Of a DNA stretch of 51,777 bases, positions 1 through 51,777 are shown piece by piece; within the stretch, counting starts at the first letter, position 1; every line of letters starts with the position of its first letter. The translations under genes were made by a program, and so were the position numbers. Where the stretch lies: NCBI GenBank assembly GCA_945910645.1, contig CAMDZB010000006.1, positions 1-51,777 on the forward strand. Direction: 5' to 3'. The notes under the pieces were generated by a model, which was given only the letters and a program-made list of their open reading frames with translations, was not told the DNA's origin and did not search any database. Source of the stretch: an uncultured Spirochaetaceae bacterium. GTDB taxonomy: Bacteria; Spirochaetota; Spirochaetia; Sphaerochaetales; Sphaerochaetaceae.

Positions 1-632
1 TTGATGCTGAGCTTCTTGGTAAGGTTGCCCTTTTTGTATTCCTCTGTGTTCTTTATGATCTTAGAGAGAGGGCGCGTGAGGCTGTTGATCACGTAAAATG
101 AAATCAGAAGCATCAGAAATAGAATTACGGCAAGGGGAATTACAAAGGATGTGATAAAGTCACGCCTCCATTCTTTGATTTCAGAAAGTGGCGATGATAG
201 GCGGAGTATTGTGTCTGAGTTCACAAGTTCGGCGTAGTAGAGAAGTGGCGTTGATGTAGACTGGCTTGTTCTCACGTCAGTTCCATATCCTTTACTGATG
301 GCATCTTTGATCTCCTTACGGTTTTTGTGGTTTTCAAGATCGTGTAGGTTCATATCGCTTTCGAAGATCACATCACCGTCTATGCTGACAACTGTGATGC
401 GTTTAAGCGATGAGTTTGCATACGTTTCCAGTTGACTTATGTTAATTGAGTCAAAATCGACACTGCCCTTGATAAACTCCACCGTCTGTTTGAGCTCTGC
501 AATCTTAGACCTCTCTGCGCTCTTAGAAAACGTATTTATGGATATCGTTGTAACAAGCGCGCCGACAATGAGAGTAAAGCTTACGATGAGGATTGTAAAC
601 TCCGTACGGATGCTTATTTTGCGCTTTCCCAT
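1..632 (-). CDS. sensor histidine kinase, N-terminal part (cut by left edge)
   Basis: Reading the minus strand from an ATG at 632 gives an open frame to the window edge (about 210 residues). It starts MGKRKISIRTEF, then a membrane segment (about residues 12-30), an extracytoplasmic sensor region of about 125 residues, a second membrane segment, and the beginning of a HAMP-like linker (INSLTRPLSKI). The catalytic DHp and ATPase domains lie outside the window. The start overlaps the 3' end of the upstream response-regulator gene by 19 nt, so the two are translationally coupled and form one two-component system of the PhoR/WalK layout. The signal sensed cannot be told from the sequence. Confidence 0.85.
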   Translation of the reverse strand, partial: MGKRKISIRTEFTILIVSFTLIVGALVTTISINTFSKSAERSKIAELKQTVEFIKGSVDFDSINISQLETYANSSLKRITVVSIDGDVIFESDMNLHDLENHKNRKEIKDAISKGYGTDVRTSQSTSTPLLYYAELVNSDTILRLSSPLSEIKEWRRDFITSFVIPLAVILFLMLLISFYVINSLTRPLSKIIKNTEEYKKGNLTKKLSI

Positions 633-1312
633 TTGTATCCAACTCCCCATACTGTTTTAATTGATGATCCGAGGTCGCCAAGCTTCTTTCGTAAGGAGGC
701 GATCTGAACGTCGATTGTCCTTTCAAGAGAGTAGTATGCGCCACCCTTAACCGCATCCATGAGCATCTCGCGTGAGAATGTGCGTCCGACTTCAGAGAGG
801 AGGGTTCCAAGCAGGGTGAACTCCGTTGCTGTAAGTGGGATTTCAGCGCCGTCTTTTGTCGCGGTATGTTTATGTGGGTCGTAGATTAATCCTAGGATGT
901 TAATAACACCGCCCTCCACACCTGCTGTACGTTCCGTTTCTTTTCTAATCAGTGATTTCACCTTTGCAAGCAGTATCTTTGAGCTAAACGGTTTTGTGAT
1001 GTAGTCGTCAGCCTCAAGTTCAAGGCCTGTAAGAACATCGCTCTCATCGCTCTTTGCGGATACCACAATGATAGGAAGGTTCTTGAGCTTTCTTTCAAAG
1101 CGTATGTTTTTTAAAACGTCTATTCCGTTCACCTCAGGAAGCATAATGTCGAGTATCACAAGGGAAGGGGTGTCTTTGTTAAAATAATCGAGCGCTTTTT
1201 GTCCGTCATCCGCAATGCACGTTCTGTATCCGTTGTTTTCAAGGTTGATCTTTATGAGTGTTGCAATGTCGCTGTCGTCCTCAACTATCAAAACTAGTGG
1301 TTTGTTGCTCAT
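614..1312 (-). CDS. OmpR/PhoB-family response regulator
   Basis: A 232-residue regulator with an N-terminal receiver domain and a C-terminal winged-helix DNA-binding domain. The acidic pocket is visible (E11, D12, D13), the phospho-acceptor is D55 in VILDIMLPE, and the KPF lysine follows. The C-terminal part ends with the family pattern RTIDVQIASLRKKLG ... VWGVGYKW. It is the first gene of a pair with the overlapping sensor kinase downstream. There is no Shine-Dalgarno sequence; a -10 box sits 6 nt before the ATG, so the mRNA is probably leaderless. Targets are unknown; the kinase-regulator layout resembles PhoR-PhoB or WalK-WalR, but this is family-level only. Confidence 0.93.
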   Translation of the reverse strand: MSNKPLVLIVEDDSDIATLIKINLENNGYRTCIADDGQKALDYFNKDTPSLVILDIMLPEVNGIDVLKNIRFERKLKNLPIIVVSAKSDESDVLTGLELEADDYITKPFSSKILLAKVKSLIRKETERTAGVEGGVINILGLIYDPHKHTATKDGAEIPLTATEFTLLGTLLSEVGRTFSREMLMDAVKGGAYYSLERTIDVQIASLRKKLGDLGSSIKTVWGVGYKWESAK

Positions 1313-1318
1313 ACTGTA

Positions 1319-1346
1319 AGTATACCTTGTGGGATTATAAATTCAA
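1319..1346 (-). promoter_or_regulatory. sigma-70 promoter of the response-regulator gene (leaderless)
   Basis: On the minus strand TTGAAT (1346-1341), a 16-nt spacer, and TATACT (1324-1319). Only 6 nt separate the -10 box from the ATG at 1312, so transcription should begin at or next to the start codon. Confidence 0.6.
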
Positions 1347-1356
1347 AACAATTTTT

Positions 1357-1385
1357 TTGACAACACCCGAAATTGGGGGTACAAT
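1357..1385 (+). promoter_or_regulatory. strong sigma-70 promoter of ygfK-ssnA
   Basis: TTGACA (1357-1362), 17-nt spacer, TACAAT (1380-1385). The spacer carries a short dyad (ACACCC / GGGGGT) that could be an operator. It gives a leader of about 50 nt with an AAGGAG Shine-Dalgarno before the ygfK ATG at 1444. It lies back-to-back with the minus-strand promoter at 1319-1346. Confidence 0.8.
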
Positions 1386-1443
1386 ATACTAGTACGAATA
1401 TGCGACTAAGCCGGTACATTAATTTTATGTTAAGGAGATAAAA

Positions 1444-4400
1444 ATGAGCGATATTATGCGCCCTATTCCTTTTGAGGAATTATTACAGAGAGTATTTCAA
1501 GAGTACAAGAAAGGTTCAATTTTTGGTATTAAGAAAGAGAATTTTTTCACTTACGACAAAAAACACAAAGCAAAGATTTTTGACAAGACTTGCTCGTCCG
1601 TAGTAGGACCTGCAGCAGGACCACACACTCAGCTTGCACAGAACATTATCGCAAGCTACCTCGTTGGTGGACGATTTATGGAGCTAAAGACAGTCCAGAT
1701 TATGGATCGCCTTGAAATTGCAAAGCCATGTATCGATGCACGAGACGAGGGATACAACGTTGAGTGGTCAACAGAGTACACGCTATTAAAAGCACGCGAC
1801 GAATACTACAAAGCTTGGATTGTACTACATCTAATCGAAGCTCTAATGGACGGCGGTGACTTTGAGGAGCCAACATTCCTATTCAACATGTCTGTAGGCT
1901 ACAACCTCGAGGGCATCAAGAATCCACGCATGCAGGAATTCATCGACAGGATGATAGACGCATCGGAGGACGCATCATTCAAGTCTTACCTCAATAAGCT
2001 AGACCAGTTTATTTCAAACACAGATTATGTAAAGGGAACAGCATGGGCTAAGGCTGCAGATAAGCTTAAGAAAAAGAAGCTATCACAGAAGATTAGTCCA
2101 AATATTGCAACAAGTGCAACAATTTCAACAATGCACGGATGTCCTCCTGCAGAGATTGAACAGATAGCAAAATACATGCTAGAAGAGAAGCACATCTCAA
2201 TCTTCGTCAAGCTCAATCCAACGCTTCTTGGATACGACAGGGTAAGAGAGATTCTCGACAACCTTGGATATAACTACCTCACATTAAAACGTGAGACTTT
2301 CGAGCACGATCTTCAGTATAAGGATGCAATCGTAATGATTGGACGCCTAATGGAGGTTGCAAAGAAAGAGAATCTACGATTCGGCGTAAAACTTACAAAT
2401 ACACTTGCATCTGTGAACAACTACGGCATCCTACCAGGCGAAGAGATGTACATGTCTGGAAGAGCATTGTTCCCAATTGCAACAACTCTTGCATCACGCT
2501 TATCAGCTGAGTTCAACGGTGAACTTCCACTATCATACTCAGGCGGTGCAAACATCTTCACATCAAAGGGATTGTTCGAGGCAGGCATCCGCCCAATAAC
2601 AATCGCAACTGACATGCTCCATCCAGGTGGATACAACAGAATGAAGCAGATTGTGGAGCTCCTTGAGACGTCAAAAGACGAGTATTGGGAAAGAAAAAAC
2701 GGCAGAATCGACGTTAATGCAATCAAAGTGGTTGCAGAAGAAGCCCTTGATAACAAGTTTATCCAAAAGGCATTCCGTGGCACAAAACCTATCAAAGTTG
2801 ACCGAAAACTACCACGCGAAGACTGTTATATCGCACCATGTGATATGGCTTGTCCTGTACATCAGGATATTCCAAAGTACCTTGCAGAGACTGCCAAAGG
2901 CGACTACGAAGCTGCTATGGCAACGCTCTATCAGTACAACGTGCTTCCTAACATCACATGCGAAATCTGTGACCATAAATGTCAATACAACTGTTCACGC
3001 TTAGACTATGAAGGCAAGTCGCTTCAGATCAGATCGATTAAGAAAGTTGCTGTTGATAACGGCTTTAAAGAGTACGAGAAGAAGGTGGCAGCATCATCAA
3101 GCACGCTCACAGGCCCTCGTGTTGCTGTGGTGGGTGCAGGTCCTGCAGGACTTGCAGCGTCGATCTTCCTTGCACAGAAGAACTTCCAGGTTGAGGTGTT
3201 CGAAAGAGAAGCATCAGCTGGTGGTACAGTACGCTATGTAATTCCTGAGTTCAGGATTGCAGAAGAGGTGATTGAGAGAGATGTAAAGCATGCTCGTAAC
3301 CTTGGTGTTAACTTCACATTCGGCGTTCCAATGACGGATGTAACAGTAAGCGCACTCAGGGCTAAGGGATTCGACTATATCTTCTATGCAATCGGTGCTG
3401 AGAAAGAGAATAAGCTTAAGGGTCACGGTGACACATCAAGAACCATGGATGCCCTCACATTCCTCAGAGAATGCAGAAGCCACAACGAAGATCTATACAT
3501 CGGCAAGAACGTTGTAGTAGTTGGCGCTGGTAACTCCGCAATGGACGCAGCAAGAGCTGCAAAGAAGGTTGAAGGCGTTGAGAACGTAACTGTGGTATAC
3601 AGAAGAACAATTCAGGAGATGCCTGCAGACAGACAGGAGTATGAGGAAGCACTTGAGGAAGGAATCAAGTTTGAATTCCTTGCATACCCATCACGCCATA
3701 CAGACGGCAACCTTGACTGTATCAGGATGGCACTTGGCGAAAAGGACGCATCAGGACGTAGAGCACCAGTTCCTACAACTCAGCACTTTGACATCCCATG
3801 TGACTACATCATCGCAGCAATCGGCGAAAGAGTAGACGATGGTGACCTTGAAAAACTCAGCATTCCAATGACTGAGAAGGGATATCCTGATACAAAGAAG
3901 GGCTCATTTGAAACAACAGAGAAGGGAGTATACACAATCGGTGACATGGCTGTTGGCGCATCATCTGTAATTAGATGTGTACAGACTGCACGTGAAGCTG
4001 TAAATACGCTCATCAAGAACGTATATGGCGAGGATGCAGAGCTACTTCCTGAACATCACGCTCCAATCGCAAAAGAAGAGGATCTTGCAAAGAGAAGAGC
4101 TCATGTATGCACATCAATTCCAACACCAGGAACTCCTGACTTTGCACGTGAAGAGGCATCAAGATGTATGGACTGTTCATCGCACTGCGAAAAGTGTGTT
4201 GATGTATGTCCAAACCGTGCTAATGCTGTTATAGACTTCACAGGCGATAGTGATGCAAAGCTATTCGAGCTTCCATATCAGGTGATCCACATCGACGCAT
4301 ACTGTAACGAGTGTGGTAACTGTGCATCGTTCTGCCCATATAAGGATAGCGAACCTTACCACGATAAGTTCACAGTATTCTCACGCGAGGAGGATATCAG

Positions 4401-4590
4401 AAACTCAAATAACGACGGATTCTACCTCACTCACTCATCTCTGATGATTAGAGATAAGGGTATTATGATTGTTGCAGAATACCACAACGGTGAAATCAAG
4501 TCACAGAGTCAGATATCACCACGTGCTGTTGCTTTAATCAACAAGATCGTTAAGGATTACAAATATCTCGTAGGACCTGTAGGAGACTAA
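1444..4590 (+). CDS. ygfK: YgfK-family Fe-S/FAD oxidoreductase (putative selenate reductase subunit)
   Basis: This 1048-residue protein opens with the YgfK signature (MRPIPFEELLQRVF ... GSIFGI). An N-terminal dihydropyrimidine-dehydrogenase-like region of about 450 residues comes first. A GltD-like module follows: cysteines C461, C466, C470 and C506/C509/C513/C517 for Fe-S clusters, GAGPAGLA (564-571) for FAD, and VVGAGNSAMDAAR (from 692) for NAD(P)H. A C-terminal double ferredoxin has C908/C911/C915/C918/C922 and C954/C957/C960/C964. It is expected to move electrons between a pyridine nucleotide and a partner oxidoreductase in the cytoplasm. In E. coli and gut anaerobes ygfK sits with ssnA in a selenium/purine-degradation cluster. 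Here only ssnA follows, 1 nt downstream. The selenate-reductase name is historical. Confidence 0.93.
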   Translation: MSDIMRPIPFEELLQRVFQEYKKGSIFGIKKENFFTYDKKHKAKIFDKTCSSVVGPAAGPHTQLAQNIIASYLVGGRFMELKTVQIMDRLEIAKPCIDARDEGYNVEWSTEYTLLKARDEYYKAWIVLHLIEALMDGGDFEEPTFLFNMSVGYNLEGIKNPRMQEFIDRMIDASEDASFKSYLNKLDQFISNTDYVKGTAWAKAADKLKKKKLSQKISPNIATSATISTMHGCPPAEIEQIAKYMLEEKHISIFVKLNPTLLGYDRVREILDNLGYNYLTLKRETFEHDLQYKDAIVMIGRLMEVAKKENLRFGVKLTNTLASVNNYGILPGEEMYMSGRALFPIATTLASRLSAEFNGELPLSYSGGANIFTSKGLFEAGIRPITIATDMLHPGGYNRMKQIVELLETSKDEYWERKNGRIDVNAIKVVAEEALDNKFIQKAFRGTKPIKVDRKLPREDCYIAPCDMACPVHQDIPKYLAETAKGDYEAAMATLYQYNVLPNITCEICDHKCQYNCSRLDYEGKSLQIRSIKKVAVDNGFKEYEKKVAASSSTLTGPRVAVVGAGPAGLAASIFLAQKNFQVEVFEREASAGGTVRYVIPEFRIAEEVIERDVKHARNLGVNFTFGVPMTDVTVSALRAKGFDYIFYAIGAEKENKLKGHGDTSRTMDALTFLRECRSHNEDLYIGKNVVVVGAGNSAMDAARAAKKVEGVENVTVVYRRTIQEMPADRQEYEEALEEGIKFEFLAYPSRHTDGNLDCIRMALGEKDASGRRAPVPTTQHFDIPCDYIIAAIGERVDDGDLEKLSIPMTEKGYPDTKKGSFETTEKGVYTIGDMAVGASSVIRCVQTAREAVNTLIKNVYGEDAELLPEHHAPIAKEEDLAKRRAHVCTSIPTPGTPDFAREEASRCMDCSSHCEKCVDVCPNRANAVIDFTGDSDAKLFELPYQVIHIDAYCNECGNCASFCPYKDSEPYHDKFTVFSREEDIRNSNNDGFYLTHSSLMIRDKGIMIVAEYHNGEIKSQSQISPRAVALINKIVKDYKYLVGPVGD

Positions 4591-4591
4591 T

Positions 4592-5935
4592 ATGAGCACA
4601 ATAGCAATTAAGAATACCCGTGTACTTCAGACAAAGGGCGATGTAGACGTACTTGAAGGAGTAGACGTAGTAATTAAGGATGATAAGATTGTTGCAGTCG
4701 GAAAGGATGCAGCTAAGGATGTAAAGGCAGACAAGGTGATTAACGGCAAGGGTAAAACCGTTATGCCAGGCTTTGTATGCGGACACCATCACTACTACAG
4801 CGGCCTTTCCAGAGGTATGCAGATAACAGCAGGTCCTCAAACTGACTTCATCCAGGTGCTAAAAGAATGGTGGTGGCGCCTTGATAGAGGCCTTCAGGAG
4901 GAGAGCACGTACTACTCATCAATGATCTGCTCAATAGAGGCAATCAAGGCAGGTACTACTGCGGTTATCGACCATCACGCATCGCCTAACTACATCAATG
5001 GCAGCCTTTCTACAATCGCAAAGGGTCTTAAAGAGACAGGCCTTAGAGGGCTCACATGCTATGAGGTTACAGACCGTAACGGTGGCATGAAAGAGGTTGA
5101 AGAAGGCGTTGAGGAGAACATCCGCTTTGCAAAGGAATGTGATGATGAAAAGAAAAAGCTCGGCAACGATGCGCTTGTAGAGGCAATGATCGGTGGACAC
5201 GCTCCATTCACGATTCCTGATGAAGGGTTAAAGCTTATGTCTAAGGCATGTAAGCAGACCAAGCGCGGTATGCATCTTCACATCGCTGAGGATAAGTACG
5301 ACGTGGTCTACTCGCATCACCATTACAACAAAGACATCGTAAAGAGACTCGAGGATTTCGACCTTCTACACGAGAATACGCTTCTTGTGCATGGACTTCA
5401 CTTGAACAAGGATGAGGCACGCATAATCAATGAACATAAGTGTTTCTTTGCCCACAACCCAAGAAGTAACATGAACAACCACGTGGGTTACTGCGGCGTA
5501 TTACAGGATGTAGACAAGCTCATCATCGGCACAGACGGCTGTGGTGGCAACATGTTTGAAGAGATTAAAATCGGCTTCTTTAAACATAAGGATGACGGCG
5601 GTCCATGGTGGCCATCGAACTACCTTGAGGCACTCACACGTGCAAACGACCTACTCGAGATGTACTACGGACGCAAGTTCGGCAGAGTTGAGAAGGGTTA
5701 CGTTGCAGACCTCGTGATACTCGATTATCAGAACCCAACTCCACTTATCAAGGAGAATCTTGCAACTCACATTCTATGGGGTATGAGCTCAAACGTTGTG
5801 GAAAGCGTAATTGTAAACGGCGTTATTAGAATGGAAAATCACGAGATTGTTGGCATCGACACAGAAAAGGTATTCAAAGAGGCCTCAAAGTGTGCCGCAA
5901 AACTCTGGAAAGTAGTAGACAAGATTAAGGCATAA
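4592..5935 (+). CDS. ssnA: SsnA-family amidohydrolase
   Basis: A 447-residue metal-dependent hydrolase of the amidohydrolase/ATZ-TRZ superfamily. The HxH metal site is H65-x-H67 in GHHHYYSGLSRG. Further metal ligands are expected in LHIAED and VHGLH, and the catalytic Asp in GTDGCGG. The order and wording of motifs (WWRLDR, DHHASP, NNHVGY, GGPWWPSN) match E. coli SsnA closely. It starts one base after the ygfK stop and shares its promoter. SsnA-type enzymes probably deaminate or hydrolyse a heterocyclic purine-derived compound; the exact substrate is not settled. Confidence 0.94.
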   Translation: MSTIAIKNTRVLQTKGDVDVLEGVDVVIKDDKIVAVGKDAAKDVKADKVINGKGKTVMPGFVCGHHHYYSGLSRGMQITAGPQTDFIQVLKEWWWRLDRGLQEESTYYSSMICSIEAIKAGTTAVIDHHASPNYINGSLSTIAKGLKETGLRGLTCYEVTDRNGGMKEVEEGVEENIRFAKECDDEKKKLGNDALVEAMIGGHAPFTIPDEGLKLMSKACKQTKRGMHLHIAEDKYDVVYSHHHYNKDIVKRLEDFDLLHENTLLVHGLHLNKDEARIINEHKCFFAHNPRSNMNNHVGYCGVLQDVDKLIIGTDGCGGNMFEEIKIGFFKHKDDGGPWWPSNYLEALTRANDLLEMYYGRKFGRVEKGYVADLVILDYQNPTPLIKENLATHILWGMSSNVVESVIVNGVIRMENHEIVGIDTEKVFKEASKCAAKLWKVVDKIKA

Positions 5936-5940
5936 AAAAT

Positions 5941-5981
5941 TGCACAACACTTCAAGGCAAGTGTGCAGTATTTGCACACTT
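5941..5981. promoter_or_regulatory. cluster of three TGCACA-type half sites (possible enhancer site)
   Basis: TGCACAACACTT (5941-5952), AAGTGTGCA (5959-5967, inverted) and TGCACACTT (5973-5981) are three copies of one half site. Two of them form the ssnA terminator stem. They sit about 90-130 nt upstream of the predicted sigma-54 start, the usual distance for activator binding, so a double role is possible but unproven. Confidence 0.3.
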
Positions 5982-5988
5982 GCTTTTT
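5957..5988 (+). terminator. rho-independent terminator after ssnA
   Basis: Perfect 11-bp stem GCAAGTGTGCA (5957-5967) / TGCACACTTGC (5973-5983), 5-nt loop, then TTTTT. Confidence 0.92.
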
Positions 5989-6043
5989 AATATAAAATCG
6001 ATTAAATCCTTGAATTTCAACAATTTACGTTAATTTTCTAGAA

Positions 6044-6061
6044 TTGGCACGCTTTTTGCAT
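6044..6061 (+). promoter_or_regulatory. sigma-54 (-24/-12) promoter of the sigma-factor gene
   Basis: The sequence TTGGCACGCTTTTTGCAT matches the sigma-54 consensus TGGCACG-N4-TTGCW at every fixed position. The invariant GG (6046-6047) and GC (6058-6059) are exactly 12 nt apart. Initiation is predicted near 6071, just before an AGGAG Shine-Dalgarno (about 6075-6079) and the ATG at 6088. A TATAAT at 6061-6066 overlaps it but has no -35 partner. Confidence 0.88.
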
Positions 6062-6087
6062 ATAATAAAGTGCAAGGAGAAAAAGCC

Positions 6088-6939
6088 ATGACAAGCACAA
6101 CAGCATTAAACGACGAAACAATCGTTAGCATGTATTTTAATGACATTGCCAATTATCCATTACTATCAGAGAGCGAAGAAGAGAATCTAGCTCTAAGAGT
6201 TGCAATGGGTGATGAAAGAGCAAGAGAATTGCTTATCAAAAGCAACCTGCGCTTTGTTGTGAAAGTTGCAAAGGAATACCAGGGGTTAGGCTTATCCCTT
6301 CCAGAACTTATCAGCGAAGGCAATATTGGACTTACAGTTGCAGCAGACAAGTACGATGCAAAACGTGGCACACGCTTTGTAAGTTACGCAATTTGGTGGA
6401 TCAGACAGTCTATCCTCAAGGCGCTTGGCGAGAAGAGCAGAGCAGTTCGCCTTCCACAGAATAGAGTGCTTGATTACACAAGAATCAAGAACGAATCAAA
6501 TCGCTTTGAAGAGGAATACGGCAGAACTCCAACTGATAAGGAGCTCTCAAAACGAGTTAACCTTACAACAGAGGTGATCAGAAACATTCGTTTTGCAACC
6601 CTTCCGCAGATATCCCTAGACACTCCACTTCAGGGATGTGATGGTGAGAATACAAAAACAAACATGAAGGATACCATTCCTTCAGATGATAGCAACTTTG
6701 TTGTAGACATGGAGGAACAGGAGTCTAGAGACGAGGTGCTTGATGTAGTCAACGCTCTTTCTAAAAAGGAGTCAGATGTGATTAAGATGCGCTTTGGACT
6801 CGATGGATACAGCGAGATGTCACTTGCCGACATTGGCGAGGTGATGTCACTAACAAAAGAGAGAATCAGACAGATTGAAAAGGAGGGACTTGCACATCTA
6901 AGGTCAATGGTTAAAGACAGAGACCTTCATATGAACTAA
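6088..6939 (+). CDS. group-2 sigma-70-family RNA polymerase sigma factor (RpoS-like)
   Basis: The 283-residue protein has sigma regions 1.2-2 (MYFNDIANYPLLSESEE; NLRFVVKVAKEY; GNIGLTVAADKYD), the core-binding and -10 recognition stretch RFVSYAIWWIRQSI, region 3, and a region 4 helix-turn-helix ending SLTKERIRQIEKEGL. It is too short for a primary RpoD and lacks region 1.1. The frame can be extended to a GTG at 6070, but the Shine-Dalgarno at about 6075-6079 and the predicted start near 6071 favour ATG 6088. It is placed as an alternative (stress or stationary-phase) sigma factor. Control by the sigma-54 promoter just upstream would make it the second step of a sigma cascade. Confidence 0.9.
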   Translation: MTSTTALNDETIVSMYFNDIANYPLLSESEEENLALRVAMGDERARELLIKSNLRFVVKVAKEYQGLGLSLPELISEGNIGLTVAADKYDAKRGTRFVSYAIWWIRQSILKALGEKSRAVRLPQNRVLDYTRIKNESNRFEEEYGRTPTDKELSKRVNLTTEVIRNIRFATLPQISLDTPLQGCDGENTKTNMKDTIPSDDSNFVVDMEEQESRDEVLDVVNALSKKESDVIKMRFGLDGYSEMSLADIGEVMSLTKERIRQIEKEGLAHLRSMVKDRDLHMN

Positions 6940-6978
6940 AATTTTTTCATTTTAAATCCGTATATTAAGTATTATTTT

Positions 6979-7015
6979 AGGTGGATATGATTATTGCCTA
7001 TCCGCCTTTTTTTTT
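6979..7015 (+). terminator. terminator after the sigma-factor gene
   Basis: Stem AGGTGGATA (6979-6987) / TATCCGCCT (6999-7007), 9 bp with one T-G wobble, followed by nine T residues. Confidence 0.9.
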
Positions 7016-7052
7016 ATATATTTTAGATATAAAACTATAGGAGACTTAAAAG

Positions 7053-8870
7053 ATGAAACTAACAGATGTTAAAAACGAGGCTCTTGTCAAATGGGTAGAG
7101 AAAATTGCAAAACAAACTACTCCAGATGACATTTATGTTTGCGACGGATCAAAACAGGAATACGATACATTGATGCAGCAAGCTGTAGACTCAGGTCTTG
7201 CAATCAAACTAAACGAAAGCAAAAAGCCAAACTGCTTTTTATTCCACTCAGATCCATCAGATGTTGCTCGTGTTGAAAAGAGAACATTTATTGCATCAAA
7301 AACTGAGGAAGACGCAGGTCCAACTAACAACTGGATCGATCCAAAAGAGTTGAGAAAGACACTTGATGATCTTGCTAAGGGCTGTATGAAAGGCAGAACA
7401 ATGTATGTGATTCCATTCTCAATGGGTCCTGTTGGTTCACCACTTTCAAAGATCGGCGTTGAGATCACAGATAGCCCATACGTAGTATGTAACATGCACA
7501 TCATGACACGTGTTGGTACAAAGATTCTCGACCTAATCGGCAAGGATGGTTCATTCGTTCCATGCTTCCACTCAGTTGGTAAGCCACTCCAGAACGGTGA
7601 AAGCGATAACGGCGTATGGCCATGCGCACCAATGGAAGACAAGTACATTGCACACTTCCCAGAGACAAGAGAGATCTGGTCTTATGGTTCAGGTTACGGT
7701 GGAAACGCTCTTCTTGGTAAGAAATGTCTTGCTCTTAGAATAGCATCAGTACTTGCACGTGACGAAGGTTGGCTTGCAGAGCACATGCTTATCCTAAAGA
7801 TAACAAGCCCAGAAGGCGAAGTAAAGTACATCACAGCTGCATTCCCATCAGCATGTGGTAAGACGAACCTCGCTATGCTTATTCCAACAATCAAGGGCTG
7901 GAAGGTTGAGACAGTTGGTGATGATATTGCATGGATGCGCTTCGGTAAGGATGGCCGCCTCTACGCAATCAACCCAGAAGCAGGCTTCTTCGGCGTTGCT
8001 CCTGGAACAAGCTCAATCAGCAACAGGAACGCTCTAATTGCTGCAAGCAAGAACACAATCTTTACAAACGTAGCACTTACAGAAGATAAGGACATTTGGT
8101 GGGAAGGCATCGGATACGACGCACCTGGTAAGCTCATCGACTGGAAGGGTAACGAGTGGGTACAGGACAAGAATGATAAGAGTCAGGCTCCTGCTGCTCA
8201 TCCAAATTCACGCTTTACAGCTCCAGCATCACAGTGCCCATCAATCGCACCAGAGTGGGAAGATCCAAACGGAGTTCCAGTATCAGCAATCCTATTTGGT
8301 GGAAGACGTCCATCAACAATCCCACTTGTACACATGGCAAGAGATTGGAACCACGGTGTATTCCTTGGATCAATCGTTGGTTCAGAGGTTACAGCTGCAG
8401 CTCTCGACGTTAAGGCAGGTACAATCCGCCGCGACCCATTTGCTATGCTTCCATTCTGTGGTTACAACATGGGTGAATACTTCAAGCACTGGATCGAAAT
8501 CGGTAAGCACGAGGGTGCTAAACTTCCAAAGATCTTCTACGTCAACTGGTTCAGAAAGACAAAAGACGGCAAGTGGTTATGGCCAGGTTACGGTGATAAC
8601 AGCCGCGTTCTTAAATGGGTATTTGAATGCTGTGATGGCAAGGCAAAGACTGTTGATACACCAATTGGTATCATGCCAGCTCTTGATGCTATTGAACGCC
8701 CAGAGGGAGTATCAGAAGAAGATATGAAGGAACTTCTTGCGGTGGATAAAGAAGGTTGGCTCAGAGAGGTTAAGGATATCCGTGAGAACCACTATCCAAA
8801 GTTTGGTTCACACCTTCCAAAAGAGCTCAGCGCTTGCCTTGATGAACTCGAGAAGAACCTATCTAAATAA
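7053..8870 (+). CDS. pckA: phosphoenolpyruvate carboxykinase (GTP)
   Basis: The 605-residue length and motifs are those of GTP-dependent PEPCK: the kinase-1a P-loop [11 protein letters not shown] with reactive C268 and K270, the downstream [10 protein letters not shown] metal site, and [19 protein letters not shown] near the C-terminus. The enzyme interconverts oxaloacetate and PEP with GTP/GDP; in fermenting spirochetes it can also run towards oxaloacetate for succinate formation. A TAGGAG Shine-Dalgarno precedes the ATG. The gene lies between two clear terminators and is therefore transcribed alone. Strongly biased codon use (CCA, ACA, GGT, AAG) suggests high expression. Confidence 0.97.
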
Positions 8871-8904
8871 TTGTTGTTACTAAGACAATAATTGATTTAA
8901 CTTG

Positions 8905-8934
8905 AGGGGATTTCTTAGGAAGTCCCCTTTATTT
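8905..8934 (+). terminator. terminator after pckA
   Basis: Stem AGGGGATTTC (8905-8914) / GAAGTCCCCT (8919-8928) with one wobble, TTAG tetraloop and a T-rich tail. It ends only about 8 nt before the next start codon. Confidence 0.85.
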
Positions 8935-8941
8935 ATAGTGG

Positions 8942-10249
8942 ATGAAAAAGTCAGCGCATTGGTTTGAGAAGTTAACGATCCTCATGTTTTGCTTGGTGAT
9001 AATAGGCGTGTTGCATTTTCTCACGTTCACGCTGATTAATAAGGAGTTTATTGAGGAGAAGAGGGACATTGAACGTATATTGTTCGACCTCTACATCGCG
9101 TCAAAGTCCAATGAACAGCGAATTTCAACAATCCTTAAGGATAACGGCGTTGAAGGCATCGCAATCTACGATAAAAGCGGAAAGATGTACTACCACTACG
9201 GAAATACTCCAGTATATGATGATCTTCCGATTAATCAAAATAACTTTGTTCCAGGCACATCCGACCTTGTTATCAAGAAAAACGTGGTTGAATACGTGGG
9301 GTACCCTCAGCAACGAGGAGCTGCAAGTCAAGAAAGGCAAGGCTTTGATCTTGCTCAGTTCATGCGTGAACTAGTAACGCAAAGGAATCAGACACCAATT
9401 GAGGGGCGAATGTTGCCGCTTCAAACCGTGTACGTGAGAAAGGCAGACTCAAGCTTTGCTCATCGGGTGATAGCGCTAAGGGTGATACAGGTGCTATCAA
9501 CTGTGATAATAGCAATGCTCGGCATGGTGCTCTGGCACTACGAAAAGCGTAACGAGATGCTTTTGGAAAAGGTGAACAAGCGTGAGTCAAAGGCAACCAT
9601 GAGTGAGGCTGCACGTACGCTTGCACATGAGATTAAAAATCCACTTTCCACAATCAAAATACAGCTTGCGATACTTAAAAAGACGTCACCTGAGAACGCA
9701 AGTGACTACGATCTTATCGAAAATGAGGTTGAACGCCTACTCACTCTTGCAGATCGCACAACGAACTTCCTCAGCAATCCACTTGGAACTCCAAAGCGCA
9801 TTAAACTCATTCCGTTTATCGCAGAATTCTGCACGCGTTTTGAATACCCATTATTAATCGCAAACGAGCCTGGAACTGATGACATTGCTGTAAACTTTGA
9901 TGAGATAAGACTTAGAAGCATCATAGAAAACCTCATCAAAAACGCGGTAGAGGCGTCGGAAGAGAGAATTAAGAACGAGCACTTGGACTATAAAGAGCCC
10001 ATCAGAATAGAAGTGGCTGAAAAGGGGAAGGCTGGCGTGAGGATCCTTGTGCAAGACAGGGGTGTTGGACTTCCAAAAGGCATAAAGGCAGACGAGCTAT
10101 TTAACGCGTTCTACACCACAAAAATCAAGGGCTCTGGCATTGGACTTTCAATCTGTAGTCAGTTTGTTGAAGCTCAGGGCGGAACAATTAACATATATGA
10201 TCGTGAGGGCGGCGGAAGCGTTGCTGACGTAGTTTTAAAGAGGGCATAG
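8942..10249 (+). CDS. NtrB/AtoS-type sensor histidine kinase
   Basis: A 435-residue membrane kinase. Transmembrane helices are at about 11-33 and 177-200, with an extracytoplasmic sensor domain of about 140 residues between them. The DHp H-box is AARTLAHEIKNPLS (H229). The ATPase domain has the N-box (IIENLIKNAVEAS), G1 (VQDRGVGLP) and G2 (GSGIGLSIC). It lies one base upstream of an NtrC-type regulator, so the two form a sigma-54 two-component system. No Shine-Dalgarno is visible before ATG 8942 and the pckA terminator ends just upstream, so the origin of its transcript is unclear. The sensed signal is unknown. Confidence 0.93.
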   Translation: MKKSAHWFEKLTILMFCLVIIGVLHFLTFTLINKEFIEEKRDIERILFDLYIASKSNEQRISTILKDNGVEGIAIYDKSGKMYYHYGNTPVYDDLPINQNNFVPGTSDLVIKKNVVEYVGYPQQRGAASQERQGFDLAQFMRELVTQRNQTPIEGRMLPLQTVYVRKADSSFAHRVIALRVIQVLSTVIIAMLGMVLWHYEKRNEMLLEKVNKRESKATMSEAARTLAHEIKNPLSTIKIQLAILKKTSPENASDYDLIENEVERLLTLADRTTNFLSNPLGTPKRIKLIPFIAEFCTRFEYPLLIANEPGTDDIAVNFDEIRLRSIIENLIKNAVEASEERIKNEHLDYKEPIRIEVAEKGKAGVRILVQDRGVGLPKGIKADELFNAFYTTKIKGSGIGLSICSQFVEAQGGTINIYDREGGGSVADVVLKRA

Positions 10250-10250
10250 A

Positions 10251-11570
10251 ATGAACATTTTAATAATTGATGATGAGGAGATGCTCAGAAGCCAACTGAT
10301 TAAGTACATGTCGCTTGAGAACATTGAGGCAGAGGGTGCTGCAAACGGACGCGAAGGCATGGATAAGATCGAAAAGCACAGTTACGATGCCGTGATTGTG
10401 GACTTCAGAATGCCGGAGATGGACGGCCTTGAGATGATCAAAAAAGCCCGTAGCCACGGATACCGTATGCCAATCATCATGATGAGCGCACACGGTGAGA
10501 CAAAGGATGCTGTTGAGGCGTTAAAAAGCGGTGCAGACGACTACATTATCAAGCCTTTTGCCCCAGATGAACTTGTGATAAGAGTTAAGCAGTGCATCGA
10601 TTCATTCAAGACCAAAAACTACATAGAATTTGTTAAGAAAAAATCGGAATACACCAATACATTCATAGGCGAGTGCGACGAGATTAAGCACATAAAAGAC
10701 ATGGTTGAGCGCATGAGTTCATCGCTATCAAACGTGTTAATCACAGGCGAAAGTGGCACAGGAAAAGAGGTACTTGCGCGCTACATTCATCATTACTCGC
10801 CCTTCCAGACGGGGCCATTTGTTGCAATCAACATTGCAGGAATTCCTGAAAACCTCATCGAAAGCGAGCTCTTTGGGTATGAAAAGGGCGCGTTTACTGG
10901 TGCAGTCTCACGAAAGGCAGGCCTCTTTGAGCTTGCTCAGGGCGGAACGCTCTTTCTGGATGAGATCGGCGATGCATCTCTCTCGCTTCAGGTGAAGCTC
11001 CTACGCGTGATCCAGGAGAAAACCATCATGAGAGTGGGCGGAACCACATCAATCCCAATCAAGGTACGCTTCATCAGCGCAACAAATAAGAACCTCGAGG
11101 AGATGGTAAAAGAGGGCACATTCAGGGAGGATCTATTCTTTAGAATCAACGTTGTGAACTTCCATCTTCCTCCTCTACGTGAACGAGGGGATGATGTAAT
11201 TCTGCTCTCAAAGGCCATAGTAACTCGTCTTGGCAACAACATGGCATCAAACGTCAAAGGGCTATCAGACGGCGCAATTAAGAAGATTTGCTCGTACAGC
11301 TTCCCTGGTAACATCAGAGAGCTTGAGAATACGCTTGAAAGGGCGATAATCTTCTCAAATGGAGCCTACGTTGATGAAAATGCCCTTGAGTTCTCATCAA
11401 AGGTGACCTTAGGTGCAACTCCTTCAAACGTGGTTACTATGAAGGATGCAGAAATCCTTGCTATCAGGAACGCCCTATCTGCAACGGATAACAACAGGAC
11501 GAAGGCGTCGGAGATGCTTGGAATTTCAAGGCGTTCTCTCATCACCAAAATTGAGGAATACGGGCTTTAA
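10251..11570 (+). CDS. NtrC-family sigma-54-dependent response regulator
   Basis: The 439 residues comprise a receiver domain (D7, D8, phospho-acceptor D51, KPF lysine K101), an AAA+ domain with Walker A GESGTGKE (166-173) and the sigma-54 contact loop GAFTGA (213-218), and a C-terminal Fis-type helix-turn-helix (RTKASEMLGISRRSL). It should hydrolyse ATP to open sigma-54 promoters when phosphorylated by the kinase encoded just upstream. A natural candidate target is the sigma-54 promoter about 4 kb upstream at 6044-6061, but no binding site can be proven here. Confidence 0.95.
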   Translation: MNILIIDDEEMLRSQLIKYMSLENIEAEGAANGREGMDKIEKHSYDAVIVDFRMPEMDGLEMIKKARSHGYRMPIIMMSAHGETKDAVEALKSGADDYIIKPFAPDELVIRVKQCIDSFKTKNYIEFVKKKSEYTNTFIGECDEIKHIKDMVERMSSSLSNVLITGESGTGKEVLARYIHHYSPFQTGPFVAINIAGIPENLIESELFGYEKGAFTGAVSRKAGLFELAQGGTLFLDEIGDASLSLQVKLLRVIQEKTIMRVGGTTSIPIKVRFISATNKNLEEMVKEGTFREDLFFRINVVNFHLPPLRERGDDVILLSKAIVTRLGNNMASNVKGLSDGAIKKICSYSFPGNIRELENTLERAIIFSNGAYVDENALEFSSKVTLGATPSNVVTMKDAEILAIRNALSATDNNRTKASEMLGISRRSLITKIEEYGL

Positions 11571-11600
11571 AACTTGCTGATAAGTAACCCCATTCACTCA

Positions 11601-11632
11601 TTGCAAAACAAAAATTAATTTAGTACTATAAT
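11601..11632 (+). promoter_or_regulatory. promoter of the SurA-N-like gene (leaderless)
   Basis: TTGCAA (11601-11606) followed by TACTAT (11624-11629, 17-nt spacer) or TATAAT (11627-11632, 20-nt spacer). Either -10 puts initiation within about 2 nt of ATG 11638; there is no Shine-Dalgarno. Confidence 0.6.
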
Positions 11633-11637
11633 TAGAT

Positions 11638-12660
11638 ATGGATAAGAAACGTTCAACTTCTGGCGATAACAGTGCAGTAATAAAGCCAAAAAAGCATCAC
11701 AGTGCTCCACATTTTATGAGAAACATCGGTTGGTACTTTGCAATTTTAATCGTAGCAATATTGATAGTAATCATGGCAGTGCCATCAGTTAGCGTGTTTT
11801 CGTCACGTGGCAGAGGCGAGGGTTATACCTTTGGTAAGTTCGGCAATAGAAATATTGAATTTACAGACGGTTCATACATGCTCTACGCTTACAACGGCAT
11901 TATGCAGCAATACTCACAGTACTTCGACAATACTCAGTTGAACAATATGCAGATGTCAATAATGCAGCAGGCATTCCAGACAGGCGCAGTCTCTGAAGGC
12001 ACAAGCTATTACGCATCATCATCAGACATGACTGTTACAGACAAGCAGGTTGACGATTACATCAAAGATGTCTACACAGACCAAGACGGCAAGTTCAACA
12101 GAAACGCATGGGCTAGCCTATCCACAGGAGAAAAGGCAAGAATCAGACGCTTTGCTAAAAACGAGATTATCCAGAACTCATTCATCGATGACATCAAGAC
12201 TGTAACTATTCCAAAAGGTGAGATTGAACTCATCAAGAGCTACAAGCAGGAACAGAACAACAAGGATGCAGAAAAGCAGAATGAAAACAATGCTAATGCA
12301 GCAGCATCAGCAGAAGGTGCAGAGGCGGCACCTATAGAACCAGTAGCACCTGTAATCGTTACAGATGCAATCGTGATTAAGGACATCAGGGATACCGCAA
12401 CAGAGCGCTATAGTTCTGCACTCCTTTCATCACCAAAGCTTACAGACAATTTTGTAGATACATACAACAAGAGGATCCTTCCAATTATCGAAGCTAACAA
12501 GAGAGCAGCAGAAGAGGCTGAGGCTAACGCTGCAGTAAGCACAGTTGAGGAAAATCCAAACCCAATCGTTACAGATGAGACTACAGATGATGTAAACAGA
12601 GATAGCATTACTGCTGACGTTGCGTTGGATGACGTTCAGGCGGAGGATGCTCAGAACTAA
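11638..12660 (+). CDS. membrane-anchored SurA N-terminal-like protein
   Basis: A 340-residue protein with a basic cytoplasmic N-terminus (about 28 residues), one membrane helix (about 30-52) and a large extracytoplasmic part. The region around 60-200 is helical and resembles the N-terminal chaperone-like domain of SurA/PpiD proteins (VTDKQVDDYIKDVYTDQDGKFNRNAW). No parvulin isomerase domain is visible. Instead there is an Ala/Glu/Asn-rich low-complexity linker (about 205-245) and an acidic C-terminal tail. It may help fold exported proteins. The stop codon overlaps the next start (TAATG), so it is coupled with cvpA and holB. Family assignment is tentative. Confidence 0.6.
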   Translation: MDKKRSTSGDNSAVIKPKKHHSAPHFMRNIGWYFAILIVAILIVIMAVPSVSVFSSRGRGEGYTFGKFGNRNIEFTDGSYMLYAYNGIMQQYSQYFDNTQLNNMQMSIMQQAFQTGAVSEGTSYYASSSDMTVTDKQVDDYIKDVYTDQDGKFNRNAWASLSTGEKARIRRFAKNEIIQNSFIDDIKTVTIPKGEIELIKSYKQEQNNKDAEKQNENNANAAASAEGAEAAPIEPVAPVIVTDAIVIKDIRDTATERYSSALLSSPKLTDNFVDTYNKRILPIIEANKRAAEEAEANAAVSTVEENPNPIVTDETTDDVNRDSITADVALDDVQAEDAQN

Positions 12661-13169
12661 TGAGCTTTACGGTAATTGACGGCGTAATACTTCTAATATT
12701 TGTCGCAGGCGGAATAGTTGTTGCACTTAAGGGTTTCTTTGCGGAGCTCGGATCAAAGGCAAGCTATTTTATTGGCTTTCTTGTGTCTATGATGTTCACG
12801 CGCCGTCTTGCATACTTTGTTGCAAACTCACTTGATATACAGCAGTTGTTGCCAGTTTCGCTTATCACGTTTCTTGTGTTGTTTTACATTGGATTTTTGC
12901 TCTGTAGGGTGCTTGCAAACGTTTTAACAAAGGCTATAGAAGGGGTCAAGCTCGAGGTGATAAACAAGACGCTCGGATTCTTCCTTGGTATCATTGAAGC
13001 GTTCGTTTGTATATCACTTGTGCTCTATATCCTACGCTACCAAACCCTCTTTAACCTTACAAACGTGCTTAATAACTCATTTATGTATACACGCATTTTT
13101 GAACCTATCTACGACTGGATTTCAAGGGCGGGGATAGTGGATCAAATATCACAGAGCATCGGCACTTAA
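12660..13169 (+). CDS. cvpA: CvpA-family membrane protein
   Basis: The 169-residue protein matches the CvpA family: a first helix VIDGVILLIFVAGGIVVALKG followed by GFFAEL, and about four transmembrane segments. CvpA proteins are inner-membrane proteins needed for colicin V export and envelope stress tolerance in enterobacteria; their molecular role is not defined. It overlaps the previous gene by one base and is followed one base later by holB. Confidence 0.82.
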   Translation: MSFTVIDGVILLIFVAGGIVVALKGFFAELGSKASYFIGFLVSMMFTRRLAYFVANSLDIQQLLPVSLITFLVLFYIGFLLCRVLANVLTKAIEGVKLEVINKTLGFFLGIIEAFVCISLVLYILRYQTLFNLTNVLNNSFMYTRIFEPIYDWISRAGIVDQISQSIGT

Positions 13170-13170
13170 A

Positions 13171-14331
13171 ATGCTTGAGAAAACAAAAGCAATTCAACCA
13201 AAGGTACAAGGCGACTTAGTAAGAGCATTTAACGAAAATAGATTCCCACGTTCAGTACTCTTTGCAGGCGGACGCTATACAGGGCGTTTGACATCTTCCC
13301 TTGAGTGCGCAAAGGAATTGCTTCACGTTGATAACTTATACAGAAACATCCCAAATTTATATCTATCGCTTTCACGCTCGTACGCTACGGACTTATCGGC
13401 AAAGGCAAGTCTTTATAAGAAGCACCTTACGCGTAGCTCATTCCAGAACTTTCTTGATACGTTTTTTATCGTATTGCTGTCAGAGTCGTTTGCATCAATG
13501 CGCGAGGAATATGGTGTTAAGGCAACTAAAGACTCGGACAGTGCAGGTGAGCTCATCAACACATTCAATGCGCTTTTGGATATTTCTGACTTGTACGACG
13601 ATAAGGATAGGGTTGAACCGCTTATAGACAAGGTGTTGAAGCTTTCTGATAAGATCAAGCCATCCCCTGTTTTTTCAATCAAGGATGTGAGGGCGTTTAA
13701 GGCATCATCTGAGCTTCATACCGCAGAAGGAGGGGCGCGAATCTACATTGTGGAAGGGCTTGAAAATGCGAGCATTGGCGCAAAAAACGCCTTTCTTAAG
13801 CTTCTTGAGGAGCCGCCTGAAAATTCATATATCTTTATCCTTAGCGAGGTTAAGGAGCGCCTTCTTGAGACTATCCTGTCGCGTCTGACTACTTTTACAT
13901 TCCTTCCGCTTCCAAACAGCGTTAAGAACGGCATAATTGTGTCGTATAACGAGGATGGACGCAAGTTCGATTCGCTTGAGGACTTCTTCCTCACAATCGG
14001 ATTTGAAGAGAGCAACGTAATCAAGACGATGGCAAAGGACTTTGCTTGTTTTACGCTCTCAAATAAGGATCTCAGCAAGGCGCGTGAGATTGCACTACAA
14101 TTTGCCGCAAAGAGCAAGGAAGGAAACGCAAAGACGCCGTATCTACTTAAAATCTTCTCAAACGAGGTATTTATTGAGGGTAAGAGGATACTAAGCGAGC
14201 GCGAGGAGAGCACATATTACTTACAGGCACTGCTTACATCGCTTTCAAAAGCAGAATCGCGCGTGAATGCATACAACCAGTCTCTACGTAACTCGCTACT
14301 CATCCTATTGGACGATTTAATAAAGTTGTAG
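13171..14331 (+). CDS. holB: DNA polymerase III clamp-loader subunit delta-prime-like
   Basis: The 386-residue protein has the delta-prime/DnaX-like clamp-loader core: LFAGGRYTGR near the N-terminus in place of a working P-loop, the GAKNAFLKLLEEPPENSYIFIL sensor region and the downstream LSRLTTF arginine-finger-like segment (SRC motif replaced by LSRL). It would help load the sliding clamp at replication forks. The Walker A lysine is not seen, which is usual for delta-prime. It begins one base after cvpA without an obvious Shine-Dalgarno and is probably translated by coupling. Confidence 0.8.
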   Translation: MLEKTKAIQPKVQGDLVRAFNENRFPRSVLFAGGRYTGRLTSSLECAKELLHVDNLYRNIPNLYLSLSRSYATDLSAKASLYKKHLTRSSFQNFLDTFFIVLLSESFASMREEYGVKATKDSDSAGELINTFNALLDISDLYDDKDRVEPLIDKVLKLSDKIKPSPVFSIKDVRAFKASSELHTAEGGARIYIVEGLENASIGAKNAFLKLLEEPPENSYIFILSEVKERLLETILSRLTTFTFLPLPNSVKNGIIVSYNEDGRKFDSLEDFFLTIGFEESNVIKTMAKDFACFTLSNKDLSKAREIALQFAAKSKEGNAKTPYLLKIFSNEVFIEGKRILSEREESTYYLQALLTSLSKAESRVNAYNQSLRNSLLILLDDLIKL

Positions 14332-14337
14332 TATACT
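14308..14337 (+). promoter_or_regulatory. promoter of the receiver-less sigma-54 activator (leaderless)
   Basis: TTGGAC (14308-14313), 18-nt spacer, TATACT (14332-14337). Only 7 nt lie between the -10 box and ATG 14345, and there is no Shine-Dalgarno. The -35 box lies inside the 3' end of holB. Confidence 0.6.
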
Positions 14338-14344
14338 TTTAGAC

Positions 14345-15448
14345 ATGGCAAAATCGGGCGAAAAAGCACTAGTCGTAATGCCACCTACAACAGGTGGAGT
14401 TCAAGACGGCAGAAAGGGCATTGACGAGATCATCACAAACAGTTCTCCTATGGCTCATATTGTCGAGATGGTGCTGCGTATTGCCCCGTCAAACCTTAGC
14501 ATATTGATCACAGGTGAATCGGGTGTGGGAAAGCAGGTGGTTGCTGAGGCTATACACACGTCATCTGGACGCAAGGGTGCATTTGTGGACACCCACTGCG
14601 CAGCCTTTTCTCCAACGCTTCTTGAAGATGAGCTATTCGGACACGAAAAGGGTGCTTTTACAGGCGCAATTACATCCAAAAAAGGCATATTTGAAAAGGC
14701 AAACGGTGGAACGCTATTCCTTGATGAAATTGGCGAAATAGATCCAACTGTACAGGTAAAGTTGCTTAAAGTACTTGAGGAGAAGAAATTCACGCCTCTT
14801 GGATCCGATAAAGAGATCAAGAGCGACTTCAGGTTAGTATCCGCAACAAACCGAGACCTTAAAAAGGAAGTTGAGGAAGGGAGATTCCGGGAGGATCTCT
14901 ACTACCGCATCAACAAGATGAACCTCGACATCCCGCCACTCAGGGAGCGTAAAAGCGACATTGTAGCGCTTGCATCCTCGTTTTTAGAGCGTTACTCGCG
15001 TGAGAATAAGAAAAACATCCAGGGATTTACGGAGGAAACTGCAAAGATCCTTCTTACGTACAAGTGGCCTGGTAACATCAGGGAGCTTCAGAACGTGATT
15101 GAGGCAAGTACGGTGCTTGCAGACGGCTCGTTTATCACAAAGGATGACCTCCCGATGTATCTTCAGCATCTAGACGTCTCTGATAACATCAAGACTGAAG
15201 ACATTCCAATCATCCATAGCGACGAAAGGCGAGAGACCATCCGTAAGGAAGATCAGGATGAGCCTACAACCATCATAAACAAGGGTTACGAGACTCAGTC
15301 GGGGCGCTATGTATCAATTAAACTTGGAACTCTCAAGGAGATGGAGAGGGATCTTATCAAAGCCACGCTTGACTTCTACGGTGGCAATAAAACGCAGGCG
15401 GCGATTGCACTTGGCGTAAATAGAAAAACGCTAGCCAATAACAGCTAG
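14345..15448 (+). CDS. sigma-54-dependent transcriptional activator without receiver domain
   Basis: A 367-residue AAA+ activator. A short N-terminus of about 30 residues replaces the usual regulatory domain. Walker A is GESGVGKQ (57-64) and the sigma-54 contact loop is GAFTGA (103-108); the arginine-finger region follows. The C-terminus begins a Fis-type helix-turn-helix (NKTQAAIALGVNRKTL) but stops right after it, ending ANNS, so the last part of the recognition helix (usually like RKLKEYG) is missing. The stop codon lies inside the hairpin that terminates the convergent groES gene. It may act constitutively or through a partner protein, as PspF does. DNA binding could be weakened. Confidence 0.92.
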   Translation: MAKSGEKALVVMPPTTGGVQDGRKGIDEIITNSSPMAHIVEMVLRIAPSNLSILITGESGVGKQVVAEAIHTSSGRKGAFVDTHCAAFSPTLLEDELFGHEKGAFTGAITSKKGIFEKANGGTLFLDEIGEIDPTVQVKLLKVLEEKKFTPLGSDKEIKSDFRLVSATNRDLKKEVEEGRFREDLYYRINKMNLDIPPLRERKSDIVALASSFLERYSRENKKNIQGFTEETAKILLTYKWPGNIRELQNVIEASTVLADGSFITKDDLPMYLQHLDVSDNIKTEDIPIIHSDERRETIRKEDQDEPTTIINKGYETQSGRYVSIKLGTLKEMERDLIKATLDFYGGNKTQAAIALGVNRKTLANNS

Positions 15449-15451
15449 CGT
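15424..15451 (-). terminator. terminator of groES overlapping the activator gene end
   Basis: Perfect 8-bp stem ACGCTAGC / GCTAGCGT (15428-15435 and 15444-15451). Read on the minus strand it is followed by TTTTT, as needed for groES termination; on the plus strand the tail is not T-rich. Confidence 0.8.
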
Positions 15452-15479
15452 CTTAAATTGATTAATGATTTTGCATCAA

Positions 15480-15743
15480 TTATTCGATAACAGCGATGAT
15501 GTCCTCGTTCTTGATGAGAAGATAGTTAACATCTCCATCCTTGAATGAAGTACCAGCGTACTTGTCGTACATAACCTTCTGCTTAACTTTTACAGAAATC
15601 TCTTTGTCTGTACCTACAGCTTCAACAGTACCAATCTGTGTTTTCTCCTGAGCTGACTGTGGGATGTAAATTCCACCCTTTGATTTTTCCTCAGCTTCAC
15701 TAACTCTAACGAGAACTCTATCTCTTAGTGGAGTAATTTTCAT
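15480..15743 (-). CDS. groES: co-chaperonin GroES
   Basis: The 87-residue protein has the GroES fold signature (MKITPLRDRVLVRV at the start, KSKGGIYIP mobile loop, KYAGTSF, YLLIKNEDIIAVIE at the end). It caps GroEL rings during protein folding. GAGGTG before the ATG is a good Shine-Dalgarno. groEL is not adjacent; separate groES and groEL loci also occur in Treponema. No CIRCE inverted repeat is visible upstream, so HrcA control is not supported here. Confidence 0.97.
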   Translation of the reverse strand: MKITPLRDRVLVRVSEAEEKSKGGIYIPQSAQEKTQIGTVEAVGTDKEISVKVKQKVMYDKYAGTSFKDGDVNYLLIKNEDIIAVIE

Positions 15744-15781
15744 ATTTTCACCTCTTATTAATGATATTTTGAACTTTATTA

Positions 15782-15810
15782 ATTATAATCAATTTTACTT
15801 ATAAATACAA
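15782..15810 (-). promoter_or_regulatory. groES promoter
   Basis: Minus strand TTGTAT (15810-15805), 17-nt spacer, TATAAT (15787-15782), about 38 nt upstream of the groES ATG. The surrounding AT-rich divergent region also holds the cysK control region. Confidence 0.7.
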
Positions 15811-15916
15811 ATGCGATTTTTTATGTAATTTGTAATTACTTTGTCGAATCAAATCCAATTGAATTATTATTAAAAAAAAGTGTAAAATTTAACAAAATTG
15901 ATACTTGGAGGAAAAG

Positions 15917-16840
15917 ATGAAAGTATTAAACAACATTACTGAGTCCATTGGCAACACGCCACTTGTTCAGCTTAAAAGCATCGAGAACAAGCACTCATTG
16001 AACGCTCATCTTTTTGCAAAAGCTGAAGGCTTTAACCCTGCAGGTTCTGTAAAAGATCGTATCGCCTATTCAATGATTTCCGAAGCCATTAAGGACGGTA
16101 AACTTAAGGTTGGTTCAACAATTATCGAGCCAACATCAGGAAACACAGGCATAGGGCTTGCTATGGTTGGAGTATCACTTGGATTTAGAGTAATCCTAGT
16201 TATGCCAGAGACTATGTCAGTCGAGAGACGATCTCTAATGAAGATCTACGGAGCTGAAATTGTACTCACAGAGGGTGCAAAGGGCATGCCAGGTGCAATC
16301 GCAAGAGCAAACGAAATGCTCTCTGAGATTCCAAACGCAGTCATTCTTGGACAGTTTGTGAACCCAGCAAATCCTAAAGCTCACTACGAGCATACAGGTC
16401 CGGAGATTTATTCAGCTCTTGATGGAAATGTGGATATCCTCGTTGCAGGCGTTGGCACAGGTGGAACTATCACAGGTGTTGGCAGGTACCTTAAAGAGAA
16501 GAATCCTAACGTAAAGGTAATCGCAGTTGAACCTGCAGGAAGCCCAGTTCTTTCTAAGGGCGTAAAAGGACCACACAAGATTCAGGGAATCGGTGCAGGT
16601 TTTGTTCCTGAAGTTCTCGATACAAAGATCTACGATGAGATCATCACAGTTACAGATGAAGATGCACTTAATAGCGCAAGAGAAGTCTGCGGTGTTGAAG
16701 GACTCTTTGTGGGTATATCATCAGGTGCTGCATTATGGGCTGCACTCAACGTTGCTAAGAGAGCGGAAAACGCAGGTAAAAACATAGTTGCTATTTGCCC
16801 AGACAACGGCGACAGATACCTCTCAATTTACGCAAGTTAA
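15917..16840 (+). CDS. cysK: cysteine synthase A (O-acetylserine sulfhydrylase)
   Basis: The 307-residue PLP enzyme has the Schiff-base lysine K46 in NPAGSVKDR, the PLP phosphate/asparagine loop TSGNTG (73-78), and the glycine-rich GVGTGGTITG. It converts O-acetylserine and sulfide to cysteine. The open frame extends to a TTG at 15905, but the GGAGG Shine-Dalgarno at 15908-15912 sets the start at ATG 15917. It is transcribed divergently from groES. Confidence 0.95.
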   Translation: MKVLNNITESIGNTPLVQLKSIENKHSLNAHLFAKAEGFNPAGSVKDRIAYSMISEAIKDGKLKVGSTIIEPTSGNTGIGLAMVGVSLGFRVILVMPETMSVERRSLMKIYGAEIVLTEGAKGMPGAIARANEMLSEIPNAVILGQFVNPANPKAHYEHTGPEIYSALDGNVDILVAGVGTGGTITGVGRYLKEKNPNVKVIAVEPAGSPVLSKGVKGPHKIQGIGAGFVPEVLDTKIYDEIITVTDEDALNSAREVCGVEGLFVGISSGAALWAALNVAKRAENAGKNIVAICPDNGDRYLSIYAS

Positions 16841-16869
16841 TTAACATAAGAGTATCGATGGGGGATAAT

Positions 16870-17130
16870 ATGAAACATAAGGTTGAGATATGTGTTGGAA
16901 CTGCATGCTTTGTACAAGGAGGGGCAGATCTCCTAACATACAACGAGTTTCTAGACGATGAAGTGCTTTCAAAATGCACTATCGATGGCACAAACTGCTT
17001 CGACGAATGCAAGAAATGCCAGGGTGAGCATAAACCACCATTTGTAAGCATAGATGGCAAGATTTATGGAGAGATGCATAGAGAAAAGCTTTCACGAACG
17101 CTAAGAGAGATTATAAATGCTAGAGATTAA
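16870..17130 (+). CDS. thioredoxin-like [2Fe-2S] ferredoxin (NuoE-type)
   Basis: An 86-residue protein with the pattern CVGTACFVQGG ... CFDECKKC, the four cysteines expected for a thioredoxin-fold [2Fe-2S] protein like the C-terminal half of NuoE/HydC subunits. A GGGGGAT Shine-Dalgarno (from about 16859) fits ATG 16870; longer in-frame starts run back into cysK. It overlaps the hydrogenase gene by 14 nt, so it very likely passes electrons to or from that enzyme. Confidence 0.85.
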   Translation: MKHKVEICVGTACFVQGGADLLTYNEFLDDEVLSKCTIDGTNCFDECKKCQGEHKPPFVSIDGKIYGEMHREKLSRTLREIINARD

Positions 17131-18538
17131 CAACCAATACACAATCCTCAGACGTCAGATAGACACAGAAGTTTTAAAGCTATTCTTCAACGGTACTCTT
17201 GAAAACGAAGTTGATAAACTACCGATACAGATCATCCCAAAGGATAGAAATCCAAGCAGATGCTGTATCTTTAAGGAAAGGGCTATGGTTCGTTACAGAA
17301 TCATGGCTCTACTTGGTATAAACATCGAGAAATACGACGATGAATATAAACCGCTAAAAGAGTATGTAGAAGAGATTCTAGAAAAGGATCCGGATGAGCT
17401 TCCAGTGCTCACTACAATCAGCGTAGGATGCCATGGATGTCCCCCAGAGCAGTATAGAATTTCGGATGCATGTAGAGGATGTTTTGCACGTCCTTGTGCC
17501 ACTAACTGTCCAAAGGATGCAATAGTATTTATTGGCGGTCAGGCACATATTATTGAAGAAAAATGTATCAAATGTGGAAAGTGCTACGGTGTATGTCCAT
17601 ACCACGCTGTACTACACCTTCCTGTGCCTTGCGAGGAGGCTTGTCCTGTAGCGGCTGTACATAAGAACGACGATGGTGTTGTTGAGATCGACCACGACAA
17701 GTGCATCAGCTGCGGAAAGTGTACAGTATCATGCCCATTTGGAGCTATTGCCGAACGCAGTGGACTCATGCCTGTTGCCAAGATGCTCAAGAACAACGAA
17801 AAGACCATCGCTATGATTGCACCAAGCATTGAGGGGCAATTCCCAGGCACTCTATCGCAGATCAAGTCTGCCCTGTTAAAGCTCGGCTTTACAAAGGTAG
17901 TTGAGGTTGCAAAGGGCGCAGAGATCACATCGATTAACGAGGCAAAAGAGGTTGCGGAGAAGATTGAGAAAGGCGAGGGTTACATGACCACAAGCTGCTG
18001 TCCTGCATACATTGGACTTATCAACAAGCACCTAACCTTCCTTAAGGACATACACTCAACTGCACGCACTCCTATGGGATACACAGCGGAGCTTTGTAAG
18101 AAGGAGTTCCCAGATTACAAAACAGTATTTGTAGGCCCATGCCTTGCAAAGAGAGTGGAGGGTGCATACACGCCAGAGGTAGACGGAGTGATCAACTTTG
18201 GAGAGCTTGCAGCGCTATTCCTTGCTCGCGATGTTGATGTTGCTAAGGAGCCTAAGGCTGACCTTGGTGAAACCGACTCGTTCAAGGACTGCAGAAACTT
18301 TGCCCTAACAGGTGGAGTTGCATCATGCGTGCTCTGTAGAGCTGTTGATAAGGATAAGGTGAGAACACTCTCGATCAACGGGCTTGATAAGAAGAACGTC
18401 AACCTTATGCGTACATGGGCAAAGAGACCACCAGAGGCAGATCTTGTAGAGGTGATGTGCTGTGAAGGCGGCTGTATCGCAGGTCCTGGCACCATCACAA
18501 AGCCGTCTCTTGCAATGAGACTCAGAGGAAAAGAGTAA
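17117..18538 (+). CDS. [FeFe] hydrogenase, group-B-like, with ferredoxin domains
   Basis: The 473-residue protein has several ferredoxin-type cysteine motifs (CRGCFARPCATNCP, CIKCGKCYGVCP, CISCGKCTVSCP). The H-cluster domain follows: L1 TSCCPAY (C294, C295), L2 GPCLAK (C342, K345) and L3 VMCCEGGCIAGPG (C448, C453). The TSCCP, GPC and CCEGGC variants differ from the classical group A motifs (TSCCPxW, MPC, ACPGGC) and fit the group B lineage, whose physiological role is unresolved. It probably disposes of or uses electrons as H2 in the cytoplasm. HydE/F/G maturases are not in the window. Confidence 0.92.
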   Translation: MLEINNQYTILRRQIDTEVLKLFFNGTLENEVDKLPIQIIPKDRNPSRCCIFKERAMVRYRIMALLGINIEKYDDEYKPLKEYVEEILEKDPDELPVLTTISVGCHGCPPEQYRISDACRGCFARPCATNCPKDAIVFIGGQAHIIEEKCIKCGKCYGVCPYHAVLHLPVPCEEACPVAAVHKNDDGVVEIDHDKCISCGKCTVSCPFGAIAERSGLMPVAKMLKNNEKTIAMIAPSIEGQFPGTLSQIKSALLKLGFTKVVEVAKGAEITSINEAKEVAEKIEKGEGYMTTSCCPAYIGLINKHLTFLKDIHSTARTPMGYTAELCKKEFPDYKTVFVGPCLAKRVEGAYTPEVDGVINFGELAALFLARDVDVAKEPKADLGETDSFKDCRNFALTGGVASCVLCRAVDKDKVRTLSINGLDKKNVNLMRTWAKRPPEADLVEVMCCEGGCIAGPGTITKPSLAMRLRGKE

Positions 18539-18555
18539 AATTTCAACAAAATTTA

Positions 18556-18583
18556 ACACTAATGTCATAAATTAGCGTTTTTT
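18556..18583 (+). terminator. probable terminator after the hydrogenase gene
   Basis: Stem ACACTAAT (18556-18563) / ATTAGCGT (18571-18578) with one mismatch, 7-nt loop, then a six-T run. Weaker than the other terminators here. Confidence 0.5.
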
Positions 18584-18620
18584 CGCAACTTTAGTCATAT
18601 GTAAGCACGGAGGTTTGCAT

Positions 18621-20015
18621 ATGGCTAAGATTGTATCTCACTACGTTTGTAGTGTTTGTGGACGCGTTGAGGATAAGCTGCTCGACGTGTGTCCAAGTTG
18701 TCAAAAATCAGGAACGTTTGAAAGGTCTGTCTATGAAGGTAACATAGGAAGCGTTGCGTACAGAAGAGAAAGGCGATCGTATCCGTCTGTCGGTAACATC
18801 AACTCGGAGCCACTCAAGAAGTTAAGTGAAATCAAGATTTTTGAGAATGTACGGTTTTCAACTGGGCTCTCAGAATTCGATAGAGTACTTGGTGGTGGTA
18901 TCATGAAGGGAAGTAGTGTGCTCTTAGGGGGCGAGCCTGGCATAGGAAAGTCGACTTTACTTCTAGAGACGATTTCGAACATCTCAAAGGATCATTCGGT
19001 TGTTTATATTTCTGGTGAAGAGACAGCCTCGCAGGTTAAAAGCAGGGCTGAAAGACTTGGAGTTGATACGGAGAGGATTAACATCTTTACCTCCACACGT
19101 CTTAGCAGTATCGTAGATCTTCTATGGAGGGAGAGACCCGATGTGATCGTGGTTGACTCTCTGCAAACGTTAGCCACATCTGATATAGATTCACCTCAGG
19201 GGTCATCCTCGCAGATTAAAGCCTGTACTTCATCGCTTACAGAGACAATTAAATTGCTAGGAACCACCGCTTTTTTAGTTGCACACATCACTAAGGAAGG
19301 TACTATTGCAGGCCCCAAGCTTGCGGAACACCTTGTGGATACTGTGTTGTATTTCGAGAGCGCTGAGGGGTTGCTACGCACCGTGAGGGCGCAGAAGAAC
19401 CGCTATGGATCGTCAGATGAGGTTGGCGTGTTTATTATGGGGGAGAAAGGACTCTCCTGCGTAAGTGACCCCTCTCTGGCCTTTGCAGTGGAAAGGGAGG
19501 GGGATCTTCCGCCTGGCATAGTAAATACAGCTGTGATTGAAGGAACGCGGGCGATCTTTGTTGAGCTTCAGGTGCTATCAACCCCGTCTAAGGGTCAAAA
19601 TAGACGCATCTACAGCGATAAAGTGGACACTAGCGCTGTTCAGCGCGTGGTGGCAATATTGGAGAACCAGGCGAATATCAACTTAGGGATGAGCGACATC
19701 TACGTGAACGTGGGAGGAGGAATGCATCTTACTGATCCACAGATTGAACTTGCGCTTGCCGCCGCAATTTACACATCGTACACGGGCATATCGCTTAAGG
19801 CGAAGGCTGTATTCTTCGGAGAGCTCACATTGATTGGTGAAATTAGAAAGGCGCAGTTTATCCAAAAACGCGTAAGGGTATCATCAAGTATGGGTTACAA
19901 CATCGGCGTATACAAGGGAGTATCCGAGGACGAGGAGGATGAGAGTGATGTTCATCACATCGAGATTTCAACGCTTAAGGATCTTAAAAAGATAATCGAT
20001 GAGCTCAGCAAGTGA
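18621..20015 (+). CDS. radA: DNA repair protein RadA
   Basis: The 465-residue protein has the N-terminal C4 zinc finger (CSVCG ... CPSC), Walker A GEPGIGKS (104-111), the RadA-specific KNRYGSSDE motif, and a C-terminal Lon-protease-like domain (IYVNVGGGMHLTDPQIELALA). RadA drives branch migration during recombinational repair. A CGGAGGT Shine-Dalgarno (18608-18614) favours ATG 18621 over the in-frame TTG at 18615. It converges with the cardiolipin synthase gene. Confidence 0.96.
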   Translation: MAKIVSHYVCSVCGRVEDKLLDVCPSCQKSGTFERSVYEGNIGSVAYRRERRSYPSVGNINSEPLKKLSEIKIFENVRFSTGLSEFDRVLGGGIMKGSSVLLGGEPGIGKSTLLLETISNISKDHSVVYISGEETASQVKSRAERLGVDTERINIFTSTRLSSIVDLLWRERPDVIVVDSLQTLATSDIDSPQGSSSQIKACTSSLTETIKLLGTTAFLVAHITKEGTIAGPKLAEHLVDTVLYFESAEGLLRTVRAQKNRYGSSDEVGVFIMGEKGLSCVSDPSLAFAVEREGDLPPGIVNTAVIEGTRAIFVELQVLSTPSKGQNRRIYSDKVDTSAVQRVVAILENQANINLGMSDIYVNVGGGMHLTDPQIELALAAAIYTSYTGISLKAKAVFFGELTLIGEIRKAQFIQKRVRVSSSMGYNIGVYKGVSEDEEDESDVHHIEISTLKDLKKIIDELSK

Positions 20016-20065
20016 TAGCGCCGAGTGTTGGTAGGGTCAACGTATGCTATTAGAACATAAGCGTA

Positions 20066-21619
20066 TTAGCAGAGCGGAATTATAAACCTAATCGCCATGC
20101 GCTTGATTTTAAACCAGAGGCTCTCTTTGAACTCCGTAACCTGTCTTGATTTCTCAAACAGCTCATCAAAGGTGCGTTTTACATCGGCGATGCTATCTGT
20201 GTTAAACAGCGCGGTTCCGCATTCAAAGTTGAGGTAGAATGAGCGGTAGTCGATGTTCACAGAGCCCACCGTTGCCACGTTGCCGTCTGCAAGGAGTAAC
20301 TTTGCGTGGAGGAATCCAGGAGTGTATGTATAGATTTTCACGTTGTTTTCTAAGAGCGTTTTAAAGTAGCTTTGCGTGATTGTATACACTATTTTCTTAT
20401 CAGGAATGCCCGGAACCACAATGCGCACATCTATTCCACTATTTGCCGCAAGTATCAACGCCTGTAGCGTCGCCTCATCGAGTGCAACGTATGGCGTTGA
20501 TATGTAAAAGTACTTCTTTGCGTTGCCAAGCATGCTTAAAAGCACATTACGGGCAAGGGGAATGTCATCAAACGGGGATGCGATAAAGAACTCATGGTAA
20601 CCGCTTGGGTGGATGTCGTTGCACTTTTCGGCTTCAGGAAGTGCAAACGGTTTACCTGTTGCAAACTCCCAGTCGTGAGTGAACACCTCAATTGCATCAT
20701 CCACAGCCTTACCTTTTATCATCACGCCCGTGTCGAACCAGTGGCCGTATGGCGAGTTGACGTTTATGTATTCATCGGCAAGGTTTATGCCTCCTGTGAA
20801 TCCCACGTATCCATCAACCACAACGATCTTACGGTGATTTCTAAAGTTGAGCGAGTAATCGAGGTGGAGTTTTACCCTGTTAAACGGTGCAACATCTATC
20901 TTGTTTTTGATGAGATTCCTAATGGTTTTGATGGAAAGGCGCCCTATGGTTCCCATGTCGTCGTATAGGATCTTTATTGTAACGCCTTCCTTAGCTTTTT
21001 TAAGTAGCACATCCTCAACGCGTTTCCAAAGGACGCCCTCTGCGATGATGTAGTACTCAATGAGGATGTAGTATTTGGCATTTTCTAGCGCTTTTATAAT
21101 CTCATCCCATGCATCTTCACCCTTTGAGAAGAACTTGCTCTCAGTTTCGCTATAGAGCGATGTCCCTAAGTTTTCTGCAATATATGATGCCGTACGGGCA
21201 AGGTTAGGATCCTCATTCTCAAGTTGGCTTCTGTTAACCTTTGATTTTTTGCTCTCCTTAAAGTTTATCTCTTCCTTGTAGTCCCTGCGTCTTCTGTAGG
21301 ACTTTCGCCACTTTTTTGGAAATGGTCGCTGGTTTGCGCATAGCACGTATAGGAGTCCTCCAAACGTGGGGGAGATAAAGAACAGCACCATCCAGTTGAT
21401 TCTGTATGCGTAGTCCATCTTCTCGTGTAAAAGTACGTAGACAAGCATTATTAAGGTTAGAATCTTGAGCGCATAAACGATGTTCTCAATCCATGTGTAT
21501 TGCTTGATTAGAAGTCCGTTAATATGAAGTAGAAGTAATACAGTTAGTATTATTTCAATTATGTAGATTACCACAAGGCGGAAAATCGCAGACGAGAGGA
21601 TTTTAGATAGTTTCTTCAT
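20066..21619 (-). CDS. cls: cardiolipin synthase (phospholipase D family)
   Basis: The 517-residue protein has three N-terminal hydrophobic segments within the first 95 residues and two HKD motifs: H262-R-K ... D269 and HAKLLLAD (H438). It condenses phosphatidylglycerol to cardiolipin at the inner membrane. Its probable promoter lies inside the 3' end of the upstream solute-binding lipoprotein gene, with 4 nt between that stop codon and its ATG, so it can be transcribed alone as well as by readthrough. Confidence 0.94.
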   Translation of the reverse strand: MKKLSKILSSAIFRLVVIYIIEIILTVLLLLHINGLLIKQYTWIENIVYALKILTLIMLVYVLLHEKMDYAYRINWMVLFFISPTFGGLLYVLCANQRPFPKKWRKSYRRRRDYKEEINFKESKKSKVNRSQLENEDPNLARTASYIAENLGTSLYSETESKFFSKGEDAWDEIIKALENAKYYILIEYYIIAEGVLWKRVEDVLLKKAKEGVTIKILYDDMGTIGRLSIKTIRNLIKNKIDVAPFNRVKLHLDYSLNFRNHRKIVVVDGYVGFTGGINLADEYINVNSPYGHWFDTGVMIKGKAVDDAIEVFTHDWEFATGKPFALPEAEKCNDIHPSGYHEFFIASPFDDIPLARNVLLSMLGNAKKYFYISTPYVALDEATLQALILAANSGIDVRIVVPGIPDKKIVYTITQSYFKTLLENNVKIYTYTPGFLHAKLLLADGNVATVGSVNIDYRSFYLNFECGTALFNTDSIADVKRTFDELFEKSRQVTEFKESLWFKIKRMAIRFIIPLC

Positions 21620-21623
21620 ATAT

Positions 21624-22670
21624 TTATATTATATCACCATCACCAAATGTCTCAACATCAAAAAAGATCTTGTAGAACGTCCTGAGTTCATCGTTTAAAT
21701 CAAACGTCACGTATTGAGGATAGAGCGTGCCTAAAAGCCAGAGGATCCCGAGTACCTCAGATGAGCCTGGAGGGAATCCCATGTTCTCATAGGGGTAGTG
21801 AGGGAAGAAGTAATATGCTCCGCGCTTTATCACATCCATATTAGAAAGCACAGGTGATGTATTCACTATCTCCTTATCCACAAGAGGTGAAAATATTATC
21901 ACATCAGGATTGTAGAGGAAGAACTCCTCTTCTGTGTAGTATGGCGCGTATGAGCGAGTGTCAAGTACTGTGGTTGTCGCTATGTTGTTTGAGCACATGT
22001 CGATTGACGATGAGAAGTATGAATCCTTAACAAACACGCGTTTTGCCGTGCGCCCCGAGAGGAAAAGAACATCCTTCTTCTCGCAATGCTTCAGCGTTTC
22101 ATCCCTTAGAGTAAAAGTGCGATTGATGTAGTTTTCAACCTCGATTGCCTTACTATTTGCACCTAAAAGGGCTCCAACTCGCCTATAGATTGACGCTATG
22201 TTGCTCTCATCCATCGTAAGGTGAATAAAGGGGATTCCTGTTGTCTCTGTGAACCTGTCCATGTCCTCTTTTGACGTAGGTTTGAGCTGTCCAATGTCGA
22301 TTACAGCATCTGGTGAAATTTTGATTAGATCCTCAAGGTTTACACGGCTATCAGGACCGTAGATTCGCCCGAGTAAGGGAAGGGATAGATACTTCTCTTT
22401 GATGATTGATTTTTCACTCTCAAGCCAGGGTTCTGCAATGCCTACAAGCGCGTCAGGACTGAGGGTATACACGATACCCTGGGAGATACGCCCAGATACC
22501 GCCACCTTTTTTAACGTTTTAGGAAGGATCACTTCACGTCCGCTGTCGTCCTTAAAGATCATGTAGCCATCTTTTATGTCCTGATTTGATGCCTCATCAC
22601 GCTTTGAACAGCTTAGAGGCGTAAAGATGAGGGCGATACAAATGGTGAGTATAAGCGTCTTACTTTTCAT
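21624..22670 (-). CDS. ABC solute-binding lipoprotein (iron-siderophore/B12 BtuF-FepB type)
   Basis: From ATG 22670 the 348-residue protein has a signal peptide ending in the lipobox PLSC (C near residue 21). A helical-backbone periplasmic-binding domain follows, with typical strings (DDSGREVILP near the start, PDAVIDIG, YNPDVIIFSP, GFPPGSSEVLGILWL). The open frame extends to 22730, but that would overlap rarA by 71 nt and hide the signal peptide. It overlaps the rarA end by 11 nt. No permease or ATPase gene is nearby, so it must share a transporter encoded elsewhere. The ligand (Fe chelate or corrinoid) is inferred only from the family. Confidence 0.82.
   Translation of the reverse strand: MKSKTLILTICIALIFTPLSCSKRDEASNQDIKDGYMIFKDDSGREVILPKTLKKVAVSGRISQGIVYTLSPDALVGIAEPWLESEKSIIKEKYLSLPLLGRIYGPDSRVNLEDLIKISPDAVIDIGQLKPTSKEDMDRFTETTGIPFIHLTMDESNIASIYRRVGALLGANSKAIEVENYINRTFTLRDETLKHCEKKDVLFLSGRTAKRVFVKDSYFSSSIDMCSNNIATTTVLDTRSYAPYYTEEEFFLYNPDVIIFSPLVDKEIVNTSPVLSNMDVIKRGAYYFFPHYPYENMGFPPGSSEVLGILWLLGTLYPQYVTFDLNDELRTFYKIFFDVETFGDGDII
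21628..21655 (-). promoter_or_regulatory. cls: internal promoter for cls (leaderless)
   Basis: Minus strand TTGAGA (21655-21650), 16-nt spacer, TATAAT (21633-21628), 8 nt before the cls ATG. It overlaps the last codons of the upstream gene, and no Shine-Dalgarno is seen. Confidence 0.5.
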
Positions 22671-23982
22671 CGCTATCAATTTCTGGATTAATTTTTCTAA
22701 ACGCCTCTCTGATCTTTGCCTCCCATCCATTATTAGACGGTGTGTAGAAGTGAGAGCCTAAAAGCGAATCAGGGAGATACTGCTGCTCAACATAGTGATT
22801 CGGGTAGTTATGAGGATACTTGTAGTCCTTGCCGTCTCCGAATGCATCCTTATCCCTGTTTGCATCCCTAAGGTGAATAGGAACATCCTCAGGACGAGCG
22901 GTACGCTTTGCCGCACTCTCTGCATCAAAGTATCCGTTAACGCTGTCGCTCTTCGGGCATAGCGATAGATACAATGCTGCATGAGCAAGGTGATACTTGC
23001 CCTCAGGAAGTCCAACTCTGTCGAATGCACGAGCATCTGCCTCAACTATGCTCACAGCATTAGGGGATGCCATGCCGATGTCCTCAGACGCAAGTATTAA
23101 CATACGGCGAAATATAAAGCGAGGATCCTCACCGCTTATGATCATACGGGCAAGCCAGTAGAGGGCAGCATCGCTATCGCTTCCACGCATCGATTTAATA
23201 AATGCGCTGATTGTGTCGTAGTGAGCATCTCCATCCTTGTCGTAGATGAGCGAGAGGTTCTGAACGCTGTTTTTTGCATCCTCAAGCGTGATGTGTTTAA
23301 CGCCATCAACCTTCTCTGTAGTTTTAATGAGGAATTCAAGCGCATTAAGCAGGTTTCTTGCATCCCCGTGTGAGGTTTTAACAAGGTGATCTATTGCATC
23401 ATCGTCAACTCTGATGTCGAGCCTGCCATATCCCTTGTTTTTATCACTAAGCGCGCGTTTTGCGATTGTGCGTAAGTCGTCATCGCTTAAGGATTCGAGC
23501 ATGAATACGCGTGAACGTGAAAGCAAAGCGGAGTTGATCGAAAAATATGGATTTTCCGTCGTTGCGCCTATTAGGATGAGCGTTCCGTTCTCCACGTGGT
23601 AGAGGAGGGCATCCTGATGTGCCTTGTTCCAGCGGTGTATCTCATCCACAAAAAGCACCGTACGCTGATCGTAGAGGTTGTATCTCTCAATCGCGTTGTC
23701 TATCTCCTTTTTAAGGTCTGCACTGCCCGAAAGTACCGCATTTAGCGATGAAAAATGCGATGATGTATGGTTTGCAATGATGTTAGCAAGCGTGGTTTTG
23801 CCGCTTCCTGGAGGGCCTGCGAGAATGATAGACGACAGCGCGTCGTTCTTAATCGCCTTGTATAGCACGGAATTCTCATCAAGGATGTGGTGCTGACCTA
23901 CAAATTCATCAAGCGTAGTTGGCCTCATTCTATGTGCAAGAGGTTCGATGCTTGTTTTGCCTTGAAACAGTCCTTTATCCAT
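22660..23982 (-). CDS. rarA: replication-associated recombination protein RarA (MgsA)
   Basis: About 440 residues: an AAA+ ATPase with the RarA opening (LAHRMRPTTLDEFVGQHHIL), Walker A GPPGSGKT, Walker B FVDEIHRWN, then the C-terminal tetramerisation region (MRGSDSDAALYWLARMI; PEDVPIHLRDAN). It acts at stalled replication forks. The start ATG 23982 shares its A with the upstream stop (TGATG); a GTG three bases earlier is in frame but less likely. Confidence 0.95.
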   Translation of the reverse strand: MDKGLFQGKTSIEPLAHRMRPTTLDEFVGQHHILDENSVLYKAIKNDALSSIILAGPPGSGKTTLANIIANHTSSHFSSLNAVLSGSADLKKEIDNAIERYNLYDQRTVLFVDEIHRWNKAHQDALLYHVENGTLILIGATTENPYFSINSALLSRSRVFMLESLSDDDLRTIAKRALSDKNKGYGRLDIRVDDDAIDHLVKTSHGDARNLLNALEFLIKTTEKVDGVKHITLEDAKNSVQNLSLIYDKDGDAHYDTISAFIKSMRGSDSDAALYWLARMIISGEDPRFIFRRMLILASEDIGMASPNAVSIVEADARAFDRVGLPEGKYHLAHAALYLSLCPKSDSVNGYFDAESAAKRTARPEDVPIHLRDANRDKDAFGDGKDYKYPHNYPNHYVEQQYLPDSLLGSHFYTPSNNGWEAKIREAFRKINPEIDSDEK

Positions 23983-24701
23983 CACATTTCCGCCTGTATT
24001 TTTGCTATATCTTCACCGATTGAAAGCTCTGTCTTCCACTTGGCGTAGAAGAGCTCTGTTGTAACATCGAGAAGCGATATGTCTTTTTGAACTTCAAGCT
24101 GTGAGAGGTTCGATATGTCTTTGATGTTTTCAATGCTTGCTCTCCATTCGTTGTATGTTGAGAATATGCCGTCCCATTCCGAGTAGATGTCTTTATCATT
24201 GTAAAGCTTATCAAGCGATGTTCTGATGGCTGATTTGATGGTGCTTTGATACTTTGAAAGCGTGTAGTCCACAAGGGAGCCGTCGCTTATGTAAATTTGG
24301 AACGTATCCGAGTTCAACTGTTCGCGTAGTATGAGGTGAAGGTAGGTATTTTGTACGTCGCTTGAGAGTTCACGCATCGTCGCTTCAATCTTATCCGTAA
24401 TATCCTCAATCCTGTTTGACATCTGAGGAATCTCGTTTTTGTGGATGTAGATGGGCTCTGATTCTCTGATGATATCTGATGATTTTAACGAAAGCTTCTG
24501 CGAGCGCTGGAATGCATATGATGAGGTGGTCTCTTGAATGGCTCTCACCTTGAGTATGAAGTTCTGTTTTTCGCTTCCTGTATACTCGTTCCAGCTCTTG
24601 ATACGGACAGGTTTCTCCGATGCACATGAGGTTAGAATTGCCACGAGTAGGATAGTGATAATTTGTATAAAACATACAGTAATACGTTTTTTGTTATGCA
24701 T
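23982..24701 (-). CDS. uncharacterised lipoprotein
   Basis: The 239-residue protein (from ATG 24701) has a signal peptide ending in a lipobox LTSC, then a mostly helical, charged region with no motif I recognise. It is the first gene of a minus-strand operon with rarA, a solute-binding lipoprotein and cls. The annotated start is favoured because a longer frame to 24722 would begin inside the -10 box. Probably anchored in the periplasm or outer membrane; function unknown. Confidence 0.75.
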   Translation of the reverse strand: MHNKKRITVCFIQIITILLVAILTSCASEKPVRIKSWNEYTGSEKQNFILKVRAIQETTSSYAFQRSQKLSLKSSDIIRESEPIYIHKNEIPQMSNRIEDITDKIEATMRELSSDVQNTYLHLILREQLNSDTFQIYISDGSLVDYTLSKYQSTIKSAIRTSLDKLYNDKDIYSEWDGIFSTYNEWRASIENIKDISNLSQLEVQKDISLLDVTTELFYAKWKTELSIGEDIAKIQAEM

Positions 24702-24710
24702 CCTTATTTG

Positions 24711-24716
24711 ATTATA
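24711..24716 (-). promoter_or_regulatory. -10 box of the lipoprotein-rarA operon
   Basis: TATAAT on the minus strand, 9 nt upstream of ATG 24701. No good -35 is seen (TTTATA at 17 nt). The short gap predicts a leader of about 3 nt. Confidence 0.4.
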
Positions 24717-24766
24717 ATTCAAAGAACGGTTAATATAAAAGATAGAAAATTTAGGGAAGATTAAAA

Positions 24767-25405
24767 ATGACCATTGAAAAAAGACAAAACGTATCCATAG
24801 TACTTAATGCACTCGTTGTGTGCTTTGTGATCTATTCATCGATATTTAACCTGATTGAGGACGGCTGGGGATTCTTCCAGTACTACACGGAGCTCAGCAA
24901 CCTGTTTGGCGGTATCACATCGGCAATCTGCCTTTATCACTTCATCGCTCGTAAGCGTGGAAAGATTGATAAGATTCCAGGTTGGTGTACAGAGTTTAAG
25001 TTCTACGCAGTATGCTGTTTGATGCTTACATTCCTTGTTGTTGTAACAGTTCTTGCTCCTGAGAAGGGCGGATGGTATGGATATAGAACAATGCTGTTCG
25101 GAAAAACATCAATCTGCACTCACTTCCTCACGCCTCTTACAATCACAGCATCGTTTATCTTCTTCGATACAGAAAACATAAAGAAGAGTCCATTTAGGGC
25201 TATCATCCCAACGCTACTATACGCTGTTGTTGTGATTATATTAAATGTAGCACGCCTACTCACGGGGCCTTATTTCTTCTTACACGTCTATGAGCAGCCA
25301 ATCTACATGACCCTGGTTTGGATGGTGGTAATCCTTGGCATTGATGCACTAATCGTACTTGTTATATCCAAGCTTAAGAAGCATTTTACGCCAAAAAACA
25401 GCTAA
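24767..25405 (+). CDS. Pr6Pr-family integral membrane protein
   Basis: The 212-residue protein has about six transmembrane helices and the family pattern of polar residues between them (FFQYYTELSNLFGGI near helix 2; TMLFGKTSICTHFLTPL in the middle; GPYFFLHVYEQP before helix 6). This matches the Pr6Pr/FAR-17a-AIG1-like families, which may be membrane hydrolases or transferases in other organisms; the bacterial role is unknown. A Shine-Dalgarno (AGGGAAG) precedes the ATG. It diverges from the lipoprotein-rarA operon. Confidence 0.7.
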   Translation: MTIEKRQNVSIVLNALVVCFVIYSSIFNLIEDGWGFFQYYTELSNLFGGITSAICLYHFIARKRGKIDKIPGWCTEFKFYAVCCLMLTFLVVVTVLAPEKGGWYGYRTMLFGKTSICTHFLTPLTITASFIFFDTENIKKSPFRAIIPTLLYAVVVIILNVARLLTGPYFFLHVYEQPIYMTLVWMVVILGIDALIVLVISKLKKHFTPKNS

Positions 25406-25443
25406 GTAAGCAGTGCATTGTTGCGGGATAGTGTATTATTGAC

Positions 25444-25471
25444 TTGTAGAAGTTGATTGATATATTATAAT
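25444..25471 (+). promoter_or_regulatory. promoter of the 58-aa basic protein gene
   Basis: TTGTAG (25444-25449), 16-nt spacer, TATAAT (25466-25471); an overlapping alternative is TTGACT (25439-25444) with TATATT (25461-25466). The leader of about 30 nt contains AAGGAGA. Confidence 0.6.
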
Positions 25472-25507
25472 TAGGTTAAATCATATTGTAATTAAGGAGA
25501 CATAATA

Positions 25508-25684
25508 ATGGCAGCATCAGGAACAATTTCTAAAAACGCACGCCGTGAAGGTGCAAAAGTTCTCACAAGCAGATGGGGTGGCACAATCGCTATGAAGTCT
25601 GTATTTGAAAACGGCAGACTAAGACACGTTGCATATTGTTCAAAGACAGGTAACACAGCACGCCGTCCAAAAGACTTAATGTAA
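25508..25684 (+). CDS. small basic protein of unknown function (58 aa)
   Basis: ATG 25508 follows a near-perfect AAGGAGA Shine-Dalgarno and a good promoter, so this short frame is real. The protein begins MAASGTISKNARREGAK and ends GNTARRPKDLM, with one cysteine (YCSKTG) and many Arg/Lys residues. I do not recognise the family. Size and charge suggest nucleic-acid or ribosome binding, but no known ribosomal protein pattern fits. Codon use is of the highly expressed type. The next gene starts 12 nt later and could be cotranscribed. Confidence 0.8.
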   Translation: MAASGTISKNARREGAKVLTSRWGGTIAMKSVFENGRLRHVAYCSKTGNTARRPKDLM

Positions 25685-25696
25685 TTAGGGATTGAA

Positions 25697-27358
25697 GTGA
25701 AAAAGAAATTAGGCTTTTTATCCATTCTAGTTTTGATGATTTTATTATCGTCGTGCTTAACCTTTCAGGGAAACCCTGATTTAAAGGTGAAGGATAAAAC
25801 AGTCTTCGAGAAAGAACCTTACTGGCTTTACGGAGTAAAGAGGGAAGTTCGAAGCAACGTAAATTACGTTCAGAACAACATCTTCCTTGTTTACACAGGT
25901 GGAATCAACGGCAACGCTACGGCCACAGAGAGGTCAATAGGTTTTGCTCGCTTTAAAACAGCAATTGACAAATATAAGGATCAGCCTAACTTCGTAATTA
26001 TGGACTTAGGCAACCTTACCAACGGCAGCAGAAGCTTACTTGCATCACGAGGTCAGGATGCAGTCGACATTGTAAAGGATAACATCGACTATGATTTCAT
26101 CCTTCCAGGAGTGCTTGATATCTCGCTTGGTGATGCAACATTAAAGGCAAACGCGGAAGCGCTCAACAAGCTGGATGGAAGCAGCCGTTACTCTGCATTT
26201 AACCTTCTTGATGAGGATGGCAGAAATTCACTCTTTGCACGCTACCAGCTCTACGATTTCTCAGGATACAAACTTGCTATTGTCGGATATGTATCACCAA
26301 GCGCTGCACGTGTAAAGTCAAATCTAACTGTCGATACAGACATAAATCAATTCCTAGCATTTTTAAAACTACTGCGTCGCCAGGGTGTGGACGGGATCGT
26401 TGTTACATCCTTCATTCCGCGCGGAGATGAGGGCTTCTATGTGAATGAAGGCGGATTTGTAGACCGCATCGCATCAGAAGTAGACGACATAATCCTCGTA
26501 TCCGAGGGCACAAGGCAGAATACATCGTATGAGAAGGATGGCACAGCTGTGTCCATCATGAAGTCGGGTTTCGACTCATTCGGAGTTACAACAATCAAGG
26601 TTAAGAGCGCTGTAAAAGATAAGATCACATCAAACTTTGTATCAGCGTCAGACATTTCAGTTACATCACCTCGCTATCTTAAGGTAGACCCAGAGGTATC
26701 AGCAATAATCGAACAGCAGAAGGCATCGTTCAGAGAGAAGTACGCCAACATCGTTGCAATTCTACCTCAGGAGTATAAGACGTCACGCGAGAGCCTCAGA
26801 GAGGGCAACATCAGCGACGGCAAGCTTTCATCACTCCTTCTTGGCACAATGAAGAGCGTCACAAAGGCGGACGTATCGATGTTCCCTGCAGATTACCTCG
26901 TGAGCGAAGGATTCGACATGGGCGTTGTAACTCCAGAAATCGTTGATGGACTCTTCAGCGATGCATCAGTACTCAGAGTTGTTACGATTTCACCTCAGGA
27001 TCTATACGCAATGCTCGAAAATAACGCTCGTTACATCTACGAAGGCCGAGACAACTTCATCAACACGAACGCTCGTATCGCATACGACTGGAAGAAGACA
27101 GCTATTTCGTTTGAACTACCAAACGAGTTCGGTGGCGACACTTCTTATCAGGATACAGAGAGTATGATTTCAGCAATCTACATCAACAACGAGCCTGTAG
27201 ATAGAAACGACACCACACCGTCAATCAAGGTTGCATTCCCATCATCGATGAATGCAGACAGCGAATATGCACGCTACCTCAACAAGAGGGGAATCAACTA
27301 CAATCCACTCTCAAGCTATGTAAAACAGGTGCTCAGAGATATCTATCCTCCGTTCTGA
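25697..27358 (+). CDS. 5'-nucleotidase/UshA-like lipoprotein, metal site apparently lost
   Basis: A 553-residue lipoprotein (start GTG 25697; lipobox LSSC, C20). Its layout follows bacterial 5'-nucleotidases: an N-terminal calcineurin-like phosphoesterase fold, then the C-terminal substrate-binding domain (SDGKLSSLLLGTMKSVTKADVSMF; VVTISPQDLYAMLEN). The metal-binding motifs are replaced: TNDxHG became TGGINGN (67-73), the GD motif became GN (105-106), GNHEFD became GVLDIS (138-143), and the later SH became SF. It is therefore probably catalytically inactive and may act as a nucleoside- or nucleotide-binding surface protein. The fold assignment is from motif alignment by eye. Confidence 0.75.
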   Translation: MKKKLGFLSILVLMILLSSCLTFQGNPDLKVKDKTVFEKEPYWLYGVKREVRSNVNYVQNNIFLVYTGGINGNATATERSIGFARFKTAIDKYKDQPNFVIMDLGNLTNGSRSLLASRGQDAVDIVKDNIDYDFILPGVLDISLGDATLKANAEALNKLDGSSRYSAFNLLDEDGRNSLFARYQLYDFSGYKLAIVGYVSPSAARVKSNLTVDTDINQFLAFLKLLRRQGVDGIVVTSFIPRGDEGFYVNEGGFVDRIASEVDDIILVSEGTRQNTSYEKDGTAVSIMKSGFDSFGVTTIKVKSAVKDKITSNFVSASDISVTSPRYLKVDPEVSAIIEQQKASFREKYANIVAILPQEYKTSRESLREGNISDGKLSSLLLGTMKSVTKADVSMFPADYLVSEGFDMGVVTPEIVDGLFSDASVLRVVTISPQDLYAMLENNARYIYEGRDNFINTNARIAYDWKKTAISFELPNEFGGDTSYQDTESMISAIYINNEPVDRNDTTPSIKVAFPSSMNADSEYARYLNKRGINYNPLSSYVKQVLRDIYPPF

Positions 27359-27444
27359 TATGCATTTGCTGCAAACGATGAATCGTCATATAAAGTAGTT
27401 GTGCCTTATTTGATACTATTACTATCTTACTAAAAGGATGTCTG

Positions 27445-28200
27445 ATGTCACACAAGTTAGAAGTTAAAAAATTATACAAAACTTTTGATGATAAAAAAAT
27501 ATTGAACAACATAAACTTTTATATTGATCAGGGCGAATTCGTGTCGGTTTTAGGCCCCTCTGGTTGCGGGAAAACAACGCTGTTGAGAATAATAATAGGA
27601 TTGGAAAAAGCGGATGAGGGAACAGTGACGGTTGACGGGACTGATGTTACTTCATTTTCGCCCTCAAAAAGAAAAATGGGCATCGTGTTTCAAAATTATG
27701 CGCTTTTTGAAAACATGACTGTTCTAAGGAATGTAGAATATGCGCTTTTATGCGCTAAAAAGGGCAAAAAGCAAGCAAGAGAAATATCAATGGCATTGAT
27801 TGAACAAATGCATCTTAGCGACAAGATAAACAAATATCCCTCAGAGCTTTCGGGCGGTCAGGCACAGCGTGTTGCAATAGCCAGAACCCTTGCACTATCA
27901 CCCGAAATTATACTGTTTGATGAACCTCTATCGGCATTGGATGTTTCAACCAGGCTTGAAATGAGAAGTGAACTTAAGGAATTGCAAGCTTCACTTAAAA
28001 CTACCATTTTGTACGTGACTCACGATCAGGAGGAGGCTGTTGCGCTTTCTGACAGAGTAATGGTAATGTCTGAGGGGGTAATACGGGCAATAGACACGCC
28101 TTATAATATCGTCAATTGCCAAACCGATGAGTTCGTAAATGAATTTGTTAAAAAGAATATACAGATAAAAGCTGAATCCCTTAAAAGGTTTATCAATTAG
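27445..28200 (+). CDS. ABC transporter ATP-binding protein (iron/phosphonate/thiamine type)
   Basis: The 251-residue ATPase has Walker A GPSGCGKTT, Q-loop FQNYALF, signature LSGGQAQRVAIAR, Walker B ILFDEP and the switch histidine THDQEEA. It begins a three-gene importer operon (ATPase, two-domain permease 9 nt later, solute-binding lipoprotein). An AAAGGATG Shine-Dalgarno lies upstream. The block is richer in A/T and in ATA/TTT codons than flanking genes, which suggests horizontal acquisition. Confidence 0.93.
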   Translation: MSHKLEVKKLYKTFDDKKILNNINFYIDQGEFVSVLGPSGCGKTTLLRIIIGLEKADEGTVTVDGTDVTSFSPSKRKMGIVFQNYALFENMTVLRNVEYALLCAKKGKKQAREISMALIEQMHLSDKINKYPSELSGGQAQRVAIARTLALSPEIILFDEPLSALDVSTRLEMRSELKELQASLKTTILYVTHDQEEAVALSDRVMVMSEGVIRAIDTPYNIVNCQTDEFVNEFVKKNIQIKAESLKRFIN

Positions 28201-28209
28201 TCATCCAAT

Positions 28210-29808
28210 ATGAACAACAGATCACAAAACGGATTTTCATTCTTAAAATATGCTCTTATTCTGTTCTATGTCGTATTTTTGATTATCCCCTTGTGTATAA
28301 TGCTTTCAAACATAAAGAACGCGGATATAAAGGAGACATTCACATCAATTTCTTTTATTAATGCACTCAGGAATTCAATTTTTTCATCCGTTATAGCAAC
28401 ATCTGTAAGTGTTTTGCTTTCGCTTACGGCCGCACTTTGTTTAAGAAGGACAGATATTAAAATCAAAAATGTTTTTCTGACCGTATTTACACTTCCTATG
28501 CTTCTTCCATCCGTTTCACACGCTTTTGGCCTGATATTGCTTTTCGGTTCAAACGGCATATTAACAAGACTATTACACATAACCGGTAATATCTATGGGT
28601 TTTACGGTGTGGTGGGCGCCCTTGTTCTGTATTCATTTCCGCTTGGCACGCTTATGTTCTATGATGTTTTAAGGTATGAGGACTACACTCAATATGAAAG
28701 TGCTTCCGTTCTTGGGATTTCAAAAACAAGACAATTTATCTCCATAACACTTCCGTTTCTGAAAAAGCCTCTGTTGACTGTTTTTTTTGCCGTGTTCACT
28801 ATGACGTTTACCGATTACGGAGTTCCTCTTATGATCGGGAGTAAATATATAACTCTTCCCGTTATAATGTATAACGAAGTAATAGGGATGCTTGATTTTG
28901 CAAAGGGTAGCGTGATTGCACTTATTCTTCTTTTGCCGTCATTGTTGCTATTCTTTATAAACAAAAGGAATGTAACCGACAATTTACCTCTTATGCGGAA
29001 AGGAGTTAAAGTAAGCTCCTCTCTCGGAACACGTGCTCTTTCATACAGCTTTTGTATAATCGTATCAGTTGTTATTTCTTTGATAATGCTGTCTTTTATA
29101 TATGTAAGCTTTATAGTAAAGTATCCTCAAAACACTTCGTTTACTCTGGATAATTTCAAAAGCATACTTGGGGTAGGCAGGATAAAATACCTCTTCCATT
29201 CCCTTGTAATTTCGTTCTTTACGGCAGTAATGGGAACAGTTATGGCATTCTTTTCTTCATATATAACAACAAGAACAAGGATAAAAAATTCATCAATTCT
29301 TCATTATATTACCGTATCAACAATAGCTGTTCCTGGGGTTGTTTTGGGGCTTGCCTATGCTTTTAGCTTTAAACAAACTCCGATTTACGGAACACTTTTT
29401 ATTCTGATTGCAGTGAATACCGTTCATTTTATAGCCTCTCCATATCTGATGATTTCCTCATCCCTTCGTAAGCTGAATGAAAACATCGAAAACGTAGGAT
29501 TGACGCTTGGAGTTTCACGTTTAAGAATAATAAAGGATGTTTTGTTTCCTCTGTCTTTAATAACCGTTATAGAGATGTTCACTTATTTTTTTGTAAATAC
29601 CATGGTTACTGTATCAGCTGTGTCGTTCTTAACAAGTTCTGCTAATATGGTTCTTTCGCTCATGATAAATCAATTCCGTGCTCAACTCTTACTTGAAAGC
29701 GCCGCAGCAATATCGTTTATAATATTTTGTATTAATATTTTATTAAAAATAGTATTTGTATTATTTAAAAAAGCCATAAAAAGAAAAGGGTATTTATCAG
29801 TTATATAA
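28210..29808 (+). CDS. ABC transporter permease, fused two-domain (FbpB/ThiP-like)
   Basis: The 532-residue protein has about 12 transmembrane helices in two homologous halves, each with an EAA-type cytoplasmic loop (ESASVLGISKTRQFISITLPFL in the first; ENVGLTLGVSRLRIIKDVLFPL in the second) that docks the ATPase. Fusion of both permease halves is usual for Fe3+, thiamine and 2-aminoethylphosphonate importers. It lies between its ATPase and its binding protein. Confidence 0.92.
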   Translation: MNNRSQNGFSFLKYALILFYVVFLIIPLCIMLSNIKNADIKETFTSISFINALRNSIFSSVIATSVSVLLSLTAALCLRRTDIKIKNVFLTVFTLPMLLPSVSHAFGLILLFGSNGILTRLLHITGNIYGFYGVVGALVLYSFPLGTLMFYDVLRYEDYTQYESASVLGISKTRQFISITLPFLKKPLLTVFFAVFTMTFTDYGVPLMIGSKYITLPVIMYNEVIGMLDFAKGSVIALILLLPSLLLFFINKRNVTDNLPLMRKGVKVSSSLGTRALSYSFCIIVSVVISLIMLSFIYVSFIVKYPQNTSFTLDNFKSILGVGRIKYLFHSLVISFFTAVMGTVMAFFSSYITTRTRIKNSSILHYITVSTIAVPGVVLGLAYAFSFKQTPIYGTLFILIAVNTVHFIASPYLMISSSLRKLNENIENVGLTLGVSRLRIIKDVLFPLSLITVIEMFTYFFVNTMVTVSAVSFLTSSANMVLSLMINQFRAQLLLESAAAISFIIFCINILLKIVFVLFKKAIKRKGYLSVI

Positions 29809-29881
29809 TAATTTTTTTCATTCATTCTTGTTATATTTGAAAATTCATTATATATTAGTTGACCTATAATAAGAGGTGATA

Positions 29882-30880
29882 ATGAAAAGAATATCATTTG
29901 TATTGGCAATTATGCTGATGATTTTACCCGTTTTCTTTATTTCATGCCGGAAGGATAAAAAGGGCAATGAAGAGAAAGTTCAAATTGTAATCTATACTCC
30001 TGCAGAAGAAACGCAGTTTCAGCTTTATCAAAAGCGCTTGGCTGAAAAATTCCCCTCATACGACATAAGGATGGAATGGATGTCATCGGGTGATGGGGCT
30101 GCTCGCTTAAAAGCTGAGAAGGATAAAATTGCTGCAGACATACTTGTAACATGGGAGGGTGGATATCTTGGTATGCTTGAGGAAAACCTTGCATCTATTC
30201 CTTGGCTTGATAATGATATTTACCTTGATGATATAACATGGGAGAACAAAAAATTTGCTCCTGAACTCAGAAACTCTGGAGCAATAGTGCTTAACAATAA
30301 ATTAATCAAGGAAAAGGGGCTTCCTATTCCCGAAACCTATGAGGATCTTTTAAATCCCGTTTATAAAAACCTTATAGCAATGCCAAACCCCAAAAGCTCC
30401 GGAACAGGCTATATGTTCCTTAAGAATCTTGTTAATGCTTGGGGTGAAGATAAGGCCTTTGAATACTTTGACAAGCTTTCCGAAAACATACTTCAGTTTA
30501 CAACTTCGGGAGTGGGCGGATTGAATGCGCTTTGTCAAAATGAGGTTGCCATAGGTCTTGGAATGACCTCACATGCCGTTAAACTTATAAACGAGGATGG
30601 TTTTGATTTTACTATCAAATACTTTGCCGAGGGTGCACCTTATTCTATTTACGGATATGCAATCGTAAAAGGAAGAGAGAATAAAAAGGGAGTTAAGGAG
30701 GTTTTTGAATATCTTCGCCTTGATCTTACTTATGAGTTTGACAGCGCGTATTACCCCGAACAGATTTTCAAGGATAAAGTCTATAACATAAAAGGCTATC
30801 CTCATCCTATCCCATACGGGAATATGGAAAATAACACTCCTGAGGAAAAAGCAAGGCTTCTTAAAAAATGGAAGTATTGA
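29882..30880 (+). CDS. ABC solute-binding lipoprotein (Fe3+/phosphonate/thiamine-type)
   Basis: From ATG 29882 (Shine-Dalgarno AGAGGTGAT) the 332-residue protein has a signal peptide with lipobox FISC and a type-II periplasmic-binding fold: IVIYTPAEETQF near the N-terminus, AADILVTWEGG, MPNPKSSGTGYMFL, and GAPYSIYGYAIVKG. The motifs resemble FbpA/PhnS/ThiB-like proteins. The ligand could be ferric iron, a phosphonate or a thiamine-like compound; the sequence does not decide. It completes the importer begun at 27445. Confidence 0.88.
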   Translation: MKRISFVLAIMLMILPVFFISCRKDKKGNEEKVQIVIYTPAEETQFQLYQKRLAEKFPSYDIRMEWMSSGDGAARLKAEKDKIAADILVTWEGGYLGMLEENLASIPWLDNDIYLDDITWENKKFAPELRNSGAIVLNNKLIKEKGLPIPETYEDLLNPVYKNLIAMPNPKSSGTGYMFLKNLVNAWGEDKAFEYFDKLSENILQFTTSGVGGLNALCQNEVAIGLGMTSHAVKLINEDGFDFTIKYFAEGAPYSIYGYAIVKGRENKKGVKEVFEYLRLDLTYEFDSAYYPEQIFKDKVYNIKGYPHPIPYGNMENNTPEEKARLLKKWKY

Positions 30881-30901
30881 CAAAATATAAAAACTAATAG
30901 C

Positions 30902-30931
30902 TTGAAATAGTAGCCTTTGATTTATTACAAT
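30902..30931 (+). promoter_or_regulatory. ffs: promoter of the SRP RNA gene
   Basis: TTGAAA (30902-30907), 18-nt spacer, TACAAT (30926-30931). It predicts initiation at about 30938-30939, exactly where the RNA terminal stem begins. Confidence 0.7.
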
Positions 30932-30938
30932 ATAAGTA

Positions 30939-31038
30939 GGTTAGCGGCACCCAACTATTTTTAGTATCTAAACCCCGCCAGGGTCGGAAGACAGCAACGG
31001 TAGGATAATTAAGAATGAGCTTGGTAATGTTGCTAGCC
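30939..31038 (+). ncRNA. ffs: signal recognition particle RNA (4.5S, small bacterial form)
   Basis: The conserved SRP domain IV core is visible at about 30974-31002: GCCAGGGTCGGAAGACAGC with the GGAA tetraloop, followed by AACGG. Outside it the arms pair, and the ends close with GGTTAGC (30939-30945) against GCTAGCC (31032-31038), giving a 100-nt hairpin without an Alu domain. It binds Ffh and directs membrane-protein targeting. Confidence 0.9.
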
Positions 31039-31049
31039 TTCTTTATAAT
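31021..31049 (+). promoter_or_regulatory. dgt: dgt promoter inside the SRP RNA gene
   Basis: TTGGTA (31021-31026), 17-nt spacer, TATAAT (31044-31049). The -35 lies in the 3' arm of the SRP RNA. Predicted initiation is at about 31056, which is the GTG third codon of the open frame. Confidence 0.45.
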
Positions 31050-32333
31050 ATGAGCGTGGACACAGGCGATTATCATCAGGAGATTCAAACTAAGTCTCGT
31101 TTTTATACAGAGGATTCAAGCCTCATTAGGATGAGTAAAACCACACCGACTAAAATCAGAACAAACAGCATAATCGATGTTGAACGCATCATAAACATTC
31201 CATTTTACAACAGGTACACAGGAAAAACGCAGGTTTTCTCACTATACAAAAATGATGATCTTACACACCGCGGTTTACACGTTCAGCTCGTGTCGCGTAC
31301 AGCACGCACTATAGGTAAGGCGCTCGGGCTCAACACAGATCTCATTGAGGCAATAGCGCTCGGGCACGATCTTGGACACACTCCGTTTGGTCACATGGGT
31401 GAGAAGATCCTTGATGACATTCTGTATAGAAACACGGGGCGACACTTTATGCATAATGTTCAGAGTGTGCGAGTGCTTCGTAATATCTGCCCTGTGGGAA
31501 TATCGCTGCAGACGCTTGATGGAATACTATGTCACAACGGCGAATTTGCATCGCAAGGGTTGTATCCCAAAGACAGTAAGATCCACTCGTTTAAAGACCT
31601 TGATGATGTTATGGAGGAGTCGTATACAAAGGGCGCTGACTTTGTAAAGCATCTTGTTCCATCCACGCTTGAAGGTGCCGTAGTTCGATTCTCCGATATG
31701 ATAGCTTACCTTGGTAAAGACAGGCAGGATGCACGTAAATTTGCCCTTGAGCAAAATATCCAGTATAAAAACACAAATGGAATTTCAAACAGCACGATTA
31801 TAAAGGAACTCACTGAAGACATAGTAGAAAACAGCCTTGGTAAGAACTGCATACGCCTCTCAGATAGTATGTTTAAGGAGCTACAGACGCTCAAAAACGA
31901 CAACAAAGAGATGTACGAAACGCCAAAAGAGGTTGAGAGGCTAGGGCGTACGACAGATGGAGTTATACACACATTATTCAACAAAATGTACGATCAATTC
32001 CTTAAGGACATCGAGAGCGGCAACAGGAATTCCCCGATTGCCTCGCATCTTGAATACCTCAAGCGCTATCAGAGCGATGAAAAGGTTTATCTTGATAATT
32101 ATTTCCACCCCATCAGCGATAAGAACGTTCAGAATAATCAATTAGTTGTTGATTTTATCGCAAGCATGACCGACGATTACTTTTACGAGCTTTCTAAACT
32201 GATGTATCCTGATATTTTAAAAGAAAATAATCTTGAATATGTGGGGTATTTTAATGATACAATTAAGGATGAACGAGATCCAAACAACAATAAAAAACGC
32301 ATAGACGTTTATATAAAAGAATTGCACGGATAA
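31050..32333 (+). CDS. dgt: dGTP triphosphohydrolase-like HD hydrolase
   Basis: The 427-residue protein has the HD-domain metal ligands: H73 in THRGLHVQLVSR, H106-D107 in LGHDLGHTPFGHMGE, and the later SDMIAYLGKD aspartate. It removes triphosphate from dGTP or related dNTPs and so trims the dNTP pool. The start is uncertain: ATG 31050 touches the -10 box of the only visible promoter, whereas a leaderless mRNA would begin on the in-frame GTG at 31056. No Shine-Dalgarno is present for either. Confidence 0.9.
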   Translation: MSVDTGDYHQEIQTKSRFYTEDSSLIRMSKTTPTKIRTNSIIDVERIINIPFYNRYTGKTQVFSLYKNDDLTHRGLHVQLVSRTARTIGKALGLNTDLIEAIALGHDLGHTPFGHMGEKILDDILYRNTGRHFMHNVQSVRVLRNICPVGISLQTLDGILCHNGEFASQGLYPKDSKIHSFKDLDDVMEESYTKGADFVKHLVPSTLEGAVVRFSDMIAYLGKDRQDARKFALEQNIQYKNTNGISNSTIIKELTEDIVENSLGKNCIRLSDSMFKELQTLKNDNKEMYETPKEVERLGRTTDGVIHTLFNKMYDQFLKDIESGNRNSPIASHLEYLKRYQSDEKVYLDNYFHPISDKNVQNNQLVVDFIASMTDDYFYELSKLMYPDILKENNLEYVGYFNDTIKDERDPNNNKKRIDVYIKELHG

Positions 32334-32351
32334 TAACAGGGGGATGAGTGC

Positions 32352-33605
32352 ATGAGCATAATAAGGCCACAAAAGCTGGGGATTATAGCAGGTCCTGGCA
32401 GTGAATACTTTACAAAGAAAATAGTAAATCACCTTCACGATCTTTACGATCAAAGAAACGAGAAGATGATCGACGCACTATCGCAAAAGTACAGCACGCC
32501 AACAGATACAATCACAAGGTACATATCATTCATGGAAGACTTGTCCTACCCTGAAATTCCATCAACAAATAGTGAGGTTAACCTCAGGCTTCCAAACTTC
32601 AGGATTGACGTAAAGTACACCCGCTTTAAGAACGGCGAAGTTAAAACAGAGATTCTAAGCCCTGTAAGAGGAATGTCTGTATACATGGTATACGACATGT
32701 CTGTTCACACGGAGATTCAGGTTGGCGACACTCGCTTTACCCCAACTATCAACGATCATATGATGTTCCTGTTCACCACGGTTCAGGCCGTGATGATGTC
32801 AGGTGCAGGATCAATTACGCTTGTGCTTCCTACATATCCATATGCACGTCAGCATAAGAAAACCACGCGTGAAGGACTAACAGCAGCGCTTGTCGGAAAG
32901 ATCCTTGAGGATATGGGCGTTACTCGTATCATCACGTTGGATATTCACTCAAGGGAGATTGAGAACGCATTCTCAAGGCTTCATCTTGAGAATCTACACG
33001 CATCATACGAGTGTATCGGTGCACTTGATAAGGTCTTGGATATTTCATCAAACGATCTTGTTGTGGTATCGCCTGATACTGGAGCTGTTGCGCGTAACAA
33101 GTTTTACGCAAACGCACTACACTGTCCGCTTGCAATGCTATATAAGGAGCGTGACTATTCAAAGTTATCGCTTGACGCAAAGCATTCGAACATCAAGAGT
33201 ATTAACCTGCTTGGAGACGTAAAAGACAAGCACGTTATCATCGCAGACGATATGATAGCAACAGGTGGTACTCTCATCACTGCTATGAGGGAGCTTAAAA
33301 AGAAGGGTGCAAAGACAATAACGTCTATCGTGTCACTTCCGTTCTTCAACGGCTCTGCGCCTGAGGACTTCGACGCGGCCAACAAGGAGGGCGTATTTGA
33401 GCACATAATCGGCACTAACGCGGTGTTCCAGAACGAGAGGCTACTCAGCAAGGACTGGTTTGTACAGGCTGATATTTCGGAGCTATTTGCAAAGGTTATT
33501 ATGCGTCTACACCATCGCCGTCCGATATCTCCACTTCTTGATAACAGAACATTTGTTCAGAATCTTATCAACAAAAAACAGCAGAATAAAAATAAGGAGA
33601 ATTAA
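32352..33605 (+). CDS. prs: ribose-phosphate pyrophosphokinase (PRPP synthase), long form
   Basis: The 417-residue protein contains PRPP-synthase motifs: FKNGEVKTEI (usual FxDGE), VRGMSVYMV, LPTYPYARQHKK, and the PRPP loop DDMIATGGTL. It makes PRPP from ribose 5-phosphate and ATP for nucleotide, His and Trp synthesis. It is about 100 residues longer than the usual form. Much of the excess is an insertion of roughly 50 residues after the first strand-helix unit, and there is a C-terminal tail. GGGGGAT before the ATG acts as Shine-Dalgarno. trxA follows 1 nt after its stop. Confidence 0.92.
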   Translation: MSIIRPQKLGIIAGPGSEYFTKKIVNHLHDLYDQRNEKMIDALSQKYSTPTDTITRYISFMEDLSYPEIPSTNSEVNLRLPNFRIDVKYTRFKNGEVKTEILSPVRGMSVYMVYDMSVHTEIQVGDTRFTPTINDHMMFLFTTVQAVMMSGAGSITLVLPTYPYARQHKKTTREGLTAALVGKILEDMGVTRIITLDIHSREIENAFSRLHLENLHASYECIGALDKVLDISSNDLVVVSPDTGAVARNKFYANALHCPLAMLYKERDYSKLSLDAKHSNIKSINLLGDVKDKHVIIADDMIATGGTLITAMRELKKKGAKTITSIVSLPFFNGSAPEDFDAANKEGVFEHIIGTNAVFQNERLLSKDWFVQADISELFAKVIMRLHHRRPISPLLDNRTFVQNLINKKQQNKNKEN

Positions 33606-33606
33606 T

Positions 33607-33912
33607 ATGAGTGTTGAAATTAAAGCATCAGAATTTGACGAAAAAGTAAGAAACGCAAAGGGAACAGTAGTTGTAGACTTTTTTGCAACTTGGTGTGCTC
33701 CATGCCGCATGCTTGGCAAGGTGATCGACGAGGTTTCAAAGGAAGTTACAGACGTTCCATTTTATAAGGTGAATGTGGATACAGCAGCAGAGCTTGCATC
33801 ATCATTTGGTATTGAGAGCATTCCAGTGCTAGTTGTGTTCAAAGACGGTGAGAAGGTACATCAGGTTGTTGGTTTTCAAGACGCTGATGCAGTTAAATCT
33901 TTGATTAAGTAA
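33607..33912 (+). CDS. trxA: thioredoxin
   Basis: The 101-residue thioredoxin has active site W29-C30-A31-P32-C33 (CAPC rather than the usual CGPC) and the cis-proline loop SIPVLVVF. It reduces protein disulfides in the cytoplasm. The AAGGAGAAT Shine-Dalgarno at the end of prs fixes the start at ATG 33607; the much longer open frame upstream only overlaps prs. Confidence 0.95.
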   Translation: MSVEIKASEFDEKVRNAKGTVVVDFFATWCAPCRMLGKVIDEVSKEVTDVPFYKVNVDTAAELASSFGIESIPVLVVFKDGEKVHQVVGFQDADAVKSLIK

Positions 33913-33920
33913 TCCGTATA

Positions 33921-33949
33921 TTGAAAACATTTTAGACATTTTGTATAGT
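33921..33949 (+). promoter_or_regulatory. promoter of exported protein 1 (near-leaderless)
   Basis: TTGAAA (33921-33926), 17-nt spacer, TATAGT (33944-33949), 8 nt before ATG 33958. No Shine-Dalgarno. Confidence 0.6.
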
Positions 33950-33957
33950 TTTTACTC

Positions 33958-34575
33958 ATGAAAAGAATTGCATCTATTTTTATAGTATTTTGTATTGCTG
34001 CAACGGGAGTGTTCGCAGCGGTAACGTTGCCAGTAACTAACATCGCATTCGACAACATCCCAGAGGATGGCAGATGGGTAGTCGACGACAGAACTGAATT
34101 CACAAAGGCAAAGGCTAAGGGCATCATTGAGGTGCCACATCCTATCATCAACAACGCCTATCTTGCTGGTGAAGACAAGATAGGTGAGAGTGGCGAAATA
34201 TTCACGCTTCTTAACGAGTGCTCTGGCATGGGTTTTGCCTTCAACTGGAGTGTCGTTAGGATTATGGCAGTAAAAGAGACGTCAAATGAGATCGAAAACT
34301 TCCTAAAAGGACATGTCGAGCGTCTTGGGGGCTCAAAGTTCAAGGTGACATCCAAGGATAGGAATAAGAAGACTGGCGAGATCTATCTTAAGTACAACTG
34401 GATTTTACCATCAGGAAAACGCGTGTATGGATACACATGCGGCGTGTTCCACAACAAGGAGACCGTAGTTAACCTCACAATCGAATGGACGGACAACGAG
34501 GGTAAGGCTAAAGCACAGAAGGCGTTTGAGGATTTTAGAAGCAACTTTGATGTTAAATTTAAATTAGGTATTTAA
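33958..34575 (+). CDS. exported protein of unknown function, paralogue 1
   Basis: The 205-residue protein has an N-terminal signal peptide (cleavage probably after GVFA at about residue 19) and a soluble domain with no motif I know. It is clearly homologous to the next gene: shared strings include TLP.T.I, NGRW/DGRW, FSW.AVR/FNWSVVR and the C-terminal FKxK. It is therefore one of a tandem duplicated pair of periplasmic proteins. It lies directly after trxA but has its own promoter. Confidence 0.8.
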   Translation: MKRIASIFIVFCIAATGVFAAVTLPVTNIAFDNIPEDGRWVVDDRTEFTKAKAKGIIEVPHPIINNAYLAGEDKIGESGEIFTLLNECSGMGFAFNWSVVRIMAVKETSNEIENFLKGHVERLGGSKFKVTSKDRNKKTGEIYLKYNWILPSGKRVYGYTCGVFHNKETVVNLTIEWTDNEGKAKAQKAFEDFRSNFDVKFKLGI

Positions 34576-34617
34576 CCTTCAGTTCGACACAAAATTTGAC
34601 AAAATAACCAATCAACT

Positions 34618-34646
34618 TTGAATTAATACAAACAAGGCTGTATATT
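34618..34646 (+). promoter_or_regulatory. promoter of exported protein 2 (leaderless)
   Basis: TTGAAT (34618-34623), 17-nt spacer, TATATT (34641-34646), 6 nt before ATG 34653; an overlapping TATAAT is at 34646-34651. No Shine-Dalgarno. Confidence 0.65.
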
Positions 34647-34652
34647 ATAATT

Positions 34653-35273
34653 ATGAAAAAGATTTTACTAACCAGCCTTGTTTTGATTCTTATATCATTT
34701 ACAGCATTTGCAGAAATCACCTTACCACATACGGGGATTGTGCTTAATGAAGTCCCGTCAAACGGAAGGTGGCTTGATAATAACCTCACAGAGACGTTAA
34801 GAAAGAACATCCCATCATTTATTGTAAAAATTGAGGATGAGGTGCTTCTAAACTCATATCGCTATCCTGAACCGCCTGAGTTCGACGACGACGGTTTTTT
34901 CTTTGTGCTCAGCGAATTTTCCGGAATGAAGTTCGTATTTAGTTGGAGCGCCGTGAGAGTGATGGCATTTAAGAATACACGCAATGAGGTTGAGAATGCA
35001 TATAAGAGTCGTATTGCCGAGATGGGAGGAAGTGACCTTAAGATCACCAAAAAGGACTACAACTCAAAGACAGGACAGTACTTCTATGAATACACATGGA
35101 AGGATAAAGACGGAAACAGAGTAAACGGACGCTCATACGGCGGATACGACAACAGGGAGACTTTAATCACGCTAACTGTGGAATATAGAAGAGAGAAGGG
35201 TAAAGTAAAGGCTGAAAAGGTGCTAAAAGAGTTTAAGGAAAAGCTAAACATCGAGTATCCAATCAACATATGA
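34653..35273 (+). CDS. exported protein of unknown function, paralogue 2
   Basis: The 206-residue paralogue of the preceding gene has a signal peptide (cleavage probably after AFA near residue 19), then ITLPHTGIVLNEVPSNGRW, the mid-domain FSGMKFVFSWSAVRVMAF, and a lysine-rich C-terminus. Length and domain order match its neighbour throughout, but identity is moderate, so the duplication is not recent. It overlaps the pseudouridine synthase start by 4 nt (ATGA). Function unknown; periplasmic location is inferred. Confidence 0.8.
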   Translation: MKKILLTSLVLILISFTAFAEITLPHTGIVLNEVPSNGRWLDNNLTETLRKNIPSFIVKIEDEVLLNSYRYPEPPEFDDDGFFFVLSEFSGMKFVFSWSAVRVMAFKNTRNEVENAYKSRIAEMGGSDLKITKKDYNSKTGQYFYEYTWKDKDGNRVNGRSYGGYDNRETLITLTVEYRREKGKVKAEKVLKEFKEKLNIEYPINI

Positions 35274-35929
35274 TTAAGCTCTTTGAGAACGACGATCTTT
35301 ACGCACTCTATAAAGAGAAGGCGCGTCATACGCTTTCTGATAAAGACAGCAGCAAGGATGACACACTATGCCTCTATCGCCTTGATGAATGTACATCAGG
35401 AATCCTAGTATACGCCAAGAATGAGGATGCATTTAACGCTCTTAAGGAGCTACAGGCTGATGATAAGATTCTAAAAACATACGTTGCAGAGTGTAAGGAG
35501 AATACCGCTTCTGAACTCATCAATCCTGAGCTACGTGAGCGCTTTTTGCGTAGAAAAAATACGCTTTTGCAATCGCCATTTGAGGTCAAAACGTATTTTC
35601 GTCCATTCGGCGAGGGAAGAAAGGCTGTAAGGTGCGTATTTGAAAACGAATTGGAGAAGTACAAGCATAAGGATGTTACAAAGAGATCGTACTTATCTAA
35701 AATAGTTGATTATAACAACGGTGTATTTAGAGTTGAGATTACCAAGGGCTTTAGACACCAGATTCGCGCCCATTTAGCAACGCTCGGGTTCCCAATCGTT
35801 AACGACACCATGTATGGCTACAACAACACTCAAGGCGTAAGGAGCCCATCCATCGCCCTTGAATGCGTTAAGGTTAGGATAGGCGACTTAACTATTTCTA
35901 TGATTGAAAATAACGAATATTTAAAATAA
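35270..35929 (+). CDS. RluA-family pseudouridine synthase
   Basis: The 219-residue protein has the catalytic motif RLDECTSGIL (catalytic D39), and GFRHQIRAHLATLGFPIVND ... YG typical of RluA enzymes. It isomerises uridine in rRNA or tRNA. The S4 RNA-binding domain is absent and the catalytic domain is short. The target site cannot be deduced. Confidence 0.9.
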   Translation: MIKLFENDDLYALYKEKARHTLSDKDSSKDDTLCLYRLDECTSGILVYAKNEDAFNALKELQADDKILKTYVAECKENTASELINPELRERFLRRKNTLLQSPFEVKTYFRPFGEGRKAVRCVFENELEKYKHKDVTKRSYLSKIVDYNNGVFRVEITKGFRHQIRAHLATLGFPIVNDTMYGYNNTQGVRSPSIALECVKVRIGDLTISMIENNEYLK

Positions 35930-35932
35930 ACT
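35904..35932 (+). promoter_or_regulatory. promoter of the DegT-like gene (leaderless)
   Basis: TTGAAA (35904-35909), 17-nt spacer, TAAACT (35927-35932), 6 nt before ATG 35939. It lies over the end of the pseudouridine synthase gene. Confidence 0.5.
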
Positions 35933-35938
35933 TTAACT

Positions 35939-36952
35939 ATGGCAAAGGACAAGAAAATTACCACTGTAAATCTATTCAAACCCACTCTACGCCGCCAGGA
36001 TATGCAATCGGTGCTGGAGACCATGGCAGATGAAGCCATAGGGCCAGGAGTGAGAAAGACTGAATTTGAATATGCAATGAAGGAGCTTACAGGGTTCGAC
36101 CACGCATACGCTCTTCGCTCACTTGGAACATCATTACAGGTAATTTTCGACGAGCTAGACCTTGAGGAAGGCGCACGAATTCTCATATCACCACTTGCGC
36201 CGTCAATCTACAAGCGCATTGCCGATCTATTTGGATACACGCTAGTTTTTGCAGATACAGATCCATCAACAGGACTACTAAAGTACAACAAAAACGCAGA
36301 GAGTGTTGATGCGATCATACACTACCTTACCACACCTGCGCTACCTGATGAGGAATATAGAAAGTTCCAGGGGAAAACAGTTATTGACGTAAGCCCTGCG
36401 CTAGGCCTTAAAAACGTAAATGGATTTTGTAAGTACGCTGTCTGTTCACTTGAGGATGACGATGTAATTTCATCAGGAGGAGGCGCGGTTATCCTTTCAA
36501 ACGATCCTCTTGAGAATAAAATTTACAAAGAGGACAGCATGCCAGACTTAAATGCAGCGCTTGGTTTTGTTCAGTATAAGTTCTTTGCATCAAACTCACA
36601 AAAGAGGCGTGAAATCGTTCAGGTGTATCAGAATGCATTCATGAGAAGTGGATCTAAGAACAAGCTATTTGGACTTCCAGATGCCGATCTTCCTCAGGAG
36701 GAGTACAACGCATTTAGGTTTGCAATCACGCTCTCATCAAAGGTTGAGGATGCAATGAAGTATGCCACAAAGAGTAAGGTTGAGATAAAACGCCTATTTG
36801 AGGACTCGCTTGTATCCACACTTGGTCTACGCGATGATGAACTCACAAACAGCGTCTATACTGCCGCTCGTACTGTGTACTTTCCGCTCTACTACTTCCT
36901 TAAGTCGAATGAGATTGAAGAAGTATCCAAGATGATCGCACACCTTCTATAG
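35939..36952 (+). CDS. DegT/DnrJ-like PLP-fold protein lacking the catalytic lysine
   Basis: The 337-residue protein aligns by eye with DegT/DnrJ/EryC1 aminotransferases: the PLP-ring aspartate in VIDVSPALG (D150; family EDxAQALG) and the segment SLEDDDVISSGGGAVILSND (from S170), which corresponds to family SFHxxKxxxxGxGGAVVTND. The position of the PLP-binding lysine is D175 and its neighbours are acidic. It therefore cannot form the internal aldimine at the usual place and may be a binding or regulatory protein, as known for some degenerate family members. It sits between the pseudouridine synthase and nadK genes, away from sugar-biosynthesis genes. Confidence 0.65.
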   Translation: MAKDKKITTVNLFKPTLRRQDMQSVLETMADEAIGPGVRKTEFEYAMKELTGFDHAYALRSLGTSLQVIFDELDLEEGARILISPLAPSIYKRIADLFGYTLVFADTDPSTGLLKYNKNAESVDAIIHYLTTPALPDEEYRKFQGKTVIDVSPALGLKNVNGFCKYAVCSLEDDDVISSGGGAVILSNDPLENKIYKEDSMPDLNAALGFVQYKFFASNSQKRREIVQVYQNAFMRSGSKNKLFGLPDADLPQEEYNAFRFAITLSSKVEDAMKYATKSKVEIKRLFEDSLVSTLGLRDDELTNSVYTAARTVYFPLYYFLKSNEIEEVSKMIAHLL

Positions 36953-36959
36953 GGGATGC

Positions 36960-37820
36960 ATGGGAATGAAAAAGGCAATAATCATAGCAAATGCAAATAA
37001 AAGAGTTGGACATTCCTTAGCAAAAGAAGTTAAAGCGTTTTTAGAGAAGTCACTGTATACAGCAGACGTTATTCTCACATCGTCTGAGGAGTTTAGCACT
37101 CCAAACATCAACTACAGCCCAGACATAGTAATTTCAATTGGTGGAGACGGAACAATGCTATCTGTTGTTTATAAGTTCCACGCTGTTGATGTTCCAATCT
37201 TTGCGATTAACGCAGGTGACCTTGGGTTTATCACTCCGTTTAGTTTAACAGACTGGAAGAGTGGACTTAGGGACTTTGTGGAAGGCAGAGCTATCATCAA
37301 AAATAAGATACTCCTTGATGCAACCATCATCGATAAGAGTGGGAACGAGAAGTCAAACGGCGTTGCGCTTAATGAAATTTCAGTTCAGCGCTCTGAAACA
37401 AACCATCTCTTACGCCTCGATGCATACCTTGGATCAGAGTGCTTTGCAAACGGACTCCCTGCAGATGGAGCCATCATTGCAACTCCAACGGGTAGCACGG
37501 CATACTCGATGTCGGCGGGTGGATCAGTGCTTGAGGATGATGCGGATGTGTTTATATTCACACCAAACTCACCGTTCATGGCGATAGACAGGGGCATAGT
37601 TTTCTCAGGAAAGAGCGTTGTGACAATCAGAGTGTGCAAGGAGCAGAAGGCGTCACGCGCATCGGTGAACGCAGATGGAGCACATATTGGAGATCTTGAG
37701 AAATCAGACCGCCTTGTGGTTAAAAAGTCAAAGTACTGCTGCTCTGTTGTTATGAACCCTAATCTTTCAGACATAGCCCGTATCGGCGAAAAGCTGATGT
37801 GGAAGAGGCTTGGAGAGTAG
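36960..37820 (+). CDS. nadK: NAD kinase
   Basis: The 286-residue protein has GGDGTML (61-67, catalytic D63), NAGDLGFITPF, and TPTGSTAYSMSAGG, all diagnostic of NAD kinases. It phosphorylates NAD to NADP. A GGGGA Shine-Dalgarno precedes two in-frame ATGs (36960 and 36966); the second has better spacing. recN starts 2 nt after its stop. Confidence 0.95.
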   Translation: MGMKKAIIIANANKRVGHSLAKEVKAFLEKSLYTADVILTSSEEFSTPNINYSPDIVISIGGDGTMLSVVYKFHAVDVPIFAINAGDLGFITPFSLTDWKSGLRDFVEGRAIIKNKILLDATIIDKSGNEKSNGVALNEISVQRSETNHLLRLDAYLGSECFANGLPADGAIIATPTGSTAYSMSAGGSVLEDDADVFIFTPNSPFMAIDRGIVFSGKSVVTIRVCKEQKASRASVNADGAHIGDLEKSDRLVVKKSKYCCSVVMNPNLSDIARIGEKLMWKRLGE

Positions 37821-37822
37821 GG

Positions 37823-39472
37823 ATGTTGCTCTCTCTAAACGTTAAGGATTATCGTCTCATCGAAAATGTAAGCATTGATTTTAGCCCTCGTTTTAATACG
37901 ATCACAGGTGAAACTGGAAGCGGAAAATCCATGCTTCTTTCATCGCTCATGTGTCTTTCTGATATCAAGAGTGATCCAACATCTGTGCGTCAGGGGTCAG
38001 AGAAGGCGATAATCAGTGCAACTTTTGATGCTCATAACCTTCAAAATGACGTTAAAGAGGCTCTTGAAAACGCTGGTGTTGAACTTGAAGACGACACTCT
38101 TATTGCAACAAAGATTATCAGAAGGGACAGCCGAACAACCGCATCAATTAACGGCGTTTCTGTACCTCTTAAGCTTTTAAGAGATGTGGTGCTCTCGCTT
38201 GTTAATTTTTCGTCACAGCGTGAACAGAACACGCTTCTTAAGGAGAGCACTGGTGTTGAACTCTTAGACAGTTTTGCATCTCTTTCCACTCTTTCAGATG
38301 AGGTGAAAAGGGATGCAAACACGCTTAAAAAGCTACAGCGTGAAATTGATAAGGTAAACGAGGAAAGGCGTAAAACATCAGAGGAAAAGGACTACCTTGA
38401 ACTTGTAAAAAACGAGATTGAAAAGGCTAAGGTGAAGCCTGGTGAAGATGATGAGATAAAAGCATCCCTTAAGAGGGCAAAGCAGTCGTTCCTATACACA
38501 ACTACGCTCAATGAAGCATTAGACAATTTGTACAAAAAAGAGATCAACGCATCCTCACTTTTAAGCGACGCGCTAAAGTCGATTACACATCTTCAATCAA
38601 AGACGGATGACGATTTTTCGCCCCTTCTTACGTTCCTAGAGAGCGCAGAAATCACCATAAAAGACGCAGTTGAGGATATAAAATCACGCCTTAACACCAT
38701 TGCACTTGATGAGGATGAGATAGACGCCCTTAACGATAGGGATGCCCTTCTTAACCGCCTTAAACACAAGTACGGAGGCACAATTGAGAGCGTACTTGAA
38801 CGCTACGATGATGTTAAGAGCCGCCTTGATGGACTTACAACAAGCGATGATCAGATAGAGCGTCTCGAAAAGGAGTACAAAAGTTTATACAAAAGGTACG
38901 CGGATAAGAAACGTACCCTTTATAATAAGCGTAAAGAGAGCGCGGTTCTACTCAGCAAGAACACAGAGGACATCCTTCATACGCTTGAGATGCCAAATGC
39001 ATCATTCTCGATTAGTGTTGAGGAAGGTGGTGACTTTGATGGCGATAAAGTGACTCTGCTCTTCTCTGCAAACAAGGGGGAGGCCATGCAGAGTGCAAGT
39101 AAGGTATCATCAGGTGGTGAGCTTTCACGCCTGTTCCTTTCGTTACTCTCATCATCGCCAAACATGCTTAAGGGTAATACAATCGTGTTCGACGAGATAG
39201 ACTCAGGCCTTGGAGGAAAAACAGCCCTACGCGTTCGTGACTACCTTTTGGGACTTTCTGAAAAGCTTGAGGTGATTGCAATCACCCACGAGGCGACAAT
39301 TGCATCATCATCAAACTCTCATATACTAATGAACAAGTCTGTTAAAGGCGAGCGCTCAGTGATAGACGCCAGTGTGATTGACGGCATCGAAAGGGAAAGA
39401 GAAATTGCCCGTTTGCTCTCTGGCGATGTCAATCAGGAAGCGCTTGAACTCTCCAAAAAATTATTATCGTAA
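37823..39472 (+). CDS. recN: DNA repair protein RecN
   Basis: From ATG 37823 the 549-residue SMC-like ATPase begins MLLSLNVKDYRLIENVSIDF. It has Walker A GETGSGKS, the RecN-specific SSQREQNTLL, a long central coiled coil (about 150-390), the signature SSGGELSRLFLSLL and Walker B FDEIDSGLGGKTA. It acts in double-strand break repair. The longer frame starting inside nadK is disfavoured by the GGAG site just upstream of 37823. Confidence 0.94.
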   Translation: MLLSLNVKDYRLIENVSIDFSPRFNTITGETGSGKSMLLSSLMCLSDIKSDPTSVRQGSEKAIISATFDAHNLQNDVKEALENAGVELEDDTLIATKIIRRDSRTTASINGVSVPLKLLRDVVLSLVNFSSQREQNTLLKESTGVELLDSFASLSTLSDEVKRDANTLKKLQREIDKVNEERRKTSEEKDYLELVKNEIEKAKVKPGEDDEIKASLKRAKQSFLYTTTLNEALDNLYKKEINASSLLSDALKSITHLQSKTDDDFSPLLTFLESAEITIKDAVEDIKSRLNTIALDEDEIDALNDRDALLNRLKHKYGGTIESVLERYDDVKSRLDGLTTSDDQIERLEKEYKSLYKRYADKKRTLYNKRKESAVLLSKNTEDILHTLEMPNASFSISVEEGGDFDGDKVTLLFSANKGEAMQSASKVSSGGELSRLFLSLLSSSPNMLKGNTIVFDEIDSGLGGKTALRVRDYLLGLSEKLEVIAITHEATIASSSNSHILMNKSVKGERSVIDASVIDGIEREREIARLLSGDVNQEALELSKKLLS

Positions 39473-39489
39473 TGTTTCTTTAAATATGT

Positions 39490-39495
39490 TATAAT
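39490..39495 (+). promoter_or_regulatory. -10 box of the PnrA-like lipoprotein gene
   Basis: TATAAT at 39490-39495 with no clear -35. It would give a leader of about 32 nt containing the GGAGG Shine-Dalgarno before ATG 39534. Confidence 0.4.
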
Positions 39496-39533
39496 ATTTA
39501 TTGAAAACCATCTTAATGGAGGATTTTTTTAAC

Positions 39534-40694
39534 ATGAAAAAGTTTTTATCAGCATTACTTGTTGCATGTCTTGTGTTATCACTTGTGGTATCATGCTCAA
39601 AGGGTAACAAAGACGAAGGTAAGGTTTTGCGAGTTGCGATAGTAACATCACCATCAGGAACAGACGATGGTAACTTCAACTACGATGTACACGAGGGTGT
39701 ACGTATGTTCGAGAAGGTATGCAAGGACTATGGTTATACAGCTGTTGAACACAGAAACATCAACGAAAAGAACATGGACTGGGAAACAGGTCTAAAGCCA
39801 GCAATCGAGAACATCGTTACAGAGTATGATGTGATTGTACTTTCAGGCTTCCAGTTTGGTAACGAAGGCCTTAAGACAATCGCTGATGCAAACCCTGATG
39901 TTATGTTTATGCTTGTAGACTCATTTGTTACAGATGCAAACTTCAATACACTTGTTGTTCCAAACGTATACGCAGTACAGTTTGCAGAGCAGGAAGGTGG
40001 ATTCATGGCTGGTATGGCTGCAGCGCTTACAACAAAGACAAATAGAGTTGCTGTTGTTAACGGTATCGCATATCCATCAAATGTTAACTACGAGTACGGC
40101 TTCTATTCGGGCGTTAACTATGTTAACAAAGACAAGGGCAAGAACGTAGAATGTATAGAAGTTCCATCAAGAAGAGATGCAACATTCGGTGGTAACTACC
40201 TTGGTACATTCACAGACGCAACAGTTGGTAAGACAGTCGGCGATGAGCTCATCCGCTTAGGCGTTGATGTAGTGTTCCCAGCAGCAGGCGGCGCAGGTAA
40301 CGGCGTGTTTGCAGCAGCAAAAGAGAAGGATAACGTTTATGTAATCGGCTGTGATGCAGATGAGTGGGACAGCGGTTATAAGAGTGGATCAACAGGTGCT
40401 AACGTTGTGCTTACAAGTGCTCTTAAAGTCCTACACAAGGCTGTTATGGATGCTCTCATTGACTACTCAAAGGGTCAGTTCAAGGGCGGCGAGAACCTCA
40501 TTCTAGACTCAAAGGGTGACTATACAGGCTTTATCACAGGCGAGCACTGCCAGCTTTCAAACGACGATGTTGCTTATATGAACAGCGTATATGCTAAGAT
40601 CAAGAAAGGTGAAATCGTACCTGCAGGTCAGTTCACATCATCAACATATGCAGATTTTGCAGCAAATCCATCAAAGGTAACACCAAGAAGATAA
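39534..40694 (+). CDS. BMP-family nucleoside-binding lipoprotein (PnrA/TmpC-like)
   Basis: The 386-residue lipoprotein (lipobox VVSC, C21) has the BMP/PnrA fold: FNYDVHEGVRMFEK, the SGFQFGN segment, AEQEGGFMAGMAAAL, and VFPAAGGAGNGVF. In Treponema pallidum the homologue TmpC/PnrA binds purine nucleosides. Here it probably feeds an ABC importer encoded elsewhere, since no permease is adjacent. Codon bias and the clear Shine-Dalgarno and terminator suggest an abundant single-gene transcript. Confidence 0.92.
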   Translation: MKKFLSALLVACLVLSLVVSCSKGNKDEGKVLRVAIVTSPSGTDDGNFNYDVHEGVRMFEKVCKDYGYTAVEHRNINEKNMDWETGLKPAIENIVTEYDVIVLSGFQFGNEGLKTIADANPDVMFMLVDSFVTDANFNTLVVPNVYAVQFAEQEGGFMAGMAAALTTKTNRVAVVNGIAYPSNVNYEYGFYSGVNYVNKDKGKNVECIEVPSRRDATFGGNYLGTFTDATVGKTVGDELIRLGVDVVFPAAGGAGNGVFAAAKEKDNVYVIGCDADEWDSGYKSGSTGANVVLTSALKVLHKAVMDALIDYSKGQFKGGENLILDSKGDYTGFITGEHCQLSNDDVAYMNSVYAKIKKGEIVPAGQFTSSTYADFAANPSKVTPRR

Positions 40695-40715
40695 TTCTTA
40701 AAGTTACGTGATTAT

Positions 40716-40762
40716 AACCCCGGTTTTGGAACGATTTATTCGTCTTCAATCTGGGGTTTTTT
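40716..40762 (+). terminator. terminator after the PnrA-like gene
   Basis: Stem AACCCCGG (40716-40723) / CTGGGGTT (40751-40758) with an inner AACGA/TCGT pairing, followed by a T run to 40762. Confidence 0.85.
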
Positions 40763-40792
40763 AATGCAATATTAAAATTGTTAAATTTATGC

Positions 40793-40798
40793 TATAAT
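40793..40798 (+). promoter_or_regulatory. -10 box of the alpha/beta hydrolase gene (leaderless)
   Basis: TATAAT preceded by TG-like bases (ATGCTATAAT), 6 nt before ATG 40805. The -35 is weak, and there is no Shine-Dalgarno. Confidence 0.5.
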
Positions 40799-40804
40799 TA
40801 TAAA

Positions 40805-41734
40805 ATGGAAAAATTCATGACGATGTCAGACGGTCATAAGTCTCTATACAGGGTTTGGAACACCGTCAGCGATGATATTAACAGAAATATCAACCTCATA
40901 CTAGTACATGGAATGACAGAGCACTCAAGGCGCTACGATGAGTTTGCAAGATTCCTAAATTTAAACGGCATAAGCGTTTACGCTCTAGACCTCAGAGGGC
41001 ATGGTAAAACAGGCGAGGGTAGTGAGCGTGGTTGGTATGCAGAAAAAGACGGCTGGATGCGTACAGCGCTTGACGTAATCGAACTCACGCATGATGTTAA
41101 AATGTCGTATCCAACGTACAAAAATATAATATTCGGACACAGCATGGGCTCGTACCTTACACGTCAGATAATCTCGTCATTCCCAGATGAGTACTCGCTT
41201 GCAATCCTTTCAGGAACAGGCACGCCTAACTGGATAATCAAGGGCTTTGGCCCTATGGTGTCGTGGTTTGATCGTCTATTTAACGGAAAGAAGAACCCAT
41301 CAAAGTTTATGAATACGATGAGCTTTGCGTCATTCAACAAGCCTTTTAAGAGAGAAGATGGAACAGTCACTGGTTTTGAATGGCTTAATAGGGATGAAAC
41401 GGAAGTACAAAAATACATAGATGACCCAGACTGCGGATTCATCTGCACATCATCATTCTTCTACGACTTTATACGAGGAATGAGGTCAGCCACGTCTAAG
41501 AAGGCCGCATCAAGAGTCAATAAAGACATGCCGATTTTGTTTATCTCAGGCGATAAGGATCCTGTTGGCGACTTTGGAAAAGGAGTCAAGGCTGCTGAGG
41601 AGCTCTACAAGAACGCTGGAGTCAAGACCGTTGAGATGAAGTTCTACAAGGATGCACGCCACGAGCTTACCAACGAGTTATGCAGACAAGAGGTGTTTAA
41701 CGACGTGCTGTCGTTTATCATAGACCACACGTAA
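40805..41734 (+). CDS. alpha/beta hydrolase (monoacylglycerol-lipase-like)
   Basis: The 309-residue protein has the oxyanion segment LVHGMTEHSRRY, nucleophile elbow GHSMG (S113), the LDLRGHGKT turn, an acid in SGDKDPVG and the catalytic histidine in DARHELTNE. This pattern is that of lysophospholipase/monoacylglycerol lipases (serine aminopeptidase S33 domain). No signal peptide is seen, so it acts in the cytoplasm. It is followed 1 nt later by the YihY gene. Confidence 0.88.
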   Translation: MEKFMTMSDGHKSLYRVWNTVSDDINRNINLILVHGMTEHSRRYDEFARFLNLNGISVYALDLRGHGKTGEGSERGWYAEKDGWMRTALDVIELTHDVKMSYPTYKNIIFGHSMGSYLTRQIISSFPDEYSLAILSGTGTPNWIIKGFGPMVSWFDRLFNGKKNPSKFMNTMSFASFNKPFKREDGTVTGFEWLNRDETEVQKYIDDPDCGFICTSSFFYDFIRGMRSATSKKAASRVNKDMPILFISGDKDPVGDFGKGVKAAEELYKNAGVKTVEMKFYKDARHELTNELCRQEVFNDVLSFIIDHT

Positions 41735-41735
41735 A

Positions 41736-43001
41736 ATGTATAAATTTAAAAGGATACTGAGGAACATCTACTACTTCTTTCATAATCGCGTCACGCTGAA
41801 AAAGATGGTGAGCTTTACAAAAGAGGTGGTGCTTTCTGTGAATCACTACAACGTGTTTAAGACGTCCGCAAGCATGATCTACTACACGCTAGTGACAGCA
41901 GTGCCGTTCCTTGCACTCCTTGTGCCTATACTCAATATGCTCGGGTCAAGCGAGTCGTTCTACCTAGTACTCGAACGCTTCCTTGGCAACATCATAGGCG
42001 AGGAGTATGCTAACGCGCTTGCATCACACATTGTATTGTACACGTCCAATACGGCAACTCTAGGCGTGTTGAGTACGTTCGTATTCTTCTACTCATCGAT
42101 ACTTCTAATCAATAAGATTTACAAGGAAATTAACCATATCTATCAGACGCCAAAGACTAAGGATAAGGAAAATCTATTCAAGAGGTTCTTCTCATACGTT
42201 GTATTTTTGATCGTCTTCATCATCTTTGTTGCGGTGTTCCTGTTCTCGATTGGGCGAATAGTTAGGGTGATCGACAACGAGCTTACGTTAATTTCGCTCT
42301 CGTGGATTTCAACAGTCATCAACAGCCTCACCTTCAGGATAATTATAGTATTCCTTGTGCTATATGGCGCAATCTGTATGATACCAAAGGTGTACGTGAG
42401 CGGAAAAGATGCGCTCTACGGTGCAGTTTTCGCAGAGATTGGCATATTTCTTTTAAGTACGATTATGCAGCGTTTTGTTAATGTGCTTTTCAGAAAGTCA
42501 TCCGTTATTTATGGGTCAGTTGCATCGATCTTTGTGTTCCTATTCTGGCTCTACTGGGTGTGGAACATCTTCCTTATCGGCGTTACCATTTCATACGTTG
42601 CTCAGTATCGTCCTGACAGCAACAAGAGCGGGAATACATCCATTGCGGCAATTATCGAGAGAAGTATCAACATGATGAGCATCCTTGGCATATCGTTTAT
42701 GAACGCAACAGGAGGAGTAACACTGAGCACACTTGCGCGCGAGCTACATCTGCCGTCATACGAGGTGCTGAGCATGGCGGATAAACTTGTGGAAGGCGGG
42801 CTCATCTATCCGATTGGAAAGCTTAAGAACAGAATGTATGCCTTGGCGCTTCCGCCTGATAAGATCTCCGTATACTTTATGGTTAAGATTATTTTAGGAT
42901 CAAGTGAGGGTAACGACATTGGCGCTAAGGTTCTTGATTCTATCGACAGGAGCCTTGCTGACATCTCAAGCGTATCAACCCTTAAGGATATCATAGCTTA
43001 A
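41736..43001 (+). CDS. YihY/BrkB-family membrane protein
   Basis: The 421-residue protein has six predicted transmembrane helices with the family's opening (KTSASMIYYTLVTAVPFLALL) and GAVFAEIGIFLL. The C-terminus is a soluble winged-helix-like region (TLSTLARELHLPSYEVLSMADKL). The family was once called RNase BN in error; its true role is unknown. It has no Shine-Dalgarno and starts one base after the hydrolase stop, so coupling is likely. Confidence 0.88.
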   Translation: MYKFKRILRNIYYFFHNRVTLKKMVSFTKEVVLSVNHYNVFKTSASMIYYTLVTAVPFLALLVPILNMLGSSESFYLVLERFLGNIIGEEYANALASHIVLYTSNTATLGVLSTFVFFYSSILLINKIYKEINHIYQTPKTKDKENLFKRFFSYVVFLIVFIIFVAVFLFSIGRIVRVIDNELTLISLSWISTVINSLTFRIIIVFLVLYGAICMIPKVYVSGKDALYGAVFAEIGIFLLSTIMQRFVNVLFRKSSVIYGSVASIFVFLFWLYWVWNIFLIGVTISYVAQYRPDSNKSGNTSIAAIIERSINMMSILGISFMNATGGVTLSTLARELHLPSYEVLSMADKLVEGGLIYPIGKLKNRMYALALPPDKISVYFMVKIILGSSEGNDIGAKVLDSIDRSLADISSVSTLKDIIA

Positions 43002-43071
43002 AGGTATCTAAAAACATCCTGGTTTGTTTGATGTAAACAATTTATTGGTTTTGTTGATTTAATGATTGAGT

Positions 43072-43596
43072 TTAGCTGCCTGACATGCTGAATTCGCATC
43101 CGCAGTAGTGCTGTCTGTAGAGTCCAAGCTCCTTTGAAAGCTTACACGAGCGTTCAAATCCTGCGTTTTTCTTAAAGTCTATCTTTTCAAATCCATCGAG
43201 TTTTGAAAATTCGCCCCATACTCGTGCTGTGTTCTTAAAGCGCGATACGGTAAGCGTTGTGCAAAATGAGTCGAATCCGTGTTCCTTTGATGCCTTTTCT
43301 GTAAGCTCTGCGTTTAACAAAAAACATTTAAGGCATCTATCTCCACCTTCCTTACAGTCCTCAAGTCCGCTCACTCTATTTAAAAACTCGCTGTGCAGAG
43401 TAAAGCCGTCTATCACATCAACGCCGTAGTGCTTTGCAACAGTGTGAAGGTTCTCGCGCCTTAACTCCCTCTCATCATTAGGGGCAATGTTTGGATTGTC
43501 GAAAAACAGGGTAGGGCGGATGTCATTGTTAAGGAGTGTTTCTATCGATGATGTTGCGCAGGGTCCACAGCAGGTATGAAGGAGTATCTTACGCAT
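43072..43596 (-). CDS. queH: epoxyqueuosine reductase QueH
   Basis: The 174-residue protein has CCGPC (C9, C10, C13), the DRCLKCF motif and the C-terminal QHYCGCEFS, as in QueH (formerly DUF208). It makes the last step of queuosine synthesis in tRNA with Fe-S/Fe cofactors. It overlaps the tetR end by 8 nt and so is cotranscribed with it. Confidence 0.93.
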   Translation of the reverse strand: MRKILLHTCCGPCATSSIETLLNNDIRPTLFFDNPNIAPNDERELRRENLHTVAKHYGVDVIDGFTLHSEFLNRVSGLEDCKEGGDRCLKCFLLNAELTEKASKEHGFDSFCTTLTVSRFKNTARVWGEFSKLDGFEKIDFKKNAGFERSCKLSKELGLYRQHYCGCEFSMSGS

Positions 43597-44284
43597 TATA
43601 ATCGCTGGATGCGCCTGTTGCTGAGTTAATCACGTTGTCGAATTTGTCAAGCTCTTTTACGTACATTATTAGCTTCTTTACAGCCTCGTTAATGTACTCA
43701 GTAAACTGACCCTTTGGAATATCGATTGTGCCTTTGAGGCATTCACGTGCAACTCCGATAATTCCATTTAGTATCGCAAGTAAAGTGAAGTTGAATACCT
43801 TTTCATCCCCAATCAGCTCTTTAAACTCCTTAAGGCTCTTGTCTTTCTTTGCCTTCTCTAGGAACTCAAGAGTTGACTTATGGATAAAGTCGTCAGCGTA
43901 TCGTGTGGATTCAAACTTTTTACAGATATCGATGTTGTTCTCGATGTTATTTGCAACAAGCTCTATATACTTATATGGTGATAGCAGGATGTCTTTAAAG
44001 GCGTTTTCTCTGATAGGCTCAAGTATCTTGTTGATGAGCACTTCTGCTGTGTCCTTCTCAAGTGCATCCACAGATGGATAGTATGCGTAGAATGTGCCTC
44101 TGTTAATGTTAGCTCTTTTTACGATCTCAACAATGCGGATATCCTTGTTAACATTTTCGTTTTCTTGAAGGAGCTGAAGGTAAGCCTCTCTTATTCGTCT
44201 CTTGCTTTGAGCTGTAGCCTTATTTTCCTTCTTTTTCTTAACAATGTTTGTGATTTCGGTCTTGAAGATCTTTAAATGCTCCAT
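43589..44284 (-). CDS. TetR/AcrR-family transcriptional regulator
   Basis: The 231-residue protein (from ATG 44284; another in-frame ATG at 44290) has an N-terminal helix-turn-helix (RIVEIVKRANINRGTFYAYYPSVDALE), typical of TetR proteins, and a helical ligand-binding domain. It diverges from the MFP-RND-TolC efflux operon and probably represses both itself and the operon through the two repeats in the shared control region. It precedes queH with 8 nt overlap. Confidence 0.93.
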   Translation of the reverse strand: MEHLKIFKTEITNIVKKKKENKATAQSKRRIREAYLQLLQENENVNKDIRIVEIVKRANINRGTFYAYYPSVDALEKDTAEVLINKILEPIRENAFKDILLSPYKYIELVANNIENNIDICKKFESTRYADDFIHKSTLEFLEKAKKDKSLKEFKELIGDEKVFNFTLLAILNGIIGVARECLKGTIDIPKGQFTEYINEAVKKLIMYVKELDKFDNVINSATGASSDYNA

Positions 44285-44287
44285 ATA

Positions 44288-44306
44288 CAAAATGTACAGA
44301 AAATCG
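44288..44306. promoter_or_regulatory. putative TetR operator 1
   Basis: CAAAATGTACAGAAAATCG, built around the palindrome TGTACA. It covers the -10 box of the tetR promoter. It differs from operator 2 at two of 19 positions. Confidence 0.65.
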
Positions 44307-44319
44307 CTTCAAAAATCAA
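44291..44319 (-). promoter_or_regulatory. tetR promoter (leaderless)
   Basis: Minus strand TTGATT (44319-44314), 17-nt spacer, TACATT (44296-44291). Initiation is predicted at 44284, the ATG itself. Confidence 0.6.
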
Positions 44320-44326
44320 TCTTTTA

Positions 44327-44355
44327 TTGACTTTTGAACAAAATGTACATAAAAT
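44327..44355 (+). promoter_or_regulatory. efflux operon promoter (leaderless)
   Basis: TTGACT (44327-44332), 17-nt spacer, TAAAAT (44350-44355), 7 nt before ATG 44363. Operator 2 covers the -10 region. Confidence 0.65.
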
Positions 44356-44357
44356 TG
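44339..44357. promoter_or_regulatory. putative TetR operator 2
   Basis: CAAAATGTACATAAAATTG, the second copy of the 19-bp repeat, 51 bp (about five helical turns) from operator 1 and over the -10 box of the efflux promoter. Confidence 0.65.
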
Positions 44358-44362
44358 ACGCT

Positions 44363-45268
44363 ATGAGAAAGACTAAGAGTCAAATAATTAGAAAAACTAT
44401 ACTGTATTTAGTCACGTTTATAATTCTTGGCGGAGTAACATACGGTATTATAATGTGGAACATGAACAGACAGCCTGATGCGTTTGAAAGACAGGAAGTA
44501 ATCGTTAGCGTTGTTAAGCCTGTTGAGAGAAATATAAACGAAGTTATAACAATATCAGGATATGTTGAATCAAACCTTATGGCTCCGGCAGTATCATTTG
44601 TTAATGGAAGAGTTGTAAAGCTGAATATCGAAGCTGGGGATATGGTTAAAAAAGATGATATTATAGCAAGTATATCACCTGCAAATTATGCCGATATCAA
44701 GGCGCCTGAAAGCGGAATAGTGCTTACAGTAGCCGCAAAAGAGGGAGATATGGTACAAGTCGGAACGCTTGTTGCGGTAATAGGAGATCCCAAAGATAAT
44801 TGTGTAAATGCAGATGTTCCGGAAAAGTATTCAAGTATAGTTAAAATTGGTCAAAAAGCTGTTATAACTCACAAGGATACGGGCAAAAAATATAACGGAG
44901 AGGTTACACGTATTGAACCATATGTTAATCCTAAGAACAAAACATTTAAGGTAAAAATAAATATAGATAATTTATCCGATGATGAAGTGTTGATGGTTGG
45001 AAGTTCTGTAAGCACGGATATTATATTAAATGAGCATAAAAACGTGTTTTCAATTCCAATCTCATGTTTAAACTCATCGGATCTATTATATTCCGTAAAA
45101 AATGGTGTAGTGGTAAGTGAGGAGATCGGAGATCTTATAAAGGACGAAAAGTATGTTATGGTCCAAAGCGAAAAGCGAAATACGGAATTTATTATCAGAG
45201 GACAGAATAGAGTATTCCCGGGACAAAGGGTGAAAACACAGGATTATAAGGATTCTCAACATGAGTAA
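44363..45268 (+). CDS. RND efflux periplasmic adaptor (membrane fusion protein)
   Basis: From ATG 44363 the 301-residue protein has one N-terminal membrane anchor (about 12-32), a biotinyl-lipoyl-like hairpin domain (SFVNGRVVKLNIEAGDMVKKDD; IKAPESGIVLTVAAKEGDMV), and a beta-barrel domain (IGQKAVITHKDTGKKYNGEVTRI). It bridges the inner-membrane RND pump and the TolC-like channel. It overlaps the pump gene by 8 nt. The long frame starting at 44276 runs through the promoter and is not the true start. Confidence 0.92.
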   Translation: MRKTKSQIIRKTILYLVTFIILGGVTYGIIMWNMNRQPDAFERQEVIVSVVKPVERNINEVITISGYVESNLMAPAVSFVNGRVVKLNIEAGDMVKKDDIIASISPANYADIKAPESGIVLTVAAKEGDMVQVGTLVAVIGDPKDNCVNADVPEKYSSIVKIGQKAVITHKDTGKKYNGEVTRIEPYVNPKNKTFKVKINIDNLSDDEVLMVGSSVSTDIILNEHKNVFSIPISCLNSSDLLYSVKNGVVVSEEIGDLIKDEKYVMVQSEKRNTEFIIRGQNRVFPGQRVKTQDYKDSQHE

Positions 45269-48200
45269 GCTATCCCATTTTGCAGCGGATCATCCGGCTA
45301 TTATTAGTATTCTTCTTATAACGGTTTTAGTTTTTGGCGGAATAAGTCTTATGGGGTTGAATACATCCTTGATGGCAGATTTGTCTCTTCCGCAGATTTA
45401 TATTATTTCTGTATATCCGGGTGCATCTCCGGAAGACGTGGAGAACGATGTATCAAAAGTAATAGAGGATGCCCTTGCCGTTGTTCCAGGGCTTAAAAAT
45501 ATTACTTCAACATCAGGCGGCTCTTTGTCGGTTGTAAATCTTGTTTTTCAGGATGGAATTGCTCCCGAAGATAAAATAGATGATGTAAGATATAAGGTTG
45601 ATAACCTTAAAAGCGACTTACCTCCAGGATTGCAGGGAGATCCATTGGTAATCATCGGAGATTCATCAATGCTTCCGGTTATGGCATTTAGTCTTTCAAA
45701 CGAAGACAGTGTCAGAGCCTACGACTACCTTAATAACAAAATTAAACCGCGTATTACAAAGATACCGGGAGTGTCCGGTGTAAATATTGTCCCTGATGGA
45801 AGCAAGAATATTAAGGTTACGCTCAGATTGGACGATCTTGCCGAAAAAAGCATTAGCCCAATCGCAGTTTATCAGGTTTTGCAGGCAGGGAACGTATCTT
45901 ATCCTTTAGGAGAATCATCTTACAACAACAGAGGAGTCGGATTTAGATATAAAGGAACATACGAAGACATAGGCGACATAGAAAATATGGTTGTCGGAGA
46001 AAACAACGGCACCTTAATTCGCCTAAAAGATGTGGCAGATGTTGTGCCTGATCCAAAAGATGATCTGAACAATGTAAAGGTGGACGGTAAAAACGCTTTT
46101 TATGTTGAGGTTCAAAAAAGATCAGACGGAGATGTTGTTACTATATGTAAAGAGGTTAGGAAAATCCTTGACGAAGTAGATAGAGAAACGGACAAGGCTC
46201 TTAATATCCACATTCAGCAGGATGATTCTACTGTTACAAATAATTCTATTAAGAACGTTTTAAGCTCTGGAATTCTTGGTGCAATTATGGCGGTGATTGC
46301 AATATGGCTCTGTCTTGCAGATTCAAAGGCAACATTGATTATCGGAGTAACAATTCCGCTATGTATTGTAATTTCCATTATTCTTTTGGCAGTTTCCGGA
46401 AGAACCATTAATATCATGACTACAACAGGTATGGTGGTTGGGCTTGGTATGGTGGTTGATGGCTCGATAGTTATGCTTGAACAGATATACAGATATCTGG
46501 GAACTTATAAATACACAATAAGACAGGCAATATTTAAGGGATCTGATGAAGTAGCTGCATCAATTTTAGGCTCTGTTCTTACAACCATAGTTGTATTTGT
46601 GCCTATAATTACCCTAAAGGGAATAGTTGGTATTATCCTTTCCGATGTTGCGCTAACGCTTATGTATAGCATGATTGCTTCTCTTATTGTGTCAATAGTA
46701 GTAATACCATTCTTAATTAAGGCTCTTAGAAAGGATGGGGAAAATTTACCGCAACACATCCATGTAAATAATTTCTTTGCAAAACTTGAAAAAGGTTATA
46801 GGGTAGTTATCAAATGGTGCATTGACAACAGAAAATATGTTTTGATAGTTGCTATAATTATTCTTGTATTATCCGTTCTGTTAATTCCTATGTTGGGAGT
46901 AGCGTTTATTCCATCTATGGACCAAAGCAATTTTTACATAAAATGTAAGCTTCCATATACATACACAAAGGAAGAAACGCATAATGAAGCAAAAATGGTT
47001 GAAAACTATCTGAACACCACATATGCAGGTTTGATAGACAACTATGTAGCTACAATAACTGTAAGTTCAGAACTGCTCGAACAGGGTGGAAGAAATACAT
47101 TCTCGTATCACGTTGTTTTTAAAACAAAGGATGAGGTTAAGCGCGAGCCTATACATTATTACATACAGAAAGTTCAAAGCGATTTGAACAGTTTGATTCC
47201 TGATGGTGAAATAAGCGTGACAAACGGCGGTTTTGACAACCTTGTCGGATATATATCTGACGGAGGAGGCTGGGGAATGACGCTTTCAGGGGAAGACATG
47301 GACGAACTGCTTACAACGGCAGAACGTTTAAAGGCTCATCTTGAAAAACATCCGGAAGTCATGCTTGCCACTATTTCAACAACATATGATAACAGAGATG
47401 CTATATTTAATATTAATCATGACAGTCTTTCTTCACTTGGGGCAACATCTATGGAAGCAGGACTTGATGCACTTCTGTTGTTTAGAACAACGGATGTTGG
47501 TAAATTCAGCTCAGCACAAGGAGACAGATATAATATCAGCATAACAAGTGATGCTGCCGATACACCTATAACAAAGCAAGTTCTGTCATCCTTGGAAGTA
47601 AAATCCCTTAGTGGCGAATATGTGAATTTCGATACGTTGGGAGAGCTCCTTGAAGAAAAAACCCTAACATCAATAGACAGAAAGAACAGAGTACGTAATA
47701 TTGCTATAAGGGCAAATCTCACATCTTCAAACACTGCTAACGTTCAGCGATATATGAGGGAATATCTTGAAGAAAATCCTCTTCCAGACGGTGTCAGCAA
47801 AGAAGCTGGAGGAATTATGGAATTGCTTGGAGATTCTATAGTGCCTTTGATGAGGGCTGCTCTTATTGCAATATTCCTTGTTTATGTTGTTATGGTTATT
47901 CTGTTTGAGAGATATCGACAGCCGCTATTGATAATGGGATGTATCCCGTTCTCGCTTGTTGGTATCATTCTGGCACTTGTTGTGTTTAGAACAGAGTTTT
48001 CAATTATTGTTGTTCTTGCATTGGTTGCGCTTTCTGGAACAGTGGTCAACAATGGAATTATTCTTATTGACTATACTAACATGGAACGTTATAAGCGACG
48101 TGAATGTAAGGCAAAAGGACTTGATGAAAGCATTCTTGAAGAAGTTGAATGTAATATTACGGGTAAGGAATACAGAGATGTGTATCTTGATCAAGAATGG

Positions 48201-49469
48201 GAGTTGAATACGCTTAAGAATGTAATTATAAATTCAGCCGCTTCGCGTATCAGACCTATTCTTATGACGGTTACAACCACAATGTTTGGAGTTATACCTA
48301 TGGCATTTGCCACAGGAGAAGGTGCGGAATTAAACGCACCTATAGGTCAGTGTATGATGCTTGGTCTTTTAATAAGTACGGTTGTTGCTTTTGTGACCAT
48401 ACCTATTTTGTACTATATGACAGAAGCTCATGCTATAAAATCTAAAACTAAAAAAGGGGATAAAATGAAAAAGAAAAGGATTCATTTAACGGCAATTGGC
48501 TTGATATTATCACTTATCACACTTGTTGGCTGCTCGTTTAATTTTGATGCTGGAGTATCAGGGTATGTATATGAAAAGGACGATACCACGCCATATGCAA
48601 ATGCCTATGTTTACGCTTATACATCCAAAAGCGAACGTGATAGCGACTACAACAGGTGGCTCAATATACAAAACGGAGAAGCATACGGCGGGCTGGAAGA
48701 CGGCGTGTATCCTAAAAACGACACCGCTCCGTTTACTCCTAACCCTGATTACAATGTTTTTTCAACTCAAACGGGAGAGGACGGCTCATTTACAGTGAGT
48801 AAAATAGTTTGGAATACATCATCACCCGTGTGGGGCAAGGATAACGACAGAACAAAACTCTATATGATGTACTACAGTAAAGATGCAACCCTGTTAAAGG
48901 ACAATCAGGTTTATTCTATAGTTTCAGGCAGCACCAACCAGGCAAAGATAAGAGCGAACCTCAAAAAATGCTTTATAACATTCCCCGGAATTTCATCTTA
49001 TATTCGTGATAAAAGCTCAAAGGAACCTGATGAGGACATAAAGAATAGTGAGTACGGCAGGGTCCTTGATGACGGAAGGTCAATTGCTTTATATGTACAC
49101 GATGGAAATACAGCAAGTAATGAATGGAGAGAAATACAACAGAAACAACAAACGAGGTCAGTTTCAAAAGATCCAACACAGGGAGAAACATACATTACAC
49201 ATGGTAATTTCACAAACCTTGGAACAAGTGCCAGATTAAAACTCATATACGACCCTAATAACGATTATGGATATATTAAATATTACATAAAGGATATATC
49301 AGATAAAGATGAAACACTTTCGGGGAATAAAGCAGAAATGTATAACAACCGAAGGTTTACTAAGTCATTTATATATGCTTCTAACGGTACGTCGGACATG
49401 CCACAAATAGACAGGTCTAGAACAAAAGGTGATTCGGGAATGTATGAGACTGCGCCTACTTTGCAATAA
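45261..49469 (+). CDS. RND-family efflux pump fused in frame to a lipoprotein
   Basis: The 1402-residue frame is two proteins in one. Residues 1 to about 1068 form an RND pump with 12 transmembrane helices, two large periplasmic domains, SVYPGASPEDVENDV near the N-terminus and the TM4 proton-relay aspartate in GLGMVVDGSIVML. From residue 1069 (ATG 48465) a complete lipoprotein begins, with its own Shine-Dalgarno and lipobox. The junction is an A6G4 tract (48450-48459); one extra base there would give a stop (TAA at 48461-48463) one base before that ATG, the usual operon spacing. The fusion could be real, phase-variable, or a sequence error. Confidence 0.88.
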   Translation: MSKLSHFAADHPAIISILLITVLVFGGISLMGLNTSLMADLSLPQIYIISVYPGASPEDVENDVSKVIEDALAVVPGLKNITSTSGGSLSVVNLVFQDGIAPEDKIDDVRYKVDNLKSDLPPGLQGDPLVIIGDSSMLPVMAFSLSNEDSVRAYDYLNNKIKPRITKIPGVSGVNIVPDGSKNIKVTLRLDDLAEKSISPIAVYQVLQAGNVSYPLGESSYNNRGVGFRYKGTYEDIGDIENMVVGENNGTLIRLKDVADVVPDPKDDLNNVKVDGKNAFYVEVQKRSDGDVVTICKEVRKILDEVDRETDKALNIHIQQDDSTVTNNSIKNVLSSGILGAIMAVIAIWLCLADSKATLIIGVTIPLCIVISIILLAVSGRTINIMTTTGMVVGLGMVVDGSIVMLEQIYRYLGTYKYTIRQAIFKGSDEVAASILGSVLTTIVVFVPIITLKGIVGIILSDVALTLMYSMIASLIVSIVVIPFLIKALRKDGENLPQHIHVNNFFAKLEKGYRVVIKWCIDNRKYVLIVAIIILVLSVLLIPMLGVAFIPSMDQSNFYIKCKLPYTYTKEETHNEAKMVENYLNTTYAGLIDNYVATITVSSELLEQGGRNTFSYHVVFKTKDEVKREPIHYYIQKVQSDLNSLIPDGEISVTNGGFDNLVGYISDGGGWGMTLSGEDMDELLTTAERLKAHLEKHPEVMLATISTTYDNRDAIFNINHDSLSSLGATSMEAGLDALLLFRTTDVGKFSSAQGDRYNISITSDAADTPITKQVLSSLEVKSLSGEYVNFDTLGELLEEKTLTSIDRKNRVRNIAIRANLTSSNTANVQRYMREYLEENPLPDGVSKEAGGIMELLGDSIVPLMRAALIAIFLVYVVMVILFERYRQPLLIMGCIPFSLVGIILALVVFRTEFSIIVVLALVALSGTVVNNGIILIDYTNMERYKRRECKAKGLDESILEEVECNITGKEYRDVYLDQEWELNTLKNVIINSAASRIRPILMTVTTTMFGVIPMAFATGEGAELNAPIGQCMMLGLLISTVVAFVTIPILYYMTEAHAIKSKTKKGDKMKKKRIHLTAIGLILSLITLVGCSFNFDAGVSGYVYEKDDTTPYANAYVYAYTSKSERDSDYNRWLNIQNGEAYGGLEDGVYPKNDTAPFTPNPDYNVFSTQTGEDGSFTVSKIVWNTSSPVWGKDNDRTKLYMMYYSKDATLLKDNQVYSIVSGSTNQAKIRANLKKCFITFPGISSYIRDKSSKEPDEDIKNSEYGRVLDDGRSIALYVHDGNTASNEWREIQQKQQTRSVSKDPTQGETYITHGNFTNLGTSARLKLIYDPNNDYGYIKYYIKDISDKDETLSGNKAEMYNNRRFTKSFIYASNGTSDMPQIDRSRTKGDSGMYETAPTLQ
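48465..49469 (+). CDS. lipoprotein with carboxypeptidase-regulatory-like domain (fused or separately started)
   Basis: Read from ATG 48465 (Shine-Dalgarno AAAGGGGAT), the 334-residue segment has a signal peptide with lipobox LVGC. A beta-sandwich like CarboxypepD_reg domains follows (GVSGYVYEKDDTTPYANAYVYAY ... TGEDGSFTV), then a region of unknown type. It shares the reading frame of the RND gene. Internal initiation would give a normal lipoprotein, perhaps an accessory part of the efflux system. Confidence 0.6.
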   Translation: MKKKRIHLTAIGLILSLITLVGCSFNFDAGVSGYVYEKDDTTPYANAYVYAYTSKSERDSDYNRWLNIQNGEAYGGLEDGVYPKNDTAPFTPNPDYNVFSTQTGEDGSFTVSKIVWNTSSPVWGKDNDRTKLYMMYYSKDATLLKDNQVYSIVSGSTNQAKIRANLKKCFITFPGISSYIRDKSSKEPDEDIKNSEYGRVLDDGRSIALYVHDGNTASNEWREIQQKQQTRSVSKDPTQGETYITHGNFTNLGTSARLKLIYDPNNDYGYIKYYIKDISDKDETLSGNKAEMYNNRRFTKSFIYASNGTSDMPQIDRSRTKGDSGMYETAPTLQ

Positions 49470-49478
49470 GGAAATAAA

Positions 49479-50864
49479 ATGAAAAAAACATTTTGGTCGG
49501 TATTATTTATTGCGCTGTCTGTTACTTTCGTGTTTGCTTCATATACTCCCGACGAACTTGTACGGAGCATGAAAGAGAATGCTCCTAAAATTAAGATAGA
49601 AGAAGCCAATTTGCGTCAAAGTAAAGCGGACAGACAAAAGGCTATGGGGGATTTTTTCCCTAAAATAGACTATTCGCTTTCGGGAGCATACATTGCAAAT
49701 CCCATTGATAAAATAAGGGTGTCATCGGAGGATTTGCTTTCACTCTTAACATGGCCCGAGGGTGTACCTGCTCCGGGAACCACAAGTGATTATGTTGAGA
49801 TATACAAGGGCATGGAACATACCCAGTATTCGTTCGGGCTCAGTTTAACATGGCCAATTCTCACATGGGGTAAGCTTATTAAACAGCATTCCATTTATTC
49901 ATCCTTAGTTACCATACAGGAAAACAATCTTTCGCTGGAACAAAAAAAGTCAGAGGCGGAAATACGTTCGCGATATGAGGCAAATGCATATCTTAATAAA
50001 CTCATTGCCGTTCTTGAACAGACAAAAGTCGAATCCGAAGAACTGTATTCTCTTGTAACATCTACAACCGATGAAGGTATGAGTGTAGAAAGCGATAAAT
50101 TACAAGCTGAGGTGGCATTAAGGGCAGCAGAGTATGGCTATAATAATGCTGTTGCTCAAAAAGAAGCACAGATTGATTCTCTTTCCTTGCTTACGGGGAT
50201 TTATACACTCAGTGACGATGATCTTGGGGATATTGTATTAAGCAAAGAAGAGTATAAAAAATTATTAGATGAAAACGACGAACTCAGCATGGTTGCATCG
50301 GCAATCAGAGGTGATAAAGAAGCCATTAAAATGCTTAATGAGGCTATAAAAATTTCCGACGATAGAGAGTATATTTCGCTTGCAAGCATGCCGTATGCGC
50401 CTGATGTGAGTATTCTTGCCTCGTTGTCATACGGCGGATCTCGATTTCCGTTTATAGAAAATGGTTGGAGCTCAGCGGATGACTGGAACGCTTTTGTTGG
50501 CGTAAATATCAAAGGAACATTCTTTGACGGCACAAAACAATATGCTGAGGAAAAAAAGACTAGGGCCGGACAGGAAAAAGCCCGTCTGGAAATGGAAAAG
50601 AACGTCAGAGAGATTATAAACACGGTAAAAGAAACCCGTCGTTCTCTTAATGTCACATTAAGTTCAATAGATTACAAAGAAACTGAACTTAAGCAAAAGC
50701 AGGAATTAAAACGTATTGCATATGAAAAGTATGAAGCACGTCAGATAACTCGTATTGAATACTTAAAAGCTTCTCTTGAAGAACATGTTAAGCAAGCTGA
50801 AGTGTATAAGGAATATATTAAATTATCAACTCTTTATTATACTTTAAGCATGTTGACTCAATAG
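49479..50864 (+). CDS. TolC-family outer-membrane efflux protein
   Basis: The 461-residue protein has a signal peptide (cleavage probably after VFA, about residue 20) and two repeats of long alpha-hairpins separated by strands (LRQSKADRQKAMGDFFPKIDYSLSGAY; LKQKQELKRIAYEKYEARQITRIEYLKA), as in TolC-type channels. An AAGGAAAT Shine-Dalgarno precedes the ATG. It completes the MFP-RND-TolC export system. Confidence 0.9.
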   Translation: MKKTFWSVLFIALSVTFVFASYTPDELVRSMKENAPKIKIEEANLRQSKADRQKAMGDFFPKIDYSLSGAYIANPIDKIRVSSEDLLSLLTWPEGVPAPGTTSDYVEIYKGMEHTQYSFGLSLTWPILTWGKLIKQHSIYSSLVTIQENNLSLEQKKSEAEIRSRYEANAYLNKLIAVLEQTKVESEELYSLVTSTTDEGMSVESDKLQAEVALRAAEYGYNNAVAQKEAQIDSLSLLTGIYTLSDDDLGDIVLSKEEYKKLLDENDELSMVASAIRGDKEAIKMLNEAIKISDDREYISLASMPYAPDVSILASLSYGGSRFPFIENGWSSADDWNAFVGVNIKGTFFDGTKQYAEEKKTRAGQEKARLEMEKNVREIINTVKETRRSLNVTLSSIDYKETELKQKQELKRIAYEKYEARQITRIEYLKASLEEHVKQAEVYKEYIKLSTLYYTLSMLTQ

Positions 50865-51064
50865 GTGTCATAATAAAAAGTATAATTAAAGAATGATAGT
50901 ACGCGTCCTTTTGATTTTTTCTCGTATAGGTCGTTGACAATAGGGTGTTCTTCGCGTATGCTGTTAACAGAGGTGATTAAAGCGACCACTTGATTTCGGA
51001 TATCGGAGAAATCTCGTGCGAAGCCATATTGAGCGATTACCGTTTGTATGGCTACTTTACCCTC
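50858..51064 (-). pseudogene. out-of-frame remnant of the 417-bp repeat
   Basis: Downstream of the stop at 51057 the repeat continues in another frame (KVAIQTVIAQYGF ... IREEHPIVNDLYEKK) and then diverges, ending at a TGA that overlaps the tolC-like gene end (50858-50860). It is the broken tail of the repeat protein gene at 51057-51777. Confidence 0.65.
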
Positions 51065-51777
51065 TTTTTTTATTATCTATGTAATAAATATCGCACGGCT
51101 TATTTGCATATTTTTGATGTTCAAGTTCTTCGTTTATACGACAGTTTAAAATGTACTCGTCTTTTTCTTCGCTCTTAAAAACATTCCCTAATACAAAAAT
51201 TACTTTTTTGTAAATATCGTTGACAATTGGGTGAGATTGACGTATCGTATTAACAGAGGTGATTAAAGCGACCACTTGATTTCGGATCTCGGAGAAATCT
51301 TGTGCGAAGCCATATTGAGCGATTACCGTTTGTATGGCAACTTTGCCCTCTTTTTTTATTGCTTCATATTTCTTGACAATGAGCGACTGCCCTTGTATAG
51401 TATTTACAAAGCCATTGATGTTGAACCCTCTGGGCAATTCGAAGCCCTTACTGTTCAACATCTCAGTGGCTTTTGTTTTATCTATGTAATAAATGCCATA
51501 CGGCTTATTTACGTACTTTTGATATTCAAGTTCTTCGTTTATACGGAAATTTAAAATGTACTCGGCTTTTTCTTCGCTCTTAAAAATATTCCCTAAAACA
51601 AAAATCACTTTTTTTGATTTCATTTCATAAATATCGTTGACAATAGGGTGTTCTTCGCGTATTGTATTAACAGAGGTGATTAAAGCGACCACTTGATTTC
51701 GGATATCGGAGAAATCTTGTGTGAAGCCATATTGAGCGATTACCGTTTGTATGGCAACTTTACCCTCTTTTTTTATT
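50880..51777. repeat. tandem coding repeat, 417-bp unit
   Basis: The landmark GATTTCGGA recurs at 50992, 51278 and 51695. Spacings are 286 and 417 bp. The shorter unit lacks 131 bp between the codons for YYID and the A7 tract. Copies are more than 85 percent alike by eye. Confidence 0.8.
51057..51777 (-). CDS. tandem-repeat protein of unknown function (cut by right edge)
   Basis: Open on the minus strand from the right edge to a TAA at 51057 (at least 239 residues). It carries one full 139-residue repeat, with landmarks KVAIQTVIAQYGF, NQVVALITSVNTIR, HPIVNDIY, VIFVLGN, GIYYIDK and GFELPRGFNINGF, and one shortened repeat. No family is recognised. The frame begins beyond the window, so the GTG at 51692 is not the start. 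The stop results from a frameshifting 131-bp deletion in the last repeat, so the C-terminus is probably truncated. Confidence 0.7.
   Translation of the reverse strand, partial: IKKEGKVAIQTVIAQYGFTQDFSDIRNQVVALITSVNTIREEHPIVNDIYEMKSKKVIFVLGNIFKSEEKAEYILNFRINEELEYQKYVNKPYGIYYIDKTKATEMLNSKGFELPRGFNINGFVNTIQGQSLIVKKYEAIKKEGKVAIQTVIAQYGFAQDFSEIRNQVVALITSVNTIRQSHPIVNDIYKKVIFVLGNVFKSEEKDEYILNCRINEELEHQKYANKPCDIYYIDNKKRG

Follow-up and report, generated by a model that had tools for sequence, protein, structure and literature searches.

Results

The window, by which we mean the whole 51,777-nucleotide stretch of DNA analysed here, is contig C6 of the 1.15-Mb draft genome G000 and carries a group-2 sigma factor gene directly preceded by a predicted sigma-54 promoter, with two sigma-54 activator genes further downstream (Table 1). 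The -24/-12 element has its GG at 6046-6047 and its GC at 6058-6059, a spacing of 12 nt from G to G, and 27 nt separate it from the ATG at 6088, exactly the perfect element that the preliminary description had reported; the predicted +1 lies at about 6071. The element conforms to TGGCAYR-N4-TTGCW with fixed GG-GC spacing, and the full consensus TTGGCACGN4TTGCW occurs once in the window against 0.01 matches expected from shuffles of the window, the expectation for one-mismatch sites being 0.59 per window. The longest open reading frame of the sigma gene begins at GTG 6070, and because this codon precedes the predicted +1, the ATG at 6088 is the likely start. Directly upstream of the sigma gene lies the pair ygfK and ssnA (1444-5935), genes linked to selenium metabolism, and the hairpin and T-run behind ssnA likely shield the sigma gene from read-through.

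Table 1. Features around the sigma factor gene in the window.
Feature	Position	Strand	Basis or remark
Likely terminator of ssnA, hairpin GCAAGTGTGCA...TGCACACTTGC plus TTTTT	5957..5988	+	Sequence
Candidate upstream element TTTCAACAATTTACGT	6015..6030	+	Near copy upstream of the dnaK sigma-54 site
Predicted sigma-54 -24/-12 promoter TTGGCACGCTTTTTGCA	6044..6060	+	Sequence, shuffles, conservation before orthologues
Ribosome binding site AAGGAG	6074..6079	+	Sequence
Group-2 sigma-70 factor, 283 aa	6088..6939	+	Orthologous to TDE0937 of T. denticola and apparently to TP1012 of T. pallidum
Sensor histidine kinase	8942..10249	+	29.6% over 243 aa to the kinase next to rrp2 of Borrelia
NtrC-type sigma-54 activator (receiver, AAA+, HTH)	10251..11570	+	Outside the Rrp2 clade
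cvpA, conserved neighbour	12660..13169	+	Also beside rrp2 in the Borrelia genome
holB (DNA pol III delta'), conserved neighbour	13171..14331	+	Also beside rrp2 in the Borrelia genome
Rrp2-type sigma-54 activator, lacking the receiver and the last HTH residues	14345..15448	+	GAFTGA intact

Sigma-70 regions 1.2, 2, 3 and 4 are present in the protein and region 1.1 is not recognised, which, with a separate RpoD in the genome, places it in group 2. It resembles proteobacterial RpoS in this domain make-up and in its association with stress, but falls far under the curated cut-off of that family (TIGR02394; 215.7 against 378.7 bits) and is controlled differently. A C-terminal LEAYxA / LESYxA-like motif, which could be a degradation tag, is found in 46 of 59 orthologous sigma factors (L017-L046, L150-L179) and is gone from the window copy (6922-6936) and its sister.

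The genome holds one rpoN, the gene on which the cascade suggested in the preliminary description depended. A genome-wide search with PF00158 returned two strong activators, of about 232 and 225 bits, both in the window, and two further weak matches of 19-26 bits. The two strong ones were already described as activators with intact GAFTGA loops, and both indeed combine an AAA+ domain with GAFTGA, as expected of bEBPs; a receiver is present in the first and missing from the second, whose Fis-type HTH is also slightly short. Besides the window sigma, RpoD is the only sigma-70-type protein of this genome in which region 2 is recognised, and a third that could be RpoH was not found. Given its family and the absence of this third sigma-70-type gene, the window lineage is probably non-flagellated.

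To compare upstream regions across spirochaetes, as had been proposed, we scored -24/-12 sites with a weighted scheme (maximum 23.6) in 30 orthologues from a search of relatives. In 28 of these a site scoring at least 21.6 lies 20-40 nt before the start, and the other two score 19.6; elsewhere in these loci, on both strands, a score of at least 22.5 was reached twice in 216,474 positions. In a second, named collection the site is present in 59 of 70 spirochaete loci, two of the 70 having no upstream DNA, against none of nine Bacteroidetes homologues. Four site-less loci of this collection (L077, L087, L091 and L126) cluster on a branch of their own in the tree. The site is likewise conserved in a further set, mostly Treponemataceae together with other families, and even a diverged copy in G002, only 35% identical, retains a perfect one. 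Overall, the site is held at the same position across about 20 families. Since the aligned orthologous proteins go down to about 40% identity with the window sigma, this non-coding site has been retained far longer than chance allows. Across the class, RpoN is present in 287 of 297 genomes and the window-type sigma in 234 of 297 (cut-off 1e-60, Treponema query); with the same query and cut-off none was found in the listed genomes of the Borrelia-like family f19. A plasmid search gave distant homologues only. The orthologues in L130 and L131 (G020 and G035) are shorter by about 40 residues, with matches ending near residue 130 and restarting near 178, so that region 3 seems largely absent; the sigma-54 site there is perfect.

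In G054, an apparent Borrelia by gene order, rpoS has a sigma-54 site of its own, TTGGCATGATTTTTGCA, and lies in the order flgFGAIJ-rpoS-pda-tsaD-thiD-murG-cvpA-holB-kinase-rrp2. Five genomes (G041, G043, G048, G053 and G057) contain an rpoS with its own sigma-54 site in the flgJ-rpoS-pda-tsaD setting and in addition an orthologue of the window sigma, so the RpoS-type and the window-type sigma coexist in at least five genomes. In our sigma tree, which has long branches for Borrelia and G049, the RpoS of Borrelia falls into one clade with its syntenic orthologues (99/97). This clade groups with RpoD (95/96) and away from the window sigma. Of the elements of a Borrelia-type pathway, the window genome thus has rpoN and an Rrp2-family activator that has lost its receiver; judged by tree and synteny, its sigma is not orthologous to Borrelia RpoS.

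The protein encoded at 14345-15448 groups in the Rrp2 clade (94/99, on a long branch) and not with the NtrC-type regulator (10251-11570), and its gene comes after holB, like the kinase-rrp2 pair in the apparent Borrelia genome. The early end of its HTH is not a sequencing slip, because the copy in the sister genome G001 stops at the same point. A hairpin, ACGCTAGC...GCTAGCGT, overlaps the last codons of the gene (15420-15460). Some 13 other loci have an Rrp2-type gene upstream of the sigma gene, at a distance of up to about 5 kb. In L074 and L103 it immediately precedes the sigma gene, and L048 reads kinase, rrp2, dinG-type helicase, small gene, sigma. In G001, a receiver-less Rrp2-type copy (71% identical) directly adjoins the sigma gene on its upstream side.

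Searching whole genomes for exact sites of the pattern TTGGCAYRN4TTGCW, and leaving out the one-mismatch list, which falls mostly inside genes, we found three sites each in G000 and G001, only before the genes for the sigma factor, dnaK and a ClpB-type chaperone. The distances from site to start in G000 and G001 are 27 and 28 nt for sigma, 44 and 66 nt for dnaK, and 53 and 35 nt for clpB, respectively. A near-identical element, TTTCAACAAYTTACRT, precedes both the sigma (6015-6030) and the dnaK (L014, about 1478-1493) sigma-54 sites, with spacings that differ by about 9 nt. In the other 26 genomes with an identified dnaK, this gene lacks the site, so we dismissed the idea of a family-wide dnaK site; among the genomes compared it is confined to the window genus. 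A search of 61 genomes turned up no HrcA, and its loss as an event specific to the genus could accordingly be discarded. Elsewhere, sites precede Hsp20 genes in G004, G256 and T. denticola, Dps genes in G023 and in an apparent T. pallidum (TpF1), and a peroxiredoxin gene in T. denticola. For the apparent T. pallidum Dps antigen TpF1 (L292 946-1476, minus strand), TGGCATGGTTTTTGCT lies 24 nt before the start. L295 (G043) holds a nifH-like gene with a site 36 nt before its start; nifH is a classical sigma-54 target, and this locus served as an informal positive control.

Both published primers for T. denticola TDE0937 match L181 (G212) exactly, 98 bp apart, and the window sigma is therefore a relative of TDE0937. 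This gene was reported to be induced 2.8-fold by heat, 21.8-fold by oxygen and 14.0-fold by osmotic downshift, and was proposed as a possible global stress regulator (PMC2965109). In the same study, peroxiredoxin tde0011 was induced 38.6-fold by oxygen and Hsp20 tde1029 about 9.5-, 8.5- and 6.7-fold in the three stresses, and control was left to 'a yet unidentified transcriptional regulator' (PMC2965109). In G212 (T. denticola), consensus sites precede one peroxiredoxin and one Hsp20 gene, which we identify as tde0011 and tde1029 by family and position; a third exact site, at 1838392, has no gene close behind and was left out of the count. TDE0937 is an orthologue of the window sigma, but its -24 has drifted to TTAGCA, whereas the close relative G184 keeps TTGGCA, and no sigma-54 link was drawn for it (PMC2965109); because of this change, sigma-54 dependence of TDE0937 itself may be weak. 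T. denticola has a further sigma, TDE0070, with a sequence resembling the site; in the published table it is not stress-induced (PMC2965109). An apparent T. pallidum genome, G109, carries an orthologue with ATGGCATGATATTTGCT upstream; by position this is apparently TP1012, the product of which was seen by mass spectrometry (PMC5015957). This link to a published stress response, like the promoters of dnaK and clpB, goes beyond the preliminary description.

Discussion

In the circuit that we propose, the sigma gene would be transcribed from about position 6071 off a sigma-54 promoter, at which RpoN polymerase would wait in a closed state until an AAA+ activator opens it, and the second sigma factor would then redirect polymerase to a second tier of genes. 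In the window genus, RpoN may also act directly on dnaK and clpB. The sites with their statistics and conservation, the gene content, the clades, the synteny and the association with published stress-induced genes are seen directly; that the gene depends on sigma-54, which activator acts on it, what stress is sensed and which genes the second sigma reads are inferred. The arrangement would be ancestral to the Spirochaetia and serve stress survival, and the Rrp2-RpoN-RpoS pathway of Borrelia would be its sister branch, with the activator family and the promoter type in common and a different sigma gene. We consider such an ancestral stress circuit, running from sigma-54 to a group-2 sigma with the Borrelia pathway as its sister, to be probable. 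The ancient circuit would have had two sigma outputs, one of which was kept by Borrelia.

How secure is the promoter, and how old? The transcript start is a prediction, and one-mismatch sites are frequent by chance in a window of this size, so one could suppose that the element is a chance match or a relic and that the sigma gene is truly read from a sigma-70 promoter. The full match, however, has the very low shuffle expectation given above and recurs in the same place in family after family despite the divergence of the proteins; on these two grounds we set a chance match aside, and the supposition is the least probable of those weighed here. The preliminary description had left it between an ancient and a convergent origin. 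That two different sigma genes carry such sites indicates recruitment on more than one occasion, but in nearly every sampled branch of orthologues the site occupies the same place, the Rrp2-type neighbour recurs, and a few losses are simpler than many gains, which makes separate gains of sigma-54 control in several lineages very unlikely. Class-wide conservation of the site, together with the repeated occurrence of an Rrp2-type activator near the sigma gene, favours an ancient origin. As for the equivalence to the Borrelia cascade that had been suggested, the relay from sigma-54 to a group-2 sigma stands, and the equation with rpoS does not. Both proteins are group-2 sigma factors behind near-identical sigma-54 sites with an Rrp2-type activator nearby, so the window could in principle show the Borrelia pathway in another species. 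However, the RpoS clade is separate from the window sigma, though the long Borrelia branches call for caution, and five genomes hold both genes; orthology was rejected on tree and synteny, and we regard it as very unlikely. Instead, the class would have two sigma genes with sigma-54 sites, Borrelia having retained one and the window lineage the other; the window-type sigma appears to have been lost from Borrelia.

Which activator opens the promoter? The Rrp2-type protein is the leading candidate, because its type recurs beside the sigma gene and adjoins it in the sister genome, and we take it to be the most likely activator. The other candidate is the neighbouring NtrC-type response regulator with its kinase (8942-11570), acting instead of the Rrp2-type protein or alongside it. 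This regulator has its receiver, AAA+ and HTH intact and its partner kinase lies 2 kb downstream of the sigma gene, while in the Rrp2-type protein the receiver and the end of the HTH are gone. Nonetheless, the activator that recurs beside the sigma gene in other families is of the Rrp2 type, and it is this type that stands directly upstream in G001. A role for the NtrC-type pair is a real but distinctly less probable option than the Rrp2-type protein.

Like the Borrelia burgdorferi pathway, the window has an RpoN-type promoter directly before a group-2 sigma gene, an Rrp2-family activator, and cvpA and holB as neighbours. Unlike it, the sigma gene is another one, in a separate clade and locus, the Rrp2-type protein is without a receiver, and dnaK and clpB also stand behind sigma-54 sites. 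The published role of the Borrelia pathway is in the tick-mammal transition and not in general stress (PMC6719511). With RpoH (sigma-32) and HrcA/CIRCE the proposed circuit has in common that dnaK and clpB would be under a dedicated regulator; it differs in that the genome offers no RpoH candidate and HrcA was not found in the 61 genomes, sigma-54 sites preceding dnaK and clpB instead. There is also a broader reading, to which we give an even chance: sigma-54 may be the ancestral general-stress regulator of the Spirochaetia in place of RpoH and HrcA, driving a stress sigma together with protective genes (Hsp20, Dps and peroxiredoxin, and in the window genus DnaK and ClpB), the Borrelia virulence pathway being a repurposed branch.

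In the open-licence papers that we searched we found descriptions of the Borrelia pathway and of Leptospira sigma factors, and no such circuit for Treponema or Sphaerochaeta. For the control of heat and oxygen stress in Treponema and other non-Borrelia spirochaetes, a candidate regulator can now be named, along with a few predicted target promoters in species that can be cultured. If the proposal is true, the predicted direct sigma-54 targets in the syphilis spirochaete include TP1012 and the Dps antigen TpF1, and the Borrelia RpoN-RpoS pathway is recast as one branch of an old, class-wide circuit.

Two lineages show departures at the -24 position. In the T. denticola group (L140, L141, L180-L183), the TDE0937-type and the TDE0070-type sigma genes both have TTAGCA there, as if the sigma-54 preference had shifted. 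In family f20 (G055 and G093; L038, L187 and L188) the site has diverged to GGGAAC at -24, and RpoN of these genomes has a DNA-binding domain that is an unusually poor match to its family (5e-11 and 8e-13); here, promoter and sigma-54 may possibly be changing together.
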